From Fimbriimonadaceae bacterium (lineage in GTDB: Bacteria; Armatimonadota; Fimbriimonadia; Fimbriimonadales; Fimbriimonadaceae), in the NCBI GenBank assembly GCA_019454145.1, contig CP075366.1, forward strand, positions 1,839,564-1,903,563: a stretch of 64,000 bases of DNA, in the 5' to 3' direction. Every line of letters begins with the position of its first letter. The first letter of the stretch is position 1. Made by a program: the position numbers and the translations under genes. Below are positions 1 through 64,000 of the stretch, piece by piece. Under the pieces are notes generated by a model. That model worked only from the letters and a program-made list of their open reading frames with translations. It was not told where the DNA came from and ran no database searches.

Positions 1-102
1 AAACTTGGGAGGAGAAATTGCTCTACCTAAGCGTGTACAAAAATGAGATGGTTTGGAAAAAAAGATTCCCTCCCCAAGCTTGGAGAGGGCAGGGCCGGGT
101 TG
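1..102. repeat. Interspersed hairpin repeat, copy A
   Basis: A unit of about 100 bases beginning AAACTTGGGAGGAG and ending in a near-perfect inverted repeat (CCCTCCCCAAG / CTTGGAGAGGG, 68-89) followed by a GGGCCGGGTTG tail. The same unit recurs at 259-350, with only its hairpin portion at 175-210. It may extend left of the window. No ORF is supported on either strand. It resembles a REP- or MITE-like extragenic repeat; whether it moves or only folds as RNA or DNA cannot be told from this window. Confidence 0.7.
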
Positions 103-174
103 ATTGTACGAGTAGAACTTTTCACTGGCTAGCGCCAGTGCCACCCTAATACCCAAACTCGGCTCTTTCTCTTT

Positions 175-210
175 CCCTCCCCAAGCCTGGGGAGGGTTAG
201 GGTGGGGTTG
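175..210. repeat. Interspersed hairpin repeat, partial copy B
   Basis: Only the palindromic core and tail of the repeat are present here: CCCTCCCCA, loop AGCC, TGGGGAGGG (9-base-pair stem at 175-196), then TTAGGGTGGGGTTG. The rest of 103-258 holds no gene I can support. The stem could act as a terminator or stalling site 3' of alaS, but no T-run follows it on the minus strand. Confidence 0.6.
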
Positions 211-258
211 CTCTTGCACAACTTTCGGCATAAACAACCCTCCTCTTAATCTCCTCTC

Positions 259-350
259 AAACTTGGGAGGAGAAATTGCTCTATCTAAGAGTGTCAAAAG
301 GAGACGATTCGGAGAAAGGATTCCCTCTCCAAGCCCAGGGCGGGGTTGGC
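259..350. repeat. Interspersed hairpin repeat, copy C
   Basis: Second full copy of the unit at position 1. The first 25 bases are almost identical, the middle has diverged, and the hairpin core is degraded (CCCTCTCCAAGCCCAGGGCGGGG). It stops a few bases before the alaS stop codon, so it sits in the alaS 3' flank. Confidence 0.65.
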
Positions 351-358
351 TCAGAAAT

Positions 359-3271
359 CTAAAGCGAAGCCAACACTTCTTGCGCCTTCGCCAACGCCGC
401 TGGAACTTGCGAAACATCGCGACCGCCCGCCGTAGCGAAATCAGGCCGACCACCCCCGCCACCGCCTGCAATCTTGGCTACCTCGCGGACGATATCGCCA
501 GCTTTTGCGCCAGATTTTTGGGCAGATTCACCGACTTTGCAAACAAACGTGACCTTGCCATCCGCAATGTTTGCAATCAACGCGACAGCATCGGGGGCAC
601 CATCAACCAAACGGTCAGCAACCAACTTTGCATCAGCGGCTTCTGCGTCGTTCATGGTTTGAACTTTCAGCTTGATTGCGCCGATTGCATGCTCTTCGAC
701 GTTTGCCGCGCCGACTCCCGACTGCGCTAGTTTTTCGCGCTTTTTGCGCTCTTCACGCAAAGTTTCCAGAGTTTTTTCGATAGCGTGCGCAAGTTCACGC
801 GGCTGGGTTTTGAGTTTGTTAGCCGCTTCCTGAATCAAGGTTTGTTGGTCGCTGACCCAATCGAAGGCGTTGGTTCCAGTGACGGCAGTGATCCGCCGAA
901 CCCCGCTTGCCGCCGAACTTTCATGAGCAATCTTGAACAAACCGATCTCGCCCGTGGTTCGGACATGAACACCGCCGCATAATTCGCGGCTAAAACTCGG
1001 CACGGACGGAGGCATTTCGCCGATCTGGACGACCCGCACAAAGTCAGCGTATTTTTCGCCGAACAAAGCCATCGCGCCCATCGCGCGGGCTTCGTCAATC
1101 GGCACGTCGGTATACGTCACCACACCTTGTGAAGCGAGGATTTGACCGTAAACAATTTCTTCCACTTGCTTGATGTCGGCATCGCTCATTGCCGCTCCGT
1201 GAGTGAAGTCGAATCGCAGAATTTCGTCGTTAACCAGCGAACCGGCTTGTGTGACGTGGGTTCCCAATACCTGGCGTAAAGCCGCGTGCATCAAGTGGGT
1301 TGCCGTGTGGTTTCGCGTGATCGCCGCGCGGCGTTTGGCGTCAACTTCGCATTCAACAACCTGCTTAAACAACTCCCCATTAAGCTTGGCAATCGCCTCT
1401 TCTTCGCCGAGTCCTTCGACGAGCGAGCCGTTCGATAATTCAACCAAATGGACGAAAATGCCGTCGCTTTTTGTAACGTCTTTGACGTTGAGTGTAAACC
1501 CGTTGCCGTAGATCACCCCGGTATCGGCAACTTGCCCGCCGGATTCTGCATAAAACGGAGTGGATTCCAGCGCGATGACGAATTCGTTGGTCGCCTTACC
1601 TTCTTCCAAAACCGGGTGTGCGCCCGTGATGATGGATTCACCCGTGGTTTGCGTGTAGCCGATGAATTCGGTTTGACTGGGTTTTTCATCTTGGGTGGCA
1701 AAAATCGTAACGACCCCAACACCGCCGTACACCGTGTCCATCCCCGCCGATGCGCGTGATCGCTCTTGAGCTTCCAGCATCGCGGTTCGGTAGCCTTCGG
1801 TATCTACGGTGACTCCGGCTTCGGCGCAGATTTCTTGGGTGACTTCGAGCGGGAATCCGTAGGTGTCGTAGAGTTGGAAGGCTTCCTCACCTGATAATTC
1901 AAACAATTCTGGGGCTGTGGAATCAAAATTATCCGAACTTTCAATGAGCTTTCGATGTTCCGAAAGCGCATACACTTGAACTTGAGTACTCAAATTTCGG
2001 TACTCGTTTAATTTGAGCCATTTGAACTTAAGCGCAAAAATCAGCTGTTCAAGGCCATTTCCAAGTGTCCGACGGAACAAAGCCTCCTCGTTCCGAAGCG
2101 TTTCCAAAATCATATCGCGCCGATCAGCCAACTCGCGATAGTGACCTGAATAATCAGCGACCACAACCTCTGCCAGCATCCACAAAAACGCTTCACCAAA
2201 TCCAAGCCCTCGTGCTCCTTTGAGAACCGCCCGCCGAATCAGCCGCCGCAGGACATAACCACGTCCGGTGTTGGATGGCAAAACCCCATCGGCAATGCAG
2301 AAACAAGCACCGCGAACATGATCCGCGATAATCCGCATTGCCCGGGTAACCGACTCTGATTCGCCGTACTTAAATCCACCGCCGATCTCTTCTAATTTAC
2401 GTAAGAGCGGAGTGAACGCCGCTGTATCGTAAACCGATTTGAACCCACCAAGCACCGCGATCGTGCGCTCGATGCCCATGCCTGTGTCAACGCTTTGGAA
2501 CGGCAGATTAGGCATCCCCACTTTGTCAAAGCCTTTGTCGGGACGAGAAGCATCTTTGAGCTCTCCTTGCCATTCAAATTGGATAAAAACGTCGTTCCAG
2601 ATTTCTAGCCACTTGCCTTCTCCTTCGTCGCGCAAATAGTCTTCGGCGGTGTAGGTTCCCGTGGGAACCGGCTCATCCGATGTCCAGTAGAACATCTCGC
2701 TGTTCGGGCCACACGGACCAGGAGGGCCTTTGCTGAACGCTCCAGCGGGCCAGTAGTTTGTGTCCTCTCCGAGCCGGAAAATGCGGGTTGCTGGTTCGAT
2801 TCCTGCTTCACTCAGGTGTTTCGACCAAGCCTCGTAAGCTTCGTCGTCTTCGCTGAAAACGGTGAATGAAAGCCGAGTTGGATCAAGCCCGAGCCACTCT
2901 TTGCTCGTCAAAAACTCCCAAGAATAAGCGATGGCCACAGTTTTGAAGTAATCGCCAAAGCTGAAATTGCCGAGCATTTCAAAAAACGTGAGGTGGCTCG
3001 TGTCGCCGACTTCTTCGATATCCCCAGTTCGGAAACACTTCTGCGAAGTCGCCAGCCGCTTAGTTGGGGGCTCGGCGACGCCCCGGAAATACGGCTTGAA
3101 CTGCACCATGCCCGCGCCGTTGAAAAGCAAGGATTCATCCAGGCGACCGGTGACATCGTAAGGGATCAGCGATCCGCTTGCGTGTTCGGCATGGCCCTTG
3201 GAGATAAAGAAATCCAAGTATTTTCGGCGCAGTTCATGGGGGGTCATGTGCGGTTCAAATGGTACCTGCAC
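359..3271 (-). CDS. alaS: Alanyl-tRNA synthetase
   Basis: Class II synthetase that charges tRNA-Ala with alanine and hydrolyses mischarged Ser/Gly-tRNA in the cytoplasm. The 970-residue protein has the usual order: catalytic core (about 8-300, with the FNGAGMVQFKPYF and RTGDIEEVG stretches), tRNA-binding helices, editing domain with the zinc ligands HTATH (655-659) and CGGVH (765-769), and a C-terminal DHHA1 domain with a glycine-rich AGGGGGGRPD motif. It is some 90 residues longer than many bacterial AlaRS; a stretch around 410-455 looks like an insertion. ATG at 3271 is used, but Met9 (3247) would also fit the family N terminus. The small gene at 3293-3571 lies 21 bases upstream on the same strand and may be cotranscribed. 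Confidence 0.97.
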   Translation of the reverse strand: MQVPFEPHMTPHELRRKYLDFFISKGHAEHASGSLIPYDVTGRLDESLLFNGAGMVQFKPYFRGVAEPPTKRLATSQKCFRTGDIEEVGDTSHLTFFEMLGNFSFGDYFKTVAIAYSWEFLTSKEWLGLDPTRLSFTVFSEDDEAYEAWSKHLSEAGIEPATRIFRLGEDTNYWPAGAFSKGPPGPCGPNSEMFYWTSDEPVPTGTYTAEDYLRDEGEGKWLEIWNDVFIQFEWQGELKDASRPDKGFDKVGMPNLPFQSVDTGMGIERTIAVLGGFKSVYDTAAFTPLLRKLEEIGGGFKYGESESVTRAMRIIADHVRGACFCIADGVLPSNTGRGYVLRRLIRRAVLKGARGLGFGEAFLWMLAEVVVADYSGHYRELADRRDMILETLRNEEALFRRTLGNGLEQLIFALKFKWLKLNEYRNLSTQVQVYALSEHRKLIESSDNFDSTAPELFELSGEEAFQLYDTYGFPLEVTQEICAEAGVTVDTEGYRTAMLEAQERSRASAGMDTVYGGVGVVTIFATQDEKPSQTEFIGYTQTTGESIITGAHPVLEEGKATNEFVIALESTPFYAESGGQVADTGVIYGNGFTLNVKDVTKSDGIFVHLVELSNGSLVEGLGEEEAIAKLNGELFKQVVECEVDAKRRAAITRNHTATHLMHAALRQVLGTHVTQAGSLVNDEILRFDFTHGAAMSDADIKQVEEIVYGQILASQGVVTYTDVPIDEARAMGAMALFGEKYADFVRVVQIGEMPPSVPSFSRELCGGVHVRTTGEIGLFKIAHESSAASGVRRITAVTGTNAFDWVSDQQTLIQEAANKLKTQPRELAHAIEKTLETLREERKKREKLAQSGVGAANVEEHAIGAIKLKVQTMNDAEAADAKLVADRLVDGAPDAVALIANIADGKVTFVCKVGESAQKSGAKAGDIVREVAKIAGGGGGGRPDFATAGGRDVSQVPAALAKAQEVLASL

Positions 3272-3292
3272 AGACTCAAATTCAAAGGGCCA

Positions 3293-3571
3293 CTAAAGTT
3301 GAGGTGGTGCCGTAGAAACCTCGCGATATTTTTTCGCCGTAATTATCGCGGAGTCAGTAAAACTCCAACCCATCCCAACTTGGCTGACTGGATTCCACTC
3401 CTTTGCCCCACGTGTAAACGGCATAATGGAAATAACCTCGTAGCCCTCATTAAACAAACGGTTGCTCGCTTCAGATATCGCCCCCGCCAGATAATCAATA
3501 TCCGCCATAGTTTCAACAGATCGGCCTTCAATTTGGAGAAACGGTGCTGCAACAACAACTGTTTTGTACAT
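3293..3571 (-). CDS. Small protein of unknown function upstream of alaS
   Basis: A 92-residue protein with no signal peptide or membrane segment that I can see. It starts MYKTVVVAAPFLQ and contains DYLAGAISEASNRLFNEGYE, followed by a hydrophobic strand VISIMPF. The pattern looks like a small alpha/beta fold. It has the same direction as alaS with 21 bases between them, and its codon use (GCG, GAA, CGT mixed) is like its neighbours, so I believe it is translated. I do not recognise a family. A competing frame at 3343-3594 on the same strand reads as low-complexity and is less likely. Confidence 0.55.
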   Translation of the reverse strand: MYKTVVVAAPFLQIEGRSVETMADIDYLAGAISEASNRLFNEGYEVISIMPFTRGAKEWNPVSQVGMGWSFTDSAIITAKKYREVSTAPPQL

Positions 3572-3608
3572 GCTCTGGCTACTGCATTATTCACGGCTTG
3601 GTTGCGGA

Positions 3609-3614
3609 TAGAAT
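3609..3614 (+). promoter_or_regulatory. Candidate leaderless -10 element (TAGAAT)
   Basis: TAGAAT lies 6 bases upstream of the ATG at 3621, with no Shine-Dalgarno between. The same arrangement recurs at many genes in this window, which argues for a -10 element giving a leaderless transcript. No clear -35 hexamer is seen. Confidence 0.45.
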
Positions 3615-3620
3615 CGAACT

Positions 3621-3971
3621 ATGAATCTCTACGAAATGTGGTTCGACCGTGGCCCGGGCACGACCGATGCGGAACTGGTGACCGCGATCCACAACTGGCT
3701 CACGTTTCTGCAAGACCGGGGGGAGATCGAATCGTATCGCCTCACCCGGCGCAAATTCGGGTTCGGCCCGGCGGGGATGGGCGAATTTCATGTCACGGTT
3801 GAAACCAAAACGCTTGACCAGCTCGACCAGGCGTTCATGACTGCCGCGAGCCGGTTTGGGGATATCGAAGCTCTGCATGCAGAGGTTTACCGCCGCATCA
3901 CGAATTATTCCAGCGCGCTTTATCGTGACTATCCTGACGACGTGCTTGGCAAGCCACCGCGCCAGGTCTAA
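3621..3971 (+). CDS. Conserved hypothetical protein, DUF6614-like
   Basis: A 116-residue soluble protein beginning MNLYEMWFDRGPGTTDAE. The central ESYRLTRRKFGFGPAGMGEF stretch and the pattern of a short ferredoxin-like alpha/beta fold resemble the DUF6614 family from memory; no catalytic residues are known for that family. It is divergent from the alaS unit and 33 bases upstream of rlmN, which has its own -10-like element. The antisense open frame at 3591-3977 is a shadow. The function is unknown. Confidence 0.75.
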   Translation: MNLYEMWFDRGPGTTDAELVTAIHNWLTFLQDRGEIESYRLTRRKFGFGPAGMGEFHVTVETKTLDQLDQAFMTAASRFGDIEALHAEVYRRITNYSSALYRDYPDDVLGKPPRQV

Positions 3972-3992
3972 GCTCAAACGAACCTAACCCGG

Positions 3993-3998
3993 TACACT
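3993..3998 (+). promoter_or_regulatory. Candidate leaderless -10 element (TACACT)
   Basis: TACACT ends 6 bases before the GTG start of rlmN at 4005. No Shine-Dalgarno is present between them, so this supports both the GTG start and a leaderless message. Confidence 0.4.
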
Positions 3999-4004
3999 TG
4001 CGGA

Positions 4005-5078
4005 GTGGCAGATCGCCCTTCCCTGATTGGACGATTCACCCCAGAACTTGAACAAATCGTGGTCGAGCTGGGGCACAAGCCATTTCGCGGACGGCAACTT
4101 GCCAAATGGATCTACGAAAAAGCCGCTAAGAGCTTTGATGAGATGCCTGACCTTCCGAAGGCATTGCGCGATCAACTCGCGGAGCAATACGTTGTTTCCC
4201 CGCTGTATTTATCGCAACACAAAACATCCAGTGATCAAGTAGAAAAGCTGTTGGTTCACAACGGCGATGAGCAGGTCTATGAGTGTGTATTGCTTCCTTA
4301 CAAAGACCGCGTGAGTTGCTGCATCAGCAGTCAAGTCGGTTGCCCCATGGGTTGCACTTTCTGCGCGACTGGGATGGGTGGTTTTGACCGTAACCTCACC
4401 GCAGGCGAGATTACGGCCCAATACCTTTGGCTCCAGGGTTTAACACCTCGGCGCATCTCCCACGTCGTTTTTATGGGCATGGGTGAACCGCTCCTGAACC
4501 TGAACGAAGTCGTGACTGCGCTCAAAATCCTGCATGAGGAAGTTGGGCTGAGTTATCGTCACCTCACGGTTTCGACGGTTGGCCTTGTCCCCCAAATCCG
4601 CGAACTTGCCACGCACCAGCTCCCGATCCACCTTGCGCTCTCGCTTCACTCTCCGCACGACGATGTTCGGTCGCGCTTGATGCCAGTCAACAACAAGTGG
4701 GACGTCGCGGAAACCTGGGCGGCAATGAAGGATTACCACAAGGCAACTGGTCGCAAGGTGACCATTGAATACCTACTCATTAACGAACTCAACGATACGG
4801 CCGATCAGGCTCAATCTTTGGCAAAATTGATCCAAGGAACGCCGTGCGTAGTGAATCTAATTCCATTCAACTGGGTGGATACGGGCAACGGTTTCCAACG
4901 CCCATCCCGTGAGCGGGTTCGCGCGTTCCGGGCGCTGTTAGAATCACATGGAGTGAACGTCACAGAGCGAGTCGAGCGTGGTCACGACATTGCGGCGGCT
5001 TGCGGCCAATTGGCGGGCCAACATCAAGGAAGATTTGCAAGGAGGAACCCATCATCTCAACTCACGGTTATTCCTTAG
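4005..5078 (+). CDS. rlmN: Dual-specificity 23S rRNA/tRNA adenine-C2 methyltransferase
   Basis: Radical-SAM enzyme that methylates C2 of A2503 in 23S rRNA (and A37 in some tRNAs). The 357-residue protein carries the [4Fe-4S] motif CPMGCTFC with cysteines at 113, 117 and 120, the GMGEPLLN motif for SAM binding, and a late cysteine in GHDIAAACGQL that fits the second catalytic Cys of the family. GTG at 4005 is the start: it keeps the normal N-terminal length and sits 6 bases after TACACT. Its 3' end runs into the lptC leader, so lptC and the lpt genes may be read from the same transcript. Confidence 0.96.
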   Translation: MADRPSLIGRFTPELEQIVVELGHKPFRGRQLAKWIYEKAAKSFDEMPDLPKALRDQLAEQYVVSPLYLSQHKTSSDQVEKLLVHNGDEQVYECVLLPYKDRVSCCISSQVGCPMGCTFCATGMGGFDRNLTAGEITAQYLWLQGLTPRRISHVVFMGMGEPLLNLNEVVTALKILHEEVGLSYRHLTVSTVGLVPQIRELATHQLPIHLALSLHSPHDDVRSRLMPVNNKWDVAETWAAMKDYHKATGRKVTIEYLLINELNDTADQAQSLAKLIQGTPCVVNLIPFNWVDTGNGFQRPSRERVRAFRALLESHGVNVTERVERGHDIAAACGQLAGQHQGRFARRNPSSQLTVIP

Positions 5079-5080
5079 CG

Positions 5081-5629
5081 GTGAAGTCTTTACTCTCTCT
5101 GGCAATTCTCTGTGTAGCTTTGGGTGGGTGTTCTTCTAAAAAGCCAGACCCAAAGCCCGACGCTGACCCTAGCGCAAACGGAGTAGAAGAACCTAAAGAC
5201 CGCCGCGTGATTGCTTCTGGGCCGGTGGATATGCAAGCCGCCGATCCTGAAGGCCAAGTCGTTTGGACTCTGCACGGAGAATCTTCGCGAGTTGGGTTAG
5301 AAACGGAAGGCGAAACCCAAATCTTTGCCAATAACGTTTCCGGCGAGATTTTTGAAAACGGAAAGGTTGCTAGCACGTTCAAAGCTTTGGAAGCAAAAGC
5401 GGCGCGTGAATCTCGGACTTTGTTGCTGAATGATCGGGTCGAGATTCAATCGGTTGCCGAGAACATCAAGCTTCGCGCCGACAAAGTGAACTGGATGGAA
5501 GATCGGAAGCTTTTTGCCGCCACTGGGAATGTGGAAGTCGATTCTCCCAACTGGCTTTTAGGCAAAATGGAAGAAGTTTGGGCGACCCCTGACCTGACCA
5601 AAATCGGCACTCCTAACAAATTCAAATGA
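5081..5629 (+). CDS. lptC: LptC-like LPS export lipoprotein
   Basis: Periplasmic bridge component for lipopolysaccharide transport. From GTG 5081 the 182-residue protein has a short lipoprotein signal with lipobox LGGC (Cys17), a Pro/Asp-rich linker, then a beta-jellyroll LptC/OstA-type domain (repeating strands such as NVSGEIFENGK and LRADKVNWMED). A longer reading from ATG 5000 would put about 27 polar residues before the signal peptide and overlap rlmN, so I reject it. An AGGAGG at 5040-5045 is rather far upstream. Typical LptC is membrane-anchored by a helix; a lipid anchor is a variant. The stop codon overlaps the lptA start (ATGA), which supports one operon. Confidence 0.82.
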   Translation: MKSLLSLAILCVALGGCSSKKPDPKPDADPSANGVEEPKDRRVIASGPVDMQAADPEGQVVWTLHGESSRVGLETEGETQIFANNVSGEIFENGKVASTFKALEAKAARESRTLLLNDRVEIQSVAENIKLRADKVNWMEDRKLFAATGNVEVDSPNWLLGKMEEVWATPDLTKIGTPNKFK

Positions 5630-6708
5630 AACTTAAATTTCCCCTCCTCATATCGTGCCTGATCGTTAGCAGTATTGGACTTGTTGTTGCCCAAAACAAA
5701 ACCAATATCAGCTTCAAAAGCAAGTCGGGCGACTTTGCGATTGAAAATATTTCTGAACAGCTATTTGAAGGTGATCCAAGCACAAACTCTGTAGATTTTG
5801 AGTTTTCAGGCAACCCACTTCAAGGTCGGTCGGCGAGTCAAAACTTGACGTTCACTTCGGCTAAAGCAGAAGGAAAAATCCGGAGCGAAAAGAACGGGAA
5901 AATGTATCTGCTCACCGCTACGCTTTCCGGCGGTGTCACGCTGAATCAGAACCCAAAGGCGGATGAATCATTCACTTTGAAAAGCCAATCTTTAACGATT
6001 ACCGAAGCCGCAGACAGGAAGTCGGCAACAGTAAAGATTCCATCTAGCCTCACGATTACGGCTAATGGTGGCGGCTTCCCTGGCAATATCACTGCGGCAA
6101 GCGGAACCGTGCTTCTCAGCGGGCCACCCGATAAAGACCGAACCTTAGACAAAGCGACATTAAGTGGCGCAGTCAACGCTAACTTCACGCAGACTGACTC
6201 AAAAAAGAAAAAATCTCTCAGCAACATTCAAACAGTTGGATTGACGATGGATCAGCAAGGGCCTTCAACACTTTTCCAATTCGGAAACAAGTTCACATAC
6301 ACCCGCACAGGGGTAGATGAAAAAGGTAACCCTACCAAAGCGACATTTACTGGCCTTGGTGGGAATATCGTAACGCCAGACATCACAAAAGCCAGCAAGG
6401 GTCGACCAGTCTCCTCGGCAAACATCAGCGGGCCAGTGGTCATGACATTTGAAGGCAAAAACTCCGATGGAGAGGATGTCACCATCACAGCTAAAGGCGA
6501 TAAAGCCACGATGGATGCTTCTGGACAGATTTTGCTGACTGGAAACGTCTCTATTGTGGGTAGCGGGTTAGATTATCAAAGCGAGGGTTCGGCACAAACG
6601 ATTTTCGTTGTCGTCAACGACGACATGAAGCCGATTCGGTATGGCGCACGAGGCAACCCAGCAAAGGTAAACATCAAACCAACCAAGGATGGCGACGGCG
6701 GCAAATGA
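5626..6708 (+). CDS. lptA: LptA/OstA-like periplasmic LPS transport protein
   Basis: A 360-residue exported protein with a cleavable signal peptide (MKLKFPLLISCLIVSSIGLVV, ending VVAQ) followed by long runs of short beta strands with the OstA-type rhythm (for example GNVSIVGSGLDYQSEGSAQT near the C terminus). It would form the beta-taco bridge that carries LPS from LptC to the outer-membrane LptD. It is about twice the length of E. coli LptA. It overlaps lptC and lptB by ATGA on both sides. No LptD or LptE is found in the window. Confidence 0.8.
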   Translation: MKLKFPLLISCLIVSSIGLVVAQNKTNISFKSKSGDFAIENISEQLFEGDPSTNSVDFEFSGNPLQGRSASQNLTFTSAKAEGKIRSEKNGKMYLLTATLSGGVTLNQNPKADESFTLKSQSLTITEAADRKSATVKIPSSLTITANGGGFPGNITAASGTVLLSGPPDKDRTLDKATLSGAVNANFTQTDSKKKKSLSNIQTVGLTMDQQGPSTLFQFGNKFTYTRTGVDEKGNPTKATFTGLGGNIVTPDITKASKGRPVSSANISGPVVMTFEGKNSDGEDVTITAKGDKATMDASGQILLTGNVSIVGSGLDYQSEGSAQTIFVVVNDDMKPIRYGARGNPAKVNIKPTKDGDGGK

Positions 6709-7493
6709 AGGTCACAGCGGATAATCTCGTAAAACAATATAAAAAGCGCAAGGTCGTTAATGACGTTTCCGTAGAATTTGAATCTGGCGAAATCGTTGGA
6801 TTGCTCGGCCCGAACGGCGCCGGGAAAACGACAACTTTTTACATGATCGTCGGGCTTGTGCGACCCAACGGAGGACATATTCAACTGGATGGGCAATCCA
6901 TCACTCGCTGGCCGATGCACACGCGGGCGCGGGCTGGACTCGGATATCTCGCTCAAGAATCCAGCGTATTCCGACGCCTGACAGTGGAAGACAATATCCG
7001 GCTGGTGCTACAAGCAAGGAACTTCAACCGCAAACATCAAGATGAAGTTATTGCTCGGTTAGCCGAAGAACTCAGCATTGAAAAAATCCTCCACAGTTTA
7101 GGCGGAGTGCTTTCCGGCGGTGAACGACGACGGGTTGAGATCGCCCGCGCCATGGCGGTGGAGCCGCACTTTATTTTGCTTGATGAACCGTTCACAGGGA
7201 TTGATCCGGTCACTATCGAAGAGCTTCAGCACATCATCAGTGAACTTCGCGACAAAGGGATAGGCATCCTGATTACGGATCATAACGTCGAAGCCACGCT
7301 CAACATCACAGACCGGAACTACATATTGGTGGACGGAAAAATCATTGCCAGCGGCGATGCTGAAACCATCAGAAACGATGATCTCGTACGCAAACATTAC
7401 TTAGGTCAAGGATACGACCAAATTTCCAAAGAAAGGAACCGACAAATCGAGGAACCTCCGGCGGAAAACAACAAGGATGATGAAGAAAGTTGA
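6705..7493 (+). CDS. lptB: LPS export ABC transporter ATPase LptB
   Basis: Cytoplasmic ATPase that powers LPS extraction from the inner membrane. Walker A GPNGAGKT (35-42), Q-loop YLAQE (81-85), ABC signature LSGGE (136-140), Walker B FILLDE (156-161) and H-loop His193 are all intact. The RARAGLGYLAQE context and 262-residue length are typical of LptB; an extra acidic C-terminal tail is present. The start overlaps lptA by four bases and the end overlaps the permease gene by 17 bases, so the three are translationally coupled. Confidence 0.96.
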   Translation: MKVTADNLVKQYKKRKVVNDVSVEFESGEIVGLLGPNGAGKTTTFYMIVGLVRPNGGHIQLDGQSITRWPMHTRARAGLGYLAQESSVFRRLTVEDNIRLVLQARNFNRKHQDEVIARLAEELSIEKILHSLGGVLSGGERRRVEIARAMAVEPHFILLDEPFTGIDPVTIEELQHIISELRDKGIGILITDHNVEATLNITDRNYILVDGKIIASGDAETIRNDDLVRKHYLGQGYDQISKERNRQIEEPPAENNKDDEES

Positions 7494-8592
7494 CCGTTTA
7501 ATCCTTGGCGAAGTTTTTGGCCCTTGGGCTTTCGGTGTCGCTATCTTTACCGTGCTGATCATGGCCGGATCGTTTTTGTTTAAGTTCACCGAATTGCTAA
7601 GTCAGGGCGTACCAGTACACCTTGTATTAAAACTTACTGTTCTTTTACTGCCGGGGATCCTTGCGAAAACCTTTAGTATGGCGATGCTGTTAGGCACGCT
7701 CTTGGCATTTGGAAGGCTCAGCGGGGATAGCGAAGTCGTCGCTTTGCGGGCGGGAGGAGTCAGCATTGTCCGCATCATGCGTCCGATTGCGGTCTTCGGG
7801 CTAGTAGTTTCGTTGATCACTTATATTTTCACCGATTACGTTGTTCCCGCCGCCAGCATTCAAGCAACCGGAATGCAAAGCGAATTCACTAAGAGCTTGG
7901 ATAGCAAAAGCTTGCGCCCCACCGCTCAGCCAATTTATGATGAGGGGAAACTCATCGGTCAGCTTGTGGCAAAAGATTTCAGCCTTGCCGATCGAACTCT
8001 TACCGGGGTGGATGTTGTTACCTACAATAAGGATGGTCTTGTTGAAACCTTGTTCAGTGTTCCTAAACTCACCTTTGATGATATTGATAAATGGAGTGCT
8101 CAAGGTGAAAGCACTCTCTATATTCTCAAAGACAACGTGAAGATTACTTTCCAAGATGGTGTTTGGCCAGACGATTCGGCAAAACCGACTTCCACGCCGG
8201 AAGATATGATCGCGAGAAATCTGCGCGACCTGGATTCATTCAGCTCCCGTGAACTCAAGGAACAAATCACAAAACTCAGCCGCGATAAAAGCGTTCCTCG
8301 GGGTCAGGTGATTAACCTTGAGTTTGGATTTTGGAATAAATTCGCCCTTCCACTCGCCGCGCTCGTCTTTGGATTAGTGGGGGCGCCATTAGGAATTAGA
8401 AGCCATCGTGCGGGAACTGCAACCGGGTTCGCGCTGAGCGTGCTAATTATCTTTTGTTATATGTTGATGACCAACACCTTGGCGATGATGGCGCAGAACG
8501 GAGTAATCCCCGCCGTGGTTGCCAGTTTCGGCCCCATTGTTATCGGAACCGTGTTGGCGATTGAACTAATCAGGAGGAAAAACGTTCAGTGA
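7477..8592 (+). CDS. LptF/LptG-family LPS export permease
   Basis: A 371-residue YjgP/YjgQ-family permease. Three N-terminal membrane helices (about 12-35, 50-75, 98-120) precede a periplasmic jellyroll domain (about 130-280) and three C-terminal helices (about 290-365). It pairs with LptB to lift LPS toward LptC/LptA. Only one such permease gene is present, whereas many proteobacteria have LptF and LptG; a homodimer or a second gene elsewhere is possible. The start ATG lies inside lptB and the stop TGA overlaps the GTG of the next gene. Confidence 0.92.
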   Translation: MMKKVDRLILGEVFGPWAFGVAIFTVLIMAGSFLFKFTELLSQGVPVHLVLKLTVLLLPGILAKTFSMAMLLGTLLAFGRLSGDSEVVALRAGGVSIVRIMRPIAVFGLVVSLITYIFTDYVVPAASIQATGMQSEFTKSLDSKSLRPTAQPIYDEGKLIGQLVAKDFSLADRTLTGVDVVTYNKDGLVETLFSVPKLTFDDIDKWSAQGESTLYILKDNVKITFQDGVWPDDSAKPTSTPEDMIARNLRDLDSFSSRELKEQITKLSRDKSVPRGQVINLEFGFWNKFALPLAALVFGLVGAPLGIRSHRAGTATGFALSVLIIFCYMLMTNTLAMMAQNGVIPAVVASFGPIVIGTVLAIELIRRKNVQ

Positions 8593-10094
8593 CGATTCCC
8601 GTCGGTTGGTGGTTTATTCCTTTACTCGTCATCGTTGGCGGATTAGTGGCTTACTACGGGGATGTTATCGGTCGCAAAATTGGTAAGAAGCGGATCAAGT
8701 ACAAAAATCTGCGACCAAAGGATTTCGCAGCGATCAGCACATCTATCGCTGGTGGCCTTGGAACGTTAGCTGTTATTGTGGTTCTTATTTCCTTCTCCGA
8801 ACCAGTCCGCGTCGCGCTGTTTGAAGGGGAAAAAGCTCGCACTGAATTAGGCAAAGTCAAAAAGAACCTTGCGTCAGAAACCGAAAAACTCCAAAGTGCG
8901 AGCGAGATGGCAAAGGAGCTTGAGAAAAAGTTGGGGCTAAAAGAAGGCGAACTCGATAAAATGATCGCCAAGCTGGCTGAAACCAATAAAGTCCGCCTTT
9001 CTACGGAAGAAAGAAATAAGAACCTTGTTAAAGAATCAAATCAGCTTTCTGCCAAAGTCACAAAATTCGGCGGCGAAGTGAAGACGCTCAGCCAAGAAAT
9101 CGCGGAATATCAAGCCGAACGGGAGAAGCTTGATAAGGAAATAGGTTCTGCAAAAATAAATTACAACAAGCTCACCATTAATAACGTAGAGCTTCAACAG
9201 CGCAATTTGACCTTGGAAGCAGACGCCATCAAACTTGAAAAACAGTACAAGCAGTTAGAAGTTGACCGGGGCCAAATCCAAGAAGCTCTCAACCAACTTA
9301 ACGCCAAGTTTGACCAGCAAAGCCAGCAGTACGCTAGAGAAATCCGGGCTGCGGAAGACAAACTTTCGGCCACAAACCGCGCCCTAGAATCACAACGTCA
9401 AGCCTTAGAGCAACTTCAGCGAAGTGCGGACTTCTTTGCAAATAAGGCGGCAGCGGCGAGGACAAATCCGATGATCTTCGCGGCTGGCGATGAACTTTCT
9501 CGGATCGTATTACCAAAAGGTTCAAGTTTTAGTGCCGCGCGCACTGCGCTACTCAACTTAATGCGTGAAACCCGAGCATTTGCTAAGCTCAAAGGTGCTG
9601 GGCAAACGCCAGAAGGAAGCTATGCAGGCATGCTCCCCGCTGGCAAGCTTGATGAAGATCAGCAAATTGATCAACTCGCATTGAGCGTACTAGCGGCAAA
9701 AGATTACGACATCCTCCTCATCACACGATCAATCGCAAACTCATTTAAATCTGAGTTCCTGCCTGTTTCGATTGACGTCAGGCGCAATCCTGTGATTTAT
9801 GACAAGGACGAAGTAATTTTTACTTTGCAAGTGGACGGGCGAAAGGAAGTTCCAGCAATCGCAATGGGCATTATTGATGCCGTAACGACTAACTTTGCTG
9901 ACAAACTCTTGCGGGACGGCATGGTTCCAATCGTCGGTTCTGCACAACCATTAGGGGAATTTACAAACGAGCGGATCATCGCCATAGCTCTAGAAATCAA
10001 AGAAGTTGGTCGACCTATAAGACTCCAGTTTCTTGCCAATGATGTGACTGAGGCTGGCGACAGAGTGCGATTTTCGCACCGTTTGAGGCCATAA
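8589..10094 (+). CDS. DUF3084-like coiled-coil membrane protein
   Basis: A 501-residue protein starting at GTG (GTGA overlap with the permease stop). Two membrane helices (about 6-25 and 50-72) are followed by a long charged coiled coil (about 78-285, rich in Glu/Lys/Gln), then a globular C-terminal region that begins PMIFAAGDELSRIVLPKG and ends RFSHRLRP. The order matches the DUF3084 family known mainly from cyanobacteria, whose role is not established. Its position at the end of the lpt genes suggests a link to the cell envelope, which is an inference. Confidence 0.8.
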   Translation: MTIPVGWWFIPLLVIVGGLVAYYGDVIGRKIGKKRIKYKNLRPKDFAAISTSIAGGLGTLAVIVVLISFSEPVRVALFEGEKARTELGKVKKNLASETEKLQSASEMAKELEKKLGLKEGELDKMIAKLAETNKVRLSTEERNKNLVKESNQLSAKVTKFGGEVKTLSQEIAEYQAEREKLDKEIGSAKINYNKLTINNVELQQRNLTLEADAIKLEKQYKQLEVDRGQIQEALNQLNAKFDQQSQQYAREIRAAEDKLSATNRALESQRQALEQLQRSADFFANKAAAARTNPMIFAAGDELSRIVLPKGSSFSAARTALLNLMRETRAFAKLKGAGQTPEGSYAGMLPAGKLDEDQQIDQLALSVLAAKDYDILLITRSIANSFKSEFLPVSIDVRRNPVIYDKDEVIFTLQVDGRKEVPAIAMGIIDAVTTNFADKLLRDGMVPIVGSAQPLGEFTNERIIAIALEIKEVGRPIRLQFLANDVTEAGDRVRFSHRLRP

Positions 10095-10143
10095 GGTTGC
10101 CGCTTGCCTGCTAGTTCCGCCACAATGCGAAGGGCATCAAGTT

Positions 10144-10560
10144 ATGTTAGGTGAAAAAACCGTTCTCGCGATAGATCCAGGGAGTTCTAAGTGTGGCTTA
10201 GCTTTAGTTCATCGTAACGATGCAGATATTGTAGAGATGCTTTGGCACGATATAGTGCCGACTGAGAAAGTCGCCGAGGCCGCTGCCGCTCGTCATGAGG
10301 AGCAAACGTTCACCCTAATCATTGTGGGCAATGGCACCAGATCAAAAAATGTTGTTGATTCCTTGCGAGAAATCATGCCAAGTATCGGAATCTTAGTCGT
10401 TGACGAAACTGACACAACAATGGAAGCCAGGGAACGTTTTTGGGAGCTCAATCCACGCAAAGGCTGGCGCAGAATTCTTCCTGCAACAATGCAGGTGCCT
10501 CCGGTGGCAATCGATGATTACGCAGCATTTGTTCTCGCCGAGAGAGTTCTCAAGACCTGA
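10144..10560 (+). CDS. RuvX/YqgF-like RNase H-fold nuclease
   Basis: A 138-residue protein with the RNase H-fold opening VLAIDPGSSKCGLAL (Asp11), a middle strand TLIIVGNGT, an acidic strand ILVVDETDTTMEAR and a closing IDDYAAFVLAERV helix. These fit the YqgF/RuvX superfamily (pre-16S rRNA nuclease or resolvase-like). It is more divergent than canonical RuvX, so the substrate is uncertain. It follows the DUF3084 gene by 49 bases. Its last 11 bases overlap the 3' end of lpxC on the other strand. Confidence 0.75.
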   Translation: MLGEKTVLAIDPGSSKCGLALVHRNDADIVEMLWHDIVPTEKVAEAAAARHEEQTFTLIIVGNGTRSKNVVDSLREIMPSIGILVVDETDTTMEARERFWELNPRKGWRRILPATMQVPPVAIDDYAAFVLAERVLKT

Positions 10561-11365
10561 TTATTTCGACAGAGTCAGCTAGTTTCTGCGCAGCGGCAAC
10601 GTTGAGTGCGTGTCCCGTGAACTCGGCAACGACATCTAAGTGCTGAATCGGCACTCCCGTTAAATACAGATCGCCAATTACATCCAACAATTTGTGGCGA
10701 ACTGGCTCATCAGGAAACCTAGCATCGTTTAGATACTTTGTCGGCCCGACCCCTAGGCAACTGGATTCATCCAGCCCTTTTCCCAAGCCGTATTTTTTCG
10801 CCATTTCGATTTCGTATTCTAAGACAAAAGTTCTTGCGGGAGCGACCTGCGCGACATAAGATTCTGGCGTCAGGGCAATTTCAAACTCCTGGTGCCCAAC
10901 AAATTCATTTTCCCGAACATAAACCGCGCGCCACCAACCTTCCCCTAAGCCAATTGCGAATTTGCTCGGCCTTTCCTGCAGATAGATTCTCGCGAACGGC
11001 CCCTTGACGGTTAGGACTCCACATTCGGTGATCCCAGCAGAAAGAATCGCCTCAACAAACGGTAACGAGCAACCTCCGGCTACTGGGAGCTCACCTCCCG
11101 TAACGATGACATCAGCATCGGTCACACCGAGCGCCGCAAAAGCACTCATTAAATGTTCGACAGTTGAAATCGTTCCTAGTTTTGTACAGCGGGAAGTATC
11201 GGTCACTGCGTGGGGAGACGCGGTCACCCAGGTGGAACCATCGGAAAAGCGGATTCCTTGATCGGCGCCAACAACTCGAACGGAAGTCGGTTCACCAGAA
11301 TGCAGTCCAGGAGCTTCGATCGTGAACTCGCCAGAGAGTGTGCGGCGTGGATAACTACGTTCCAT
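10550..11365 (-). CDS. lpxC: UDP-3-O-acyl-N-acetylglucosamine deacetylase
   Basis: Zinc enzyme for the committed step of lipid A synthesis. Zinc and catalytic residues are visible: Glu70/His71 in STVEHLM, His224 and Asp228 in HKLLDVIGDL, and the general acid His252 in TGHALN. The GLHSG opening is also conserved. At 271 residues it is slightly shorter than the E. coli enzyme (about 305). The ATG overlaps the end of lpxD by 11 bases. It is the last gene of the minus-strand envelope operon. Confidence 0.96.
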   Translation of the reverse strand: MERSYPRRTLSGEFTIEAPGLHSGEPTSVRVVGADQGIRFSDGSTWVTASPHAVTDTSRCTKLGTISTVEHLMSAFAALGVTDADVIVTGGELPVAGGCSLPFVEAILSAGITECGVLTVKGPFARIYLQERPSKFAIGLGEGWWRAVYVRENEFVGHQEFEIALTPESYVAQVAPARTFVLEYEIEMAKKYGLGKGLDESSCLGVGPTKYLNDARFPDEPVRHKLLDVIGDLYLTGVPIQHLDVVAEFTGHALNVAAAQKLADSVEIIRS

Positions 11366-12395
11366 TCTTTAACTCCGCAATCTCTTTTTCTAGACTTCGC
11401 AATCGTTTGAACAGCTCTGGCAGGCGATTCTGGAGTGCCATCACTCGCATGGCTTGAGAGAGCGGTACTGCTGGCAAGCCAAAGTATTCGCCCGCCTGAT
11501 CCATGTTGCCAAAAATGCCTGATCTTCCACCGAATACCATGTCGTCCCCAATGGAAACATGGTGCGAAACAGCTGCTTGCCCGCCGTATACATTCCGTTC
11601 GCCAACTGTGGCGCTACCGCTGATACCGACTTGCGCAGCCATAACTGTGTGGGCACCGATCTTCACGTTGTGCGCGATCTGCACCATGTTGTCGAACTTC
11701 ACACCGTCGGCGATGACAGTATCGCCACAGGTTGCCCGATCAATACAAGTGTACGAACCAATTTCAACGTTGTCACCGATTACAACGCCACCTACTTGGG
11801 GCACTTTTTGCTGATACTGACCGTTCCAGTTGAAACCAAACCCATCGGTACCTGCAACCACGCCACTGTGCAAAATACATTTTTTTCCGACTCGAATATC
11901 TTGAACTAATACAACGTGGGGGTAGAGAATCGTGTTTTCACCGACGTGACAGTTGTCACCTATATAACAATGGGGCAAAATCTTTACGTTATCACAAATA
12001 AAGGCATTCTCTTCAATAACAACATAAGCTCCAATAGAAGCGGAGTCTGAAACTGTCGCAGAAGGATGCACGATCGCGGTAGGGTGGATGCCAGGCTGAG
12101 TCGGAACTGGCTTGGTAAACGCTCCCAAAACTATGCCAAATGCAAGGCGCGGATCGGCTACTCGGATAACGTTTTTGGTGACTTGAGGCGTTTCAACTGG
12201 AACAAGCACGGCACCTATCTCAGTTTCGAGCGCGGCTTTCAGATATTTTTCGTTAGTCGCAAAGGTTATTCCTTGAGGATCATTAGTTCCAGCTGGAACA
12301 GGCCGAGAAATCACATACGATGGGTCGCCGTCGCATTCGCCGCCAACTATGTTCGCGAGATCGTTTAACGTCCAGGTGCGTTCTTTTCCAGCCAC
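11355..12395 (-). CDS. lpxD: UDP-3-O-acylglucosamine N-acyltransferase
   Basis: Adds the second acyl chain in lipid A synthesis. After an N-terminal uridine-binding domain (about 1-95), there are ten or so left-handed beta-helix hexapeptide repeats (HPTAIVHPSATVSD onward), the DGFGF motif and the catalytic-type His in VQIAHNVKIG, then a C-terminal helix (LFKRLRSLEKEIAELK). I take GTG 12395 (VAGKERTWTLNDLA) because it matches the family N terminus. A longer reading from 12449 adds 18 charged residues. The chosen start overlaps the upstream lipoprotein gene by 31 bases. Confidence 0.94.
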   Translation of the reverse strand: MAGKERTWTLNDLANIVGGECDGDPSYVISRPVPAGTNDPQGITFATNEKYLKAALETEIGAVLVPVETPQVTKNVIRVADPRLAFGIVLGAFTKPVPTQPGIHPTAIVHPSATVSDSASIGAYVVIEENAFICDNVKILPHCYIGDNCHVGENTILYPHVVLVQDIRVGKKCILHSGVVAGTDGFGFNWNGQYQQKVPQVGGVVIGDNVEIGSYTCIDRATCGDTVIADGVKFDNMVQIAHNVKIGAHTVMAAQVGISGSATVGERNVYGGQAAVSHHVSIGDDMVFGGRSGIFGNMDQAGEYFGLPAVPLSQAMRVMALQNRLPELFKRLRSLEKEIAELKNGT

Positions 12396-13351
12396 TCCAA
12401 AAATTCCTTCGTCACGTCTTTCCCGCGTGTGCCATCGTCCAGTTTCCAACCGCGAGACTTAACAAATACGTTGGCATATTCGGCCAACTCTTTTTCACCT
12501 ATGCCTACCATTTGTGATGGATTTCCCCATTCGGGCTGGAGCGGCTTTGCAGATTGCGCGGTAACAGTTTTTGCGGGCAAAGCTTCAAGACGTTTGGCAA
12601 GATCGGGAATCGCGCTGTTTACCGAACCGATAACGCCTCGCACAAATTTAGCCGCATCTGCTTCAGCTCGAGCGATTGCCGCCTGATCGCCCGCAAGGTC
12701 TCGTTCTAGTCTGGCCTCAAATCGACCAAGCTTCCTTTGCTCATAAGCAACGAGAATCCCCTTTGATTCCTGCTCAAACGCTTCGTCCAATGCTTTGATC
12801 TGCGCTTTAAGATCAGCAACCTGCTTTTCCCGAAACTTCCTGTAAACTTCTTCACCAGTTCTTCTGGGAAGTTTTTTATCTTGGTCGGGAAATCCTATGA
12901 ATCCCGCAAGTTCAGCAATCAAGGGAGCTTTTTGATCTGCGTATCTCTCTAACACAGCCCGGAATTGGGCCATCGTTTGCTCCCAGTCGACATTATCGAG
13001 AACTCGATCCTTTTCTTCTGCTTCAATTGCGGCGGAGCGCTCATCACCCAAATATCGGCGTTCTAAGTCTTCGCGGAGTCTTTCCAGACTGCGGTTACGG
13101 TTTTCAGTAAGCGTTTGCTTGGCGTCCTCCCAGAGTTCTATTCCTTCTTTTTCTTGGAGGAGGCGAGCATTCTTTGCTCCAACCGATCCTTGCAATGAGT
13201 TAGGAATAGAGGAGGAGATTGGAGGTGGCTGTGGCACAACCTGCAAAGCTTGTTGGGTCGAAACTTGCGACCAATCAATATGAACGACTGGCGGGGGTGG
13301 AACACACCCCGCCAGCCAGAAACAGACTAGCGCGAAGCTACTTCGCGTCAT
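12365..13351 (-). CDS. Coiled-coil lipoprotein in the bam/lpx operon
   Basis: From ATG 13351 the product begins MTRSSFALVCFWLAGC, a lipoprotein signal with lipobox LAGC, followed by a Pro-rich linker (CVPPPPVV) and long charged helices with heptad character (about 60-230). No known enzymatic motif is seen. It lies between skp and lpxD with overlaps on both sides, so it is very likely an envelope factor, perhaps a periplasmic spacer or Bam accessory, but the function is unknown. A longer start at 13393 is open but would place 14 residues before the signal. Confidence 0.75.
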   Translation of the reverse strand: MTRSSFALVCFWLAGCVPPPPVVHIDWSQVSTQQALQVVPQPPPISSSIPNSLQGSVGAKNARLLQEKEGIELWEDAKQTLTENRNRSLERLREDLERRYLGDERSAAIEAEEKDRVLDNVDWEQTMAQFRAVLERYADQKAPLIAELAGFIGFPDQDKKLPRRTGEEVYRKFREKQVADLKAQIKALDEAFEQESKGILVAYEQRKLGRFEARLERDLAGDQAAIARAEADAAKFVRGVIGSVNSAIPDLAKRLEALPAKTVTAQSAKPLQPEWGNPSQMVGIGEKELAEYANVFVKSRGWKLDDGTRGKDVTKEFLEWLEKNAPGR

Positions 13352-13973
13352 CAACGGCCTTAATGGCCTGGTCTGTAAGGTCGTTTGCTCCATATATGGC
13401 TACTGTGTTCGGGAAGATTACGGAATACCCATCTTTCTTACCCATTGCCTGAACGGCTTCGCGAGCCTTCTTCAGGACATTGCCAATCATTTCATCTTGA
13501 ATGTTAGTCAGATCGCTGCTAAATTCTTGATTCCATTGATTCAACAAATTATCAGACGCTTGGCGACGACTGTTTAAATCATTAAACGTTGTTCGCTCGG
13601 CGTCTGTCAGAGTTGGCTTCACCATGAGGTCGTTAAATTTCTTAGCCTCTGCCCGGATATCTGACTTCAGTTTGTCCAATGCGTCTTTATCCGCTTGAGT
13701 TGCACCAGTTTTAAGGGTCAAGTCTTTGAGCCTTGCTGCTTGGTCGGCAGTGAGAACCTTGTTGGTGTTTACAAATTCGAGCAATCCTTGTCTCAAATTC
13801 ACCTGGATCGTCATGTCGTCGCGCATTTTTTTGCCAGCCGCTGAATCCGCAAGGATGCGCTGCATATCAACGATGCCGATTTTTGTTCCAGTTTGCTGGA
13901 AGCCACTTGCGACCATTGTGATGCCAAGAGCACCTGCCATGATCCAACCGAGAGCCGAGATTCTTTTGTTCAT
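13338..13973 (-). CDS. skp: Skp/OmpH-family periplasmic chaperone
   Basis: A 211-residue exported protein: signal peptide about 1-24, then KIGIVDMQRILADSAAGKKM, the usual Skp opening that starts a beta strand and first long helix, a helical tentacle region (about 55-170), and a closing strand GYSVIFPNTVAIYGANDLT with the family pattern. It would hold unfolded outer-membrane proteins for BamA, which is encoded 24 bases upstream. It is longer than E. coli Skp because of an extended helical arm. Confidence 0.85.
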   Translation of the reverse strand: MNKRISALGWIMAGALGITMVASGFQQTGTKIGIVDMQRILADSAAGKKMRDDMTIQVNLRQGLLEFVNTNKVLTADQAARLKDLTLKTGATQADKDALDKLKSDIRAEAKKFNDLMVKPTLTDAERTTFNDLNSRRQASDNLLNQWNQEFSSDLTNIQDEMIGNVLKKAREAVQAMGKKDGYSVIFPNTVAIYGANDLTDQAIKAVDDAK

Positions 13974-13997
13974 ACTGTTTCCTATTTTTCTAATCCT

Positions 13998-15806
13998 TTA
14001 GAAGCTCGTTCCAACTGTGAAGTGGGTTCGACCTTTACCTTGATCGTCAAATGCAAATTCGATTCGGATTGGCCCGAGCGGAGTTCGGAACGCTAACCCA
14101 AGCCCGTATCCGAGGTGGAAATTAGGCGAACTTGATTGAGCGAAATCTGAGAGTTCTCCGTATCCGCCCCATGCCGAGCCGTAATCGGCAAATGCGACCA
14201 GGCTGAATGATTTTTGGATCGGATAGCGGTATTCCAGAGTTGCAACTGCTGAGTTGCTTCCCCAGAATCGTTGGTTGGCGTAACCGCGAAGCGAGTTCGT
14301 TCCACCCAAGAATGATTGTTCGAAGAATGGAACGGTTCCGCTGATATGGGTCAGCTCCATTTTGAATGCAAGCACTGGGCGAGGATCGCTGAGCTTGATT
14401 TCAGGTTGTTCCTCGGTTGCCTTAGGTGCCTTTGACCAATACTTTTTGAAAAGCAATGTGGACTTCAAGAATGTTGATGAACCGAGAGTGTTAGCATAGT
14501 TAGCAACGTTGCCACCGATTTTTGTGATGTTGCTGTAACCAGGCTCCAAAAGTAGCCGAACTGATTCGCCTTGAACTGGCTCCACGGTCGGGAGCGAGGT
14601 GTTGTATTCCGCACCAATTTGGAGAGTAATTAAGTCGCCATCTTGTTGAACGTAGTTTTCAACGTTGTTGACAACCAAGTCCATCGTTTTTGTGTTCTTA
14701 GCCGTCAAACCAAGGAAGCCTCGATAATACTGCCCGTAAGGTCGGCTGAGATTCAAGCTAATACCAGTTTGGCGCTCGTTGAACCGATCCTCAGTATCAG
14801 ATGAGGAGGAACCTACCAAGCCGTTACCGGTGAAGTTATAAACCACCCGAGAAAAGATGCTTGCAGAGAACGATGTGTCTTTACTGTCAATAAACCGATC
14901 CGCAAATGCGATTCGAGCACTTGGCCCACCGCCGACGGTAGCTTGTTCAAGCTCTAATCCCACGTTCTGACCGCGGCCCCGGAAGTTGCTGTCAGAAAGA
15001 CTGACTGTTCCAACTAAACGGCTCTGAGGATCCAGTGCAACCCCGGCATTGATCTGGGCGGTTCGCGCTTCGACAAATTTGAGCGTAATATCAACGACTT
15101 CTGGACGATCGCCAACATTTTGGTCGCCTTTAATATCTTCAAACCAGTAGGTGTAATAAAGTTCTTCGATGTCCCGCTGTAGAAGTTGATAGTTGATCGG
15201 CTGACCAGCTTTTGACTTCATCATCCGCTCAACCGTGCTTGCCTTAGTTCGTGAAAGGCCTTCCAAGCGGATGTTTCCGATCACTGTTTCGAGAATCTTT
15301 ACGTTGAGAGTGCCTTCAGATTCTTGCAACGGTCCGAACTGCTCGAAGTTGATAAGGTAACCCTTATCGGTATATAGCTTGCGGATTTCGTTAGTAATCG
15401 GCAACGCCTTATTGTTGTTCCAAATCTGACCAATTTCTTGCTGAGCCAATATCAGTGGAAGAATTTGCTCATCGGTAAAAATCGTATTCCCTTCGATCCG
15501 GATTTCCTTGATGATTGGATATTCCGTGACCTGGACGACGAGATCAGTTTCAGTCTCTGATACATCGCGGCGCAGAATCTTTACTGCGCTGAAAAATCCT
15601 AGCCCGTATATCTGATCTTCATCGCGCTCAATCGCGACTTGATCTACCGGCTGACCAGCTTTGAGTCGCATGACGGTTTTGATCCCGACTTCATTGACAT
15701 TTTTGAGGCCCTCGACCGTGATATCACGTACGGTTCGGGTTCCTTGTGCTAGTGCCATTCCCGCTAATGCGAAACAAGCCAACACGGTAGTAAGTTGTCT
15801 AATCAA
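13998..15806 (-). CDS. bamA: Outer-membrane protein assembly factor BamA
   Basis: Omp85-family insertase for outer-membrane beta barrels. The 602-residue protein has a signal peptide (about 1-20), POTRA repeats (about 24-250; e.g. VRDITVEGLKNVNEVGI and IKEIRIEGNTIFTDEQI), and a C-terminal 16-strand barrel (about 265-602) with RGY (LRGYANQRFWG) and final Phe (VGTSF). It is shorter than E. coli BamA (810), consistent with about three POTRA domains instead of five. Located between tamB and skp. Confidence 0.95.
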   Translation of the reverse strand: MIRQLTTVLACFALAGMALAQGTRTVRDITVEGLKNVNEVGIKTVMRLKAGQPVDQVAIERDEDQIYGLGFFSAVKILRRDVSETETDLVVQVTEYPIIKEIRIEGNTIFTDEQILPLILAQQEIGQIWNNNKALPITNEIRKLYTDKGYLINFEQFGPLQESEGTLNVKILETVIGNIRLEGLSRTKASTVERMMKSKAGQPINYQLLQRDIEELYYTYWFEDIKGDQNVGDRPEVVDITLKFVEARTAQINAGVALDPQSRLVGTVSLSDSNFRGRGQNVGLELEQATVGGGPSARIAFADRFIDSKDTSFSASIFSRVVYNFTGNGLVGSSSSDTEDRFNERQTGISLNLSRPYGQYYRGFLGLTAKNTKTMDLVVNNVENYVQQDGDLITLQIGAEYNTSLPTVEPVQGESVRLLLEPGYSNITKIGGNVANYANTLGSSTFLKSTLLFKKYWSKAPKATEEQPEIKLSDPRPVLAFKMELTHISGTVPFFEQSFLGGTNSLRGYANQRFWGSNSAVATLEYRYPIQKSFSLVAFADYGSAWGGYGELSDFAQSSSPNFHLGYGLGLAFRTPLGPIRIEFAFDDQGKGRTHFTVGTSF

Positions 15807-15906
15807 AATTTGCCCTCATGCCTGGTTAGGTTGCTAGTTTAGACGGTCATGCGTCTCAAGCGTTATATTCCAGGATGGGACCCGGCAAAAAAAGTGAAAA
15901 AAGTGC

Positions 15907-18900
15907 CTAAAAACGAGTTGACCATTCGATCCCGATTTTCCAAGGCACCCGCTCGTTTAAGCCTGCAACGATGCGGAACCTACTCAGAAAATCGTCCTTA
16001 AGCGGCGGTCGATAACTTAACTGAAATTCAAACTTGAGAGGCTGAGTCGGATTTTGACGATAGACCTGCCGACTGGCTTCAATAGTCAATCCACGTGAAA
16101 TTTCTCGACCAGCCCGTACCACAGGGCCATCGAATGGATTGTAATCAAGCACCAAGTAATCAAGCTGGAGCGTTTTTGCAATCTCGCTTGTAATTCCTTG
16201 AGTAATGTTCGGAATCGCTAGCGTGAAGAAGCTGTCTCTTAACCCTGATCGGCTTCCTTCCCCAAGTGCTGAAGTTACTAATGATTCGAGGAAATCGCGT
16301 TGTCCAACAATCGAACGAATCTCTTCTAAACTCAGGTCAGGCGGCTCACTTGTGCCATCTATACGGACGCCTTCGGGATCAAGAAGATTTCCTCTTATTT
16401 GTAAGTTTAAGCGGTAAGTCTGATACCTTTCACTCGTTTGGCGAACGGTGACGATGGTAGAACCGCGGAGGTCAACTTCAGCGCGAGGATCACTTCCGAT
16501 ACCGGCTGTAACGTTGACCGTGCCCTCATTAAGAGTCACCCGGCTGGCGGGAAGGAGTAGGGTTCCCGATTCCACTGTAAACGGAGCCCTGACTGTAACC
16601 GCACTCAGAGGGCCATCCAATACGGCGGTTCCGTTCAACAAAATGTTCCCGGTAGGAATATTTAGCTTTGAGCCTTTGCCGATTGTTAGTCGAAAATCTC
16701 GGAATATAGGTTCTACGCTCGGCGGCTCTGATTCTTGTCCCTCTGGAAACGCGAGTGGCACAAACGCGTTGATGCCATCGCCGACGACTTCGCCAGATAT
16801 TTCTGGTTTTGCTAGTGAACCGCCCAGGTTTACGGTTCCTGAGATCACACCGGTAGTTGGACTCTCTGCAGCGAAGAAAGCTGGTTCGCCTGGTGCCGGG
16901 TTGGGATTTGTAAGCTTAACGGTCTCGCGAGCCACGAGATCAACAATATCTATGCGACCTTTTAGAATAGCTTCCTCTAAACCAGCTTCAGAGAAGTTTC
17001 CTTGTAAAAACCTTCTCAAATCAACTCCAATATCAACAGCGAGTGAACCGCCTCGGGAGCCATTTGCGGATGCAACAATTTTTAGGTCTTCCCCTTGGGT
17101 GGACAGTGTCGCTGCAACGTCATTCAGTTCGGTCAAAGCATCTTGAAACGCGATTTTTGATCCGGTGAGGTTCGCAGAACCAAGTAAGGCAAAGTTTCCT
17201 CTCTGGCCCTTCACAGAGAGTGCGGCGGAAATTTCGCCCACGCTTTTTTCAAAATCAAGACCCTGCACGTAGTTTTGAAGAGACGATAGTGGACGAGGCG
17301 CCATATTGAGATCGAATTGCAGTTCGCCTTTAGGTGATTCGGCAAGAGATGACATCGGAACGTTAGCCGTGAAATCGCTTTCAAGCCCTTGATAAAGGAG
17401 CTTGCCCTGAGTGCTGAGTACGTTATCAACAAAATCAATAGCTTCAGTATTAACTGTGATCGGAATGTTTACGAGCCTTCCTTCACCGCTGCGCATTTGC
17501 AGTTTCTCGGCGCTCAGGCTCGCCTGTCCGCTGAGATTATCTGTTGGCCCGGCTACGGCAAAGTCTGCATTAACTGCCGCATGAATTTCAGGAATTTCCT
17601 CAGAGATGAGATTAAGAATATATGGATCAAATTGCACTAATCTCCCGCGTGCGTCGATGGTGTCTTTCTCGCCATCTGTTCCTTTTGTCCAAGAGCCAGA
17701 GACAAAAGCTAACGATTCGCGTGGCTCATCTTCAGGCTTTTCTGTTTCTAATGGCATGCGCCAGCGTAAGTTATCAAGTTCGATATGATTCGCATTACCA
17801 ATTCCAGCTAGCGACACTTCGCCCAATACACGACCTAGGGATGTGAGTTCGGTTGCCGTGAGTTTGCGGACATTGACATCCCATTTCTCAGGTGTGCCCG
17901 CAAAGCCAATTTCTGCCGTTAGCAAACCATTTAAGTCGCGGACGATTCTTTCAGTTTGGATATCCGGCAACTTGATTTGGCGCGAAACGCCTCGGATAAT
18001 TTCGCTAATCCCGATGTTGGTGGCGAGGATTTCCCCATCAATCCGTTGGTCGTCAATCGAATAGGTCAAACCAGGAATTTCAAACAATCCAGAAAGCGAA
18101 CTAAGACCACCTTCCACAGTAACGATTTGATCCGCAAGCGAAATGGCGAATGATCCGGAACCGACCTCAAATCCGTTGGCAAGCATGCCAATAACTCTAA
18201 CGGTTGCGTCACCTTTCCACTTTCCGTTGTCGTCACTCGCTACGGCCGCTCTGATCGAAGTTTTGCCAGTGAGGTCGACAAACTCTTGATCAAGTGGAAT
18301 CGCACTCAGTGGCAAATCAGTACCAATAACCGTTAAAAGCCCATTCGTGCCGTCAACATCTACCGCCCCCGTTGCTGAGAGCGTTCCACTTTCAATTTTT
18401 GCGTCTAATGAATCAATGATCAGTCGCTGAAGATTCCCATGCGCTCGGTATTGGATTTGGTCTATTGGAATACCGCTGACTAGTACATCTTCAGCACCCC
18501 CCGAAACCGACACTTCCGGTTGATCCAAAGCGCCGCTGATTAAAATTCTGTCTGCATTCAGCCGACCAACAACAGGTGCCCCGGGAGCTAAGTCGGCAAG
18601 AAAAATATCGCTAGCGGAGAGAATTCCCTGAACTGTTCCGTCGGAGATGTTGATCGTGGCTTCTCCGCCAATCGTGCCAACCCCGTAAGTCATATCAATA
18701 TTGCTGAGCACTAAGTCGCCAGCTGTGAATCTGACCTGAGCGGTGCTTTTAGGAAGCACGATTTCTCCTGCGGTCAAGTTAAGCAGGGTGAGATCGCCAG
18801 TCACTTGAGGGTTATTCCAGTTGCCAACAACACGGGCAGTTCCGTATCCAACCCCGGCAACCGCGTCTGTCCACGCGGCGATATTGACTCCACCCGCTTC

Positions 18901-20499
18901 GATTTCGATATTCAGTTGCTGAGTCGCTGTGTTTGCTGTACCACTTGCCGTCACAACTCCATTCGGGCCAGAAATCACCGCCCGCTCAATGTTGGCGACA
19001 CCATCCGCCCATCGCATTCGCCCATCTAGCTGACCGAGCAGAACCATTCGGGCTTCCATATTGATTTGACCAAAACCATCCAGACTTGCGACAATTTCTG
19101 GTTTGTTAGGAGTTCCGCTGATCAAGGCGCGGCTTTTTGCAGCGAGAGTGACCGTTCCCATTTCGGATGGAAACTCTAGTTTCACTAACCGATCCCCGGA
19201 AGTGCCGACGATTCCCGTCAGAAACGGCTTCTTGTAATCCGCGGTTAGCCAACCGTCAACACCTGAGCCTCGCCAATTCGCTTGCTTAACTAAAACACTT
19301 ACTCGCTCGGAATCAGCGACAACGTTCGCGACGATGCCGGAAATTTTCTCTCCACCCACCGCTAAGTTGGATGCCGTTACGTTTCCGCTTGCCGAAAACT
19401 TTTCGCCCTGGAAAGATACTGTGCCATCGAATCGAGGCGAGTTGATCGTAATATCCTTAGGAAGTTGCTTGGCAACAATCGGCCAAGCCCTGGCTCCGTT
19501 GGCGAGCGTGATCACCGTTTTGCCTTGACCAGCAAACTGGTCGGCCCAACTGATGGCTCCATCCCAAGTAGCTGTGCGACCAGGTTCAGAAACTTCCGCA
19601 ACTATCGTCGCAGATTTTGTATAGAGCTTTGCTTTTCCGGTTGAAAGCGCTCCGGTAAAGAAATCCTTATTCCGCAGGCCAGCCGCGTCCCAGATAATTG
19701 CACCACGCAGTACTTCGAGAGCTTTTGGTGATCCACTGAGGAAGATATTGCCTTCAATGTCAAACCGGCTAGCGGCCCACGGATCTAGTTGCTTTTTGAG
19801 ATCAGCGGGCAGAAATTGTTCAATCAGAGGCCGAAGTTTGGTGACGTCACCCTTTGCATTCTTGAGATCAACTGCAAAGTTTTCTTTCGGATCAACTTTA
19901 ACGATCAAGTTGCTGACAAAGTTATCATCCAAATTCACCGCGCTGGAAACTACAAAGTTTGGCCCGTCAGATGAAACCTCAGTGTCCTTCAGAAAAATTC
20001 TTTGCTTGACCAAGTTTGCCGTGGCTCGATCTTCATACTGCAGGTCAAGATTATCAATAGCAATGTGAAAAGGAATTGGCTTTGCGTTGGGATCATCGGG
20101 GGGCAGCAGGTCGAGCGCGCTAAACGAGCCATCATTTCTACGAACCAGGGTGACATTTGCTTTGCGAACGTCTACATCAACCGAATCGCCTTTTTTGGCA
20201 ACATGAATTCGAGCGGCGGAGCCAATCAGTTCATTTTTGGCATCGTGAACTTCAATATCCGTTGCATCAATACGGAGCGTGAACGGATCAATGGCATAGC
20301 TTCCGGATGTGATCACGACCGGTCCAGTTTTTGACATATAGGCGAACCGGAATCCTGTCCCCGGTGCCGCAAGGACTTCGAGACAATCAAAAATATACAA
20401 GCCACCTAAAAGCAGAAGGAGCAAGGCAGGTATCCAAGCGACGAGCCCTCGGCTAATTGCCAAGAACCCTCGCCAAACCTGAGCCCCGAACTTTCTCAT
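15907..20499 (-). CDS. tamB: TamB-like translocation and assembly module protein
   Basis: A 1530-residue AsmA/TamB-type protein. One N-terminal signal anchor (about 15-38, LLLLLLGGLYIF) is followed by a very long series of beta-strand repeats that would form a periplasmic groove, and the C-terminal DUF490 (TamB) domain ends in WSTRF, a beta-signal. Such proteins bridge the two membranes and are implicated in lipid transport or barrel assembly with an Omp85 partner. Next to bamA, it could work with BamA itself since no separate TamA is seen. It is likely the first gene of the minus-strand envelope operon; 100 bases separate it from bamA. Confidence 0.92.
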   Translation of the reverse strand: MRKFGAQVWRGFLAISRGLVAWIPALLLLLLGGLYIFDCLEVLAAPGTGFRFAYMSKTGPVVITSGSYAIDPFTLRIDATDIEVHDAKNELIGSAARIHVAKKGDSVDVDVRKANVTLVRRNDGSFSALDLLPPDDPNAKPIPFHIAIDNLDLQYEDRATANLVKQRIFLKDTEVSSDGPNFVVSSAVNLDDNFVSNLIVKVDPKENFAVDLKNAKGDVTKLRPLIEQFLPADLKKQLDPWAASRFDIEGNIFLSGSPKALEVLRGAIIWDAAGLRNKDFFTGALSTGKAKLYTKSATIVAEVSEPGRTATWDGAISWADQFAGQGKTVITLANGARAWPIVAKQLPKDITINSPRFDGTVSFQGEKFSASGNVTASNLAVGGEKISGIVANVVADSERVSVLVKQANWRGSGVDGWLTADYKKPFLTGIVGTSGDRLVKLEFPSEMGTVTLAAKSRALISGTPNKPEIVASLDGFGQINMEARMVLLGQLDGRMRWADGVANIERAVISGPNGVVTASGTANTATQQLNIEIEAGGVNIAAWTDAVAGVGYGTARVVGNWNNPQVTGDLTLLNLTAGEIVLPKSTAQVRFTAGDLVLSNIDMTYGVGTIGGEATINISDGTVQGILSASDIFLADLAPGAPVVGRLNADRILISGALDQPEVSVSGGAEDVLVSGIPIDQIQYRAHGNLQRLIIDSLDAKIESGTLSATGAVDVDGTNGLLTVIGTDLPLSAIPLDQEFVDLTGKTSIRAAVASDDNGKWKGDATVRVIGMLANGFEVGSGSFAISLADQIVTVEGGLSSLSGLFEIPGLTYSIDDQRIDGEILATNIGISEIIRGVSRQIKLPDIQTERIVRDLNGLLTAEIGFAGTPEKWDVNVRKLTATELTSLGRVLGEVSLAGIGNANHIELDNLRWRMPLETEKPEDEPRESLAFVSGSWTKGTDGEKDTIDARGRLVQFDPYILNLISEEIPEIHAAVNADFAVAGPTDNLSGQASLSAEKLQMRSGEGRLVNIPITVNTEAIDFVDNVLSTQGKLLYQGLESDFTANVPMSSLAESPKGELQFDLNMAPRPLSSLQNYVQGLDFEKSVGEISAALSVKGQRGNFALLGSANLTGSKIAFQDALTELNDVAATLSTQGEDLKIVASANGSRGGSLAVDIGVDLRRFLQGNFSEAGLEEAILKGRIDIVDLVARETVKLTNPNPAPGEPAFFAAESPTTGVISGTVNLGGSLAKPEISGEVVGDGINAFVPLAFPEGQESEPPSVEPIFRDFRLTIGKGSKLNIPTGNILLNGTAVLDGPLSAVTVRAPFTVESGTLLLPASRVTLNEGTVNVTAGIGSDPRAEVDLRGSTIVTVRQTSERYQTYRLNLQIRGNLLDPEGVRIDGTSEPPDLSLEEIRSIVGQRDFLESLVTSALGEGSRSGLRDSFFTLAIPNITQGITSEIAKTLQLDYLVLDYNPFDGPVVRAGREISRGLTIEASRQVYRQNPTQPLKFEFQLSYRPPLKDDFLSRFRIVAGLNERVPWKIGIEWSTRF

Positions 20500-20577
20500 A
20501 CGCCAGTAGAAATAACTGCTCTCTTAATTATTGACGCCTGAAAGGACGATTCTTACTTATTCCAGCGAATCTTGAAT

Positions 20578-21033
20578 TTAAGCGGTCAAGAATTGGGTGA
20601 GATGTTCTATATGATAACAGTCATGCCCCAAAAGCAAGTTCGCGAGGTCTTGAGCAGACATTTCACCTCGTTCAGGGTGAATCACGGTGTTCTGCCATCC
20701 ACTTAAAGTGGATTGAATGAGTTCAATTGTTTTCTCACGCTCTTCAACAAACCACTGCGCTTGCTCAAACGGATCGCTTTCGAGGTAATTCATTTCCACC
20801 GCTCTATCTCCTTCATCCATTGCGACGATCGTCGTTCCTGGTTGGGACAACGCGGTTTGGATTCTCTCACGCATGATCGGCTCCCAATCGGCAAGATGAG
20901 CAATCGCTTCGCGGAGCGTGAATCGATCTTCTTCGGTGACCGTGTCCCATCTTTCAGCCGGAATGACAGAAACAAGTCGTTCAACGGTGAGCGGTCCAAG
21001 CCGCAAGCCAGGAATCAGATATGGATTGTTCAC
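20578..21033 (-). CDS. DinB-family protein
   Basis: A 151-residue four-helix bundle of the DinB/YfiT type. The His ligands expected for the metal site are present in AIAHLADWEP and in the C-terminal GHDCYHIEHL. Such proteins are often thiol-dependent metalloenzymes or have unknown roles. The start is GTG at 21033 (MNNPYLIPGLRLG). It lies 8 bases downstream of the MFS gene on the same strand and may be cotranscribed. Confidence 0.85.
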   Translation of the reverse strand: MNNPYLIPGLRLGPLTVERLVSVIPAERWDTVTEEDRFTLREAIAHLADWEPIMRERIQTALSQPGTTIVAMDEGDRAVEMNYLESDPFEQAQWFVEEREKTIELIQSTLSGWQNTVIHPERGEMSAQDLANLLLGHDCYHIEHLTQFLTA

Positions 21034-21041
21034 TAATTTAT

Positions 21042-22205
21042 TTAACCCGGCTGTTCAACGTGCCGAGGGAGTACAAATTGAACAATTAACGCAACCCCAA
21101 CACAAATCCCGCCCGCAACGGCGTAAGGAAGCCACGCATGAAAATCGAACAAAAATCCGCCCAGCAGGGGGCCGACCATAAAGCCAATGCTCCTTGCCGA
21201 CTGAATCACACCAAAAACCTCACCTTGCCGATCATCTGAAACTGCTTTACTGCACATCCCGTTCACAGTAGGGTTTGCGACACTAATTCCAAAAGCAAAA
21301 AACAAACTAGCAACAAAAAGGCCGAACAAATTAGGAACAAATGGAGTGATTGCCAAACCAATGCCTTGAAGCAAGTAGCCTCCGATCAGCATTTGATTTT
21401 CCTTAAAGTACTTCGCTAAATAAGCGAGTCCAACGGCTTGCACCGCCAGACCGATCACGGACTCAAAGCTAAACAAAATGCCAAATTCAAGCTGACCATA
21501 ACCCCAATTCGCTTTCAAGAGTCGCCCAAATGTGCCTTCCAGTGTAGAAAGCGAGAACCAGGCAATGGAAGCTAAAACGATTAACGGAAGTAACCGAGGG
21601 AATTCACTAATTAGCGGCCCAAAACCAAACTTTCGTCGCGTGCTGACTTTCTCCGCTACGACAAATTCACCGAATAGCCACACGGCAAGCACTCCCAAAG
21701 TCGAGAGCCCGGCGCCGATCCAGCCAACCCAAGGCGAGCCAAATAGCTTTGCAATAAATCCTCCGAGTGCTGGGCCGAGGATCAATCCGCCCGTTTGAGC
21801 GGCGCTTAATCTTCCTAGGGCTACTGTGCGACCTGATTCATCAGAAGTGTCGGCGACACTTGCTTGAGCAACTGCAACGTTCGCTGCTCCGAATCCGGCG
21901 AGCAATCGGCTGACAAATAGCCAAGCGATATTGTGCGCCAGAGCGTAAACCACCATGCTGGCAACGCTGAGAATCGTGCAAAACAAAAATACGTTCTTCC
22001 GCCCGAGCAAGTCGCTTTTAGCCCCCCAAATTGGGCTGACTAAAAACTGAATCATAAAAGTACAGGCGAGGATTAACCCAATAAGCCAACCTGGGGCACC
22101 CATTGCTTCGGCCCGCAATTGGATGTCCGGAATGATCATTCCAAACCCGGTGAGATCAAGCGCAACCGCAATCACTAACGGGATTTGGCTGCGCTTCATT
22201 TCCAC
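21042..22205 (-). CDS. MFS transporter, drug-efflux-like
   Basis: A 387-residue membrane protein with about 12 hydrophobic helices. The loop after helix 2 carries the MFS signature GAKSDLLGRKNVF, and helix 5 has the antiporter-type GPALGGFIAKLFG motif, as in TetA-like drug:proton antiporters. The substrate cannot be read from the sequence. A GGTGGAA Shine-Dalgarno precedes the ATG at 22205. Confidence 0.88.
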   Translation of the reverse strand: MEMKRSQIPLVIAVALDLTGFGMIIPDIQLRAEAMGAPGWLIGLILACTFMIQFLVSPIWGAKSDLLGRKNVFLFCTILSVASMVVYALAHNIAWLFVSRLLAGFGAANVAVAQASVADTSDESGRTVALGRLSAAQTGGLILGPALGGFIAKLFGSPWVGWIGAGLSTLGVLAVWLFGEFVVAEKVSTRRKFGFGPLISEFPRLLPLIVLASIAWFSLSTLEGTFGRLLKANWGYGQLEFGILFSFESVIGLAVQAVGLAYLAKYFKENQMLIGGYLLQGIGLAITPFVPNLFGLFVASLFFAFGISVANPTVNGMCSKAVSDDRQGEVFGVIQSARSIGFMVGPLLGGFLFDFHAWLPYAVAGGICVGVALIVQFVLPRHVEQPG

Positions 22206-22257
22206 CAGTATCCTGAAGCGAAGGCATCTTTAGCGCAACAAACGCACAGCAACCGGA

Positions 22258-22956
22258 TTACCAAGCGGGCTTTTCCGTACCGACTGGCTGGAAGAAATAA
22301 CAACCGCTTGTCATTTCATCCGGCACCATCATCATTTCATCTTTCCAAGGGTCTTTGCCCGTACTTGCGCTCAGTTGCATATTCAGCGCCGTCACCATTT
22401 CTTTGTTGTATCCCGGCCAGACTGCAGTGACTTTCCCCGATCCATCCATGAGATAAACGTAAACCGACTGCTTTGCTCCAAACGCGCGGAAAACTTTGTC
22501 ATCCGGGCTGGAAAGAATTGGATAAGGAACAGAAAAATCGGTTTTGAATTTCTTTGTTGCAACTGGTTCGGCATCCATAATCGCTAAAAACTGAACTGCA
22601 TCGCCATAGTGGTTAGCGAGTTCCGTCCAGTTACGCTGAGATTCAATACTGCACGGGCAACCATCTTTAGTCATGACCAGCACTGACGGCTTTCCTTTCC
22701 CGATTAAATCAGAATGCTTTTTGGGCTTGCTTTCGGAATCTTTCAGTTCAAAATCAGGCACTTGATTCCCAACAAACGATTGGGCATCCACTTCCATTTG
22801 CTGAGTGACCGGGTGGCGCGGCGTTTGTTGGATATTCGTGGTGTTGCTGCGGACGTTTTCAAACCCTGGTTTTGAAGCCTGCAGATAAATTGCGCCACCA
22901 ATCAGGAGAACGCAAAGCCCAACGGTCATGAGTTGGAGGGGACGTGCCACTCTCAT
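22258..22956 (-). CDS. Membrane-anchored thioredoxin-like (AhpC/TSA) protein
   Basis: A 232-residue protein with an N-terminal anchor (about 8-28), a linker, then a redoxin fold starting GNQVPDFELKD. The active-site region is TKDGCPCSIESQ, a CPC arrangement instead of CxxC, and the protein ends with another Cys (SGCYFF) nearby. It would face the periplasm. The role could be thiol peroxidase or disulfide chemistry; not determined. A TAAAAT immediately precedes the start. Confidence 0.75.
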   Translation of the reverse strand: MRVARPLQLMTVGLCVLLIGGAIYLQASKPGFENVRSNTTNIQQTPRHPVTQQMEVDAQSFVGNQVPDFELKDSESKPKKHSDLIGKGKPSVLVMTKDGCPCSIESQRNWTELANHYGDAVQFLAIMDAEPVATKKFKTDFSVPYPILSSPDDKVFRAFGAKQSVYVYLMDGSGKVTAVWPGYNKEMVTALNMQLSASTGKDPWKDEMMMVPDEMTSGCYFFQPVGTEKPAW

Positions 22957-22991
22957 ATTTTAGCGAGAATTCCACTTGTCCCCTGGGATGG

Positions 22992-24011
22992 TTAATCTTT
23001 ATCGAACACGTTGAAGACCGAATTGGCGATTGTGCCAATCGGGTTACTGCCAGTGTTGGTAAGCACAGCCAGCACCAGCTTTTTTTGAGAATAAACAATC
23101 AAGTAACTTCGTGCCCCTTGTTGGGATCCGCTATGTGAAAACCGATTCTTCTCAACGACCCAACCTAATCCGTAGCCATCTTGTTCTGGGTCAGTCCACA
23201 TGGCGTCGCGACTTCTTGTGCTCACCAATTTTGCATCCATTACAGCTTGCCCAAACTTCACCAGGTCGTCTGCAGTGGATTCTAATCCGCCGCCGCCATA
23301 TTTCCAGCTGATGTTCTCAGTTTTGGAATCCGCGATCAACTTGCCATTGAGCACAGCGTAATGCTTGGAGCGATCTTTTGGCCAAGAGTTGGTCGGAGTT
23401 TCACACTGCAAGCTCGGAGCCCCGATTTTTTGAGAAATCCGCTGATTAACATACTCGGGGTAGGTGAGGCCACTTGCTTTTTCGATAGCCGCCGCCACAA
23501 GCGTGTAGGCATGAGTGGAATAGCTGTATTTCGTATCTGGATCAAAAAGCAATGGATCATCTTTGAACATTGCGATGGATTCACTGCTGGACATTTCTTT
23601 ATAGCTGATGCCGAACTTCCCGGATTGATAGTGTCGAATTCCAGAGCGGTGACCGAGAATCATCCGCAAATTGATCAACTTGCCTTTATCCGGCCATTCT
23701 GGAATATAGGTTCGCACATCTTTATCGAGGTCAACACTGCCTGCATCAACTAATTGCATCAAGCCTGTCGCCGCGACCGATTTACTGATTGATGCTAAGC
23801 GAAATCGCGTATTGCGATCAACCGAAAGCTTGTTCTCCAAATCTTTGTAGCCAAATCCCTTTGAAAAAATAGTTTTGCCATCCCTCACCACAGCTAGTGA
23901 TAATCCAACTACCTGATGCTCGGACATAAACTTCTGAACAAGCTCATTAACTTCCGAACCATGCGACTGCGCTCCTTGGATGAGGAGTAAGGCGGCAAGT
24001 GAAGCGATCAT
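22992..24011 (-). CDS. Serine hydrolase, class C beta-lactamase family
   Basis: A 339-residue exported protein (signal about 1-16) of the beta-lactamase/D-Ala-D-Ala carboxypeptidase fold. The nucleophile motif SISK is in LASISKSVAATG, the Tyr motif is YSTHAY (YST in place of YxN) and the third motif is HSG in RFSHSGSQQGA. These fit the esterase/peptidase branch (EstB/AmpH-like); a true antibiotic-hydrolysing role should not be assumed. TATCGT lies 6 bases before the ATG. Confidence 0.88.
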   Translation of the reverse strand: MIASLAALLLIQGAQSHGSEVNELVQKFMSEHQVVGLSLAVVRDGKTIFSKGFGYKDLENKLSVDRNTRFRLASISKSVAATGLMQLVDAGSVDLDKDVRTYIPEWPDKGKLINLRMILGHRSGIRHYQSGKFGISYKEMSSSESIAMFKDDPLLFDPDTKYSYSTHAYTLVAAAIEKASGLTYPEYVNQRISQKIGAPSLQCETPTNSWPKDRSKHYAVLNGKLIADSKTENISWKYGGGGLESTADDLVKFGQAVMDAKLVSTRSRDAMWTDPEQDGYGLGWVVEKNRFSHSGSQQGARSYLIVYSQKKLVLAVLTNTGSNPIGTIANSVFNVFDKD

Positions 24012-24064
24012 CTTTCAACGATACCAAAACCTGTTGTTGCCCAAGCAAAAAGCAACTGAGCGAA

Positions 24065-24070
24065 TACAAT
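24065..24070 (+). promoter_or_regulatory. Candidate leaderless -10 element (TACAAT)
   Basis: TACAAT lies 6 bases upstream of the ATG at 24077 of the selenoprotein gene. It supports the upstream ATG and thus reading through the UGA. Confidence 0.5.
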
Positions 24071-24076
24071 AGATTT

Positions 24077-24313
24077 ATGGCAACTATTCAAATTGAATAC
24101 TGCGTCCGTTGAAACTACATGCCACATGCAGCCCGGGTGGCTGATTTGCTAAAGGCTCAATTCAACGTTGATTCCGAATTCGTCAAAGGCGATGGCGGGA
24201 TATTGGAAGTCCGAACCGGCGACCAAATCATTTGGACTAATCGCGAAAATCGTGGCGAAAAACCGACCAACGAAGAGATCGTTTCCGCTTACCAAAAATT
24301 CAGCTCAAAGTAG
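24077..24313 (+). CDS. selW: SelW-type (Rdx family) selenoprotein with in-frame UGA (Sec)
   Basis: Reading from ATG 24077, the frame is open for 11 codons, hits TGA at 24110-24112, and continues to the TAG at 24311-24313, giving 78 residues. The peptide around the stop is IEYCVRUNYMPHAARVADLL, the exact Rdx/SelW active site with Cys9 and Sec12 in a CxxU motif, and the rest follows the family (KGDGGILEVRTGDQIIW near the middle). The shorter frame starting at 24119 would lack the whole active site and begin mid-helix. Rdx proteins are small thioredoxin-fold oxidoreductases. The gene is divergent from the serine hydrolase and upstream of htrA. Requires SelA/B/C/D elsewhere in the genome. Confidence 0.88.
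24110..24143 (+). promoter_or_regulatory. Putative bacterial SECIS hairpin
   Basis: Sixteen bases after the TGA (24110-24112) a hairpin can form: CAGCC (24129-24133), loop CGGGT, GGCTG (24139-24143). The loop contains a GG, and the spacing fits bacterial SECIS elements, which sit within the coding region just after the UGA. The lower stem is imperfect. Confidence 0.55.
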
Positions 24314-24319
24314 CCTTGG

Positions 24320-24378
24320 CCCTACCCTAATAAATTAGGTGACACGGAATCACCTCCCATTCGTAAGAAGGGATAGGG
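24320..24378 (+). promoter_or_regulatory. Structured leader that could sequester the htrA ribosome-binding site
   Basis: CCCTACCC (24320-24327) pairs with GGGATAGGG (24370-24378) with one bulged A. Inside is a perfect 6-base-pair hairpin, AGGTGA (24337-24342) with TCACCT (24350-24355). The 3' arm contains the purine-rich ribosome-binding region 7 bases before the htrA ATG, so the fold would mask it. A terminator or repeat is the alternative. Confidence 0.45.
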
Positions 24379-24385
24379 AAATCGT

Positions 24386-25543
24386 ATGAAGGCAAAAAAT
24401 GTATTGCTGGTTGGGGTTGGGATTTTTGTAACGGCGTTTGCTGCATCGTTTGCGGCAATGAGCTTGTTCCCTATGTCTCCATTTGCTAAAAAGGAGTCAT
24501 CGCCAATCGTGATGAACTCGGCTCCAACCACGCCGATCGAAGTCCAGGATGCAGCAAAATCACTCCCTGATTTCCGAGCGGCTGCAAAACATATTTTGCC
24601 GAGTATCGTTAGTATCACCACACTCATGGAAGGTGAAAACTGGTTCGGTGAAAAGTACATCGAGCCCTCCGGTTCCGGTTCGGGCGTGATCCTCAGTAAA
24701 GAAGGTCACATCGTCACGAACTACCACGTTGTGACTTCAGGCGGTAGAAGAATCGCCGACCAGATCATCGTGAAATTCAGTAATGGCGACACTGTTCCCG
24801 GAAAGCTGATTGGGGCCGATCCACGCGCAGATCTCGCTGTCCTGAAAGTGGATTATCAAAATTTACAGCCCATCGGAGTTGGAGATTCGGAAGCAATTGA
24901 AGTCGGCGAATGGGTGATCGCCGCAGGTAACCCACTTGGATTTGAACAAACCGTTTCAGTCGGGATAATTTCCAGCAAGGGCCGACCTCTGAAGTCACAG
25001 GATTACGCAATTTTTGTTGACGGTCTGCAAACTGATGCGGCAATCAATAAAGGGAATTCAGGCGGTGCCCTCTGCGATTCGCAGGGCCGATTAGTGGGCA
25101 TCAACACTATGATTGCGTCCACCGACCAGGGTTCCGTTGGTATTGGGTTTGCTATTCCTATCAATCGGGTGAAAGACGTTGTCGCCGAACTTATCAAATA
25201 CGGGCATGCTCGGTACGGGCGAATCGGCATTTCCGTTCGCAATGATTCAAGCATTCTGGGGATAGACGGCATCCGCAAAAAGCTGATGCAAGAAGTCGGC
25301 GCAACGACAGAACCACCTTCTAAGGGTGTGATCGTTACCGAAGTCTACGATGGCCCAGCCTCAAAAGCCGGTCTGCGAACGCTCGACATCATGACCGAAA
25401 TCAATGGCAAAAAGATGAACGCCACCGAAGACTATCAGGTGCTGATGGCAGACAAAAAACCGGGCGACAAACTGAATATCAAAGTTTGGAGCCGAGGGGA
25501 AACGAAATCGCTCACTATCACGCTTGACGATGGTCAAGGTTAA
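24386..25543 (+). CDS. HtrA/Deg-family serine protease
   Basis: Periplasmic heat-shock type protease/chaperone. The 385-residue protein has a signal anchor (about 5-27), a trypsin-like domain with His114 (TNYHVV), Asp149 (RADLAVLK) and Ser225 (GNSGGAL), and one PDZ domain (about 285-375, GVIVTEVYDGPASKAGL). A single PDZ is like DegS or many Gram-positive HtrAs; DegP has two. The leader before its ATG can fold over the ribosome-binding site, which hints at control of translation. Confidence 0.95.
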   Translation: MKAKNVLLVGVGIFVTAFAASFAAMSLFPMSPFAKKESSPIVMNSAPTTPIEVQDAAKSLPDFRAAAKHILPSIVSITTLMEGENWFGEKYIEPSGSGSGVILSKEGHIVTNYHVVTSGGRRIADQIIVKFSNGDTVPGKLIGADPRADLAVLKVDYQNLQPIGVGDSEAIEVGEWVIAAGNPLGFEQTVSVGIISSKGRPLKSQDYAIFVDGLQTDAAINKGNSGGALCDSQGRLVGINTMIASTDQGSVGIGFAIPINRVKDVVAELIKYGHARYGRIGISVRNDSSILGIDGIRKKLMQEVGATTEPPSKGVIVTEVYDGPASKAGLRTLDIMTEINGKKMNATEDYQVLMADKKPGDKLNIKVWSRGETKSLTITLDDGQG

Positions 25544-25571
25544 GCGTTCTTCCCAATTGATTCTCAAAAGT

Positions 25572-25599
25572 GTGTCCCGAGCTTAACATCGGGATACAC
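25572..25599 (+). terminator. Possible terminator hairpin after htrA
   Basis: GTG-TCCCGA (25572-25580), loop of 8, TCGGGA-ta-CAC (25589-25599): a 9-base-pair stem with a 2-base bulge, 29 bases after the htrA stop. There is no T-run, so it may be a weak terminator or a processing site. Confidence 0.35.
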
Positions 25600-25603
25600 T
25601 CAC

Positions 25604-25609
25604 TACAAT
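25604..25609 (+). promoter_or_regulatory. Candidate leaderless -10 element (TACAAT)
   Basis: TACAAT lies 7 bases before the GTG start at 25617, with no Shine-Dalgarno between. Confidence 0.45.
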
Positions 25610-25616
25610 TCTCGCC

Positions 25617-26330
25617 GTGTACTACCTTCGCCGCATCAACACCCAAGATATTGAAGGCCCATATAGTATTGATTACCTGCGCCAGATGGCGAAAGATGGC
25701 AAGTTGGACGGCAGTGATAATCTGCTAAACGCAGAAACCAACGAAGAATTGACCGTTTCTCAACTGATTGATATTCCCACTTCTGCCCCGCCTAATCAAG
25801 CACCACCAACCGCCACACCTCCAAGGCCAACTAGCAAAGTCACCCCGGCTCAAGGCGCGATTATTGGGTTAATAATCGTTGCTTCACTCTGTATTCTGCC
25901 GCTTCTACTGATGATTCCGACGGCAAGCAAAATCCTGATTCAAAGCACGGATATGCTGGAAGCCCGTGATGTATTGAACCAAGTTCGCCGAGCGACCGAA
26001 GCTTACTGCAACGATTACGATGGATTCTTCCCGAGCGGCATGGGCAATCGCGACGAATGGACTCAACAGCTCAGCCCCTATTTGCCTGCAGATGTTTCGC
26101 TTGAATTTCCTAATGGCGATATGGTTGAGGCTAATAAAAACCTCGACAACCTGAGAATGTCGAGTGTTATTGACCCAGGTCAAACTGTGATGTTCTACGT
26201 GATGCCGCAAGAAGGGACAGGCGAATATGCGGCCGTCGCTAACGTTTACGGGCAAGTTGGGTTAGTGCCCGCCAAGAAGATGCAGAAGTCTATTGATTCT
26301 GGGATTTTTAACGTCCCTATTGAACGGTAG
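25617..26330 (+). CDS. GYF-domain / pilin-like membrane protein
   Basis: A 237-residue protein starting at GTG 25617. Residues 1-50 look like a GYF_2 domain (YYLRRINTQDIEGPYSIDYL, the GP-Y pattern). A Pro/Thr-rich linker leads to one membrane helix (about 83-105), and the remainder resembles the exposed part of type IV pilin-like proteins (NQVRRATEAYCNDYDGFFPS). It probably sits in the inner membrane with its C terminus outside. Function unknown. Confidence 0.7.
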   Translation: MYYLRRINTQDIEGPYSIDYLRQMAKDGKLDGSDNLLNAETNEELTVSQLIDIPTSAPPNQAPPTATPPRPTSKVTPAQGAIIGLIIVASLCILPLLLMIPTASKILIQSTDMLEARDVLNQVRRATEAYCNDYDGFFPSGMGNRDEWTQQLSPYLPADVSLEFPNGDMVEANKNLDNLRMSSVIDPGQTVMFYVMPQEGTGEYAAVANVYGQVGLVPAKKMQKSIDSGIFNVPIER

Positions 26331-26373
26331 CCTATTGGCCTGCAATGCCGTAATTGCCTGATTCGCATTTGCG

Positions 26374-26379
26374 TAGAAT
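26374..26379 (+). promoter_or_regulatory. Candidate leaderless -10 element (TAGAAT)
   Basis: TAGAAT ends 8 bases upstream of the ATG of the OsmC gene at 26388. No Shine-Dalgarno is seen. Confidence 0.45.
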
Positions 26380-26387
26380 AGGCGAGT

Positions 26388-26846
26388 ATGGCGAAATTAC
26401 ATGAATATCCGGTGACCGTGAACTGGTCGGGTGGACGTACGGGCAACGGAACTCTGGCTGGTGATCGCAGCGGTGTTCAATCTCCCCTGAGCGTGCCCGA
26501 AGAATTTGGCGGCCCTGGTTCTGGCACTAACCCCGAAGAACTTCTCGCGAAAGCGGTGGCTGGTTGCTATTCCATTACTTTTGGGATCGTCGCAGAAGCC
26601 CGCCGATTGCCGTTTGTGAACATCGAAACCCACGCAACGGGTGAAGTGGAAGAAAACGGGCCATCGTTCACTTACAAAAGCGTGACCCTCAAACCCACGA
26701 TCACTTTAGCGGCAGATGCAACTGATGATCAAGTCAAGCTGGCTGACGAAATGGCGCACAAGGCTGATCTTTACTGCATCATCACAAACGCAATTCGCGA
26801 CAAAGTTGCGATCAACGTTGAGCCAACCATTATTCGCGCAAAATAG
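26388..26846 (+). CDS. OsmC/Ohr-family peroxiredoxin
   Basis: A 152-residue OsmC-type hydroperoxide reductase. It has the N-terminal sheet (YPVTVNWSGGRTGNGTL), the first-helix Cys in AKAVAGCYSITFGIVAEAR and a second Cys in ADLYCIITNAI; the two are the catalytic pair of this family. The GTNPEELLAKAVAGC stretch is a close match to OsmC rather than Ohr. It likely protects against organic peroxides. Confidence 0.93.
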   Translation: MAKLHEYPVTVNWSGGRTGNGTLAGDRSGVQSPLSVPEEFGGPGSGTNPEELLAKAVAGCYSITFGIVAEARRLPFVNIETHATGEVEENGPSFTYKSVTLKPTITLAADATDDQVKLADEMAHKADLYCIITNAIRDKVAINVEPTIIRAK

Positions 26847-26870
26847 CACGAAGTCATGCGGTTCTTTATA

Positions 26871-26918
26871 ATTTGAAAATATAGGATTAGGACGCTTTCC
26901 GAGACTATATTTTCAAAT
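26871..26918. repeat. Perfect 13-bp inverted repeat in the osmC-27081 intergenic region
   Basis: ATTTGAAAATATA (26871-26883) and TATATTTTCAAAT (26906-26918) are exact inverted copies separated by 22 bases. It sits 25 bases after the OsmC stop. It may be a terminator, an operator, or an insertion boundary of the accessory pair that follows. The 26847-27080 region otherwise is AT-rich and holds no gene. Confidence 0.6.
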
Positions 26919-27080
26919 AACGAAGGTACTTTTGATTTACCTCTACTGGTAAATTGAGTCCAAGTAGGGCCTTAGGGCGTCTAAAAGCAAATAATTGGTT
27001 ACAATCAACACATAATAGTAGACAAATATCTATACAGTTAAGTCGGGTGAGACGGAGAATGAAATTGGGGAAACTTGTAA

Positions 27081-27551
27081 ATGGAACTTAGTCTGCTGAA
27101 AGCTGTTCTTGATCAGCTTGATATGGAGCTCAAAATTGAATCGATGAGCGATCGAAAGCTCATGCAAAAGGCAATCTACCTGACACAACGGTCTGGAGCA
27201 GACTTAGGATATCGATTCGGATGGTATAAAAAGGGTCCCTATTGCTCCGCACTTGCTGACGTCTACTATCGACTGGATAAGAATCCTAACCCCACTCCTC
27301 AGCTTAGACTTTCAAAATCGAGCAATGATCTCCTTAAGTCAGTAAAAGATTTGCTTACGGTTCCTGAGGGAGTAGATTTAGCTCAACCAGAATGGGCAGA
27401 ACTTGTTGCTTCTGTAGATTACTTAAAGAAGATAAGTGGTCTCAAAGAGACTGACGCTTCCGAAACATTATTGGCGCAAAAGCCGCACCTGGCAAGTTAT
27501 GAGAATCAGGCCAAGACTGCACTAAAAAGATCAGGCTTGTGGAGTGAGTGA
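27081..27551 (+). CDS. YwgA/Panacea-like protein
   Basis: A 156-residue helical protein. The segment MQKAIYLTQRSGADLGYRFG followed by WYKKGPYCSALADVYY resembles the core of YwgA and of the Panacea/SocA (DUF4065) antitoxin-like fold, where a helix with KxxYL is followed by a (F)xWYxxGPYS motif. It overlaps the next gene by four bases (GTGA), so the two products very likely act together. Bacillus ywgA lies next to the HD gene ywfO, a similar pairing. The gene is more AT-rich than its neighbours, which hints at transfer. The function is unknown. Confidence 0.7.
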   Translation: MELSLLKAVLDQLDMELKIESMSDRKLMQKAIYLTQRSGADLGYRFGWYKKGPYCSALADVYYRLDKNPNPTPQLRLSKSSNDLLKSVKDLLTVPEGVDLAQPEWAELVASVDYLKKISGLKETDASETLLAQKPHLASYENQAKTALKRSGLWSE

Positions 27552-28966
27552 GTTACGACCGCCGATTCATAAATGATCCTATCCATGGTTCAATGGGCTT
27601 TAGTGAACTTGAGCTAAAGGTCATTGAGACGCCTGTTTTCCGTCGCTTGCGCAACATCAAGCAATTGGGAATGGCCGAGTTAGTATATCCAACCGCCAAT
27701 TATTCGCGGTTCGCCCATTCGTTAGGTGTGTGCCATCTAGCTGGGAGATTCATGGAGCAATTGGAGAAAGGGAGCGATATATTACCGAATGAAATAAAAC
27801 TCACTCGACTTGCAGCATTGACACATGATATTGGTCATTATCCATTCTCGCATTCCTTTGAAAATGCGCTGAAGAGGTATGCGCGGGAGGAGAAAATTGA
27901 AGGTGCAAATATCGATCTGACTACGGGCGGGAAAAAATCGATAGTGAAGCATGAAGCAGTAGGGGCAAGGGTTCTGAAATTAGATTCTGAACTTGCAGCT
28001 ATCTTAAAAGGGATCGATCCGGATGAAGTCGCGCGCCGCTTTCGGAGAGAGTCAGCAAAAGCGATTGGAACTAACGTTATCTCTTCAGATTTTGATGTTG
28101 ATCGAACTGATTATCTTCTTAGAACAGCACACAGTGCTGGCCTTCCTTATGGCAAGGTTGACCTAGACTATCTCATCGGTGTTCTTGAACTTAGAGAACA
28201 GGATTCCCAGCACTTAGTTACGCTACCTCCAAAAGCCATGAGGGCCGCAGAGCATTTCTTGCTAGGCAGATTTTTTGATTATCAAACAGTTGCGTTTCAT
28301 AAAACAGTGACTGCCTTTGAATCCGTACTTGAGGAAGCCATTGTTCGGTACATGCGCTCGGGCGCAATGGATTGCAGTAAAACCGCCATCGAAAACATGA
28401 TTAAAAATGGTGAATGGATAACTTTCGATGACACATGGTTCATACAAAAGATGATCCTTGCTAAGGGCAAATGTGGATCAAGTCCAAACGATAAATCAAG
28501 GTACGACCTTCTCGTTCATAGTTTAGTAAGCCGAATACCCCCTAAACTTATCGGAGAAGTCGAATTTCTAGCGCATGAGACATCGGATGACATCAACGAT
28601 TTCGAAAATCGAGTGCTGGAGGTGAAAGATGCACTAGAAAAAACACCTGGGCTTGAATCCAAACTTATCAGTTGGACTAATCCTGGAATGAAATTAACTA
28701 AGCTTGGCACTCTTGCGAAATCGTCGGGGGAGGATGCACAGGATGCAGATCAGCTCGTTCATATTCGACTGAGCGACCACAGCTTGGTGCCAATGATTAA
28801 TATGAAACGATCACTTATGAACGTGCTTTCAAATTATCGATGGTACTGTGCAAGGTTTTACTCTCTCGAAAGAAATGAAACAAAAGTTAAGAAATGGCGC
28901 AACGAGGCCCGTGAATGCTTAACGGACAAATTTGGAGCAGATAACGTTACCCTTCTAAGTTGTTAA
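27548..28966 (+). CDS. HD-domain phosphohydrolase (YwfO/SAMHD1-like)
   Basis: A 472-residue HD-superfamily protein starting at GTG. The metal-site residues are visible: His57 (RFAHS), His93-Asp94 (THDIGH), and a later Asp in SDFDVDRTDYLLRT. The opening FINDPIHGSMGFSELELKVI and RRLRNIKQLG match the dNTPase-like branch containing SAMHD1 and B. subtilis YwfO. The C-terminal part (about 330-472) is less conserved. It is translationally coupled to the Panacea-like gene. It could hydrolyse nucleotides in defence or metabolism; not shown. Confidence 0.88.
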   Translation: MSYDRRFINDPIHGSMGFSELELKVIETPVFRRLRNIKQLGMAELVYPTANYSRFAHSLGVCHLAGRFMEQLEKGSDILPNEIKLTRLAALTHDIGHYPFSHSFENALKRYAREEKIEGANIDLTTGGKKSIVKHEAVGARVLKLDSELAAILKGIDPDEVARRFRRESAKAIGTNVISSDFDVDRTDYLLRTAHSAGLPYGKVDLDYLIGVLELREQDSQHLVTLPPKAMRAAEHFLLGRFFDYQTVAFHKTVTAFESVLEEAIVRYMRSGAMDCSKTAIENMIKNGEWITFDDTWFIQKMILAKGKCGSSPNDKSRYDLLVHSLVSRIPPKLIGEVEFLAHETSDDINDFENRVLEVKDALEKTPGLESKLISWTNPGMKLTKLGTLAKSSGEDAQDADQLVHIRLSDHSLVPMINMKRSLMNVLSNYRWYCARFYSLERNETKVKKWRNEARECLTDKFGADNVTLLSC

Positions 28967-29021
28967 CCGCATTTAGCAATTTGATTCACAGTAATTCTGC
29001 TACATCAGTTCGCTAGTAGCG

Positions 29022-29027
29022 TAAAAT
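29022..29027 (+). promoter_or_regulatory. Candidate leaderless -10 element (TAAAAT)
   Basis: TAAAAT lies 6 bases before the ATG of tpiA at 29034, with no Shine-Dalgarno. Confidence 0.5.
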
Positions 29028-29033
29028 CCGCTC

Positions 29034-29825
29034 ATGCGTTGCCCACTTGTGGCCGGAAACTGGAAAATGAACCTCACTGCGGCTGAAGGTGAGGCGCTTG
29101 TCGAAGAGCTTCTTCATATTGCGAATGAACTCTTTGATATTGATGTTGTAGTTTGTCCGCCATTTTTGAGCATTCCAAAGATTGCTGATGTCTGCCGCCG
29201 GTCACGAGTAAAGCTCGGCGCGCAAAACTGCTTCTGGAAAGAATCCGGGGCATTCACGGGGCAAGTAAGCGTTCGGCAACTCATTGAATTCCGCGTGGAT
29301 TACTGTATTGTTGGTCACTCGGAAACCAGAGGCAGATTTGGCACTTTAGAAGTTCCTGAAGGAACGACCGGATTTTTTGCTGAATCGGAAGAAACGATCA
29401 ATCTTAAGATCAAAACCTTGCTGTACCACGGGGTCACGCCGATTCTGTGTGTGGGTGAAACCCTCGCCGAACGAGGCGGCGGAATTACTGATCAAGTTAT
29501 TAAAGCGCAACTGGAAGGTGCCCTCAAAGGCGTTGATCCATCTGAGCTTTTTGGCCTTGTGGTTGCCTACGAGCCAGTGTGGGCGATTGGAACTGGGGAA
29601 ACCTGCGATGCGGCCGAAGCCGAACGAGTTTGCGCCGAAATCCGTAGAGTATTGGGCGATATCGGCGAACCAGAAATTGCAGACAACATCCGCATCCTGT
29701 ACGGAGGCTCAGTAAAAGCTGGCAACGCCAAGGAACTGTTCGCCCAACCCAATATCGATGGCGGGCTGGTCGGTGGAGCAAGTTTGAACGCAGCAGAGTT
29801 TTTTGCGATCATCAAAGGTGCCTGA
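29034..29825 (+). CDS. tpiA: Triosephosphate isomerase
   Basis: Interconverts dihydroxyacetone phosphate and glyceraldehyde 3-phosphate in glycolysis and gluconeogenesis. Catalytic residues are Lys11 (GNWKMN), His95 (VGHSE) and Glu180 (AYEPVWAIGTG), and the phosphate-binding YGGSV and GGLVGGASL loops are present. At 263 residues it is slightly longer than usual because of about 10 extra residues (104-113) after GHSETRGRFG. The C-terminal end overlaps the start of the next gene. Confidence 0.97.
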   Translation: MRCPLVAGNWKMNLTAAEGEALVEELLHIANELFDIDVVVCPPFLSIPKIADVCRRSRVKLGAQNCFWKESGAFTGQVSVRQLIEFRVDYCIVGHSETRGRFGTLEVPEGTTGFFAESEETINLKIKTLLYHGVTPILCVGETLAERGGGITDQVIKAQLEGALKGVDPSELFGLVVAYEPVWAIGTGETCDAAEAERVCAEIRRVLGDIGEPEIADNIRILYGGSVKAGNAKELFAQPNIDGGLVGGASLNAAEFFAIIKGA

Positions 29826-30339
29826 ATCATTTGAATCACGCCTTTCGCGAGGCACACGCAAAGAAATAGGGGAGGCAGATGTTGTTGCTCAAGAAGTTGC
29901 TAGCCAGCCTTCGCTGATTTCTGAACTCCTTGAGGTCTGCAAATCCACCGACGACCTCACTCGAATGAGGGCATTTGATGCGTTAGAAAAAGCAGTGAGG
30001 GCAAATCGTACTCTCGCGGAAGAAACGGCAGATACGTTTCTTTTAGGGTTAACCGATTTAATCTGGGAAGTGCGTTTGCAGGCAGTTCGCGGAGTGGGCT
30101 TAGTGCAATGGAATGAGCCAAAAGCAGTTGCGAAAGCTGTTGAGCCGTTACTTACTGATGAAGCGAAATTCGTTCAGGCGTGGGCGATAGATACCGCCAC
30201 AAGATTAGCCATTTCGGAGCCTGAACTACGAGATTGGGCCGCGGAAGCCACCCAGTCTGGACTAAATTCTGGAATACCCAGCATCGCCGCTCGCTGTCGC
30301 AAGTTGGCTAAGGAACTCACAAAAGCCGAGTCACAATAG
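29818..30339 (+). CDS. HEAT-repeat-like protein of unknown function
   Basis: An all-helical protein of about 173 residues with paired helices of the HEAT type (e.g. TRMRAFDALEKAVRANRT and IWEVRLQAVRGVGLVQW). The likely start is GTG 29818, overlapping the tpiA stop by 8 bases; a TTG at 29803 is also open. It is a probable protein-protein interaction scaffold. Coupling to tpiA and the thioesterase gene (5 bases away) suggests one operon, but no specific role is evident. Confidence 0.7.
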   Translation: MPESFESRLSRGTRKEIGEADVVAQEVASQPSLISELLEVCKSTDDLTRMRAFDALEKAVRANRTLAEETADTFLLGLTDLIWEVRLQAVRGVGLVQWNEPKAVAKAVEPLLTDEAKFVQAWAIDTATRLAISEPELRDWAAEATQSGLNSGIPSIAARCRKLAKELTKAESQ

Positions 30340-30344
30340 AGTGA

Positions 30345-30908
30345 ATGCAAGCAAAGCGAGTTGCCGAAACTGAAGTTCGAATGGCTCAAGTGATGACGCC
30401 AAACGACGCCAACGTGCTCGGAAAGGTGTTCGGTGGCTCTATTCTCGCTCTAATTGATCTTACAGCCAGCGCGACCAGTAGTAAGTTCGCAGGGAGGATC
30501 TGCGTCACGGCGGCGTTCGACCGGGTGGATTTTCTTGAACCAGTTGAGATTGGCGAGCTCGTCGAACTTGATGGTTTTGTGAGCTATGTCGGTCGTACCA
30601 GTGTTGAGGTAACCATTTCAGTTCATGCCACGCGGCTCGTTACCGGAGCCAGGCGCCATGTCAACACCGCCCGTGTGACGATGGTTGCGGTGGAAGATGG
30701 CAAACCGGTTGAGGTTCCTCGCTTGATCTGCGAAACACGCGAAGAAAAACTTCGGTTTTTGGCCGGGAAATTAAGGCGCGAGCTTCGGGTTGAACGCACA
30801 GCCGATATGACGGCCCTGACTAAGCAGATTGAGGGTCTTTCTGAAAGCGAACTCGATAATCTTCTCGGCAGTAAAGAACGCATCTGCGATCATTTGCGGG
30901 CGAATTAG
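30345..30908 (+). CDS. Acyl-CoA thioesterase (hotdog fold, YciA/BACH-like)
   Basis: A 187-residue hotdog protein. The motif TPNDANVLGKVFGGSILALI matches the NHxGxVFGG core of YciA/ACOT-type thioesterases, and the following RICVTAAFDRVDFLEPV strand is typical. It hydrolyses acyl-CoAs, likely in lipid turnover. The C-terminal 50 residues are charged and helical. The 3' end overlaps the priA 3' end by four bases on the opposite strand. Confidence 0.88.
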   Translation: MQAKRVAETEVRMAQVMTPNDANVLGKVFGGSILALIDLTASATSSKFAGRICVTAAFDRVDFLEPVEIGELVELDGFVSYVGRTSVEVTISVHATRLVTGARRHVNTARVTMVAVEDGKPVEVPRLICETREEKLRFLAGKLRRELRVERTADMTALTKQIEGLSESELDNLLGSKERICDHLRAN

Positions 30909-33307
30909 TTCAAATTAAACGGATCAACATCAGTAATCACTCTGACTTGGCCAGTGCTTAAGCCTTCCAGGGCTTTAGCGACAGGAGCCGTTTCTGATCC
31001 GATGGCAAGCTTCACGAGCACGTGGCGGCGGTAAAGATTGGAGAGCTTTGGCAAAGGGCAATCCACCGGGCCAAGGATTTCCGCTTCTGGCAAACCGAGG
31101 CGCAAACGCTGACCACCAACCGCCGAAACTTCGTAGACCGCTTTTCGATCTGCTCCCGTAAAGAGTACGTTTACCAGCCGATAAAATGGCGGATATTTTG
31201 CTTCACGGCGTTCTTGAATGAGCTTTGCGTAAAACGATTCGTAGTCGTGCAGTTGGGCCATCAAAATCGCCGGATGCGCCGGGGAAAGTGTTTGGATGAT
31301 GACCTTGCCAGGCCGCTCGCCGCGACCCGCTCGACCCGCAACTTGACTGAGAAGCTGGAAAGTGCGTTCGCTCGCCCGGAAGTCGGGAATGTTCAAACTA
31401 ATGTCGGCGGCGATCACACCCACAAGCGTGACGTTGGGAAAATCGAAACCTTTCGCCACCATCTGAGTGCCAACTAGCACATTGAGATCTCCAGTTCGGA
31501 ATCGGGCAATCGTGTCCTCAAGCGCCCCTTTTTTGCGAGCGACGTCGCGGTCGAGCCTTGTTACTTTAGCCAGTGGAAATTGATCCGTCACGGCCTGCTC
31601 AACTCGTTCTGCACCGATGCCAAACGCACTCACCCGCTCACCATCGCAAGTTGGGCAGATTTCGGGAACTGGCATCTGGTAATCGCAGTGGTGACAACGC
31701 AGTTTTTTATCTTTGCGATGGAGCGATAGTGACACCGCGCAGTGAGGACATTCAAACTTATGCCCGCAGTCGCGGCAGGTCACGAACGGAGCAAATGCCC
31801 TCCTGTTGAGGAACAGAATCGCCTGCTCACCTCGTTCCAGAGTTTCAGTAAGTGCTTGGGCAAGACTCGGTGAAAACACGCTGGCAGTGCGATCTTTGTA
31901 CGCTTCGCGTAGGTCTTCGATGAACACCTCCGGCAGCTGAGCGGTTGCAGCCCGAGTGGGGAGCCGTAGCAAGCTGATCTCTCCTGCTTGGGCTTGATAG
32001 AACGACTCGATGCTAGGGGTTGCCGAACCTAAAACCAGAGGACATCCAAACTTTTCGGCGAGAAATCCAGCAAGTCGCTTAGTTTGGTAGCGGGGCGCGT
32101 TTTCTTGCTTGTAGCTGGCTTCGTGCTCCTCATCCATGACGATCAGCCCCAAGTTGGATAACGGCGCAAACAATGCAGAACGTGGGCCAAGCACCACGGG
32201 GGCATCACCAGATGCCACACGCAACCAGTTCTCCATTCGTTCGCCCGGCGAGAGATTGCTGTGCAACACTGCAACCCGTTCGCCAAATCGTTCGCGAAGT
32301 TGGGCGATGACTTGAGCGGTTAGAGCGATTTCTGGCACCAAATAAAGCACTTGGCGCCCAGCTTGGAGTGCTTCTTCGGCGCAGCGCAAAAACACTTCCG
32401 TTTTTCCAGAGCCAGTGACACCGAATAGCAAGAACCGTTCGGCAGTGTGGCTACTGATCGCCTGGCTGATGGCTTGAATTGCTATCCCTTGATGATTATT
32501 GGGAGTCGGGGGAGTTTTGTGTACAGAATGCCCTTCTTCTGGTTCGACAAGGAGCTTTTCAGCGATCAAGCTTTTAATCGTGGCATCGCTCACTTGCCCG
32601 AGAGCTTTGAGTTCGTCAATGCTGAAGCTCACAGCTTCCGAGCCTTGCAACCGCATCAAGGTGACGACTTGGGCGGGTCGTTTTTTGGCGTGTTTGGTGA
32701 TGTACGAATCCACTAATTTGCCGTCGGTTGTGATCTGATATTTGGCCCCACTTTCTGCCCTTTGCGACCTAGCCTGTAAAGTTGTCACCGTCTCCACCAG
32801 GCCCCGCTTTTTCAGCGCTTTCAGGGCGTTCATCAATCCTTGGGGGATGGACTTCCCCTTTGATTCAGTGAGCGGTTTTGCGATCAATCCGCGCAGGGCT
32901 TCATCTTGGGCGGTACTGAGTCCGGCGGGGATTTCTTCAACGGTGGATCGCCACACTTTGACGAGCCGATCTTTGATTCCAGGCGGGGTGGCCAAGCTCA
33001 GGCAAATCGGAAGCGGCGTCAGAGTTTGCTTAGCAGTTTCGTGAACTAATTCGATAGTTGCCGCCGGCAGTGAGAGCCCATCTACCCGTGATTCAAGCGG
33101 CTTGAGGTGTTCGGCAGGAAATCCCAGTTCTTGAGGGAAGATGCTTTTGATGCTGAGCACGTATCCCACGGTTCGGCGCGGGCCAAGAGGCACCATCCAG
33201 GCTTCCCCGACTTTGGCATCCATCTGTGCGGCATAGGTGTAAACCGCCTCCGATCCCGCTAATCGGGAATCGAGGCCCACTTCCGCAACTAAGATTCTCT
33301 CTGCCAT
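30905..33307 (-). CDS. priA: Primosomal replication restart helicase PriA
   Basis: A 3'-5' helicase that reloads the replisome at collapsed forks. The 800-residue protein has the N-terminal DNA-binding domain, Walker A GVTGSGKTE, DEEH box in VMDEEHEASYKQ, and a zinc-binding cysteine cluster (CRDCGHKFECPHC ... CHHCDYQ ... CPTC) between the helicase lobes. The end domain PVDCPLPKLSNLYRRHVLVK is the usual C terminus. TAAATT lies 8 bases before the ATG. Confidence 0.97.
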   Translation of the reverse strand: MAERILVAEVGLDSRLAGSEAVYTYAAQMDAKVGEAWMVPLGPRRTVGYVLSIKSIFPQELGFPAEHLKPLESRVDGLSLPAATIELVHETAKQTLTPLPICLSLATPPGIKDRLVKVWRSTVEEIPAGLSTAQDEALRGLIAKPLTESKGKSIPQGLMNALKALKKRGLVETVTTLQARSQRAESGAKYQITTDGKLVDSYITKHAKKRPAQVVTLMRLQGSEAVSFSIDELKALGQVSDATIKSLIAEKLLVEPEEGHSVHKTPPTPNNHQGIAIQAISQAISSHTAERFLLFGVTGSGKTEVFLRCAEEALQAGRQVLYLVPEIALTAQVIAQLRERFGERVAVLHSNLSPGERMENWLRVASGDAPVVLGPRSALFAPLSNLGLIVMDEEHEASYKQENAPRYQTKRLAGFLAEKFGCPLVLGSATPSIESFYQAQAGEISLLRLPTRAATAQLPEVFIEDLREAYKDRTASVFSPSLAQALTETLERGEQAILFLNRRAFAPFVTCRDCGHKFECPHCAVSLSLHRKDKKLRCHHCDYQMPVPEICPTCDGERVSAFGIGAERVEQAVTDQFPLAKVTRLDRDVARKKGALEDTIARFRTGDLNVLVGTQMVAKGFDFPNVTLVGVIAADISLNIPDFRASERTFQLLSQVAGRAGRGERPGKVIIQTLSPAHPAILMAQLHDYESFYAKLIQERREAKYPPFYRLVNVLFTGADRKAVYEVSAVGGQRLRLGLPEAEILGPVDCPLPKLSNLYRRHVLVKLAIGSETAPVAKALEGLSTGQVRVITDVDPFNLN

Positions 33308-33374
33308 GTATCAGAAATTTATCACACAACTGGTAAATGCATCTATCTAGCCCTTCTGTTCGTATCTTTCTAGG

Positions 33375-33920
33375 ATGCACGTTATCCCAACATGGAAGAA
33401 CATTTATCATCGAATCTTTGGTGTTTTCTTGCTCGGAGCAATAGTTTTTATACTATTCAGGTTTCGATATGAAGGGACGGATTGGTTAATACTGATTCCA
33501 GTAGTAGCTTTACTTAGTTACTCGGCACTCATTATAATTACTAAACCCAGCGTATTTGATCTAGTTCTGAAACCATCTGGTCAATGCGAAGATCGTACAT
33601 TGGCGACCGCCGAAAAACTTTCCGGGGGAGTTTACGAGCCAGGCATGATATTTTTAGGAGCAGGGTTTCAGCGGGTACTCCGATTATCTGTTTTTGAGTC
33701 AGGATTAACATTTGGATCACTTACTTTCGGCAAGCTCATTTGGCCACGTGCTTTGCCTACATTTATCCCTTGGAACAATATCGCAAAGATTGAAGAATCA
33801 CAAGGACTTCAAAAGGGCCATAACATCTTTGTTCGTGAGACTCCTGGGCTATGGCGTATCTATATAAGGAATCTTCCTGAAGACGTCCTCGTTGAAATCA
33901 GAAAGAGAATTCAACCTTAA
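33375..33920 (+). CDS. Membrane protein of unknown function
   Basis: A 181-residue protein with two hydrophobic helices near the N terminus (about 13-31 and 37-57) and a soluble remainder that ends KRIQP. The pattern of two helices and a beta-rich tail resembles PH-like membrane domain proteins, but I do not recognise a family. It is more AT-rich than its neighbours and divergent from priA. TATCTT lies 6 bases before the ATG. Confidence 0.6.
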   Translation: MHVIPTWKNIYHRIFGVFLLGAIVFILFRFRYEGTDWLILIPVVALLSYSALIIITKPSVFDLVLKPSGQCEDRTLATAEKLSGGVYEPGMIFLGAGFQRVLRLSVFESGLTFGSLTFGKLIWPRALPTFIPWNNIAKIEESQGLQKGHNIFVRETPGLWRIYIRNLPEDVLVEIRKRIQP

Positions 33921-33924
33921 ATAT

Positions 33925-36336
33925 TTACTTCGCACCCGCGGCGGAGAACTTCATCTTCGTCAGCTGCCGAATCTGAACCATCGTAAAGCCGATCAAGATC
34001 GCACCCAGCACCCAAGCGGCGGACGTTGCGTACCCAAACTTCAGGAACATAAACGCGTTCTCCCACACTTCCAGCCCGATCACCCTGGTTGCCCGATCTG
34101 GCCCCCCGCCGGTGAGGACGAAGATGTTCTCCATGGCCTTGAACCCGGCAATGAATACGCCAAGCAGGTTGATGAGCATCAGCGGTTTGAGCCCGGGCAC
34201 TGTGATGCGTACGATTTTTTGCCACCAGCTCGCACCGTCCAGGTCAGCCGCCTCGTACCGCTCATCAGGAATGTTTTTGAGGGCCGCGAGATACAGAATG
34301 GAACCTGGCCCGGCCCCCGCCCAGATTCCCGGAATGACCACGGCGAGCATGGCTAGTTCTGGCGATCCCAGCCAATCCAGCGCAAGCGGAATATGGGGCT
34401 TGTTCATGAGCTGATCCCACAAAGCCAAGGGCATATCCAGCAAAGAATTCAAAACGCCAACTTCAGATTTATCGTAAATCTGTCGCCACAAAAAGGCAAT
34501 CACGATTGGGCTGGTCATGGCCGGGAGGTAGAAAATCGTACGGAAGAACAACTTGAATCTTGGGATTTCGTTAAGTGCAATCGCCAAGATGATGGGCAAG
34601 AAGAAGCCGATCCCGATAGTCAGGCCAACATAGATGAAGCTGTTTATCAGCGACTTCCAGAAAATCGGCTGAGTGAATACGTCAATAAAGTTATCTAGTC
34701 CCACCCACTTAGCGCCTTGAGTGATCCGGTAATCCTGGAATGCGATAACGAGTCCGCGCAGCAGCGGATAATACGCCCACACAAGTAGGCTCAACACTGC
34801 CGGAGCTAAGCAAATCGCAATGAACTTGAGCGCCCGTTTTCTATCGGCCCCGCGCGGCAAACGATCTTCGACAAACTCAAACTCTTTTGCCGCCCGTTTG
34901 AACCCGCGGTAAACCAAAAATCCACCGACTATGGTGACAACGATCAGGATTCCAACCGCCCAAGTGCGGCGCACCTGCATGATCTCTTTCGGCGTGTAAC
35001 CCAGCAACACTTGATCCATGTCGCCTTGCACTTGCTTCAGAATTTCCATCGCTGGCTTATCGGGCTTGAGCCGCGACTGCTCCATGGCGGAATCCAAAAC
35101 AGTGTAAACCTGAGCGCAGTTTCTTCCGTACGGTTCAGGCTTGCCAGATGCGAACAGCTTTTCGTTGGCTTCCACATAGCCCGGATCAACTGTATTAGCC
35201 AGCCGTTCGTAACCGAATTTTTTCAGCAGTTGGGGGTTGACGAGGTTCGACATCCCGAAATCAACGAATTTATCGGTCGAAATTTTCGCGGCTTTTTGAC
35301 TAACGAAAAAGTCGATGAACTTCCAGCAGGCGGCAATCTTTTTCGGATCTTTCACCGAAGCGTTGATGCCCCACATTCCGGCATTGATTTCGTTGTAGCT
35401 TCCCGCTGGCCCAGCCGGCATCGGGGCAATTCCTATAAGGCTGGGCGGAATGCTTGAAACGCTAAGAATGACATCTTGAGAGTAGCTGAACCACATACTC
35501 ACTTTGCCATCGTTGATATCTTGGCTCCAAGTGGTGGAAACGCTCGCCGCTGGCCCCTGCGGCTTCCCTTGTGCGTCCGTCCATTTTTCCGTGGTGAGCT
35601 TGCGATAGAATTCAAGCGCCTTAACGCCCTCTGAAGTTGCGATAGACGCCCTCCAAATACCGTTCTCGGCGGGTTGGACGACTTCCCCGCCGGCTTGCCA
35701 AAGCAAGTTGATCCAGTGATAAGCCTGACCCTGCGGGCCGCCACTAAAGGCAAACCCCATTCGACCAGGAGCTGAAGCCGTCAGCTTCTTAGAGTATTCG
35801 TAGAACTCTTCCCAGGTTTTTGGTGGCTTTTTAGGGTCGAGTCCGGCTTCTGCAAAGTGGTCTTTTCGGTAGTACAACCCTTGGGCGACCTGGAAAAACG
35901 GAAGCGCGTAGATTTTGCCGTCGTAGCTTTTGAGAATATCGAGAATCGTAGGGTTCACCAGCTCCATCACATTGGGTTGCTGGGCGATTAAGTCATCGAG
36001 CGGGCGGCAAAAACCTTGGTCAATGTAATTGTAGTATTGCCGGAAGTTCACATAGAACACGTCCGGCGCGGTATCCCCTGCCATGGACATTAGAAAATTG
36101 CTTTCGGCTTTTTCGCCCGGAAGTTCTAACCCTCCAGCATTAACCACCTTGATGCCGGGATTCTGGCGATGGAATTCTTCAAAAACAGCCCGGCGGGCAA
36201 GGCTACGAGGATCAGTAGCACTGGGTGAGGGTAACCCGAGCGTCGCCGCCATCATGCGAATGGTTACTGGCTCTTCGGCGGCAAACGATAAGGCAGAGCA
36301 GAGTATTAAGATCGCTGCCAGGAATCGCCTCATCAC
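33925..36336 (-). CDS. Sugar ABC transporter: solute-binding protein fused to permease
   Basis: An 803-residue fusion. Residues 1-20 are a signal peptide; 20-455 form an extracellular solute-binding protein of the MalE/UgpB type (AGDTAPDVFYVNFRQYYNYI, then KKPPKTWEEFYEYSKKL). After a helix (about 470-490) and linker come the inner-membrane permease helices of the MalF/UgpA type (about 515-800), with the EAA loop at about 694 (YEAADLDGASWWQKI). The start is GTG at 36336, 6 bases after TATACT. The partner permease (MalG type) and ATPase are not in this window. Likely imports a carbohydrate or oligosaccharide. Confidence 0.9.
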   Translation of the reverse strand: MMRRFLAAILILCSALSFAAEEPVTIRMMAATLGLPSPSATDPRSLARRAVFEEFHRQNPGIKVVNAGGLELPGEKAESNFLMSMAGDTAPDVFYVNFRQYYNYIDQGFCRPLDDLIAQQPNVMELVNPTILDILKSYDGKIYALPFFQVAQGLYYRKDHFAEAGLDPKKPPKTWEEFYEYSKKLTASAPGRMGFAFSGGPQGQAYHWINLLWQAGGEVVQPAENGIWRASIATSEGVKALEFYRKLTTEKWTDAQGKPQGPAASVSTTWSQDINDGKVSMWFSYSQDVILSVSSIPPSLIGIAPMPAGPAGSYNEINAGMWGINASVKDPKKIAACWKFIDFFVSQKAAKISTDKFVDFGMSNLVNPQLLKKFGYERLANTVDPGYVEANEKLFASGKPEPYGRNCAQVYTVLDSAMEQSRLKPDKPAMEILKQVQGDMDQVLLGYTPKEIMQVRRTWAVGILIVVTIVGGFLVYRGFKRAAKEFEFVEDRLPRGADRKRALKFIAICLAPAVLSLLVWAYYPLLRGLVIAFQDYRITQGAKWVGLDNFIDVFTQPIFWKSLINSFIYVGLTIGIGFFLPIILAIALNEIPRFKLFFRTIFYLPAMTSPIVIAFLWRQIYDKSEVGVLNSLLDMPLALWDQLMNKPHIPLALDWLGSPELAMLAVVIPGIWAGAGPGSILYLAALKNIPDERYEAADLDGASWWQKIVRITVPGLKPLMLINLLGVFIAGFKAMENIFVLTGGGPDRATRVIGLEVWENAFMFLKFGYATSAAWVLGAILIGFTMVQIRQLTKMKFSAAGAK

Positions 36337-36342
36337 GCTGAA

Positions 36343-36348
36343 AGTATA
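36343..36348 (-). promoter_or_regulatory. Candidate leaderless -10 element (TATACT)
   Basis: On the minus strand TATACT lies 6 bases before the GTG start of the fusion transporter gene at 36336 and 9 before its ATG at 36333. The spacing supports GTG as the start. Confidence 0.5.
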
Positions 36349-36378
36349 CGGCAGAGAGCAGGCGAGTCGTTAACCAAA

Positions 36379-36408
36379 AAACCCTCAATCCGCATAGATT
36401 GAGGGTTT
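36379..36408 (-). terminator. Rho-independent terminator of the PEP-CTERM gene
   Basis: AAACCCTCAATC (36379-36390), loop CGCATA, GATTGAGGGTTT (36397-36408): a perfect 12-base-pair stem. On the minus strand the 3' arm is followed by a run of T, placing it 31 bases after the PEP-CTERM stop. Confidence 0.8.
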
Positions 36409-36438
36409 GGTTTCAAATCGGGTGTACCGACTTGAAGA

Positions 36439-37014
36439 TTATTTTCGCTTGCGTCGAGCAGCTGCTGCCGCTAATCCTGCCCCGAGAACAACCATTGTTG
36501 CTGGTTCAGGCACTGCATCTGCCGATGAAGTGAAAGAAGCGGTGTAGCTATTGCCGTTTTGCGAGCTTTGTGGGTTTGCAAAGCTAAACGAAAACTGTGC
36601 ATTGGAGAATGTGTAGCCAGCGACTGCACTTCCGCCAAAGTTGACGTTGTTGCCAGTGATATAGCTTGCACCTGTTCCGAATGGTTCGAAAATCGCACCA
36701 CTGTTAAAGGTCACTTGAAAAATCGGGTTGTTGATGTCGGAGGTGTAGAAATTAACTACGCCAGCACCAATGGTTCCGCCTGTTCGAGTGACAGTTTGCA
36801 TATCCATTTTTACGTTGTTGAACGACATGGATGTGAGGGGAATGTCGAGGGTGAGTCCGGTGCCAGTCCACGAACCAGTAACACTGGATGCGGTAGTGGT
36901 GAAGAGAGGTGTTGCACCACTCAATGCCGGATCATCATGGGTTGCAATGGTTACAGCTTGTGAAGCGACTGCCGCACAAACAACCATAGCCGTAATAAGA
37001 GCACGATTGATCAT
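36439..37014 (-). CDS. PEP-CTERM anchored exported protein
   Basis: A 191-residue exported protein: signal peptide (about 1-20), a Ser/Thr/Asn/Gly-rich beta body, and the C-terminal sorting signal VPEPATMVVLGAGLAAAAAR followed by RKRK, which is the PEP-CTERM tripartite tail. Such proteins are cut and attached or sorted by an exosortase/EpsH. No exosortase is in the window. The strong terminator lies downstream. It may be an envelope or biofilm protein. Confidence 0.88.
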   Translation of the reverse strand: MINRALITAMVVCAAVASQAVTIATHDDPALSGATPLFTTTASSVTGSWTGTGLTLDIPLTSMSFNNVKMDMQTVTRTGGTIGAGVVNFYTSDINNPIFQVTFNSGAIFEPFGTGASYITGNNVNFGGSAVAGYTFSNAQFSFSFANPQSSQNGNSYTASFTSSADAVPEPATMVVLGAGLAAAAARRKRK

Positions 37015-37212
37015 TTTTTAATCCAACCTCCCAAAGAGGGCAAGTAAATTTGAATCCTTGCGGAAACAACCTTACTGTGACAGATAACCAACGCATCTTA
37101 CGAGCCAAACGGTAAAATCCCGTAACTTTATGGACAAAACTGTCATTTTTACTAATAATTTTCATCGTCTACCATTTTTGTTGCAATTTATGTATACTGG
37201 TGTTTACTCAAA

Positions 37213-37219
37213 AAAGGAG
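37213..37219 (+). promoter_or_regulatory. Ribosome-binding site of recA
   Basis: AAAGGAG, 7 bases before the GTG at 37227. It decides the recA start and rejects the longer frame from 37200. TATACT at 37193-37198 is a possible -10, but no clear -35 or SOS box is seen. Confidence 0.65.
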
Positions 37220-37226
37220 AATCATC

Positions 37227-38285
37227 GTGCCCCCAGAAAAAACGAATTCAAATGACCGCGACAAGGCTTTAGAGCTGGCTCTTCAGCAATTAGAAAAATC
37301 CTTCGGTAAAGGCTCCGTCATGAAATTAGGCGGACAGGAAGCCACGAAGGTTGCCGCAATTTCGACTGGGTCACTTGCTCTTGACTATGCACTTGGCGTC
37401 GGCGGATTGCCCCGATCCCGGATAACCGAAATCTATGGTGCGGAATCAAGCGGAAAAACTACCGTAGCTTTGCAAACAATTGCTGAGGCGCAAAAAGCGG
37501 GAGGAATCGCTTTGTTTGTCGATGCAGAACACGCGCTTGACTTGGAATATGCTCGCACTCTTGGCGTAGATGTAGACCGCCTTTACGTTTCTCAGCCGAC
37601 AACTGGTGAAGAAGCACTTGAAATCATGGATTCCATGATTAAGTCTGGTGCCATGGATATCGTTGTTCTTGACTCAGTTGCTGCGCTCGTCCCCAAAGCG
37701 GAAATCGAAGGTGATATGGGCGATGCCCACGTTGGAATTCAAGCCCGTATGATGTCGCAGGCTTTGCGAAAACTGGGTGGATCGGTTAACAAAACCAAAA
37801 CCGCGGTCATTTTCATTAACCAAATCCGTGAAAAGATCGGTGTGATGTTCGGTAACCCAGAAACAACTCCCGGTGGCCGCGCGCTCAAATTCTGGGCAAG
37901 CTGCCGATTAGAGGTTCGCCGAGGTGAAATGCTGAAAAGCGGAACTGAAGCCTACGGGTGCCGTACCAAAGTCAAAGTCGTCAAGAACAAGGTTGCTCCT
38001 CCGTTCCGACAAGCTGAATTTGACATGATCTTTGGCAAAGGGATCAGCACCGCTGGCGACATTCTTGACCTCGCAGTTCTACATGAGCTGGTTTCCCGCG
38101 CTGGCACTTACTACAACTACGGGGAGACCCGCTTGGGACAAGGTCGCGACAATGCTCGCATTTTCTTGGAAGAAAACCCTGAGATCATGAACGAAATTGA
38201 TTTCAAGATTCGCACCCAACTCGGACTGCCAACCTCTACGGTTCCGGTGGAATCGTACGGCGCACTTGTTTCGGTTGAAGAGTAA
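37227..38285 (+). CDS. recA: Recombinase RecA
   Basis: Strand-exchange ATPase for homologous recombination and SOS induction. From GTG 37227 the protein is 352 residues. Walker [10 protein letters not shown], Walker [10 protein letters not shown], the L1/L2 DNA-binding loops ([15 protein letters not shown] and [13 protein letters not shown]), and the conserved C-terminal domain are present. It is followed 11 bases later by recX, the usual partner. The leader is short. The promoter region (37015-37226) is shared with the divergent PEP-CTERM gene. Confidence 0.98.
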
Positions 38286-38296
38286 TCTGAGTTTTC

Positions 38297-38749
38297 GTGA
38301 ATAAACCTCGGCCTTCTGCCCTTGATGCCGCATTGAGATATCTCAAGCGGAGCGAGCGGTCGGAGGCCGAGATTCGTTTATTTCTTGCTCAAAAAGAGTA
38401 TCCACAGTCTGAAATTAATGAAGGAGTTGGTTCCCTCAAGCAGTACGGCTATCTTGATGATCAGGGGCTGGCAAAGCGCATCATTGAATTCAAGCAAAAA
38501 AAATTGGTCGGCGACCTAGTGATTCAGCAGACACTAGATCAAAAAGGGCTTGAAGCCGAGATTGATTCTGAAGATGGGGTCACCAGGGCAAAGAAGCTCC
38601 TTTCCTTAAAATTTCATACCGACCAAGACACCAATGACCCGAAAGTAATCGGCAAGGCGGCTAGACTTCTGGGCTCGCGAGGATTCAGAGAAGACGAAAT
38701 TCGTGAAGCCCTGGAATCCCATTTCAAAAACTTTGAAGCAGGATTTTGA
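38297..38749 (+). CDS. recX: RecA regulator RecX
   Basis: A 150-residue helical protein with the RecX pattern ALRYLKRSERSEAEIRLFL and YGYLDDQGLAKRII, and a C-terminal LLGSRGFREDEIREALE. It modulates RecA filaments. The start is GTG at 38297, 11 bases after recA stops. Confidence 0.9.
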   Translation: MNKPRPSALDAALRYLKRSERSEAEIRLFLAQKEYPQSEINEGVGSLKQYGYLDDQGLAKRIIEFKQKKLVGDLVIQQTLDQKGLEAEIDSEDGVTRAKKLLSLKFHTDQDTNDPKVIGKAARLLGSRGFREDEIREALESHFKNFEAGF

Positions 38750-38796
38750 GTACCATTGCCGAAAGTGAAATTATCTCCGCCAGCTGAGGCACACTT

Positions 38797-39570
38797 TTGA
38801 GTACTTACCGAATTCTTTTTTTAGGCGACGTCGTTGGCAAACCCGGTCGTGATGCCGTTATTGAAGAATTGCCTGGGCTAATTAACCAGCATCATCCTTT
38901 ATTTACAATTATCAATGGCGAGAACAGCGCCGCTGGCGTCGGCATCACTCCACAAATAGCTGAATCTCTTTTTAAAGCCGGCGCAGATGCAATCACGCTC
39001 GGCAACCACGCCTTCAACAAGCGAGATATCTATGACTACTTAGATCAGCCGCACCCCATTGTTCGCCCAATCAACTACCCAGCCTCGACGCCAGGAAAAG
39101 GGCTACGATATATTCAGAAAAAAGGGGTTACACTTGCACTAGTCAACATAGGGGGCAGGGTGTTTATGGATGGGTTTGACGACCCGTTTGCTTGCATTGA
39201 TTTGGTTTTGAAGTCAATTGAAACTCCCCATATCTTCATAGATTTTCATGCTGAAGCTACGAGTGAAAAGGTCGCGTTTGGGTTCCATGTTGATGGTCGC
39301 GTTACGGCAGTTGTTGGTACTCATACCCACATCCAAACCGCAGACGAAATTGTATTGCCAGGAGGAACGGCTTACATCACTGACGTTGGAATGTGCGGGC
39401 CTTACCCAAGCGTGATTGGAATGGATAAAGACATCATTTTGCAAAAATTTCGCACTTCTATGCCAACAAGGTTTGAGGTTGCTAACGAACCTGGTGTAAT
39501 CTGTGGGGTAGCAATAGACGTCTCATTAACTACGGGCCGTGCGATTGCAATAGAGCGCATCCGGCTGTAA
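38797..39570 (+). CDS. ymdB: YmdB-family metallophosphoesterase
   Basis: A 257-residue calcineurin-like enzyme of the TIGR00282/YmdB type (2',3'-cyclic-nucleotide phosphodiesterase in Bacillus, linked to biofilm choice). Metal-site motifs in order: GDVVGKPGR, NGENSAAG, LGNHAF, DFHAEATSE and GTHTHIQTAD. The start is TTG at 38797. It lies 47 bases after recX and may be in the same operon, though ymdB is more often near rny. Confidence 0.92.
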   Translation: MSTYRILFLGDVVGKPGRDAVIEELPGLINQHHPLFTIINGENSAAGVGITPQIAESLFKAGADAITLGNHAFNKRDIYDYLDQPHPIVRPINYPASTPGKGLRYIQKKGVTLALVNIGGRVFMDGFDDPFACIDLVLKSIETPHIFIDFHAEATSEKVAFGFHVDGRVTAVVGTHTHIQTADEIVLPGGTAYITDVGMCGPYPSVIGMDKDIILQKFRTSMPTRFEVANEPGVICGVAIDVSLTTGRAIAIERIRL

Positions 39571-39597
39571 CAGCGAATTTAGGAATTAAGGCAGAGA

Positions 39598-40530
39598 ATG
39601 ATGAAACAAGTGATCAACGCAATCTGTATGGGCGGCATTTTAGCAATGAGTGCCTTTGCAAATGCTCAAACCATCTACGAACCAACGCAAAGTGCAAAAG
39701 CCCAAGGGATAACGTTACAAGGTTGGGGGAGCGGCTCCATTGCAGAAGCAGATGAAATGGCGTACGACGGTTCAAACTCCATTCGCGTTTCTAGCCGCAA
39801 TTTCTTCCAAGGCGGCAAGATCAACTTTTCCAAAAGCGTAAACGTTGCCTCTCAATATTCTGACAAAGGCAATCTGCTCAAGTTCACATTTAATGTCCCT
39901 GGAGCTACTAGCGGAGGCGGAAACGCGGGTGGAGGCCGATTGGGTGGCGGAATGTCCGGAGCCGGCGATGGACGCGGCGGCGATGCTGGCGCTGGCGGAA
40001 TCGGTCAATCTACGCCAACTGACATTTCCCTTTCTAAAATCCGAGTTATATTCACCACCACGGATGGCAAACACGGAGAAGCCTATTTGGATGTCGCAAA
40101 CGTTCTGAAAGATGAGCGTGGCTGGTTCTCAGTTGCCATACCTCTTCAGTCTATTAGAGGTTTGGACAAAACGAACAAGATGATTTCCAACATCTCGCTT
40201 AGCGGAGATGCGGTTTCCACTATGTATCTCGGACAGCTGGAAATCGTCCGTGACACAACCCCAGTATTCGGCGAACCCAACGTCCGCGAACTCAACCTGG
40301 CTTTCGGGGATGAGGTGACCTTCTCCGCAACTGGCTATGCAGGCGCAACTCCGGTTAAATTCCTCTGGGATTTTGATGCTTCGGATGGAATCTCTGTTGA
40401 TGCTGAAGGGCAAGTGGTTTCCCGCAAGTTCCGACGAGAAGGCACATTTACCGTTACCCTAACCATAGTTGATATTTACGGACTCAAAACGCCGTACAAA
40501 ACAACCATTAGCGTCACGGTCAACCCCTAA
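39598..40530 (+). CDS. Secreted PKD-domain protein
   Basis: A 310-residue exported protein: signal peptide to about residue 24 (ANAQ), an N-terminal beta domain, a glycine-rich linker (about 100-138, GGGNAGGG...GAGG), a second beta part, and a C-terminal PKD domain (about 225-310; KFLWDFDASDG, FTVTLTIVDIYG). PKD domains bind other envelope proteins or polysaccharides. Its terminator hairpin overlaps the start of cdsA. Confidence 0.75.
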   Translation: MMKQVINAICMGGILAMSAFANAQTIYEPTQSAKAQGITLQGWGSGSIAEADEMAYDGSNSIRVSSRNFFQGGKINFSKSVNVASQYSDKGNLLKFTFNVPGATSGGGNAGGGRLGGGMSGAGDGRGGDAGAGGIGQSTPTDISLSKIRVIFTTTDGKHGEAYLDVANVLKDERGWFSVAIPLQSIRGLDKTNKMISNISLSGDAVSTMYLGQLEIVRDTTPVFGEPNVRELNLAFGDEVTFSATGYAGATPVKFLWDFDASDGISVDAEGQVVSRKFRREGTFTVTLTIVDIYGLKTPYKTTISVTVNP

Positions 40531-40544
40531 ATTCATCAACACCA

Positions 40545-41438
40545 ATGACTAAAGAGCCGCGAGAGAGTTCAACCTCCCCGCGGCTTTTTAGCATCGCGGA
40601 TCCCAAATTTCGTTCACGGGTGCTTGTGGCACTTGTCGGCGGAGCCATTTCCATTCTTGCTATTCTCGCTACATCTGAAGTCCCAATTACCCTGCTCATC
40701 GCGGCGGCAGGTTGGTTCGCTGCTATCGAAATGCAACGGCTATTCGGAGGATCATCGAGATTTAGCTCTATCCTCACAATGCTCGTAGCAGTTGCCGCCT
40801 TACTGGGCTTATCACGGGTGATGCTGGCCCCAGATGCAGCTCCCTACCCGCCGCTAATCGCGGTCATTCTCGGCACGCTTGGCATTTATCTAAGACTGAA
40901 ACGAGGTGCACCGCACGCACTTGACGCCTTAGCCCTTGGGTGGATCGCCGGGCCATTTGCATGCGCGTTATGGCTCCATCAAGAATCTGCCGTACCGTCC
41001 CGAATGTTTTCTTCTAACTTGCTTGCCCTTGTGGCACTGCCCTTATGGCTCGGCGATACCGCCGCATATTTTGTTGGCAAGCGATACGGAAAACACTTGG
41101 TCGCACCACGCGTTTCTCCAAAAAAGACTTGGGAGGGATCCATCGCCAATTTGCTGATGTGCGTACTCGCCTCCTTCTTTATTGCCCACCTCTTAAACTC
41201 AGGGCTAGCACACCCGCTACCTCAAGGAGTTGTTTTAAGCATTGGGGTTATCACAGGCATTCTTGGCCAAGTCGGTGATTTCTTACAAAGCGCGATTAAG
41301 CGCGCAGCCGGAGTGAAAGACAGCGGCGACATCTTGGCGGGGCATGGTGGAATCCTTGATCGGCTGGATTCGTTCTTGTTTGCGGCGGTACCTGTTTCTT
41401 TGGTGCTCTGGTTCTTTGCCAGGGCGAGTTTCACGTGA
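40545..41438 (+). CDS. cdsA: Phosphatidate cytidylyltransferase
   Basis: Makes CDP-diacylglycerol from phosphatidic acid and CTP. The 297-residue multi-pass protein has six to eight helices, GDTAAYFVGKRYGKH followed by PKKTWEGSI, and the family signature GVKDSGDILAGHGGILDRLD near the C terminus. The first 25 residues lie over a terminator-like hairpin (40551-40589); GTG at 40620 is an alternative start but would remove part of the conserved FRSRVLVAL opening. The stop codon lies inside a parS-like palindrome. Confidence 0.95.
   Translation: MTKEPRESSTSPRLFSIADPKFRSRVLVALVGGAISILAILATSEVPITLLIAAAGWFAAIEMQRLFGGSSRFSSILTMLVAVAALLGLSRVMLAPDAAPYPPLIAVILGTLGIYLRLKRGAPHALDALALGWIAGPFACALWLHQESAVPSRMFSSNLLALVALPLWLGDTAAYFVGKRYGKHLVAPRVSPKKTWEGSIANLLMCVLASFFIAHLLNSGLAHPLPQGVVLSIGVITGILGQVGDFLQSAIKRAAGVKDSGDILAGHGGILDRLDSFLFAAVPVSLVLWFFARASFT
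40551..40589 (+). terminator. Terminator-like hairpin at the cdsA start
   Basis: AAAGAGCCGCG (40551-40561) pairs with CGCGGCTTTTT (40579-40589) as an 11-base-pair stem with one G-U, ending in a T-run. It falls 21 bases after the PKD gene stop and within the first 15 codons of the cdsA ORF. It would end the PKD transcript or attenuate cdsA. Confidence 0.55.
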
Positions 41439-41442
41439 AACT
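41427..41442. promoter_or_regulatory. parS-like ParB-binding palindrome (site 1)
   Basis: AGTTTCACGTGAAACT, a perfect palindrome that contains 14 of 16 bases of the bacterial chromosomal parS consensus TGTTNCACGTGAAACA (outer bases differ). It overlaps the cdsA stop codon (TGA at 41436). A second, exact site lies at 41540-41555. Confidence 0.75.
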
Positions 41443-41539
41443 CTGCCCCAAGGGCTTATTTTAGGTTCATATTTGGGGTCCACCGTCTGGTGGGACCTTG
41501 AAGTTCTCTGTGCTTGCCGCACCCGGTGCTGGCGATGCC

Positions 41540-41555
41540 TGTTTCACGTGAAACA
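41540..41555. promoter_or_regulatory. parS site (exact consensus, site 2)
   Basis: TGTTTCACGTGAAACA matches the 16-base parS consensus of ParABS chromosome segregation systems completely. It is in the cdsA-valS gap, 98 bases after site 1. ParA and ParB are not in the window. Confidence 0.85.
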
Positions 41556-41595
41556 CCGCCGGTAAACTCATTGTTCTACACGACAGGTAGGCATC

Positions 41596-44187
41596 ATGAG
41601 TGAAAAGAAAGGTTACGACGCAACGCAAGTTGAATCTAAGTGGTATGAGTGCTGGCGCAACGCTGGCTTATTTGAACCGTCTGGTGGGACCAAGCAGTAC
41701 ACAATAACTATCCCGCCGCCGAATATCACTGGCTCGCTTCACATGGGCCACGCCCTCTGCTACAGCATTCAGGATGTTCTTGGGCGATATCAGCGGATGC
41801 AAGGAAAGAGTGTGCTTATTCTTCCGGGGCAGGATCATGCTGGAATTGCGGCTCAAAGCGTGGTGATTAAAAAGCTCAAAGCTGAAGGGGTTAACTCCTT
41901 TGATCTTGGGCGTGAAGCTTTTGTAGGCGAAGTTTGGAAATGGCGCGAGCAAAGCGGCGACACAATTCTTCATCAGTTTGAGTCGTTGGGGTGCGCATTT
42001 GATTGGTCGCGAACCCGTTTCACCCTTGATCCTGAATACATCAATGCCGTTCTTAAGGTGTTTATTGAGTGGTTTGAGGCAGGATACATTTATCGGGGCT
42101 TGCGTGTTGTGAACTGGGATACGGCCTTAAAAACCTCCGTTAGCGACATCGAAACTGAGCGAAAAGATGTTGCGGGCAAGCTGTACCACATTCGCTATCC
42201 GTTCGCTGATGGTTCTGGAGGGGTGGTTATCGCTACAACCCGCCCTGAAACTATGCTCGCTGACGTTGCGGTTGCAGTTCACCCAAATGATAATCGCTAC
42301 GATGGAAAAGTCGGCAAATCTTTAGTTCTGCCGCTAGTCGGTCGTGAAATCCCCCTGATTGCTGACGAATATCCCGATCCTGAATTCGGAACGGGCGCTG
42401 TAAAAATCACACCAGCCCACGATCCTAACGACTTTGAGGTTGGTCAACGCCATAACTTGGAGGTTCTCATCATGATGGATGAGGCGGGCAAAGTTACTGA
42501 ATTAGGTGGGAAATACGCAGGAATGGATCGTATTGCCGCGCGAAAACGCATTATCGAAGATCTCGAAAAGTCTGGCGCGCTGGTGAACGTTGAAGACCAC
42601 ACAATTCCCATCTTAATCAGCCAGCGAAGTGGAGAGATTATTGAGCCACTCGCCAGTGAACAATGGTTTGTGAACCAGAAAGCCCTTGCTGAAGACGCAA
42701 TTAAGGTGGTTGAGCAGGGCCAAATTAAGTTCCATCCCGCGAGATTTGGCGACGTTTATCTTGATTGGATGCGAAATATCCGTGACTGGTGCATCTCCCG
42801 TCAACTCTGGTGGGGCCACAGAATTCCAGTTTATTACACGGAATCTGGCCAACCTTTTGCCGCGTTTTCTTGGGAAGAAGCTCAAACCAAAGCAGGTAGT
42901 GAACCAATAGTGCGGCAGGAAGAAGATGTTCTTGATACGTGGTTTAGCTCTGGACTTTGGCCATTTGCCACTATGGGCTGGCCCGAAGAAACTGACGACT
43001 TAAAGACGTATTTTCCAACCGATGTACTCGTCACTGCTCGCGACATCATCTATCTGTGGGTTGCCCGGATGATCATGATGAGCCTGCATTTTTGTAAAGA
43101 GATTCCTTTCAAAGATGTATATATCTATGCAACGGTACTTACCGAAAAGGGAGAGCGGATGAGCAAAAGTCTCGGCACCGGCGTTGACCCAATGGAAATT
43201 ATCGAGACCAAGGGAGCTGACGCTCTGCGCTACACACTTCTATCTCAAACAGGGATGAATCAGGACATTCGATACAGCGACCGCAAAACGGATGACGCAA
43301 GAAACTTCTGCAACAAAATCTGGAACGCCTCGAAATTCGTGCTGATGAATCTTGAGGGTTTCGATGGTAGTGAGCCTGACCAATTGGATGACATTGACAA
43401 ATGGCTTCTCTCACGAATGGCGAGGTGCGAAGAAACCGTGCGTACGGCATACGAAACCTACGATATGCAGTCAGCGATTTCTGCCCTTTATCGGTTTTTC
43501 TGGACTGAAATCTGCGATTGGTACATCGAATATTCAAAAGGAAGGCTCCAAAACCCTGAAACCCGCGCCACTCCACAGTGGGTGCTGATCACGGCACTAG
43601 AAAACTTCCTCAAAATGCTGCATCCGGCTATGCCTCATATCACAGAAGAAGTATACGAACTGTTGCCGATCGCTGATAAGAAGCAATTCCTGATGCAAGA
43701 GTCATGGCCGGTAATACCATCTGGTTGGTGGGACCAAAAAGTTGAATCCAAGGTCGAAAACTGGATTGAAATGACTCGTTCTGTTCGTGCCTTACGTGCA
43801 GAACTCGGATATCAAGCTCTGAAATCACAGCCTGAAATCTATTTTGAGGGCACTCTTGAGGGTGGGCAACCGTTGATTCAAAGCCAAGCCTGGTTCGATT
43901 CAATACGTGCCGGAAAGCCGACTGGCAAGTATGTTTCAACCACTTCGTGTGGCGTGGATTTCCACATCCCGCTTGCTGGAGTTGATACTGAGAAAGAACT
44001 TGAGCGGATTGCTAAAGAGATCGAGAAAACGACAGAAGAACTTCAGAAACTGGAAACACGGCTCGCGAATCCGCAATTCGTAGAACGAGCGAAGCCAGAG
44101 ATCGTGGAGCGAGAACAAGCGGCAGCGGCAGAACTCCGATCAACGGTTGAAAAGCTTCATGAGCGGCGAGCTCTTTTCGGTGGTTGA
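41596..44187 (+). CDS. valS: Valyl-tRNA synthetase
   Basis: Class I synthetase. HIGH-type motif HMGH at 49-52 (in PNITGSLHMGHAL), KMSKS-type loop RMSKS at 521-525, the CP1 editing domain (about 190-330, TTRPETMLADVAV), the anticodon-binding domain (about 600-730), and the C-terminal coiled-coil arm (about 795-863; EIEKTTEELQKLETRLANPQ) give the full domain order of ValRS, at 863 residues. Its last 48 bases overlap the MBL gene on the opposite strand. Confidence 0.97.
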   Translation: MSEKKGYDATQVESKWYECWRNAGLFEPSGGTKQYTITIPPPNITGSLHMGHALCYSIQDVLGRYQRMQGKSVLILPGQDHAGIAAQSVVIKKLKAEGVNSFDLGREAFVGEVWKWREQSGDTILHQFESLGCAFDWSRTRFTLDPEYINAVLKVFIEWFEAGYIYRGLRVVNWDTALKTSVSDIETERKDVAGKLYHIRYPFADGSGGVVIATTRPETMLADVAVAVHPNDNRYDGKVGKSLVLPLVGREIPLIADEYPDPEFGTGAVKITPAHDPNDFEVGQRHNLEVLIMMDEAGKVTELGGKYAGMDRIAARKRIIEDLEKSGALVNVEDHTIPILISQRSGEIIEPLASEQWFVNQKALAEDAIKVVEQGQIKFHPARFGDVYLDWMRNIRDWCISRQLWWGHRIPVYYTESGQPFAAFSWEEAQTKAGSEPIVRQEEDVLDTWFSSGLWPFATMGWPEETDDLKTYFPTDVLVTARDIIYLWVARMIMMSLHFCKEIPFKDVYIYATVLTEKGERMSKSLGTGVDPMEIIETKGADALRYTLLSQTGMNQDIRYSDRKTDDARNFCNKIWNASKFVLMNLEGFDGSEPDQLDDIDKWLLSRMARCEETVRTAYETYDMQSAISALYRFFWTEICDWYIEYSKGRLQNPETRATPQWVLITALENFLKMLHPAMPHITEEVYELLPIADKKQFLMQESWPVIPSGWWDQKVESKVENWIEMTRSVRALRAELGYQALKSQPEIYFEGTLEGGQPLIQSQAWFDSIRAGKPTGKYVSTTSCGVDFHIPLAGVDTEKELERIAKEIEKTTEELQKLETRLANPQFVERAKPEIVEREQAAAAELRSTVEKLHERRALFGG

Positions 44188-45003
44188 TTTCTCAAAATTG
44201 GTTCCGGTCCACCAAAAGGTGATGTTGCCATCCCAGTCGGTTCTGAGTATATTTGAACCGACTGCCCTCTCAACTGCCTCAGGTGCAGGATGACCAAACG
44301 GATTATTGCGCCCGCAACTAAATACAACAGTTTCTGGCTGATGATAGTTCAGCCAATCTGTACTAAGAGAAAGGTTACTTCCGTGGTGACCTGCTTTAAT
44401 GATTTGACACTTCGGGGCGCTTTGTTGAATCCAAAAGCGCTCAATTTCTTGGGAAGCATCTCCGGTGAGTGCAATCGCTTTATTATGCGTTTCCACTACA
44501 GTCAGTAGTGAACGGTCGTTATCACTTTTTGAATCCGGAGGAGCAGGGTAAAGGGATATTCTGAGGTTTCCAAAGGTCAGACGTGAATTTTGGTTAATGT
44601 ATTGAATTTGATGACCAGAAAAGCCTGCAGACTGAAGCTCGTGTTGCATTACCGGATGATTACGGAAAACTTCCGAAACCACGATACGGTCAATGCGAAC
44701 TCGCTGGGAGATTGATAAAAGCCCACCGATATGATCCATATCTGGGTGAGAGAGGACAAGGCAATCTATTCGATCAATTCCCAGGTCGCGAATGGCTGGC
44801 CAAACCAATCGGCGTCCGGCATCAAATGAACCTTGCCTTGGCCCAGTATCAACCATCACGACCGTGCCTTTCTCTCGGAAAACCGCGCAGTCTCCCTGCC
44901 CTACTTGTATGAATGAAAACTGATCCACCGTACGGTGGGACCAAGCATCCCACGCAACACTTACACAAAGTACACCCGCGATCAAACCACTAACTTTTCT
45001 CAT
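44140..45003 (-). CDS. ComEC C-terminal-type metallo-beta-lactamase protein
   Basis: A 287-residue MBL-fold protein with a signal-like helix (about 5-20). SFIQVGQGDCAVF, VVMVDTGPRQGSFD and LSHPDMDHIGGL give the HxxxDH metal motif, and a later AIALTGDAS and KAGHHGSN complete the site. This matches the ComEC/Rec2 C-terminal domain, which degrades the non-transforming strand. Here it is a separate protein following the ComEC membrane part by a 14-base overlap, so ComEC is split in two. Confidence 0.85.
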   Translation of the reverse strand: MRKVSGLIAGVLCVSVAWDAWSHRTVDQFSFIQVGQGDCAVFREKGTVVMVDTGPRQGSFDAGRRLVWPAIRDLGIDRIDCLVLSHPDMDHIGGLLSISQRVRIDRIVVSEVFRNHPVMQHELQSAGFSGHQIQYINQNSRLTFGNLRISLYPAPPDSKSDNDRSLLTVVETHNKAIALTGDASQEIERFWIQQSAPKCQIIKAGHHGSNLSLSTDWLNYHQPETVVFSCGRNNPFGHPAPEAVERAVGSNILRTDWDGNITFWWTGTNFEKSTTEKSSPLMKLFNR

Positions 45004-46333
45004 GCCTTACCCTCCAAAAAGTCAGCAACAGCAAGTACATTAGCACCAAGCTGAGAACCGAAAAGCCGGGTAATCGAATCAGACTCCCGGGCAAGGTTCC
45101 GCCTAGTTCGGTAGTTCGCAGTGTAAACGTAGTAAGTGGTTCTACGAGAAGCCAGACTAAATCACCAAGTGGTGGGGCCACGCTTCCTAGTATCCATGCG
45201 ATTAAAGAGAGAACTATGATCGCCGCTACAACCGGAGCAATAACAAGATTGCCAATTACTCCGATAAGGCTCACTTCCCCAAAAACGAATCCGATCAACG
45301 GCAAGGTGGCCAGTGTCGCGATCAATGTTGGAGCCAAAACCAGCTTCCATTTGGGCCAGGTACTGACTAGCCTCTCATCCAGAAACATTACAAGCCCCAA
45401 TGTGCTGAGCACCGAAAGTTGAAAACCCAATTCCACGATAACCGATGGGTTGACCAAGATATTGACCACACTAGCCAAGCCAACCGCAGAAAGCCCATCT
45501 GGCTCACGCCTCAGCGTATAGGCGGGCAATGCAACCGCGGTCATTAAAACAGATCGAATAATCGGCGGACGCAAGCCCGCCGCAATAGCAAACAAGCCAA
45601 GAGCACCCAAAACTACAGCAATTTGCAACCACCTTGGGATAGGAATTAGGTTCAAAATAGCTAAAAGTAGCCCGGCAACAACGAATACGTGAAATCCGCT
45701 GGCGCTCAACAAATGAACAATCCCAAACCTCCGGAAAGCTTCCCAATCCGATTGTTCTATCGCATCGGTTTGGTTAAAACAAACCCCTCGCACTAACGCG
45801 GCAGATTCTGGAGAAAGGTGATTTTCGACGGTCTTACGAAAATGATCTGCTACCTGCTGACCTATTCGCCAGATACTAAATCCTTCACTGAGTAGCCGAA
45901 CGGATGAGACCTTGATTGTTCCTCGTGCTCCGCTTGAAAACCCAGCAGATTCGCTCAGTGCGTTCAGCTCACCTTGGATAACTGCTTCATCGCCAAGAGC
46001 TAAATTCTCTTCGGCAGAAAAATACAACAAATAGCGTTCGCTACCTATCTCAGCCAAACAAGACTGTCCTAATGCACCCCTCTGCGGCATGGAATCGATT
46101 GAGACTCTGCCTTCAAACTCGGATTCTTCTCGCACTAGCTCGGGAATCGCTGGGCGAATCAAGAAACCTACTGTAAAGGCCAGAAGCAAAGGCACAATCG
46201 TGCGCAAATTTCTAAAAAGCAGGCTCGAACCTAAAATGGCGAACCAAGGCCAAGGGGCAAATGAGGTGCTGACTCCACAGCCTAAACCAATCGCGATCCA
46301 AATCAAAGGGCGATGGTTAAGCTCATTCCGCAA
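44990..46333 (-). CDS. comEC: ComEC/Rec2 competence membrane domain (split ComEC)
   Basis: A 447-residue polytopic protein with the OB-like N-terminal DUF4131 region (about 50-150) and the competence domain (about 190-445) with LLSASGFHVFVVAGLLLAIL and RPPIIRSVLMTAVAL. ComEC forms the channel that takes single-stranded DNA into the cytoplasm. The usual C-terminal MBL domain is missing and is encoded by the next gene, whose start overlaps this stop by 14 bases. With recA and other genes in the window it suggests natural transformation. Confidence 0.9.
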   Translation of the reverse strand: MRNELNHRPLIWIAIGLGCGVSTSFAPWPWFAILGSSLLFRNLRTIVPLLLAFTVGFLIRPAIPELVREESEFEGRVSIDSMPQRGALGQSCLAEIGSERYLLYFSAEENLALGDEAVIQGELNALSESAGFSSGARGTIKVSSVRLLSEGFSIWRIGQQVADHFRKTVENHLSPESAALVRGVCFNQTDAIEQSDWEAFRRFGIVHLLSASGFHVFVVAGLLLAILNLIPIPRWLQIAVVLGALGLFAIAAGLRPPIIRSVLMTAVALPAYTLRREPDGLSAVGLASVVNILVNPSVIVELGFQLSVLSTLGLVMFLDERLVSTWPKWKLVLAPTLIATLATLPLIGFVFGEVSLIGVIGNLVIAPVVAAIIVLSLIAWILGSVAPPLGDLVWLLVEPLTTFTLRTTELGGTLPGSLIRLPGFSVLSLVLMYLLLLTFWRVRHEKS

Positions 46334-46343
46334 TGCGAACCTC

Positions 46344-46661
46344 TTACCGAATCATGTCCGGCTTTTTGCCGCGGTGGGTTACTTTGAGTTCAAGGAACAA
46401 TCCTCTTTCCCCCGCTAACTCATTCAGTTTTGCAAGAATTTCCGTTTGCCGCATACGCAACTCTTGCGCCCAGGCAGAGCCAGTTGTCTCAACCCAAATC
46501 ACCCCGTGGTCGTATCGGTCTGGCTTAGAATGCTTACTGAGAATCTCCCCAACGGCGTCTTCCCACTGGCGCATCACGATATTAGCGCGTGCCGCTTTAG
46601 GAACATCACCATCGGCAAAGACTTCCGGCAAAATATCCGATAACCGCTTGAGGTGTTTCAT
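46344..46661 (-). CDS. DUF721 / DciA-like protein
   Basis: A 105-residue protein with the DUF721 pattern: an N-terminal helix (KHLKRLSDILPEVFA), MRQWEDAVGEILSKHSKPDR, and VIWVETTGSAWAQELRMRQT. DciA proteins load the replicative helicase in bacteria lacking DnaC/DnaI. It overlaps recF by four bases, a gene order known from origin-proximal regions in many phyla. Confidence 0.85.
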   Translation of the reverse strand: MKHLKRLSDILPEVFADGDVPKAARANIVMRQWEDAVGEILSKHSKPDRYDHGVIWVETTGSAWAQELRMRQTEILAKLNELAGERGLFLELKVTHRGKKPDMIR

Positions 46662-47737
46662 GCGTTACTGACTTGCCCGGAATGTACCCGGAACACCTTG
46701 GCCGCATTTTGGAGTAATTCACCTGCTTGTTCAGCTTCTGTGCAAGTGATAAACACTTGACCTCCTGCTTGCATCGCTGCTTCCACCAAGCGGACGCGGC
46801 GACCTAAATCCAAGTCACTGAAAATATCATCCAAAAGCAATACGGGAGGAAATCCAAGTGTTTCTTGTGCGCTATGAAGAACTGCTAGTTTGAGTGAGAT
46901 CACCGCTGTTCTTTGCTGACCCTGGCTCCCGTACTGCCGCACCGGACGACCTTCAATGAACAGTTCCAGATCATCTCGATGCGGGCCAAACAGGGTTGAT
47001 CCTCGGGCGATTTCCTGCGATCTGAGCTCTGAATACTTATCTAAAAGTTCGCCTTCATCTTTCAAGGCGTACTGTAAATCGAATTCTTCCCCTTCTCCCA
47101 TGTGGGCATGGGTTGCTTTTGCATGGGGACGTAAAGCTTTAACCCAATCTAAGCGGAATTGCCTCATAATGCCGCCCTGCAAGGCCATAGAAGCCTCCCA
47201 GCCCTCAAACACCTCATTCGGGACGTGTCGCTCTTGTGCCTGCTTGAGAAGGGCGTTTCTTTGTTCTAACGCCCGTTTATAAATTGAAAACGCTTTGAGA
47301 TAAGCCGGAAACACTTGGGAGAGTTCGGTATCCAGCATCATTCTGCGTCCAGCGGGATCACCGGTCGCCAAAGTCAAATCACCCGACCAAAAACAGACTG
47401 AAGGCAATCGACCGATCAAATCGCTGGCTCGGGGCAATCCAAGACCGTTTACCAGCCCTTTCTTTCGTTTACCTCGGCCCAAGTTCACGCCGATCTCGGT
47501 TTGAGAATCTCCCAGAATCCCTTTTACCGATGATTCTTCAGCTCCGTCTCGTATCGCTTCAACATCTCGGGAACCCCGCAGAACCCGACTCGTTGAAATG
47601 AGATAGATGGATTCCAGAAGGCTCGTTTTTCCTTGAGCGTTTATTCCAGCGAAGACATTAAACCGAGGGTCGAGATTGACATCGACTGATTCAATGTTTC
47701 GATAATCTCGCAAGACAAGGCGATCAAGCCACATCAC
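46658..47737 (-). CDS. recF: Recombination mediator RecF
   Basis: A 359-residue SMC-like ATPase that loads RecA at gaps. Walker A GINAQGKTS (31-39), the signature-like YGSQGQQRT (about 272-280) and Walker B VLLLDDIFSDLD are clear. The length is typical. Two adjacent ATG codons are possible starts. It is followed directly by the DciA-like gene. dnaA and dnaN, which often flank recF, are not in the window. Confidence 0.95.
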   Translation of the reverse strand: MMWLDRLVLRDYRNIESVDVNLDPRFNVFAGINAQGKTSLLESIYLISTSRVLRGSRDVEAIRDGAEESSVKGILGDSQTEIGVNLGRGKRKKGLVNGLGLPRASDLIGRLPSVCFWSGDLTLATGDPAGRRMMLDTELSQVFPAYLKAFSIYKRALEQRNALLKQAQERHVPNEVFEGWEASMALQGGIMRQFRLDWVKALRPHAKATHAHMGEGEEFDLQYALKDEGELLDKYSELRSQEIARGSTLFGPHRDDLELFIEGRPVRQYGSQGQQRTAVISLKLAVLHSAQETLGFPPVLLLDDIFSDLDLGRRVRLVEAAMQAGGQVFITCTEAEQAGELLQNAAKVFRVHSGQVSNA

Positions 47738-47982
47738 TGGCTTTTCCCCTACTCTCTCTAAAAAATCCTTTTAGATATTTAAAAATACCTATTGTTATTA
47801 GCCTATTGAATCGCTTGTAAAACTCCGATTGTAGGTGAGCGATATCAAAGTTTTTGAACCTAAAATATGTAAAAAGAGGAATGCGCAATCCCGGGAAAAC
47901 TACGGGGAAAACCGGCGTGAAATCCTGCGACTTATTCACCGGTGATTTCTTCCCCCAATCTTCCCCACATTTCCCACCGACA
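47738..47982. other. AT-rich intergenic region with DnaA-box-like sequences (candidate origin)
   Basis: The recF upstream region holds an AT-rich stretch (47758-47880) and then TTATTCACC (47932-47940), TTCCCCACA (47961-47969) and TTTCCCACC (47970-47978), each two or three mismatches from the DnaA box TTATCCACA. No ORF is supported here. The nearest parS sites are 6 kb away. This is suggestive only. Confidence 0.3.
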
Positions 47983-48729
47983 TTACACAAGCTTCTTCAT
48001 TCGACCAAATTTCATGACGACTGCTTCCATTTGGTAGATCGGATGTACGTTGGGAACCGGAGAAATCGACTGCTTTTCACGGAACGGCTCCCAGATCTGA
48101 GCCAGGCTTCTCCGCTGTTCGTCAACCGGCAAATATGGGAAGCGGTCACATAGTTTTTTGATCGCCTGATATTCAGCCAAAGTCATTGATCCGAGTTCGC
48201 CCACTGAATATTCAAGCGGGTGGACTCCCACTCTATGAGGAGCTGGTGCAAAACCTTGAGGCAGTTCGCTGTCGACAACAACAACGGTTCCCGAAATGAT
48301 ATCACCCAGTCGTTGGGATCGCTCGTTGAGGAACATAGTCACAAAACCAACTCCGTAGAAACCCGGGAGCATATCCGCAACCCTCAGTACATTGCGCAGG
48401 AAAGCAGAACGCCAGTTAATCGGAGTGCCATCTACCTGCATCACCCGAAGCCGAAATGCGCGCTTTCCCAGCGTAACGCCCTGAAAAGCCCCTTCGCAGA
48501 CAATAAAGTACGCAAAGATGCCGAAAGCGATTACTAAACCTAAAACCAATGTATATAAGCCAGGTGAAAGAGCCGCTAAAGTAAATGAAAGGATCAAACC
48601 AATGGCAATATTTGCCAGTAGTACGATCAGAAGGTCAATGAGATGGGCACCGATTCGCGCCGCGTGCCCGGCGTGCCGGTACCAAACCACCACCTTTTCC
48701 GGTGTCAGAACCATATACCGGTCATTCAC
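47983..48729 (-). CDS. RDD-family membrane protein
   Basis: A 248-residue protein. The core is the RDD domain (AARIGAHLIDLLIVLLANIA, with helices at about 27-48, 55-75 and 118-135) of unknown function, plus a cytoplasmic tail that ends GRMKKLV. The start is GTG at 48729 (MNDRYMV), and TACGAT lies 7 bases upstream. It is divergent from DUF58 and may share a regulator region with it. Confidence 0.85.
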   Translation of the reverse strand: MNDRYMVLTPEKVVVWYRHAGHAARIGAHLIDLLIVLLANIAIGLILSFTLAALSPGLYTLVLGLVIAFGIFAYFIVCEGAFQGVTLGKRAFRLRVMQVDGTPINWRSAFLRNVLRVADMLPGFYGVGFVTMFLNERSQRLGDIISGTVVVVDSELPQGFAPAPHRVGVHPLEYSVGELGSMTLAEYQAIKKLCDRFPYLPVDEQRRSLAQIWEPFREKQSISPVPNVHPIYQMEAVVMKFGRMKKLV

Positions 48730-48756
48730 GAGTAAGATCGTACCTGTAGAGCCAAC

Positions 48757-50067
48757 ATGATTCTTCCTACTCCCCGACTCTGGGCACTGGTTGCTGTCGG
48801 AATTGTTATCGCAGTTGCTGGCGCATTTGTGCCAGGGCTAGAGGGCATTGTTATTTTTTATAACCTTGTCTTGCTGATTTTGTGGTGGCTCACCGGAAGA
48901 ATGGCTAAGAAATGGGATGTTGTTAGAATTAAGCGAATCACCGATCCAGTTCTTTCCGTGCGAGTTCGAAACACAGTGACTTTGGAAATCGAAAACGAGC
49001 TTCAGTATCCGATTTCGATAAAAGTACGGGATGAAGTGCCAGAAAACTGCCTGGCTAAGGGTAACGAGTTTTCGATCAAGCTCGATCCCAGAAAGCGAAT
49101 ATCACAATCGTATGTGCTACTCCCGAAAAGCCGAGGTTTATGGGAATTTAGAGGTCTCTACATTCGGTATCCGGCTCTGCTTGGGTTGGCTGTGATTCAA
49201 AAGCAGGTTCTGCCGCCAACTCCGGTAAGGGTTTACCCAAACATCAAAGCCGTCCAAGAGTTTGAATTACTCAAACAAACCGGGCATTTGAGTTTGATCG
49301 GTTTACGGCAATCCCGGATGAAAGGGCTGGGAACTGAATTCGAATCCCTTCGCGAATACAACGAGGACGACTACCGCAAAATCGATTGGAAAGCTTCGGC
49401 GCGCCGAGGCAAGCTCGTTGTCAAGAACTTCGAGCAAGAAACCAACCAGGGCGTTATGGTTTGCGTTGACATCGGCCGGCACATGCTGGGCGAAGTAGAT
49501 GGAGTCCGCAAACTGGATCACTGTTTGGATGCGGCTCTACTCTTTATGCATGCGGCTGAACGCGCGGGCGACCAAGTTGGACTACTCATGTTCAATGATG
49601 TCGTTCATAAATACATTCAGCCTCGACGCGGTGCAACCCAGGTTGCCAGGATTTTGGAAGCAATTTACGACGCTCAAGCCGAGCCGATTCAACCGGATTA
49701 TGTAGCGGCGTTTGGCTTTCTGGCCTCACGCTGGAAAAAACGGTCCCTCGTCGTTGTGTTTACGGATGCGGAGAACTCGGATCAAGCTGATGAACTTTCG
49801 TTAGCGCTTTCGCAAATACGGCGACGGCATTTGGTGTACGTAGTTCGGGTTTCCGATCCCAAGTTGCGTGAATTCTTAAGTCCAGAAATACCGGATGAAC
49901 AAGCGCTATTTGATCAGGCCGCGGCACTCTGGTATTTGGGTGACCGCAAAAGAGCGGAAATCGCTTTGAAGAATATGGGCATCAACAGTCTGGAAGCAGA
50001 GCCAGATCGCCTTGCCACCGAGTTGGTTGGAGCGTACTTGAAGGTAAAACGATTGAGTTTGATCTAA
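48757..50067 (+). CDS. DUF58 domain protein
   Basis: A 436-residue protein: two N-terminal membrane helices (about 10-50), a beta domain, and the DUF58 core with the REYNEDDYRKIDWKASARRG motif (about 205-225) followed by a vWA-like domain that includes MVCVDIGRHM and VVVFTDAENSD. DUF58 proteins are commonly encoded with MoxR ATPases and take part in assembly or chaperone functions; no MoxR gene is in the window. The next gene starts 36 bases downstream. Confidence 0.88.
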   Translation: MILPTPRLWALVAVGIVIAVAGAFVPGLEGIVIFYNLVLLILWWLTGRMAKKWDVVRIKRITDPVLSVRVRNTVTLEIENELQYPISIKVRDEVPENCLAKGNEFSIKLDPRKRISQSYVLLPKSRGLWEFRGLYIRYPALLGLAVIQKQVLPPTPVRVYPNIKAVQEFELLKQTGHLSLIGLRQSRMKGLGTEFESLREYNEDDYRKIDWKASARRGKLVVKNFEQETNQGVMVCVDIGRHMLGEVDGVRKLDHCLDAALLFMHAAERAGDQVGLLMFNDVVHKYIQPRRGATQVARILEAIYDAQAEPIQPDYVAAFGFLASRWKKRSLVVVFTDAENSDQADELSLALSQIRRRHLVYVVRVSDPKLREFLSPEIPDEQALFDQAAALWYLGDRKRAEIALKNMGINSLEAEPDRLATELVGAYLKVKRLSLI

Positions 50068-50103
50068 AAAACTTAGACAACGATTGCGGTATATTTCATT
50101 TCG

Positions 50104-50418
50104 ATGTCAGACGAAATAATTGTTGGAGCGTTCAAAGCGCTCTCGGATCCGACCCGTATGCGCATCGTGCGATACCTGCTCAAGCATTCTACGGGCGAGA
50201 AGCGAACTGGGCCGACGGCGAGCGAAATTTGCTTTCACCTAACTGGAGCAGAGAAGATTAATTCTACGATTTCGCACCATTTGCATGAGTTAGATAACGC
50301 TGGCCTAATCAGCATAGAACGCAAGGGCAAACACATGATCTGCACGCTCCGCCCCGAGGCATTTATGTATTTGTCAAATGCCTGCCGAAATATCGCTTTA
50401 GGCGAAAAAAGTTTTTAG
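50104..50418 (+). CDS. ArsR-family transcriptional regulator
   Basis: A 104-residue winged helix protein. ALSDPTRMRIVRYLLKHS and the recognition helix NSTISHHLHELDNAGLIS are typical of ArsR/SmtB regulators. I see no obvious metal-binding cysteines in the expected position, so the signal may not be a metal. TATATT ends 8 bases before the ATG. Its target is likely the neighbouring genes, but this is not known. Confidence 0.87.
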   Translation: MSDEIIVGAFKALSDPTRMRIVRYLLKHSTGEKRTGPTASEICFHLTGAEKINSTISHHLHELDNAGLISIERKGKHMICTLRPEAFMYLSNACRNIALGEKSF

Positions 50419-51680
50419 AGCCAGTTGTTTGGCCCGAACGCATTTACCTCTGGGTGCTCAATAACAACGCCAAGAGATAAGCCATTCGCAACAAACTGCC
50501 GGATGACTTCGCGGTTTTCAAATTCAGACTGCGCGGCCCCTTGATGTTCGTGACCCGGGCGGGTGCATTCAGTTGGCAACTCACCTTTGAGTTGAACATA
50601 CTCAAACCCCATCCGTTTCCAGGTCAGCATCACGTTTTGACGCCAATGAGTTCCAGCAAATGAAAGCCAGCAAACAGCGTTGTTTTTCTCACCAGTGCGA
50701 TCTTTTTCTTCAGCGGGAATGGATTGAAGATCAATTATGCAGCCAGGGATGAGCTTTGCTTCTTTAGTCGTTTTGATAAAGCTGGCAACGAGGTCGTAAT
50801 CCGCTTGAGTTGGGCTAGACCAATTCACGGCAACAGTTGCTGGCAGGAGCAAAACCTGCGTTCCGCCTTTCTTGAACATTTTTGCTTGGTCAAGCGTGAT
50901 GCTTTCACTCGGAGCGACTTCTGTTTTGAGGCCGCGCCACGGTTGGAGCATTGATCGTGATTTCGCTCGGAATCCATTTCCTGCTTCGGTTCCAGACCCG
51001 CCGAGCGTCACCCACTGGTCTGGTAATTCAAGAACTCGCCCAGGACGCAGAACGAGGTTCATTCGTAAATCCTTTAGCCAGAGCTCGGGCCAAGCACTTG
51101 AACCAGAAACTTGGTTCAAAGCCACGGGAAATGTGCTTCCATTACGAATAACGATCTTCTGACGAACCGATGGTTCACGGTCATACATCTCAAAAATACG
51201 TTCAATAAAAAGCCCCTGAATTTCGTTGTGGGCATAGGTGAACTTTAATCCCATTCCACGCGGCGGCCAGGTTCCGGTTTGACCTTCTAAAGGTCGCCAA
51301 TCAAACGGTTTTGAAGTTAAAACGCCTTGCGCACCGATTTGCCTCAACCCAAAATCGGCTTTAGAAAAATCGTAAATCTGCTCGTTGAGCATGATAATGG
51401 GAGATGAAATTCCTGATGCAAAACTCGCCTTTGTTGTTCGGTTTTGAAATTCAACCACCTTGCCGCTTAAATCACAAACAAACCGAACAACGCCATTATC
51501 AAGGCTCACCTGTTCTTCATCTGGGCCACGATAAACCTTACCGAGTGCTTTGACTTTTCCCGAATCGGCTTCCGCTTGCGTAACTACAGGAGAAGTATTT
51601 ACATCGGGATACAAAGCAAACTGTTGATCGAATTTTTGATCATTCGCCTGTCCAAAACTCAACAAAACAAACGCAAGCAT
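50415..51680 (-). CDS. Secreted protein of unknown function
   Basis: A 421-residue exported protein: a signal peptide (about 1-13) and a beta-rich body (about 50-290), then a C-terminal part that looks like the start of a TIM-barrel-like region (IPGCIIDLQSIPAEEKD, WRQNVMLTWKRMGFEYV). It could be related to a carbohydrate-active family, but I do not recognise it. It overlaps the ArsR gene 3' end by four bases on the opposite strand. Confidence 0.7.
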   Translation of the reverse strand: MLAFVLLSFGQANDQKFDQQFALYPDVNTSPVVTQAEADSGKVKALGKVYRGPDEEQVSLDNGVVRFVCDLSGKVVEFQNRTTKASFASGISSPIIMLNEQIYDFSKADFGLRQIGAQGVLTSKPFDWRPLEGQTGTWPPRGMGLKFTYAHNEIQGLFIERIFEMYDREPSVRQKIVIRNGSTFPVALNQVSGSSAWPELWLKDLRMNLVLRPGRVLELPDQWVTLGGSGTEAGNGFRAKSRSMLQPWRGLKTEVAPSESITLDQAKMFKKGGTQVLLLPATVAVNWSSPTQADYDLVASFIKTTKEAKLIPGCIIDLQSIPAEEKDRTGEKNNAVCWLSFAGTHWRQNVMLTWKRMGFEYVQLKGELPTECTRPGHEHQGAAQSEFENREVIRQFVANGLSLGVVIEHPEVNAFGPNNWL

Positions 51681-51799
51681 TATTTAACAAGACGTTTCTA
51701 TTAAAGCCCTGTGCCGAGAGCAACCTAAAAAATCTGTTTAGAAATTGGCAAAATCTGCGACTTAACACGTCGATTCTCCGTAAACTGAACCAGAAATAT

Positions 51800-53521
51800 A
51801 TGGTTACGGTCACTCCGTCGAAATCACTCGGCGCACAAATGCGTAGTTCAGCCGCCCGATGGCCTGAGCGCATCAGCCACATGATCCCGCAGGGTAAAGA
51901 ATTCGTGAGTGTGACATTCAGCGAATTCGAACAGCAAGTGTTTGAAAGTGCTCAGGCTCTGCACAATTTAGGACTTCGAAAGGGTGATCGCCTAGCGATT
52001 ATCGGCGAAACCAGCTTTGATTGGGCTTTAGTAGATTGGGGTTGCCAAACACTGGGAATTGTGTCTGTACCGATATATCCCACGCTCCCCGCCGATCAGG
52101 CTCAATACATTGCCGATGACTGCGGAGCGAAGCTGGTTATCTGCAGCGATGCAAAACAATCAGAGAAGATTTCGCGAATTCCAGTTTTAGTGTGGAAGGA
52201 GGGCGAGGGCGAAACCTACAAGTCTCATGCAGCTAATTCTGAGCTGACATTTGAAAAGTGGGCGGACATTTGCGATTCAGTAGAGACTGATGCTTTGGCA
52301 ACTTTGATCTACACCAGCGGCACAACCGGAAACCCAAAAGGCGTCATGTTGAGCCACAAAAACTTTCTTTCGCTCAATATCAATATCCAAAATAGCCTGC
52401 CTGTTGATGAAAACGACGTCTTTTTGAGTTGGCTTCCGGTGAGCCACGTTTTTGAACGGTACGCCGGACACGCACTGCCAGTCAGTATTGGTGCGACGAT
52501 TGCTTACGCCACTTCAATTACAACTCTCGCCAGCGATATGGCGAAAGTGAAGCCAACGATCCTCTTGGCCGTCCCTCGGTTCTTAGAAAGCTTGAAATCA
52601 AAAATCCTGGATGGAGTCGCGAAAAAGAAACCGATTGAACAGAAGTTATTCCATTTAACGTTGAGCCAGGGATTAAAGAAATTTAGAGGTGAATTTGCCC
52701 CGCTCGCCGGGATTCTGGATAAAGTTGTCGCGAGCAAAGTGCGCGAACGAACTGGCGGTCGCCTGCGTTATATCGCCTCTGGCGGTGCCGCACTGGCACC
52801 GCATGTCGCAGAGTTCTTTTTGGCTTTGAACATCAATGTATTGCAAGGTTATGGGCTTACCGAAACTTGCGCCGCAAGCTCATTGAACCCGCCCGATCAA
52901 AATAAACCTTGGACAGTGGGCGTCCCAATCGGTGGGGTGGAAATCAAAATCGCCGCCGATGGCGAAATCCTTCAGCGGGGCGATTCGGTGATGTCGGGTT
53001 ACTACAATCTGCCGCAAGAAACCAGCGAGGCAATCGATGCAGAAGGGTGGTTCCATACCGGCGACATTGGAGAATTCGAAGGCAAACATCTAAAAATCAC
53101 CGACCGCAAAAAGGATTTGCTGGTACTCGGTAATGGAAAGAACGTTGCCCCTCAACCAGTTGAAAACCGCTTGAAAGAGAGCGAATACATCGCCGAAGTC
53201 GTTCTGCTCGGCGACGGCATGGAACACTGCTGTGCGCTCGTGATTCCTGATTTTGAGCGCGTGGAAACTTGGCTCAAATCTCAAGGCCAATCGCAGCCTG
53301 ACCCATCAAAACTGGTTCTTCGTGATGATGTGAAGCAGCTGATTCGCTCTGAAATTGATGCCGCCAATAAGAAAATGGCGGATTTTGAGCGGGTTCGCAA
53401 ACACGTTCTCGTTCCCAAGGCGTTCAGCGTGGATGATGGCGAACTGACTCCCAGCATGAAAGTCCGCCGCAAAGTGGTGAAAGAAAAATACGCGGATTTG
53501 ATTGATGCGATGAAAAAGTAA
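51800..53521 (+). CDS. Long-chain acyl-CoA synthetase (AMP-forming)
   Basis: A 573-residue ANL-superfamily enzyme that activates fatty acids to acyl-AMP and then acyl-CoA. The P-loop YTSGTTGNPKG (about 170-180), the QGYGLTETCAAS adenine-binding motif and the TDRKKDLLVLGNGKNVAP hinge/Lys motif are all present. It resembles FadD15-type enzymes. TAAACT lies 13 bases upstream of the ATG. It faces ribE, with a one-base gap at their 3' ends. Confidence 0.93.
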   Translation: MVTVTPSKSLGAQMRSSAARWPERISHMIPQGKEFVSVTFSEFEQQVFESAQALHNLGLRKGDRLAIIGETSFDWALVDWGCQTLGIVSVPIYPTLPADQAQYIADDCGAKLVICSDAKQSEKISRIPVLVWKEGEGETYKSHAANSELTFEKWADICDSVETDALATLIYTSGTTGNPKGVMLSHKNFLSLNINIQNSLPVDENDVFLSWLPVSHVFERYAGHALPVSIGATIAYATSITTLASDMAKVKPTILLAVPRFLESLKSKILDGVAKKKPIEQKLFHLTLSQGLKKFRGEFAPLAGILDKVVASKVRERTGGRLRYIASGGAALAPHVAEFFLALNINVLQGYGLTETCAASSLNPPDQNKPWTVGVPIGGVEIKIAADGEILQRGDSVMSGYYNLPQETSEAIDAEGWFHTGDIGEFEGKHLKITDRKKDLLVLGNGKNVAPQPVENRLKESEYIAEVVLLGDGMEHCCALVIPDFERVETWLKSQGQSQPDPSKLVLRDDVKQLIRSEIDAANKKMADFERVRKHVLVPKAFSVDDGELTPSMKVRRKVVKEKYADLIDAMKK

Positions 53522-53522
53522 T

Positions 53523-54104
53523 TCAGTCTCGCTTGAGCAATCTTTCGACGTGTTTTGCCAGCACGTCGAACTCAATATTCACCTGATCGCCTGGCTTCAA
53601 CTGTCCGAGAGTCGTGACTTCAAAGGTATGCGGGATCACCGCAACCCAAAACTTTCCAGCAACTGGATCAATAACGGTCAGTGAAACTCCATTGATCGTC
53701 ACAGAGCCTTTTTGCACTAGATAGCGATCTAAATCGGACTGCACATGGAATTCAAATCGCCAAGAGTCGTCCAGCTTCTGAATCTCCACGACTTGACCAA
53801 CCACATCCACGTGGCCTTGAACGATGTGTCCGCCGAACCTGTCAACCGGGCGCATCGCTCGTTCTAGGTTGACCTGCGAACCAGTATCGAGAGAACCCAG
53901 GCTTGTACGGTTGTAAGTTTCTTCGGAAACGTCAAAAGCGAGTCCGTTGGTAAAGTCCACGAGGGTCAAGCAGCAGCCATTGACCGCAATGCTTTCACCC
54001 ATTTGCCAGGGGTCGTCAGCCCAAGCATTCGGCGAATCAATGACGAGGCGGCTTCCTGTCCGTTCCTTCACTGTGCCTTTGGCTTGGATGATTCCCGTGA
54101 ACAC
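53523..54104 (-). CDS. ribE: Riboflavin synthase alpha subunit
   Basis: Makes riboflavin from two lumazine molecules. The 193-residue protein has the N-terminal MFTGIIQAKGTV and two similar lumazine-binding barrels (about 1-90 and 96-185), with NGCCLTLVDF and the later INGVSLTVID giving the repeated motif. The start is GTG at 54104. No other rib gene is close. No FMN riboswitch is seen upstream. Confidence 0.96.
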   Translation of the reverse strand: MFTGIIQAKGTVKERTGSRLVIDSPNAWADDPWQMGESIAVNGCCLTLVDFTNGLAFDVSEETYNRTSLGSLDTGSQVNLERAMRPVDRFGGHIVQGHVDVVGQVVEIQKLDDSWRFEFHVQSDLDRYLVQKGSVTINGVSLTVIDPVAGKFWVAVIPHTFEVTTLGQLKPGDQVNIEFDVLAKHVERLLKRD

Positions 54105-54240
54105 GGTTATATTGTGAATCAGATACTCAAATTGCCCCGTGCCAATTCTTTTTACTCAGAAAAACCTAGCAGTTGTTCGGTTAGCGTTTGACCTCGGTTT
54201 TCCAAAGATCAACTCAAGGAACAAGAGGTTCACGCTAGTT

Positions 54241-55626
54241 ATGAGACAAGGATTGCGACAATCAGCCAAGGCTCGGCTCAACACCACCCAACGAGTTGAC
54301 CCCAAAATTGTTTTGGGTAGCCAACTCCTCCAAATGTCGGGCATGGAATTAGAGCAGGCGATTTCATCTGAACTTCTTGAAAACCCTGCTTTGGAGCGCA
54401 TCGACGACTTTGAAGACCCGCTCACGATTGATGAAATCCTGAAATCTGTCGCACCGGATGAACTCAAACCAGCAGGTGCAGACCGCGAAGCGATGCGGAG
54501 CCTCCCTAACGATACACCTGATTTAGATTGGCTTGACCTGACCGCGAGCAGTGATTCGCTTTGGGATCATCTCATCGCCCAGCTTAAAGTGCGGCTAGAT
54601 GAATCACTTTGGGACTTGGCGACTTATTTTGTTGGCTCGATCAACGAAAGGGGATATCTGACCTGCACGGTTGAAGATGCAGCGCTGGATTGCGGCGCAA
54701 GCCTTGAGCAGGCAGATGAAGTTTTAGAAGCACTCCGATCTTGCGAGCCAGCGGGAGTTGGGGCAGAAGATTTGCGGGAGTGTTTGATTCTTCAACTCAG
54801 AAATGCCACAACCGATGCAGAACGGCTGGCGAGAATCATTCTTCGCCGCAGTTGGGAAGAGTTGGTCGCCCGCGACCGAAGAACAATCTGCCGGGTGTAT
54901 GAGGTCACTGAAGAAATCGCGGACGAAGTGTTCGATGTAATTCTTGGATTGAATCCGTTCCCCGGTGAAGCATATTCGCACCAAAGTGGAGGTCATACCA
55001 ACCGCCATAAAACTCTGCCCGCCCAGCCAGACATCATCATTTCGCTGGAAGAGAGCGGTTACCTCATTGAGATTCCTGGGCCGTCGCCGATTCATTTGCG
55101 AGTAAATCCGGCTTATCAAAAGCGGCGCAAAGAAATCACGGGCAAGCGCGATACTGATCCGGCTGAACGTCGTCACTTGGATGAATTTGTTGATCGAGCC
55201 AACCGTTTTCTCGATGCTCTCACTCAGCGACGCCAACAGCTGGCACGAATTGGCAAGCACTTAGTCGAACAACAAGGCGGATTCGTGCGAACGGGCGAGT
55301 ATCGGTTCTTGGTGCCGCTGACTCGAAGCCAAGTCGCGAAATCGTTGGGAGTTCACGAAAGCACTATCAGCCGCGCCACTGCCGGAAAGTTTGTCCAGAT
55401 CGTGAACGGGGACGTCGTTGCGTTTGAAACGTTCTTCAAGCCTGCATTGCGGATTCAAAAAATGATCGAGGAGATCCTGGAATCAGAAAATCCCAACAGT
55501 CCTCTCAGCGATGAACGAATCGCTCAAATGCTGGCAGAAAAGGGAGTCAGTGTTGCTCGTCGAACGGTGAACAAATACCGAGATCGAACCAAGCTGCTGA
55601 GCAGTCGCTTGCGAAAGACGGGATAA
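54241..55626 (+). CDS. rpoN: RNA polymerase sigma-54 factor
   Basis: From ATG 54241 the protein is 461 residues. The N-terminal region I (IVLGSQLLQMSGMELEQAIS), the core-binding region (about 110-270), the HTH (SQVAKSLGVHESTISRATAG) and the RpoN box (ARRTVNKYRD, about 439-448) are present. A longer open frame from 54139 adds 34 basic residues without family similarity. Sigma-54 directs transcription at -24/-12 promoters with enhancer-binding activators. A promoter is not clear. Confidence 0.94.
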   Translation: MRQGLRQSAKARLNTTQRVDPKIVLGSQLLQMSGMELEQAISSELLENPALERIDDFEDPLTIDEILKSVAPDELKPAGADREAMRSLPNDTPDLDWLDLTASSDSLWDHLIAQLKVRLDESLWDLATYFVGSINERGYLTCTVEDAALDCGASLEQADEVLEALRSCEPAGVGAEDLRECLILQLRNATTDAERLARIILRRSWEELVARDRRTICRVYEVTEEIADEVFDVILGLNPFPGEAYSHQSGGHTNRHKTLPAQPDIIISLEESGYLIEIPGPSPIHLRVNPAYQKRRKEITGKRDTDPAERRHLDEFVDRANRFLDALTQRRQQLARIGKHLVEQQGGFVRTGEYRFLVPLTRSQVAKSLGVHESTISRATAGKFVQIVNGDVVAFETFFKPALRIQKMIEEILESENPNSPLSDERIAQMLAEKGVSVARRTVNKYRDRTKLLSSRLRKTG

Positions 55627-55631
55627 CTCGG

Positions 55632-56615
55632 TTACCAGCGGATGAGGTTGGCACCCCAGACTAATCCGGCCCCAAATCCGACGGTTAGGACGATATCGCC
55701 TTTCTTCAGGCGACCGTCTCGGTCGGCTTCGTAAAGTCCGAGCGGAATAGAACCAGCGGAGGTGTTGCCGTACTTGGCGATATTGAGAAAGATTTTCTCT
55801 TCGGGAAGGCCAATTCGCTTCGCTGCGCTTTCAATAATTCGCACGTTAGCTTGATGCGGAACGAAGAGAGCGATATCATCGGCAGTGATTCCCGCCTTTT
55901 CCATGACTTTGCAGCAGGCATCACCAAGGGCAGAAACAGCAAATCGGTATGTTTCGGCTCCGTTCATGTAAATGTGGGCACTGTAATCTTCGCGCTTATA
56001 TTCGGATGCAGGATAACGCGAACCGCCGAATTCGAGAGTGATGTGTTTGCCGCCGCTTCCATCGCTCATCAAAACACTTTCCATGATTCCTCGGTCGGTG
56101 CCTTCTTCTGCGGTGAGAACCATCGCCCCTGCCGCGTCCCCAAACAGTACGCAGGTTGAGCGGTCAGTCCAGTCTACGAATTTTGAAAGAGTGTCAACGC
56201 CAATGACCAAGATATTCTTCGCCATTCCAGATCGGATCAGGCCGTCGGCGATATTCAAAGAGTAGATGAATCCGGCGCAGGCCGCTCCAAGATCATAGGA
56301 GGCGGCATTTTTTGCCCCGATTGCATCTTGAACGATGCATGCCGTGCTTGGGAAACAAAAATCCCCGGAAACCGTGCCGACGATCAGGTGATCAATATCG
56401 AGCGGATCTAATCCGGCTTGGGCGAGGGCTTCTTTTGCTGCCCAGATACTCAGGTCGCTCGCCGCTTCTTCCGGGGCGCAGATTCTACGTTCTTTGATCC
56501 CCGTGCGCTGGGTGATCCATTCATCGTTAGTATCTACGATCTTTTCCAGATCGAAGTTAGTCATGATTTTGGACGGAACACCGTGCCCAACGCCTTTAAC
56601 GACTGAACGAATCAT
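55632..56615 (-). CDS. fabH: Beta-ketoacyl-ACP synthase III
   Basis: Starts fatty acid synthesis by condensing acetyl-CoA with malonyl-ACP. The 327-residue thiolase-fold enzyme has the catalytic Cys113 (AACAGFIYSL), His254 (FVPHQANVRI) and Asn284 (KYGNTSAGSI). The ATG overlaps plsX by four bases. It is the last gene of a yceD-plsX-fabH unit. Confidence 0.97.
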   Translation of the reverse strand: MIRSVVKGVGHGVPSKIMTNFDLEKIVDTNDEWITQRTGIKERRICAPEEAASDLSIWAAKEALAQAGLDPLDIDHLIVGTVSGDFCFPSTACIVQDAIGAKNAASYDLGAACAGFIYSLNIADGLIRSGMAKNILVIGVDTLSKFVDWTDRSTCVLFGDAAGAMVLTAEEGTDRGIMESVLMSDGSGGKHITLEFGGSRYPASEYKREDYSAHIYMNGAETYRFAVSALGDACCKVMEKAGITADDIALFVPHQANVRIIESAAKRIGLPEEKIFLNIAKYGNTSAGSIPLGLYEADRDGRLKKGDIVLTVGFGAGLVWGANLIRW

Positions 56616-57610
56616 TTAAATTTTCCCGGGATTTGCTGCGCAACTCGCGTACGAATTGACCCTACCACATCTGATTCAACGCACTTTGCCGCATTTAGCA
56701 CTGCGTTATGAATTGCTTTTGCGTTACTGCGTCCGTGGCTAATGATGCAGATTCCGTTTAACCCGAGTAATGGCGAACCACCATATTCGGCGTAGTCCAT
56801 TTTTTTCCGCAGAGGTTTGAGGGCACTCTTCATTGGTACAAATAAGTACTTGCCGATTCCGTTGGGGATGGAGGATCGAATTTCATCCATGATGAACTCT
56901 GCGACGCCTTCGCACGACTTCAAAACGATGTTGCCAACAAAAGCGTCGCAGACAACAACATCCACTGGTTTTCGGAAAATATCTTTGCCTTCAATATTTC
57001 CGGCAAACCAGTTATGTTGAGTGAGCAAAGAGTAAGCCTCCTTTGCAAAAGCGTTGCCTTTAGCTGGTTCTTCGCCAATGTTCAGCAAGTGAACGTTCGC
57101 GGAAGTCCGTTCCATAACGAGCTCCGCATAGGCTCGCCCCATAATCGCGAATTCGACCATGTGGATCGGGTCAACGTCTGGAGATGCTCCAGCATCAAGT
57201 AGGAGAAATCGTCCATGTTTGCACGGGAATGCGGTTGCAATCGCTGGGCGGTGAATTCCTGCGATCTGCCGCCAGCTGAGGAGTGCGGAAGCTGTGGCTG
57301 CACCTGTATTACCTGCAGAGACCATAGCCTCGGCTTCACCATCTTTTACTAACTTGGCGCAGATGCTGAGAGAAGAATCTTTTTTTTGTCGCAAAGCAGT
57401 GGTTGGGGTTTCATCCATCCCAATCACTTGGGTTGCCGGGATAATAGATACATTTTTGGGAAGTCCGGTGCCAGGAATATGTTTTTTTACTTCGTCGGGG
57501 ATTCCAACCAGGAGGATTTCCCCCTTGACTTCACAAGCTGCTTTCAGGGCACCATGAACGATAGGTTCTGGCGCGTAGTCGCCCCCCATCGCATCTACGG
57601 CGATTCTCAA
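56612..57610 (-). CDS. plsX: Phosphate acyltransferase PlsX
   Basis: Makes acyl-phosphate from acyl-ACP for phospholipid synthesis. The 332-residue protein opens with MRIAVDAMGGDYAPE and has MVSAGNTGAATASALL and the conserved VVCDAFVGNIVLKSCEG and GGSPLLGLNGICIISHG. The start overlaps the yceD gene by four bases and the stop overlaps fabH by four bases. Confidence 0.97.
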   Translation of the reverse strand: MRIAVDAMGGDYAPEPIVHGALKAACEVKGEILLVGIPDEVKKHIPGTGLPKNVSIIPATQVIGMDETPTTALRQKKDSSLSICAKLVKDGEAEAMVSAGNTGAATASALLSWRQIAGIHRPAIATAFPCKHGRFLLLDAGASPDVDPIHMVEFAIMGRAYAELVMERTSANVHLLNIGEEPAKGNAFAKEAYSLLTQHNWFAGNIEGKDIFRKPVDVVVCDAFVGNIVLKSCEGVAEFIMDEIRSSIPNGIGKYLFVPMKSALKPLRKKMDYAEYGGSPLLGLNGICIISHGRSNAKAIHNAVLNAAKCVESDVVGSIRTRVAQQIPGKFK

Positions 57611-58131
57611 GCGTTATCCTCGCTACGAAACTGCTCCAGAATCTGCATGCCCGGGTGTCCGCCGTCTTTTAACTTCTCTGTGATCGCCGCATTGGGGCAA
57701 GGGCCATCCCATCCGAATTGGCAGAGTGGTTGGTCGGGCATGCTCACAAACAGACCTTGTCGGCTATACAGATCTGGATTGAGGTTATTCCCCTTAAAAA
57801 GCGGATATGGTTCATCACAAACTACTTCGGCGTATCCATCGGAGCCATAGCAACTGGGGACGCCTTCAACCGCAAAGTCATCTTCCATTTCAAAGGCGAG
57901 TTCTTTTTCGAGGGGTTCTCCGCATCTGGCGCATTCGACCACGCACTTGGTTTTGAATTTGGCATTGATGAGAAGTGCGTTGCCCGTGCAAACGGCTTCA
58001 ATTGAGCCAGTAATAGGTTCAATGAGATCCAAATCCTCCTCTTCGGGCAATTCTGTCTGCACTTCAAACGAAAGCTTGACGCCGGGATTTTGGATCGCTT
58101 CATTCAAATCGAGCAATCCATGGTGCTTCAT
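57607..58131 (-). CDS. YceD/DUF177 protein (L32 operon type)
   Basis: A 174-residue protein of the DUF177 family. A CARCGEPLE stretch gives the C-x-x-C pair, and EMEDDFAVEG matches the family. YceD is linked to 23S rRNA maturation and normally precedes rpmF (L32). Here rpmF is absent: the gene runs directly into plsX with a four-base overlap. TAGAAT lies 10 bases before the ATG. Confidence 0.82.
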   Translation of the reverse strand: MKHHGLLDLNEAIQNPGVKLSFEVQTELPEEEDLDLIEPITGSIEAVCTGNALLINAKFKTKCVVECARCGEPLEKELAFEMEDDFAVEGVPSCYGSDGYAEVVCDEPYPLFKGNNLNPDLYSRQGLFVSMPDQPLCQFGWDGPCPNAAITEKLKDGGHPGMQILEQFRSEDNA

Positions 58132-58141
58132 CAGACCGAGA

Positions 58142-58147
58142 ATTCTA
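58142..58147 (-). promoter_or_regulatory. Candidate leaderless -10 element (TAGAAT)
   Basis: On the minus strand TAGAAT lies 10 bases before the ATG of yceD at 58131. No Shine-Dalgarno is seen. Confidence 0.45.
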
Positions 58148-58250
58148 CCTACGTCGGCTGTTTCTGGCTAACCGCAAGGCCCTAACGAAAAGCATTCACA
58201 AGTATTTGTGAGCCTAACGTTCTGCCTGATTTCCAAGTTGGCGAAAAGGT

Positions 58251-58279
58251 TTGCATAAACGCTCAAAATCCCCTAAAAT
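58251..58279 (+). promoter_or_regulatory. Candidate sigma-70 promoter for the lipoprotein-dop-UBact-prcB unit
   Basis: TTGCAT (58251-58256), a 17-base spacer, and TAAAAT (58274-58279) fit the -35/-10 consensus well. A transcript would start near 58286 and give a leader of about 165 bases before the TTG at 58451. Confidence 0.5.
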
Positions 58280-58450
58280 CTGCTTTTTCTGAACGAATCG
58301 CATAAATAATTCAGTCATTTATGAACGAAGGCAGGAATTCTGCGGTTCAATTGGTGTACTCTGTCGCGAGCAAAGGTCGCAAGACTGGCCAATTGCCATG
58401 CGTGGGTGCCTTTGATGAGTTTTGCGAGATTTATGATGCAGGAGTTTGCC

Positions 58451-59734
58451 TTGAGAAAGTGGTGGATCCTTTTAGTCGCTGGCAGTGTCGTTGTCGGCTG
58501 TGCCGGTGGAACTGGTGACATAGGAAGTACGACAGGTGGATCAGGTTCAAGTGGGAGCTCAGGCTCCACAGGAGCCCCGACACGTTCTGTCCCGACTGTG
58601 AATTTCCCAAGTGGAATGGCCGACGTTCGCGTTGTGTTCCTCACAGGTCAAAACCGTCGGGTGCCTGGTTCGCTTTACGCGAAGATCAATAACGTCCGGT
58701 TTAGTAACAGTCCTGTGGACATCATCCCCACCGACTTTACTGGTTCCTTAGATGGTTTGAATTTGCACCTGGACGGCTATGGCGTTCACAAATACAGTTT
58801 TGGTCAAGCATTGCCAACTGGCGTTAATTCAAAAACCTATACCAGTTTGAGCTTTGACGTGTGGAACATGTACGAGGAACAACTGAACGGCTCACTTCTT
58901 GAAGTATTTAGCGGTTTGTTCCCCATCAAAGATATTCCGGTGACAATGCCGATCTTAAGTGGTCGACAAACCACTTTAGCGGTTTATCTAAACAATGCGT
59001 CACTCAGCTTAAACGCAGGCCTGACACCTGTATTTGATGAGTTTGAATTCAATTTCGATAACCTGCTTGATATCAACCCAACGATCGAAGGTTCGCTCAG
59101 CGACATGATCAGTTTTGATATTTCGAGTGTTGCGAGTCGGCCTAGCATGGCTGGTGGAGGCTTCGCTGGGAAGTTTATGGTTAGTGGAGACGGATATGGA
59201 CTCGGTCAAGGATTTGGCTTCGACGGATCGTTTGATTTGTTCAGCCCGAACTTTATTGAATCTGGCGTTATCACCGATCAAGTTCAACTTCCTGATGGCG
59301 TAGCGCCTGGAACCTACACAGTTCTTGAGCCAGATCCACAAGTTATTCCTCCAGCAGTGGTTCGTATCACATCTTTGCAGGGTAGCTGGAGAGATGTTGG
59401 AAGCGTTGTCACTAACCTCGGCACTTCGAGCATGATTATCTTCCCAACTACCAAGGCAGGTGGAACTCAAACTGCAGTTCTGTTGACCAGAAGCGGAAGC
59501 ACCATCACTGGTCTCTACTTCGGTAACGCTACGATCACGAGCAATGGTGGTTCTGTCACCTTGTGGCCAGTTGATCAAGCTGCAATTGCTGAAGGAAGCC
59601 GAACTGGTGCCTTCACAGGTACGTTCTCTAACCTTACTAAGGTTGGCGGCGTGACAAAAGATGGCGACTACGCACTCACCGGAGCCCCAGGTGGAGTTCC
59701 AGACACTGGCGTATTCGTAATCTACGCTCAGTAA
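58451..59734 (+). CDS. Lipoprotein of unknown function, first gene of the proteasome operon
   Basis: A lipoprotein of about 427 residues from TTG 58451: a GCAGGAG Shine-Dalgarno lies 6 bases upstream and gives LRKWWILLVAGSVVVGCAGG, a lipobox VVGC. A longer reading from ATG 58433 or 58406 is open. A Gly/Ser linker (about 22-42) leads to a beta-rich body. No enzymatic motif is seen. The dop gene begins six bases downstream, so the two are probably cotranscribed. A role in the tagging pathway is not evident. Confidence 0.75.
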   Translation: MRKWWILLVAGSVVVGCAGGTGDIGSTTGGSGSSGSSGSTGAPTRSVPTVNFPSGMADVRVVFLTGQNRRVPGSLYAKINNVRFSNSPVDIIPTDFTGSLDGLNLHLDGYGVHKYSFGQALPTGVNSKTYTSLSFDVWNMYEEQLNGSLLEVFSGLFPIKDIPVTMPILSGRQTTLAVYLNNASLSLNAGLTPVFDEFEFNFDNLLDINPTIEGSLSDMISFDISSVASRPSMAGGGFAGKFMVSGDGYGLGQGFGFDGSFDLFSPNFIESGVITDQVQLPDGVAPGTYTVLEPDPQVIPPAVVRITSLQGSWRDVGSVVTNLGTSSMIIFPTTKAGGTQTAVLLTRSGSTITGLYFGNATITSNGGSVTLWPVDQAAIAEGSRTGAFTGTFSNLTKVGGVTKDGDYALTGAPGGVPDTGVFVIYAQ

Positions 59735-59740
59735 ATACAG

Positions 59741-61204
59741 TTGAATCAATATTCGATCCTCGCCGGGATAGACACCGAGTTCGGGTTTACCGTCGAGGAT
59801 CGAACTGTTTCTGACCAAGCAGATGATTCCATAGCCCTTGTCCGGGCTTATCCGGGTGAGGGCTTTTTAGGCTGGGATTACCGATCAGAATTTCCTCGGC
59901 GTGATATGCGTGGATTTCAAGTCGATCGTTTAGCGTTCGACCCAGAAGACGCGAAATTTGATGAGGGCCGCGCGCGACCCCCAGCAGCTGAAGAGCGGTC
60001 TGACCGAATTCTCCCAAACGGCGCGCGTTTTTACAACGATCACGGGCATCCCGAATATGCCACTCCCGAGTGCTGGACTCTGGATGATTTGGTAGCGCAA
60101 GACCAGCTTGGAGAGCAAGTCGTAGTAGATGCCGCCGAAGCATTCTCCAAACAAATCAAGCGCAAAGTCAGAGTTTACAAAAACAATACAGATTTTCACG
60201 GTGCAAGTTACGGCACTCACGAAAACTTTCTGATCCCAAGGTCAATTGAATTCGATAAATTAGCACTTGGCTTAATGCCAATGCTTGTTGCCCGGCAAGT
60301 CCTGGTGGGAGCGGGAAAAGTGGGGTCGGAAAGCAAGGGTCCGGTTCGGTACCAGATTTCTCAGCGGGCAGATTTCTTTGTTGAGCCGATGAACGTGGAA
60401 ACACTTTATCGGCGACCGGTTTTTAATACGCGCGATGAACCTCATGCGGCGATGGAAGAATGGCGTCGTCTTCACGTGATCTGTGGCGATGCCAATATGC
60501 ACCCTGGCTGCACTCGCCGCAAAGCTGGGCTGATTAAACTGGCACTTCTTCTCGTTGAGCAAGAGAAAGCCCCTCTGTGGCGTATTGATGACCCTGTGCG
60601 CTCATTCCAGTTAGTGAGTCGGGATGTAAGGGGAGAAGGCAGAGTGGAACTAGAAGGGGCAAATTGGACGACCCCTCGCAATATCCTGGAATCGTATTTA
60701 GATGCCGCCGACCACGCTGAACTCAACGATCCTGAAATCATTAAAATTATTCTTGAGTGCCGGGCCTTGTTAGCGAACCGAGCAAGTAATTGGGATGAAT
60801 TCTGGCCTTACGTAGATTGGGCGGCAAAGCTATGGCTTTTGGAGCAGTTTGCGGAAGCTGAAGGAGGGTGGGAGGAATCAATGATGCAGTCGCTTGACTT
60901 GAATTACCATCTGCTTGACGTAGAGGAAGGCCTTTATGCGGGTTTGGCTTCTTCAGGCTATTTGCGCTTACCTGATATTCCACCCGCTCTTATTAGCGAA
61001 GCTCCGAATGGTTCACGCGCAGTTGCGCGTGCAGTAGCTGTTCACAAGTTTTCTAAAAGCATAAAAACTGCCAGTTGGGAAAAAGTGACTTTTGAGTCTG
61101 CCGCCACATCCCTTGACCTGCCGCCAAATCTTTGGTACGAAAAGAGTGATTGCGACGTAGAATCTATCGAAGCACTCATTTCTCGAGTGAATGAATTGAA
61201 ATGA
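59741..61204 (+). CDS. dop: Dop/PafA-family Pup/UBact-processing enzyme
   Basis: A 487-residue carboxylate-amine ligase fold protein. The start is TTG at 59741. Catalytic-site motifs are GIDTEFGF (9-16), NGARFYNDHGHPEYATPEC, NNTDFHGASYGTHENF and YQISQRADFF followed by NTRDEPHA and HVICGDANM. The NNTDFHGASYGTHEN form and the inserted segment around 45-85 (WDYRSEF..DMRGFQVDR) resemble the Dop branch (deamidase/depupylase) rather than PafA ligase. The modifier gene starts at its last base (ATGA overlap). It may act on the C-terminal Gln of the UBact protein, or as ligase too. Confidence 0.9.
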   Translation: MNQYSILAGIDTEFGFTVEDRTVSDQADDSIALVRAYPGEGFLGWDYRSEFPRRDMRGFQVDRLAFDPEDAKFDEGRARPPAAEERSDRILPNGARFYNDHGHPEYATPECWTLDDLVAQDQLGEQVVVDAAEAFSKQIKRKVRVYKNNTDFHGASYGTHENFLIPRSIEFDKLALGLMPMLVARQVLVGAGKVGSESKGPVRYQISQRADFFVEPMNVETLYRRPVFNTRDEPHAAMEEWRRLHVICGDANMHPGCTRRKAGLIKLALLLVEQEKAPLWRIDDPVRSFQLVSRDVRGEGRVELEGANWTTPRNILESYLDAADHAELNDPEIIKIILECRALLANRASNWDEFWPYVDWAAKLWLLEQFAEAEGGWEESMMQSLDLNYHLLDVEEGLYAGLASSGYLRLPDIPPALISEAPNGSRAVARAVAVHKFSKSIKTASWEKVTFESAATSLDLPPNLWYEKSDCDVESIEALISRVNELK

Positions 61205-61383
61205 TTTACGCTGACCGTCAAACAAAGCCCAAACAAGCTGAACCTGAGCGAAAGTTAGGAGATGATAGCGGCCCTTCTAAGCCTGATATCCGGCGTCCAG
61301 CCGCGCCAAACGAGTTGTTGAAGCGAATGCGCAATGTTGATCCTGACCAGGCGAAGAAATATCGGCAGCGATCGGGGCAATGA
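61201..61383 (+). CDS. ubact: UBact/Pup-like protein modifier
   Basis: A 60-residue, highly charged, disordered-looking protein. Its C terminus is VDPDQAKKYRQRSGQ, ending R-S-G-Q; from memory UBact modifiers of non-actinobacterial phyla end R-[TS]-G-[EQ], while actinobacterial Pup ends GGQ/GGE. The C-terminal Gln would need deamidation to Glu before conjugation. It overlaps dop (ATGA) and prcB (ATGA), which fixes its start and supports co-translation. It would tag Lys residues of targets for the proteasome. Confidence 0.88.
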   Translation: MIYADRQTKPKQAEPERKLGDDSGPSKPDIRRPAAPNELLKRMRNVDPDQAKKYRQRSGQ

Positions 61384-62117
61384 CAAAATCTCCAATTCAA
61401 GATTTTGCCGAACTCGTAGGTTTTCAGCCAGCGGCTGTCCCTTCGGAATCAATTCATGGAACCACCGTAATGGCCTTGCGCTACGATTCCGGCGTACTGA
61501 TCATCGGAGACCGCCGGGCGACGATGGGCAACCTCATCATGTATGAGGGAGCAGAAAAAATAGAAGTTCTTGATGATGAAACTGTCGTAGCAATTAGCGG
61601 TGCTTATGCTCGGTCACTCGAAGTTTGCCGCTATCTCCGGCACGCCTTTAAATACTACGAGCGATTAAATCAATTTGAGATTTCAACCGAAGGCAAATTG
61701 ATGGAGATTTCTCGAGCACTTGCTGGCAACCTCGAAATGGCAATGCAGGGCGGCGTATTCCTGCCGATTGCCGCAGTTTACGATAAGAAAAAAGACGTGT
61801 TCGGCGTTTACTTCTTTGATACGGCGGGTGCCCGTTTCATGGGTGCTGATTTCGCTACTACCGGTTCAGGCTCGGAAAGGATTAGGGGTGTGTTTGAATA
61901 TATCGCGCGCACAAAAGGTGCTTGGTCGACAAGATCCAAAGACGATGTGCTTAGCGATGCGCTCATGCTACTTGAACTCGCTTCAGATATGGATTCAGCT
62001 ACAGGTGGAATCCGCCGCCATACACCGGTTGTGGCGGATTTAACGAGAACCGGAGTACGTCGGTTAACAACGGATGAAGTAAAGGCCGTTGTAGACCAGA
62101 TCCCAGTCAGAGTTTAG
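61380..62117 (+). CDS. prcB: Proteasome beta subunit
   Basis: A 245-residue 20S proteasome beta subunit. An N-terminal propeptide of 27 residues ends in HG before Thr28, which becomes the catalytic Thr1; Asp17 and Lys33 of the mature chain are present (GDRRAT and GAEKIEV). The opening TTVMALRYDSGVLIIGDRR is the usual fold. The alpha subunit gene, which often follows in actinobacteria, is not here: a strong hairpin directly follows the stop. An ATP-driven unfoldase (Mpa/ARC) is not in the window. Confidence 0.95.
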   Translation: MTKSPIQDFAELVGFQPAAVPSESIHGTTVMALRYDSGVLIIGDRRATMGNLIMYEGAEKIEVLDDETVVAISGAYARSLEVCRYLRHAFKYYERLNQFEISTEGKLMEISRALAGNLEMAMQGGVFLPIAAVYDKKKDVFGVYFFDTAGARFMGADFATTGSGSERIRGVFEYIARTKGAWSTRSKDDVLSDALMLLELASDMDSATGGIRRHTPVVADLTRTGVRRLTTDEVKAVVDQIPVRV

Positions 62118-62154
62118 TGAGAGAACCCCACCTGGTAAGGTGGGGTTCTCTCAC
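62117..62154. terminator. Bidirectional terminator hairpin
   Basis: GTGAGAGAACCCCACCT (62117-62133), loop GGTA, AGGTGGGGTTCTCTCAC (62138-62154): a perfect 17-base-pair stem starting on the last base of the prcB stop codon. It lies between convergent genes. No long T-run follows, but the stem is very strong. Confidence 0.75.
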
Positions 62155-62170
62155 ACAATGTTCTATCTAA

Positions 62171-62677
62171 TTAGAATCGGTAGCCAACGTAGAAGCCGAG
62201 CGCGGTTGCGCGTGCTCCGTTAGCACCGTCTGTGTAGGTAAAGCTGATTTCGCCGAACAGCGCATCACCAAGTTCTTTACCAACGCCTGCGCGTGCGGCA
62301 AGAACGGTTTTGGTTGAGGTGAGGTCAACGATAGCAACACCAGCACCAACAAAGAAGTATTGTCGGTTGACAGGGCTGTCAGAGGTGTACCAGCGTTGGG
62401 TCAGTAAGATTGGGAAAGCATTCCCTTTCGCACCTGAACCAGACTTACCAAACCAGTCGAAGGAAACTGCGGTTTGCGCACCTTCAAGAAGTTTGAAGTC
62501 AGTAAAGAAGTCGATGCCCAGACCGATGTAGCTCGGTGCAATGTCGCGCATTGCGGAATCAATCGGATAAACGTATCCGAGTCGAAACGCAACGTTTGAT
62601 GGCGGGTCAAGATAGTTCACTTGGGCGGAGCCGATGGCGGCCAGGCCCATCGCGGCTAGCAGAGTCAGTTGCTTCAT
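62171..62677 (-). CDS. Small outer-membrane beta-barrel protein
   Basis: A 168-residue exported protein: signal peptide (about 1-18, ending GSAQ), then short amphipathic strands typical of an 8-strand barrel, and a terminal Phe (GFYVGYRF). It might be an OmpA-barrel-like or OmpW-like protein. Function unknown. It is convergent with prcB. Confidence 0.78.
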   Translation of the reverse strand: MKQLTLLAAMGLAAIGSAQVNYLDPPSNVAFRLGYVYPIDSAMRDIAPSYIGLGIDFFTDFKLLEGAQTAVSFDWFGKSGSGAKGNAFPILLTQRWYTSDSPVNRQYFFVGAGVAIVDLTSTKTVLAARAGVGKELGDALFGEISFTYTDGANGARATALGFYVGYRF

Positions 62678-62779
62678 GGTTTGCTCTTCCGTTAAGGCAG
62701 AAGCCCAAGTTGATTGGGCGTCCCTATTCTACTGAACTTGACGGCTCAGGTCAAACCCTAGACGCAAATTTGTGGGCGG

Positions 62780-62785
62780 TAAACT
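62780..62785 (+). promoter_or_regulatory. Candidate leaderless -10 element (TAAACT)
   Basis: TAAACT lies 8 bases before the ATG of glyS at 62794, with no Shine-Dalgarno. Confidence 0.4.
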
Positions 62786-62793
62786 AAAAATTC

Positions 62794-64000
62794 ATGCCAA
62801 ATCTCCTTTTTGAGCTCGGTTGCGAAGAGATGCCAGCCTCGGCCGTGGCCCAAGCAGAAGCAGATTTGCGCGACGAAATTAACACTAGATTAGTTGATTC
62901 AGGACTTGGTTTAGGTTCAATTCAGTCTTGTGCCACCCCTCGTCGCCTAATTATCGGGGTCGAAGGGATTGCCGATCATCAGGCAGATAGGAGCGAAGAA
63001 GCTCGGGGCCCACGCGCCGGGGCGGCTTTTGACGAAAGTGGCAATCCGACTAAGGCTTTAGAGGGCTTTTGTCGCGGTCAGGGCATTTCTGCTGCGGACG
63101 TTTTTACAAAAGATGACTATGTTTGGTTCAAAAAGAGCATTCCTGGTCGTGCAGCAATTGAAGTTTTGGCCGAAATTATTCCCGACGCAGTCAAGGCACT
63201 TAAGTTTGAAAAAACAATGCGCTGGGGCACCGAAAAAGCTCGATTTGTTCGCCCCATTCGCTGGATTCTCGCAAAGTTAGATGAGCAGGTTATTCCTTTT
63301 GAGATTTACGGAGTCTCGGCGGGAGCGCAGAGTTTTGGTCACCGATTTATGTCGCCCGGCTCATTTGAGCCAAAGAATTGGGACGACCACATTGAATTGC
63401 TTAAGAAGAACTTCGTTGAAGCTGATTCCGACGCTCGCCGAGAACGAATCCTAATCGGGGCAAAAACTGCTTCATCTGGAATTCCTGACCTCACTGACGA
63501 TTTGGTAGACGAGAACACATATCTCACCGAATGGCCCGTCGCTCACGAAGGAGCGTTTTCCCCTGAATTCATGAGCTTGCCGGAGCCAGTTTTGGTTACA
63601 GCGATGGCAAAACATGAACGGTTTTTCCCAGTTCGCGATAGTGCTGGAGCAATCACCAACAAATTCATCTCAATCCGCAACAATGGCGATGAAGATTTAG
63701 TGCGAAAAGGCAATGAATGGGTTCTTAACGCCCGCTTCAACGACGCACGATTTTTCTACCTTGAAGACCAGAAAAAGTCGCTGGATGATTTTCTTGCCGC
63801 TACTGAACAGATGCTGTACCAAGACAAGCTAGGGACGGTAAGACAGCGTGCAGATCGTCTCGCGAACCTTACTATTGTAGTGAATTCAGCTCTCGGTGCG
63901 CCTGAGATTGAAAATTCAGATGCCCATAAAGCTGGACTCTATGCTAAAGCTGATCTTTCCAGCGGACTAGTGAGTGAACTCTCTAGTCTTCAGGGAGTGA
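62794..64000 (+). CDS. glyS: Glycyl-tRNA synthetase beta subunit (truncated at window end)
   Basis: The beta chain of the bacterial heterotetrameric GlyRS. The first 402 residues are in the window and the gene runs off the 3' end. The opening LLFELGCEEMPASAVAQAEA, RGPRAGAAFDESGNPTKALE, KTMRWGTEKARFVRPIRWIL and EHEGAFSPEFMSLPEPVL-like VAHEGAFSPEFMSLP match GlyS. The tRNA-binding C-terminal part is not present here. The alpha subunit glyQ, usually upstream, is not in the window, since the outer-membrane gene precedes it on the other strand. The ATG at 62794 has TAAACT 8 bases upstream. Confidence 0.95.
   Translation, partial: MPNLLFELGCEEMPASAVAQAEADLRDEINTRLVDSGLGLGSIQSCATPRRLIIGVEGIADHQADRSEEARGPRAGAAFDESGNPTKALEGFCRGQGISAADVFTKDDYVWFKKSIPGRAAIEVLAEIIPDAVKALKFEKTMRWGTEKARFVRPIRWILAKLDEQVIPFEIYGVSAGAQSFGHRFMSPGSFEPKNWDDHIELLKKNFVEADSDARRERILIGAKTASSGIPDLTDDLVDENTYLTEWPVAHEGAFSPEFMSLPEPVLVTAMAKHERFFPVRDSAGAITNKFISIRNNGDEDLVRKGNEWVLNARFNDARFFYLEDQKKSLDDFLAATEQMLYQDKLGTVRQRADRLANLTIVVNSALGAPEIENSDAHKAGLYAKADLSSGLVSELSSLQGV

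Follow-up and report, generated by a model that had tools for sequence, protein, structure and literature searches.

A SelW-like gene with a predicted selenocysteine codon in a Fimbriimonadaceae bacterium of the phylum Armatimonadota

The DNA analyzed here (the window, 64,000 nucleotides) belongs to the genome of a bacterium of the family Fimbriimonadaceae, phylum Armatimonadota, that is assembled as one contig of 2.76 Mb. It carries a small selW-like gene (Table 1) whose frame opens with an ATG, ends in the TAG at 24311-24313 and has a UGA as its sole interruption, at the redox position of a CxxU motif. Translation across the UGA gives MATIQIEYCVRUNYMPHAARVADLL...SSK. The coordinates of the three codons and the open frame had been proposed in an earlier note and proved exact when sequence and translation were re-read; the same note held that a standard call from 24119 drops the active site, and the standard ORF list does contain only 24119-24313 at this locus, a frame of 64 aa without CxxU. 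Frames of the window with a TGA next to a Cys codon were also listed, and none besides the selW-like gene was gene-like. Only the selW-like gene unites a CxxU with a SECIS-like hairpin and a long open frame.

A few bases 5' of the ATG, within 24063-24076, lies the sequence TACAAT, which is kept in one relative (L022) and is less obvious in some others. No clear Shine-Dalgarno sequence is visible in the same interval, as if the transcript were leaderless, and a consensus sigma-70 promoter was looked for upstream of the gene and not found. On the 3' side selW is directly followed by an HtrA-type protease gene, an arrangement shared by five further genomes from the genus (L022/L034 and L023-L026). 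This adjacency may reflect shared history more than shared function; the protease gene is dispensable for Sec decoding.

Table 1. Features at the selW-like locus (positions in the window)
Feature	Position	Strand	Evidence
selW-like gene, 78-aa Rdx-family protein across the UGA	24077..24313	+	PF10262; TIGR02174; AF2 model compared with SelW-family structures
In-frame UGA, predicted Sec (U12 of CVRU)	24110..24112	+	TGA in 38/39 phylum Rdx genes
Cys9 codon, resolving cysteine of the CxxU pair	24101..24103	+	Column invariant in 38-protein alignment
Predicted bacterial SECIS hairpin, 5-bp stem, CGGGU loop	24129..24143	+	Covariation; bSECIS rules
Trypsin-like/PDZ (HtrA-type) protease gene	24386..25543	+	Pfam; downstream neighbour conserved within the genus

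The read-through protein matches the Pfam Rdx family PF10262 (2.3e-12, 47.4 bits, curated cut-off 22.6) and, above its cut-off, TIGR02174 (CXXU_selWTH). By both profile match and position of the CxxU the protein is a member of the SelW-like/Rdx family. The profile of the Campylobacterota SelW (NF041051, SelTWH_Campy; PMC4607533) is also matched over nearly its full length, yet at 65.5 bits the protein stays under the 88-bit equivalog cut-off and thus outside that type. An AF2 model, computed from 38 family sequences with Cys in place of Sec, has a pLDDT of 91 and a predicted thioredoxin-like fold, in which C9xxU12 is located between a strand (3-9) and a helix (15-29). The top PDB matches to the model are SelW-family proteins (3dex, 2ojl, 2fa8, 2oka, 2obk, and 2p0g), and mouse SelW is matched as well (2npb, TM 0.63 by query length, 15% identity). 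Family profile and predicted fold both bear out the SelW-type identity suggested in the earlier note. Each Fimbriimonadales genome with a match has a single Rdx match, and two forms of SelW can be told apart in an alignment of this order (L022-L062), one short, with the ending TNRxNxGxKPTNEE, the other longer and containing FSKxxxGRHAEPGEV.

In a scan of 291 Armatimonadota genomes, an Rdx gene was found in 39. A conserved UGA or a Cys codon at the redox position, as expected of a bacterial selenoprotein gene, is what these genes have: 38 contain one in-frame TGA and the remaining one, in genome G122, has TGC. The 38 genomes are spread over many families, and the TGA aligns at the CxxU in every phylum Rdx gene whose sequence was read. 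Among 61 near relatives (the genome of the window included), 13 possess the selW-like gene, all 13 with TGA. The earlier note had staked its reading on relatives' homologs having Sec or Cys at this position, and what they carry there is UGA and, once, Cys. SelA was detected above cut-off in 146 of the 291 genomes versus 35 of the 38 carriers of a TGA-containing Rdx gene (Fisher p ~1e-8, in a test that ignores shared ancestry); the three carriers in which SelA was missing are incomplete assemblies (72-88% complete). Searches with the single SelW protein retrieved only one near-identical relative from genome contigs and no match from viral contigs, and Rdx matches in plasmid records were distant and mostly unannotated.

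Downstream of the UGA, the small hairpin that the earlier note had described, 16 bases past the codon and with GG in its loop, is indeed present (CAGCC-CGGGU-GGCUG, GG at loop positions 2-3, 21 nt from UGA to loop). In 32 aligned sequences 98.1% of the stem cells are paired, three of the five stem pairs show compensatory changes on both sides, and the observed covariation score was matched by none of 500 shuffles, with slid controls scoring much lower; RNAalifold recovers the identical helix unprompted. Loop position 2 is always G, followed by G or U, and the last position is U. In the published bSECIS model the loop has 3-9 nt, with G among its first two nucleotides, and lies 16-37 nt past the UGA; the stem has 4-16 bp, and the energy limit is -7.5 kcal/mol (PMC13188914). 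With its 5-nt loop, 5 bp and 21 nt the selW hairpin conforms to the loop, stem and spacing rules; its energy in isolation borders on the limit, at -6.0 to -7.3 kcal/mol (the latter with one flanking base per side), and reaches -8.3 kcal/mol with longer flanks. Taken alone, the short hairpin of the single sequence is weak evidence. The folding energy of the region was no better than that of shuffled sequences (z-scores 0.0 to +1.2), and a similar hairpin follows about 8.5% of the TGA triplets of the window (~1 in 12). Neither the lone hairpin nor its energy exceeds chance; the case for Sec is made by homology and by covariation of the stem.

The same evidence bears on whether the UGA is a true stop, in which case translation would yield at most the product of the downstream ORF (24119-24313), the locus being either a pseudogene or a gene starting past the active site. 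That ORF is what standard calling yields. Against a true stop, the in-frame IEYC segment upstream of the codon is conserved, the TGA recurs in frame in 38 genomes of many families, the SECIS stem covaries and the genome encodes the Sec machinery (see below), while a pseudogene would accumulate frameshifts and further stops; we consider termination at this codon highly improbable. The hairpin is absent from the Cys-coded homolog of G122 (L044), a control that consists of one gene; this links the hairpin to Sec coding rather than to protein sequence by itself. Misreading of TGC as TGA during sequencing would be conceivable for a family in which Cys forms exist, but 37 other genomes from independent assemblies have the in-frame TGA, and the hairpin accompanies the TGA genes and is missing from the single Cys-coded one. 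Such an error is hardly credible.

The genes selA, selB, selC, and selD, which the earlier note had proposed to look for, were all found in the genome: SelA (5e-116), SelB (334.5 bits over the frame, in an open frame of 612 residues), SelD (4.5e-101) and a tRNA-Sec (Rfam 72.3 bits) with a TCA anticodon according to ARAGORN. The selD gene has an in-frame TGA of its own (L019:1531-1533, plus strand, about position 1998921 of contig G000:C1), within LVNCAGUASKLG (CAGU) at the active site, and a strong hairpin lies downstream of this UGA; its loop, GUU, begins with G and starts after 33 nt. From its sequence, selD is a second candidate selenoprotein gene. The genome thus combines a complete Sec pathway with no fewer than two candidate selenoprotein genes, selW and selD. 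The earlier suggestion that the organism decodes UGA as Sec is supported by selA/selB/selC/selD, by the UGA of the relatives and by the conserved hairpin, and very probably holds.

It could also be asked whether the UGA is decoded as another residue, either Trp or, via a tRNASec-like tRNA-Cys, Cys. Genes for such tRNAs are known in bacteria, and one is found in the distant relative G122, but a search with this tRNA gave no match in the genome of the window, where the tRNA-Sec is an ordinary one (anticodon TCA), and the precedent in the family is Sec. Decoding as a residue other than Sec is accordingly very unlikely. G122 is the only genome of the phylum scan with a Cys-codon SelW gene (L044:1480-1740, minus strand). 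Its tRNASec-like tRNA-Cys (anticodon GCA, 92 nt, L044:1780-1871, minus strand, Rfam tRNA-Sec match of 55.9 bits) lies upstream of that gene, ending 39 bases from the SelW ATG, and the genome additionally possesses an ordinary tRNA-Sec and an ordinary tRNA-Cys. No full-length gene similar to this tRNA was found among the other 290 genomes. It resembles the selC* tRNA-Cys, which a 2020 review reports from Firmicutes, Thermodesulfobacteria, Nitrospirae, and Proteobacteria (PMC7609411); Armatimonadota is not among the phyla listed there.

With the family, the predicted fold, the conservation of the UGA, the covarying SECIS and the full Sec machinery established, we conclude that the gene is almost certainly a bacterial SelW-like (Rdx) selenoprotein gene whose UGA is decoded as Sec. 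Insertion of Sec, the redox reaction and a redox partner are what we infer. In the bacterial Sec pathway, SelB with Sec-tRNA(Sec) binds the hairpin and Sec is inserted (PMC1794560). SelA would convert Ser-tRNA(Sec) to Sec-tRNA(Sec) with selenophosphate from SelD, and SelB, as carrier of Sec-tRNA(Sec), would recognize the G-containing loop of the hairpin and deliver its cargo to the ribosome at the UGA in place of termination. The predicted product is a 78-residue protein of thioredoxin-like fold. Its likely redox center is the pair Cys9/Sec12, which precedes the first helix and could, as a thiol/selenol couple, form a selenenyl-sulfide. An interaction with glutathione has been reported for the SelW family (PMC1088965).

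SelW-like selenoproteins of bacteria have been on record since about 2005 (PMC1088965, PMC1794560) and were the most abundant selenoprotein family, with 48 genes, in the Sargasso Sea set (PMC1088965). The Armatimonadota gene adds a further member to this known family. It shares with the others the CxxU, the small Rdx protein, a SECIS right after the UGA and the strong preference for Sec over Cys in Sec-using organisms, and differs in its host phylum and in the shorter form, with the TNRxNxGxKPTNEE C-terminal region, that is found in the genus of the window. Few or no Cys forms of SelW-like proteins were seen in Sec-using bacteria in a 2006 survey (PMC1794560), and the ratio of 38 TGA to one Cys codon in Armatimonadota is consistent with that preference. 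Eukaryotic selenoprotein W (mouse 2npb) has the same fold and CxxU family motif, whereas its SECIS is located in the 3' UTR and the one described here is of the bacterial type, inside the coding region. No paper on selenoproteins of Armatimonadota (or Fimbriimonas) was found in an open-access library that covers part of the literature; three hits for Armatimonadetes deal, to go by their titles, with other organisms or communities.

A wider proposal, that Sec is near-obligate in the SelW-like family throughout Armatimonadota and that the Cys-coded gene of G122 is coupled to its adjacent tRNASec-like tRNA-Cys, seems unlikely to us; if true, the coupling suggests a role for such tRNAs at particular genes that once encoded selenoproteins. 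SelW genes were likewise overlooked by annotation in Epsilonproteobacteria (PMC4607533), and standard gene calling would split or lose the small SelW genes of Armatimonadota. The results confirm a known Sec/SelW system in a poorly studied phylum and indicate that much of Armatimonadota, with SelA in about half of the genomes scanned, is able to decode UGA as Sec.
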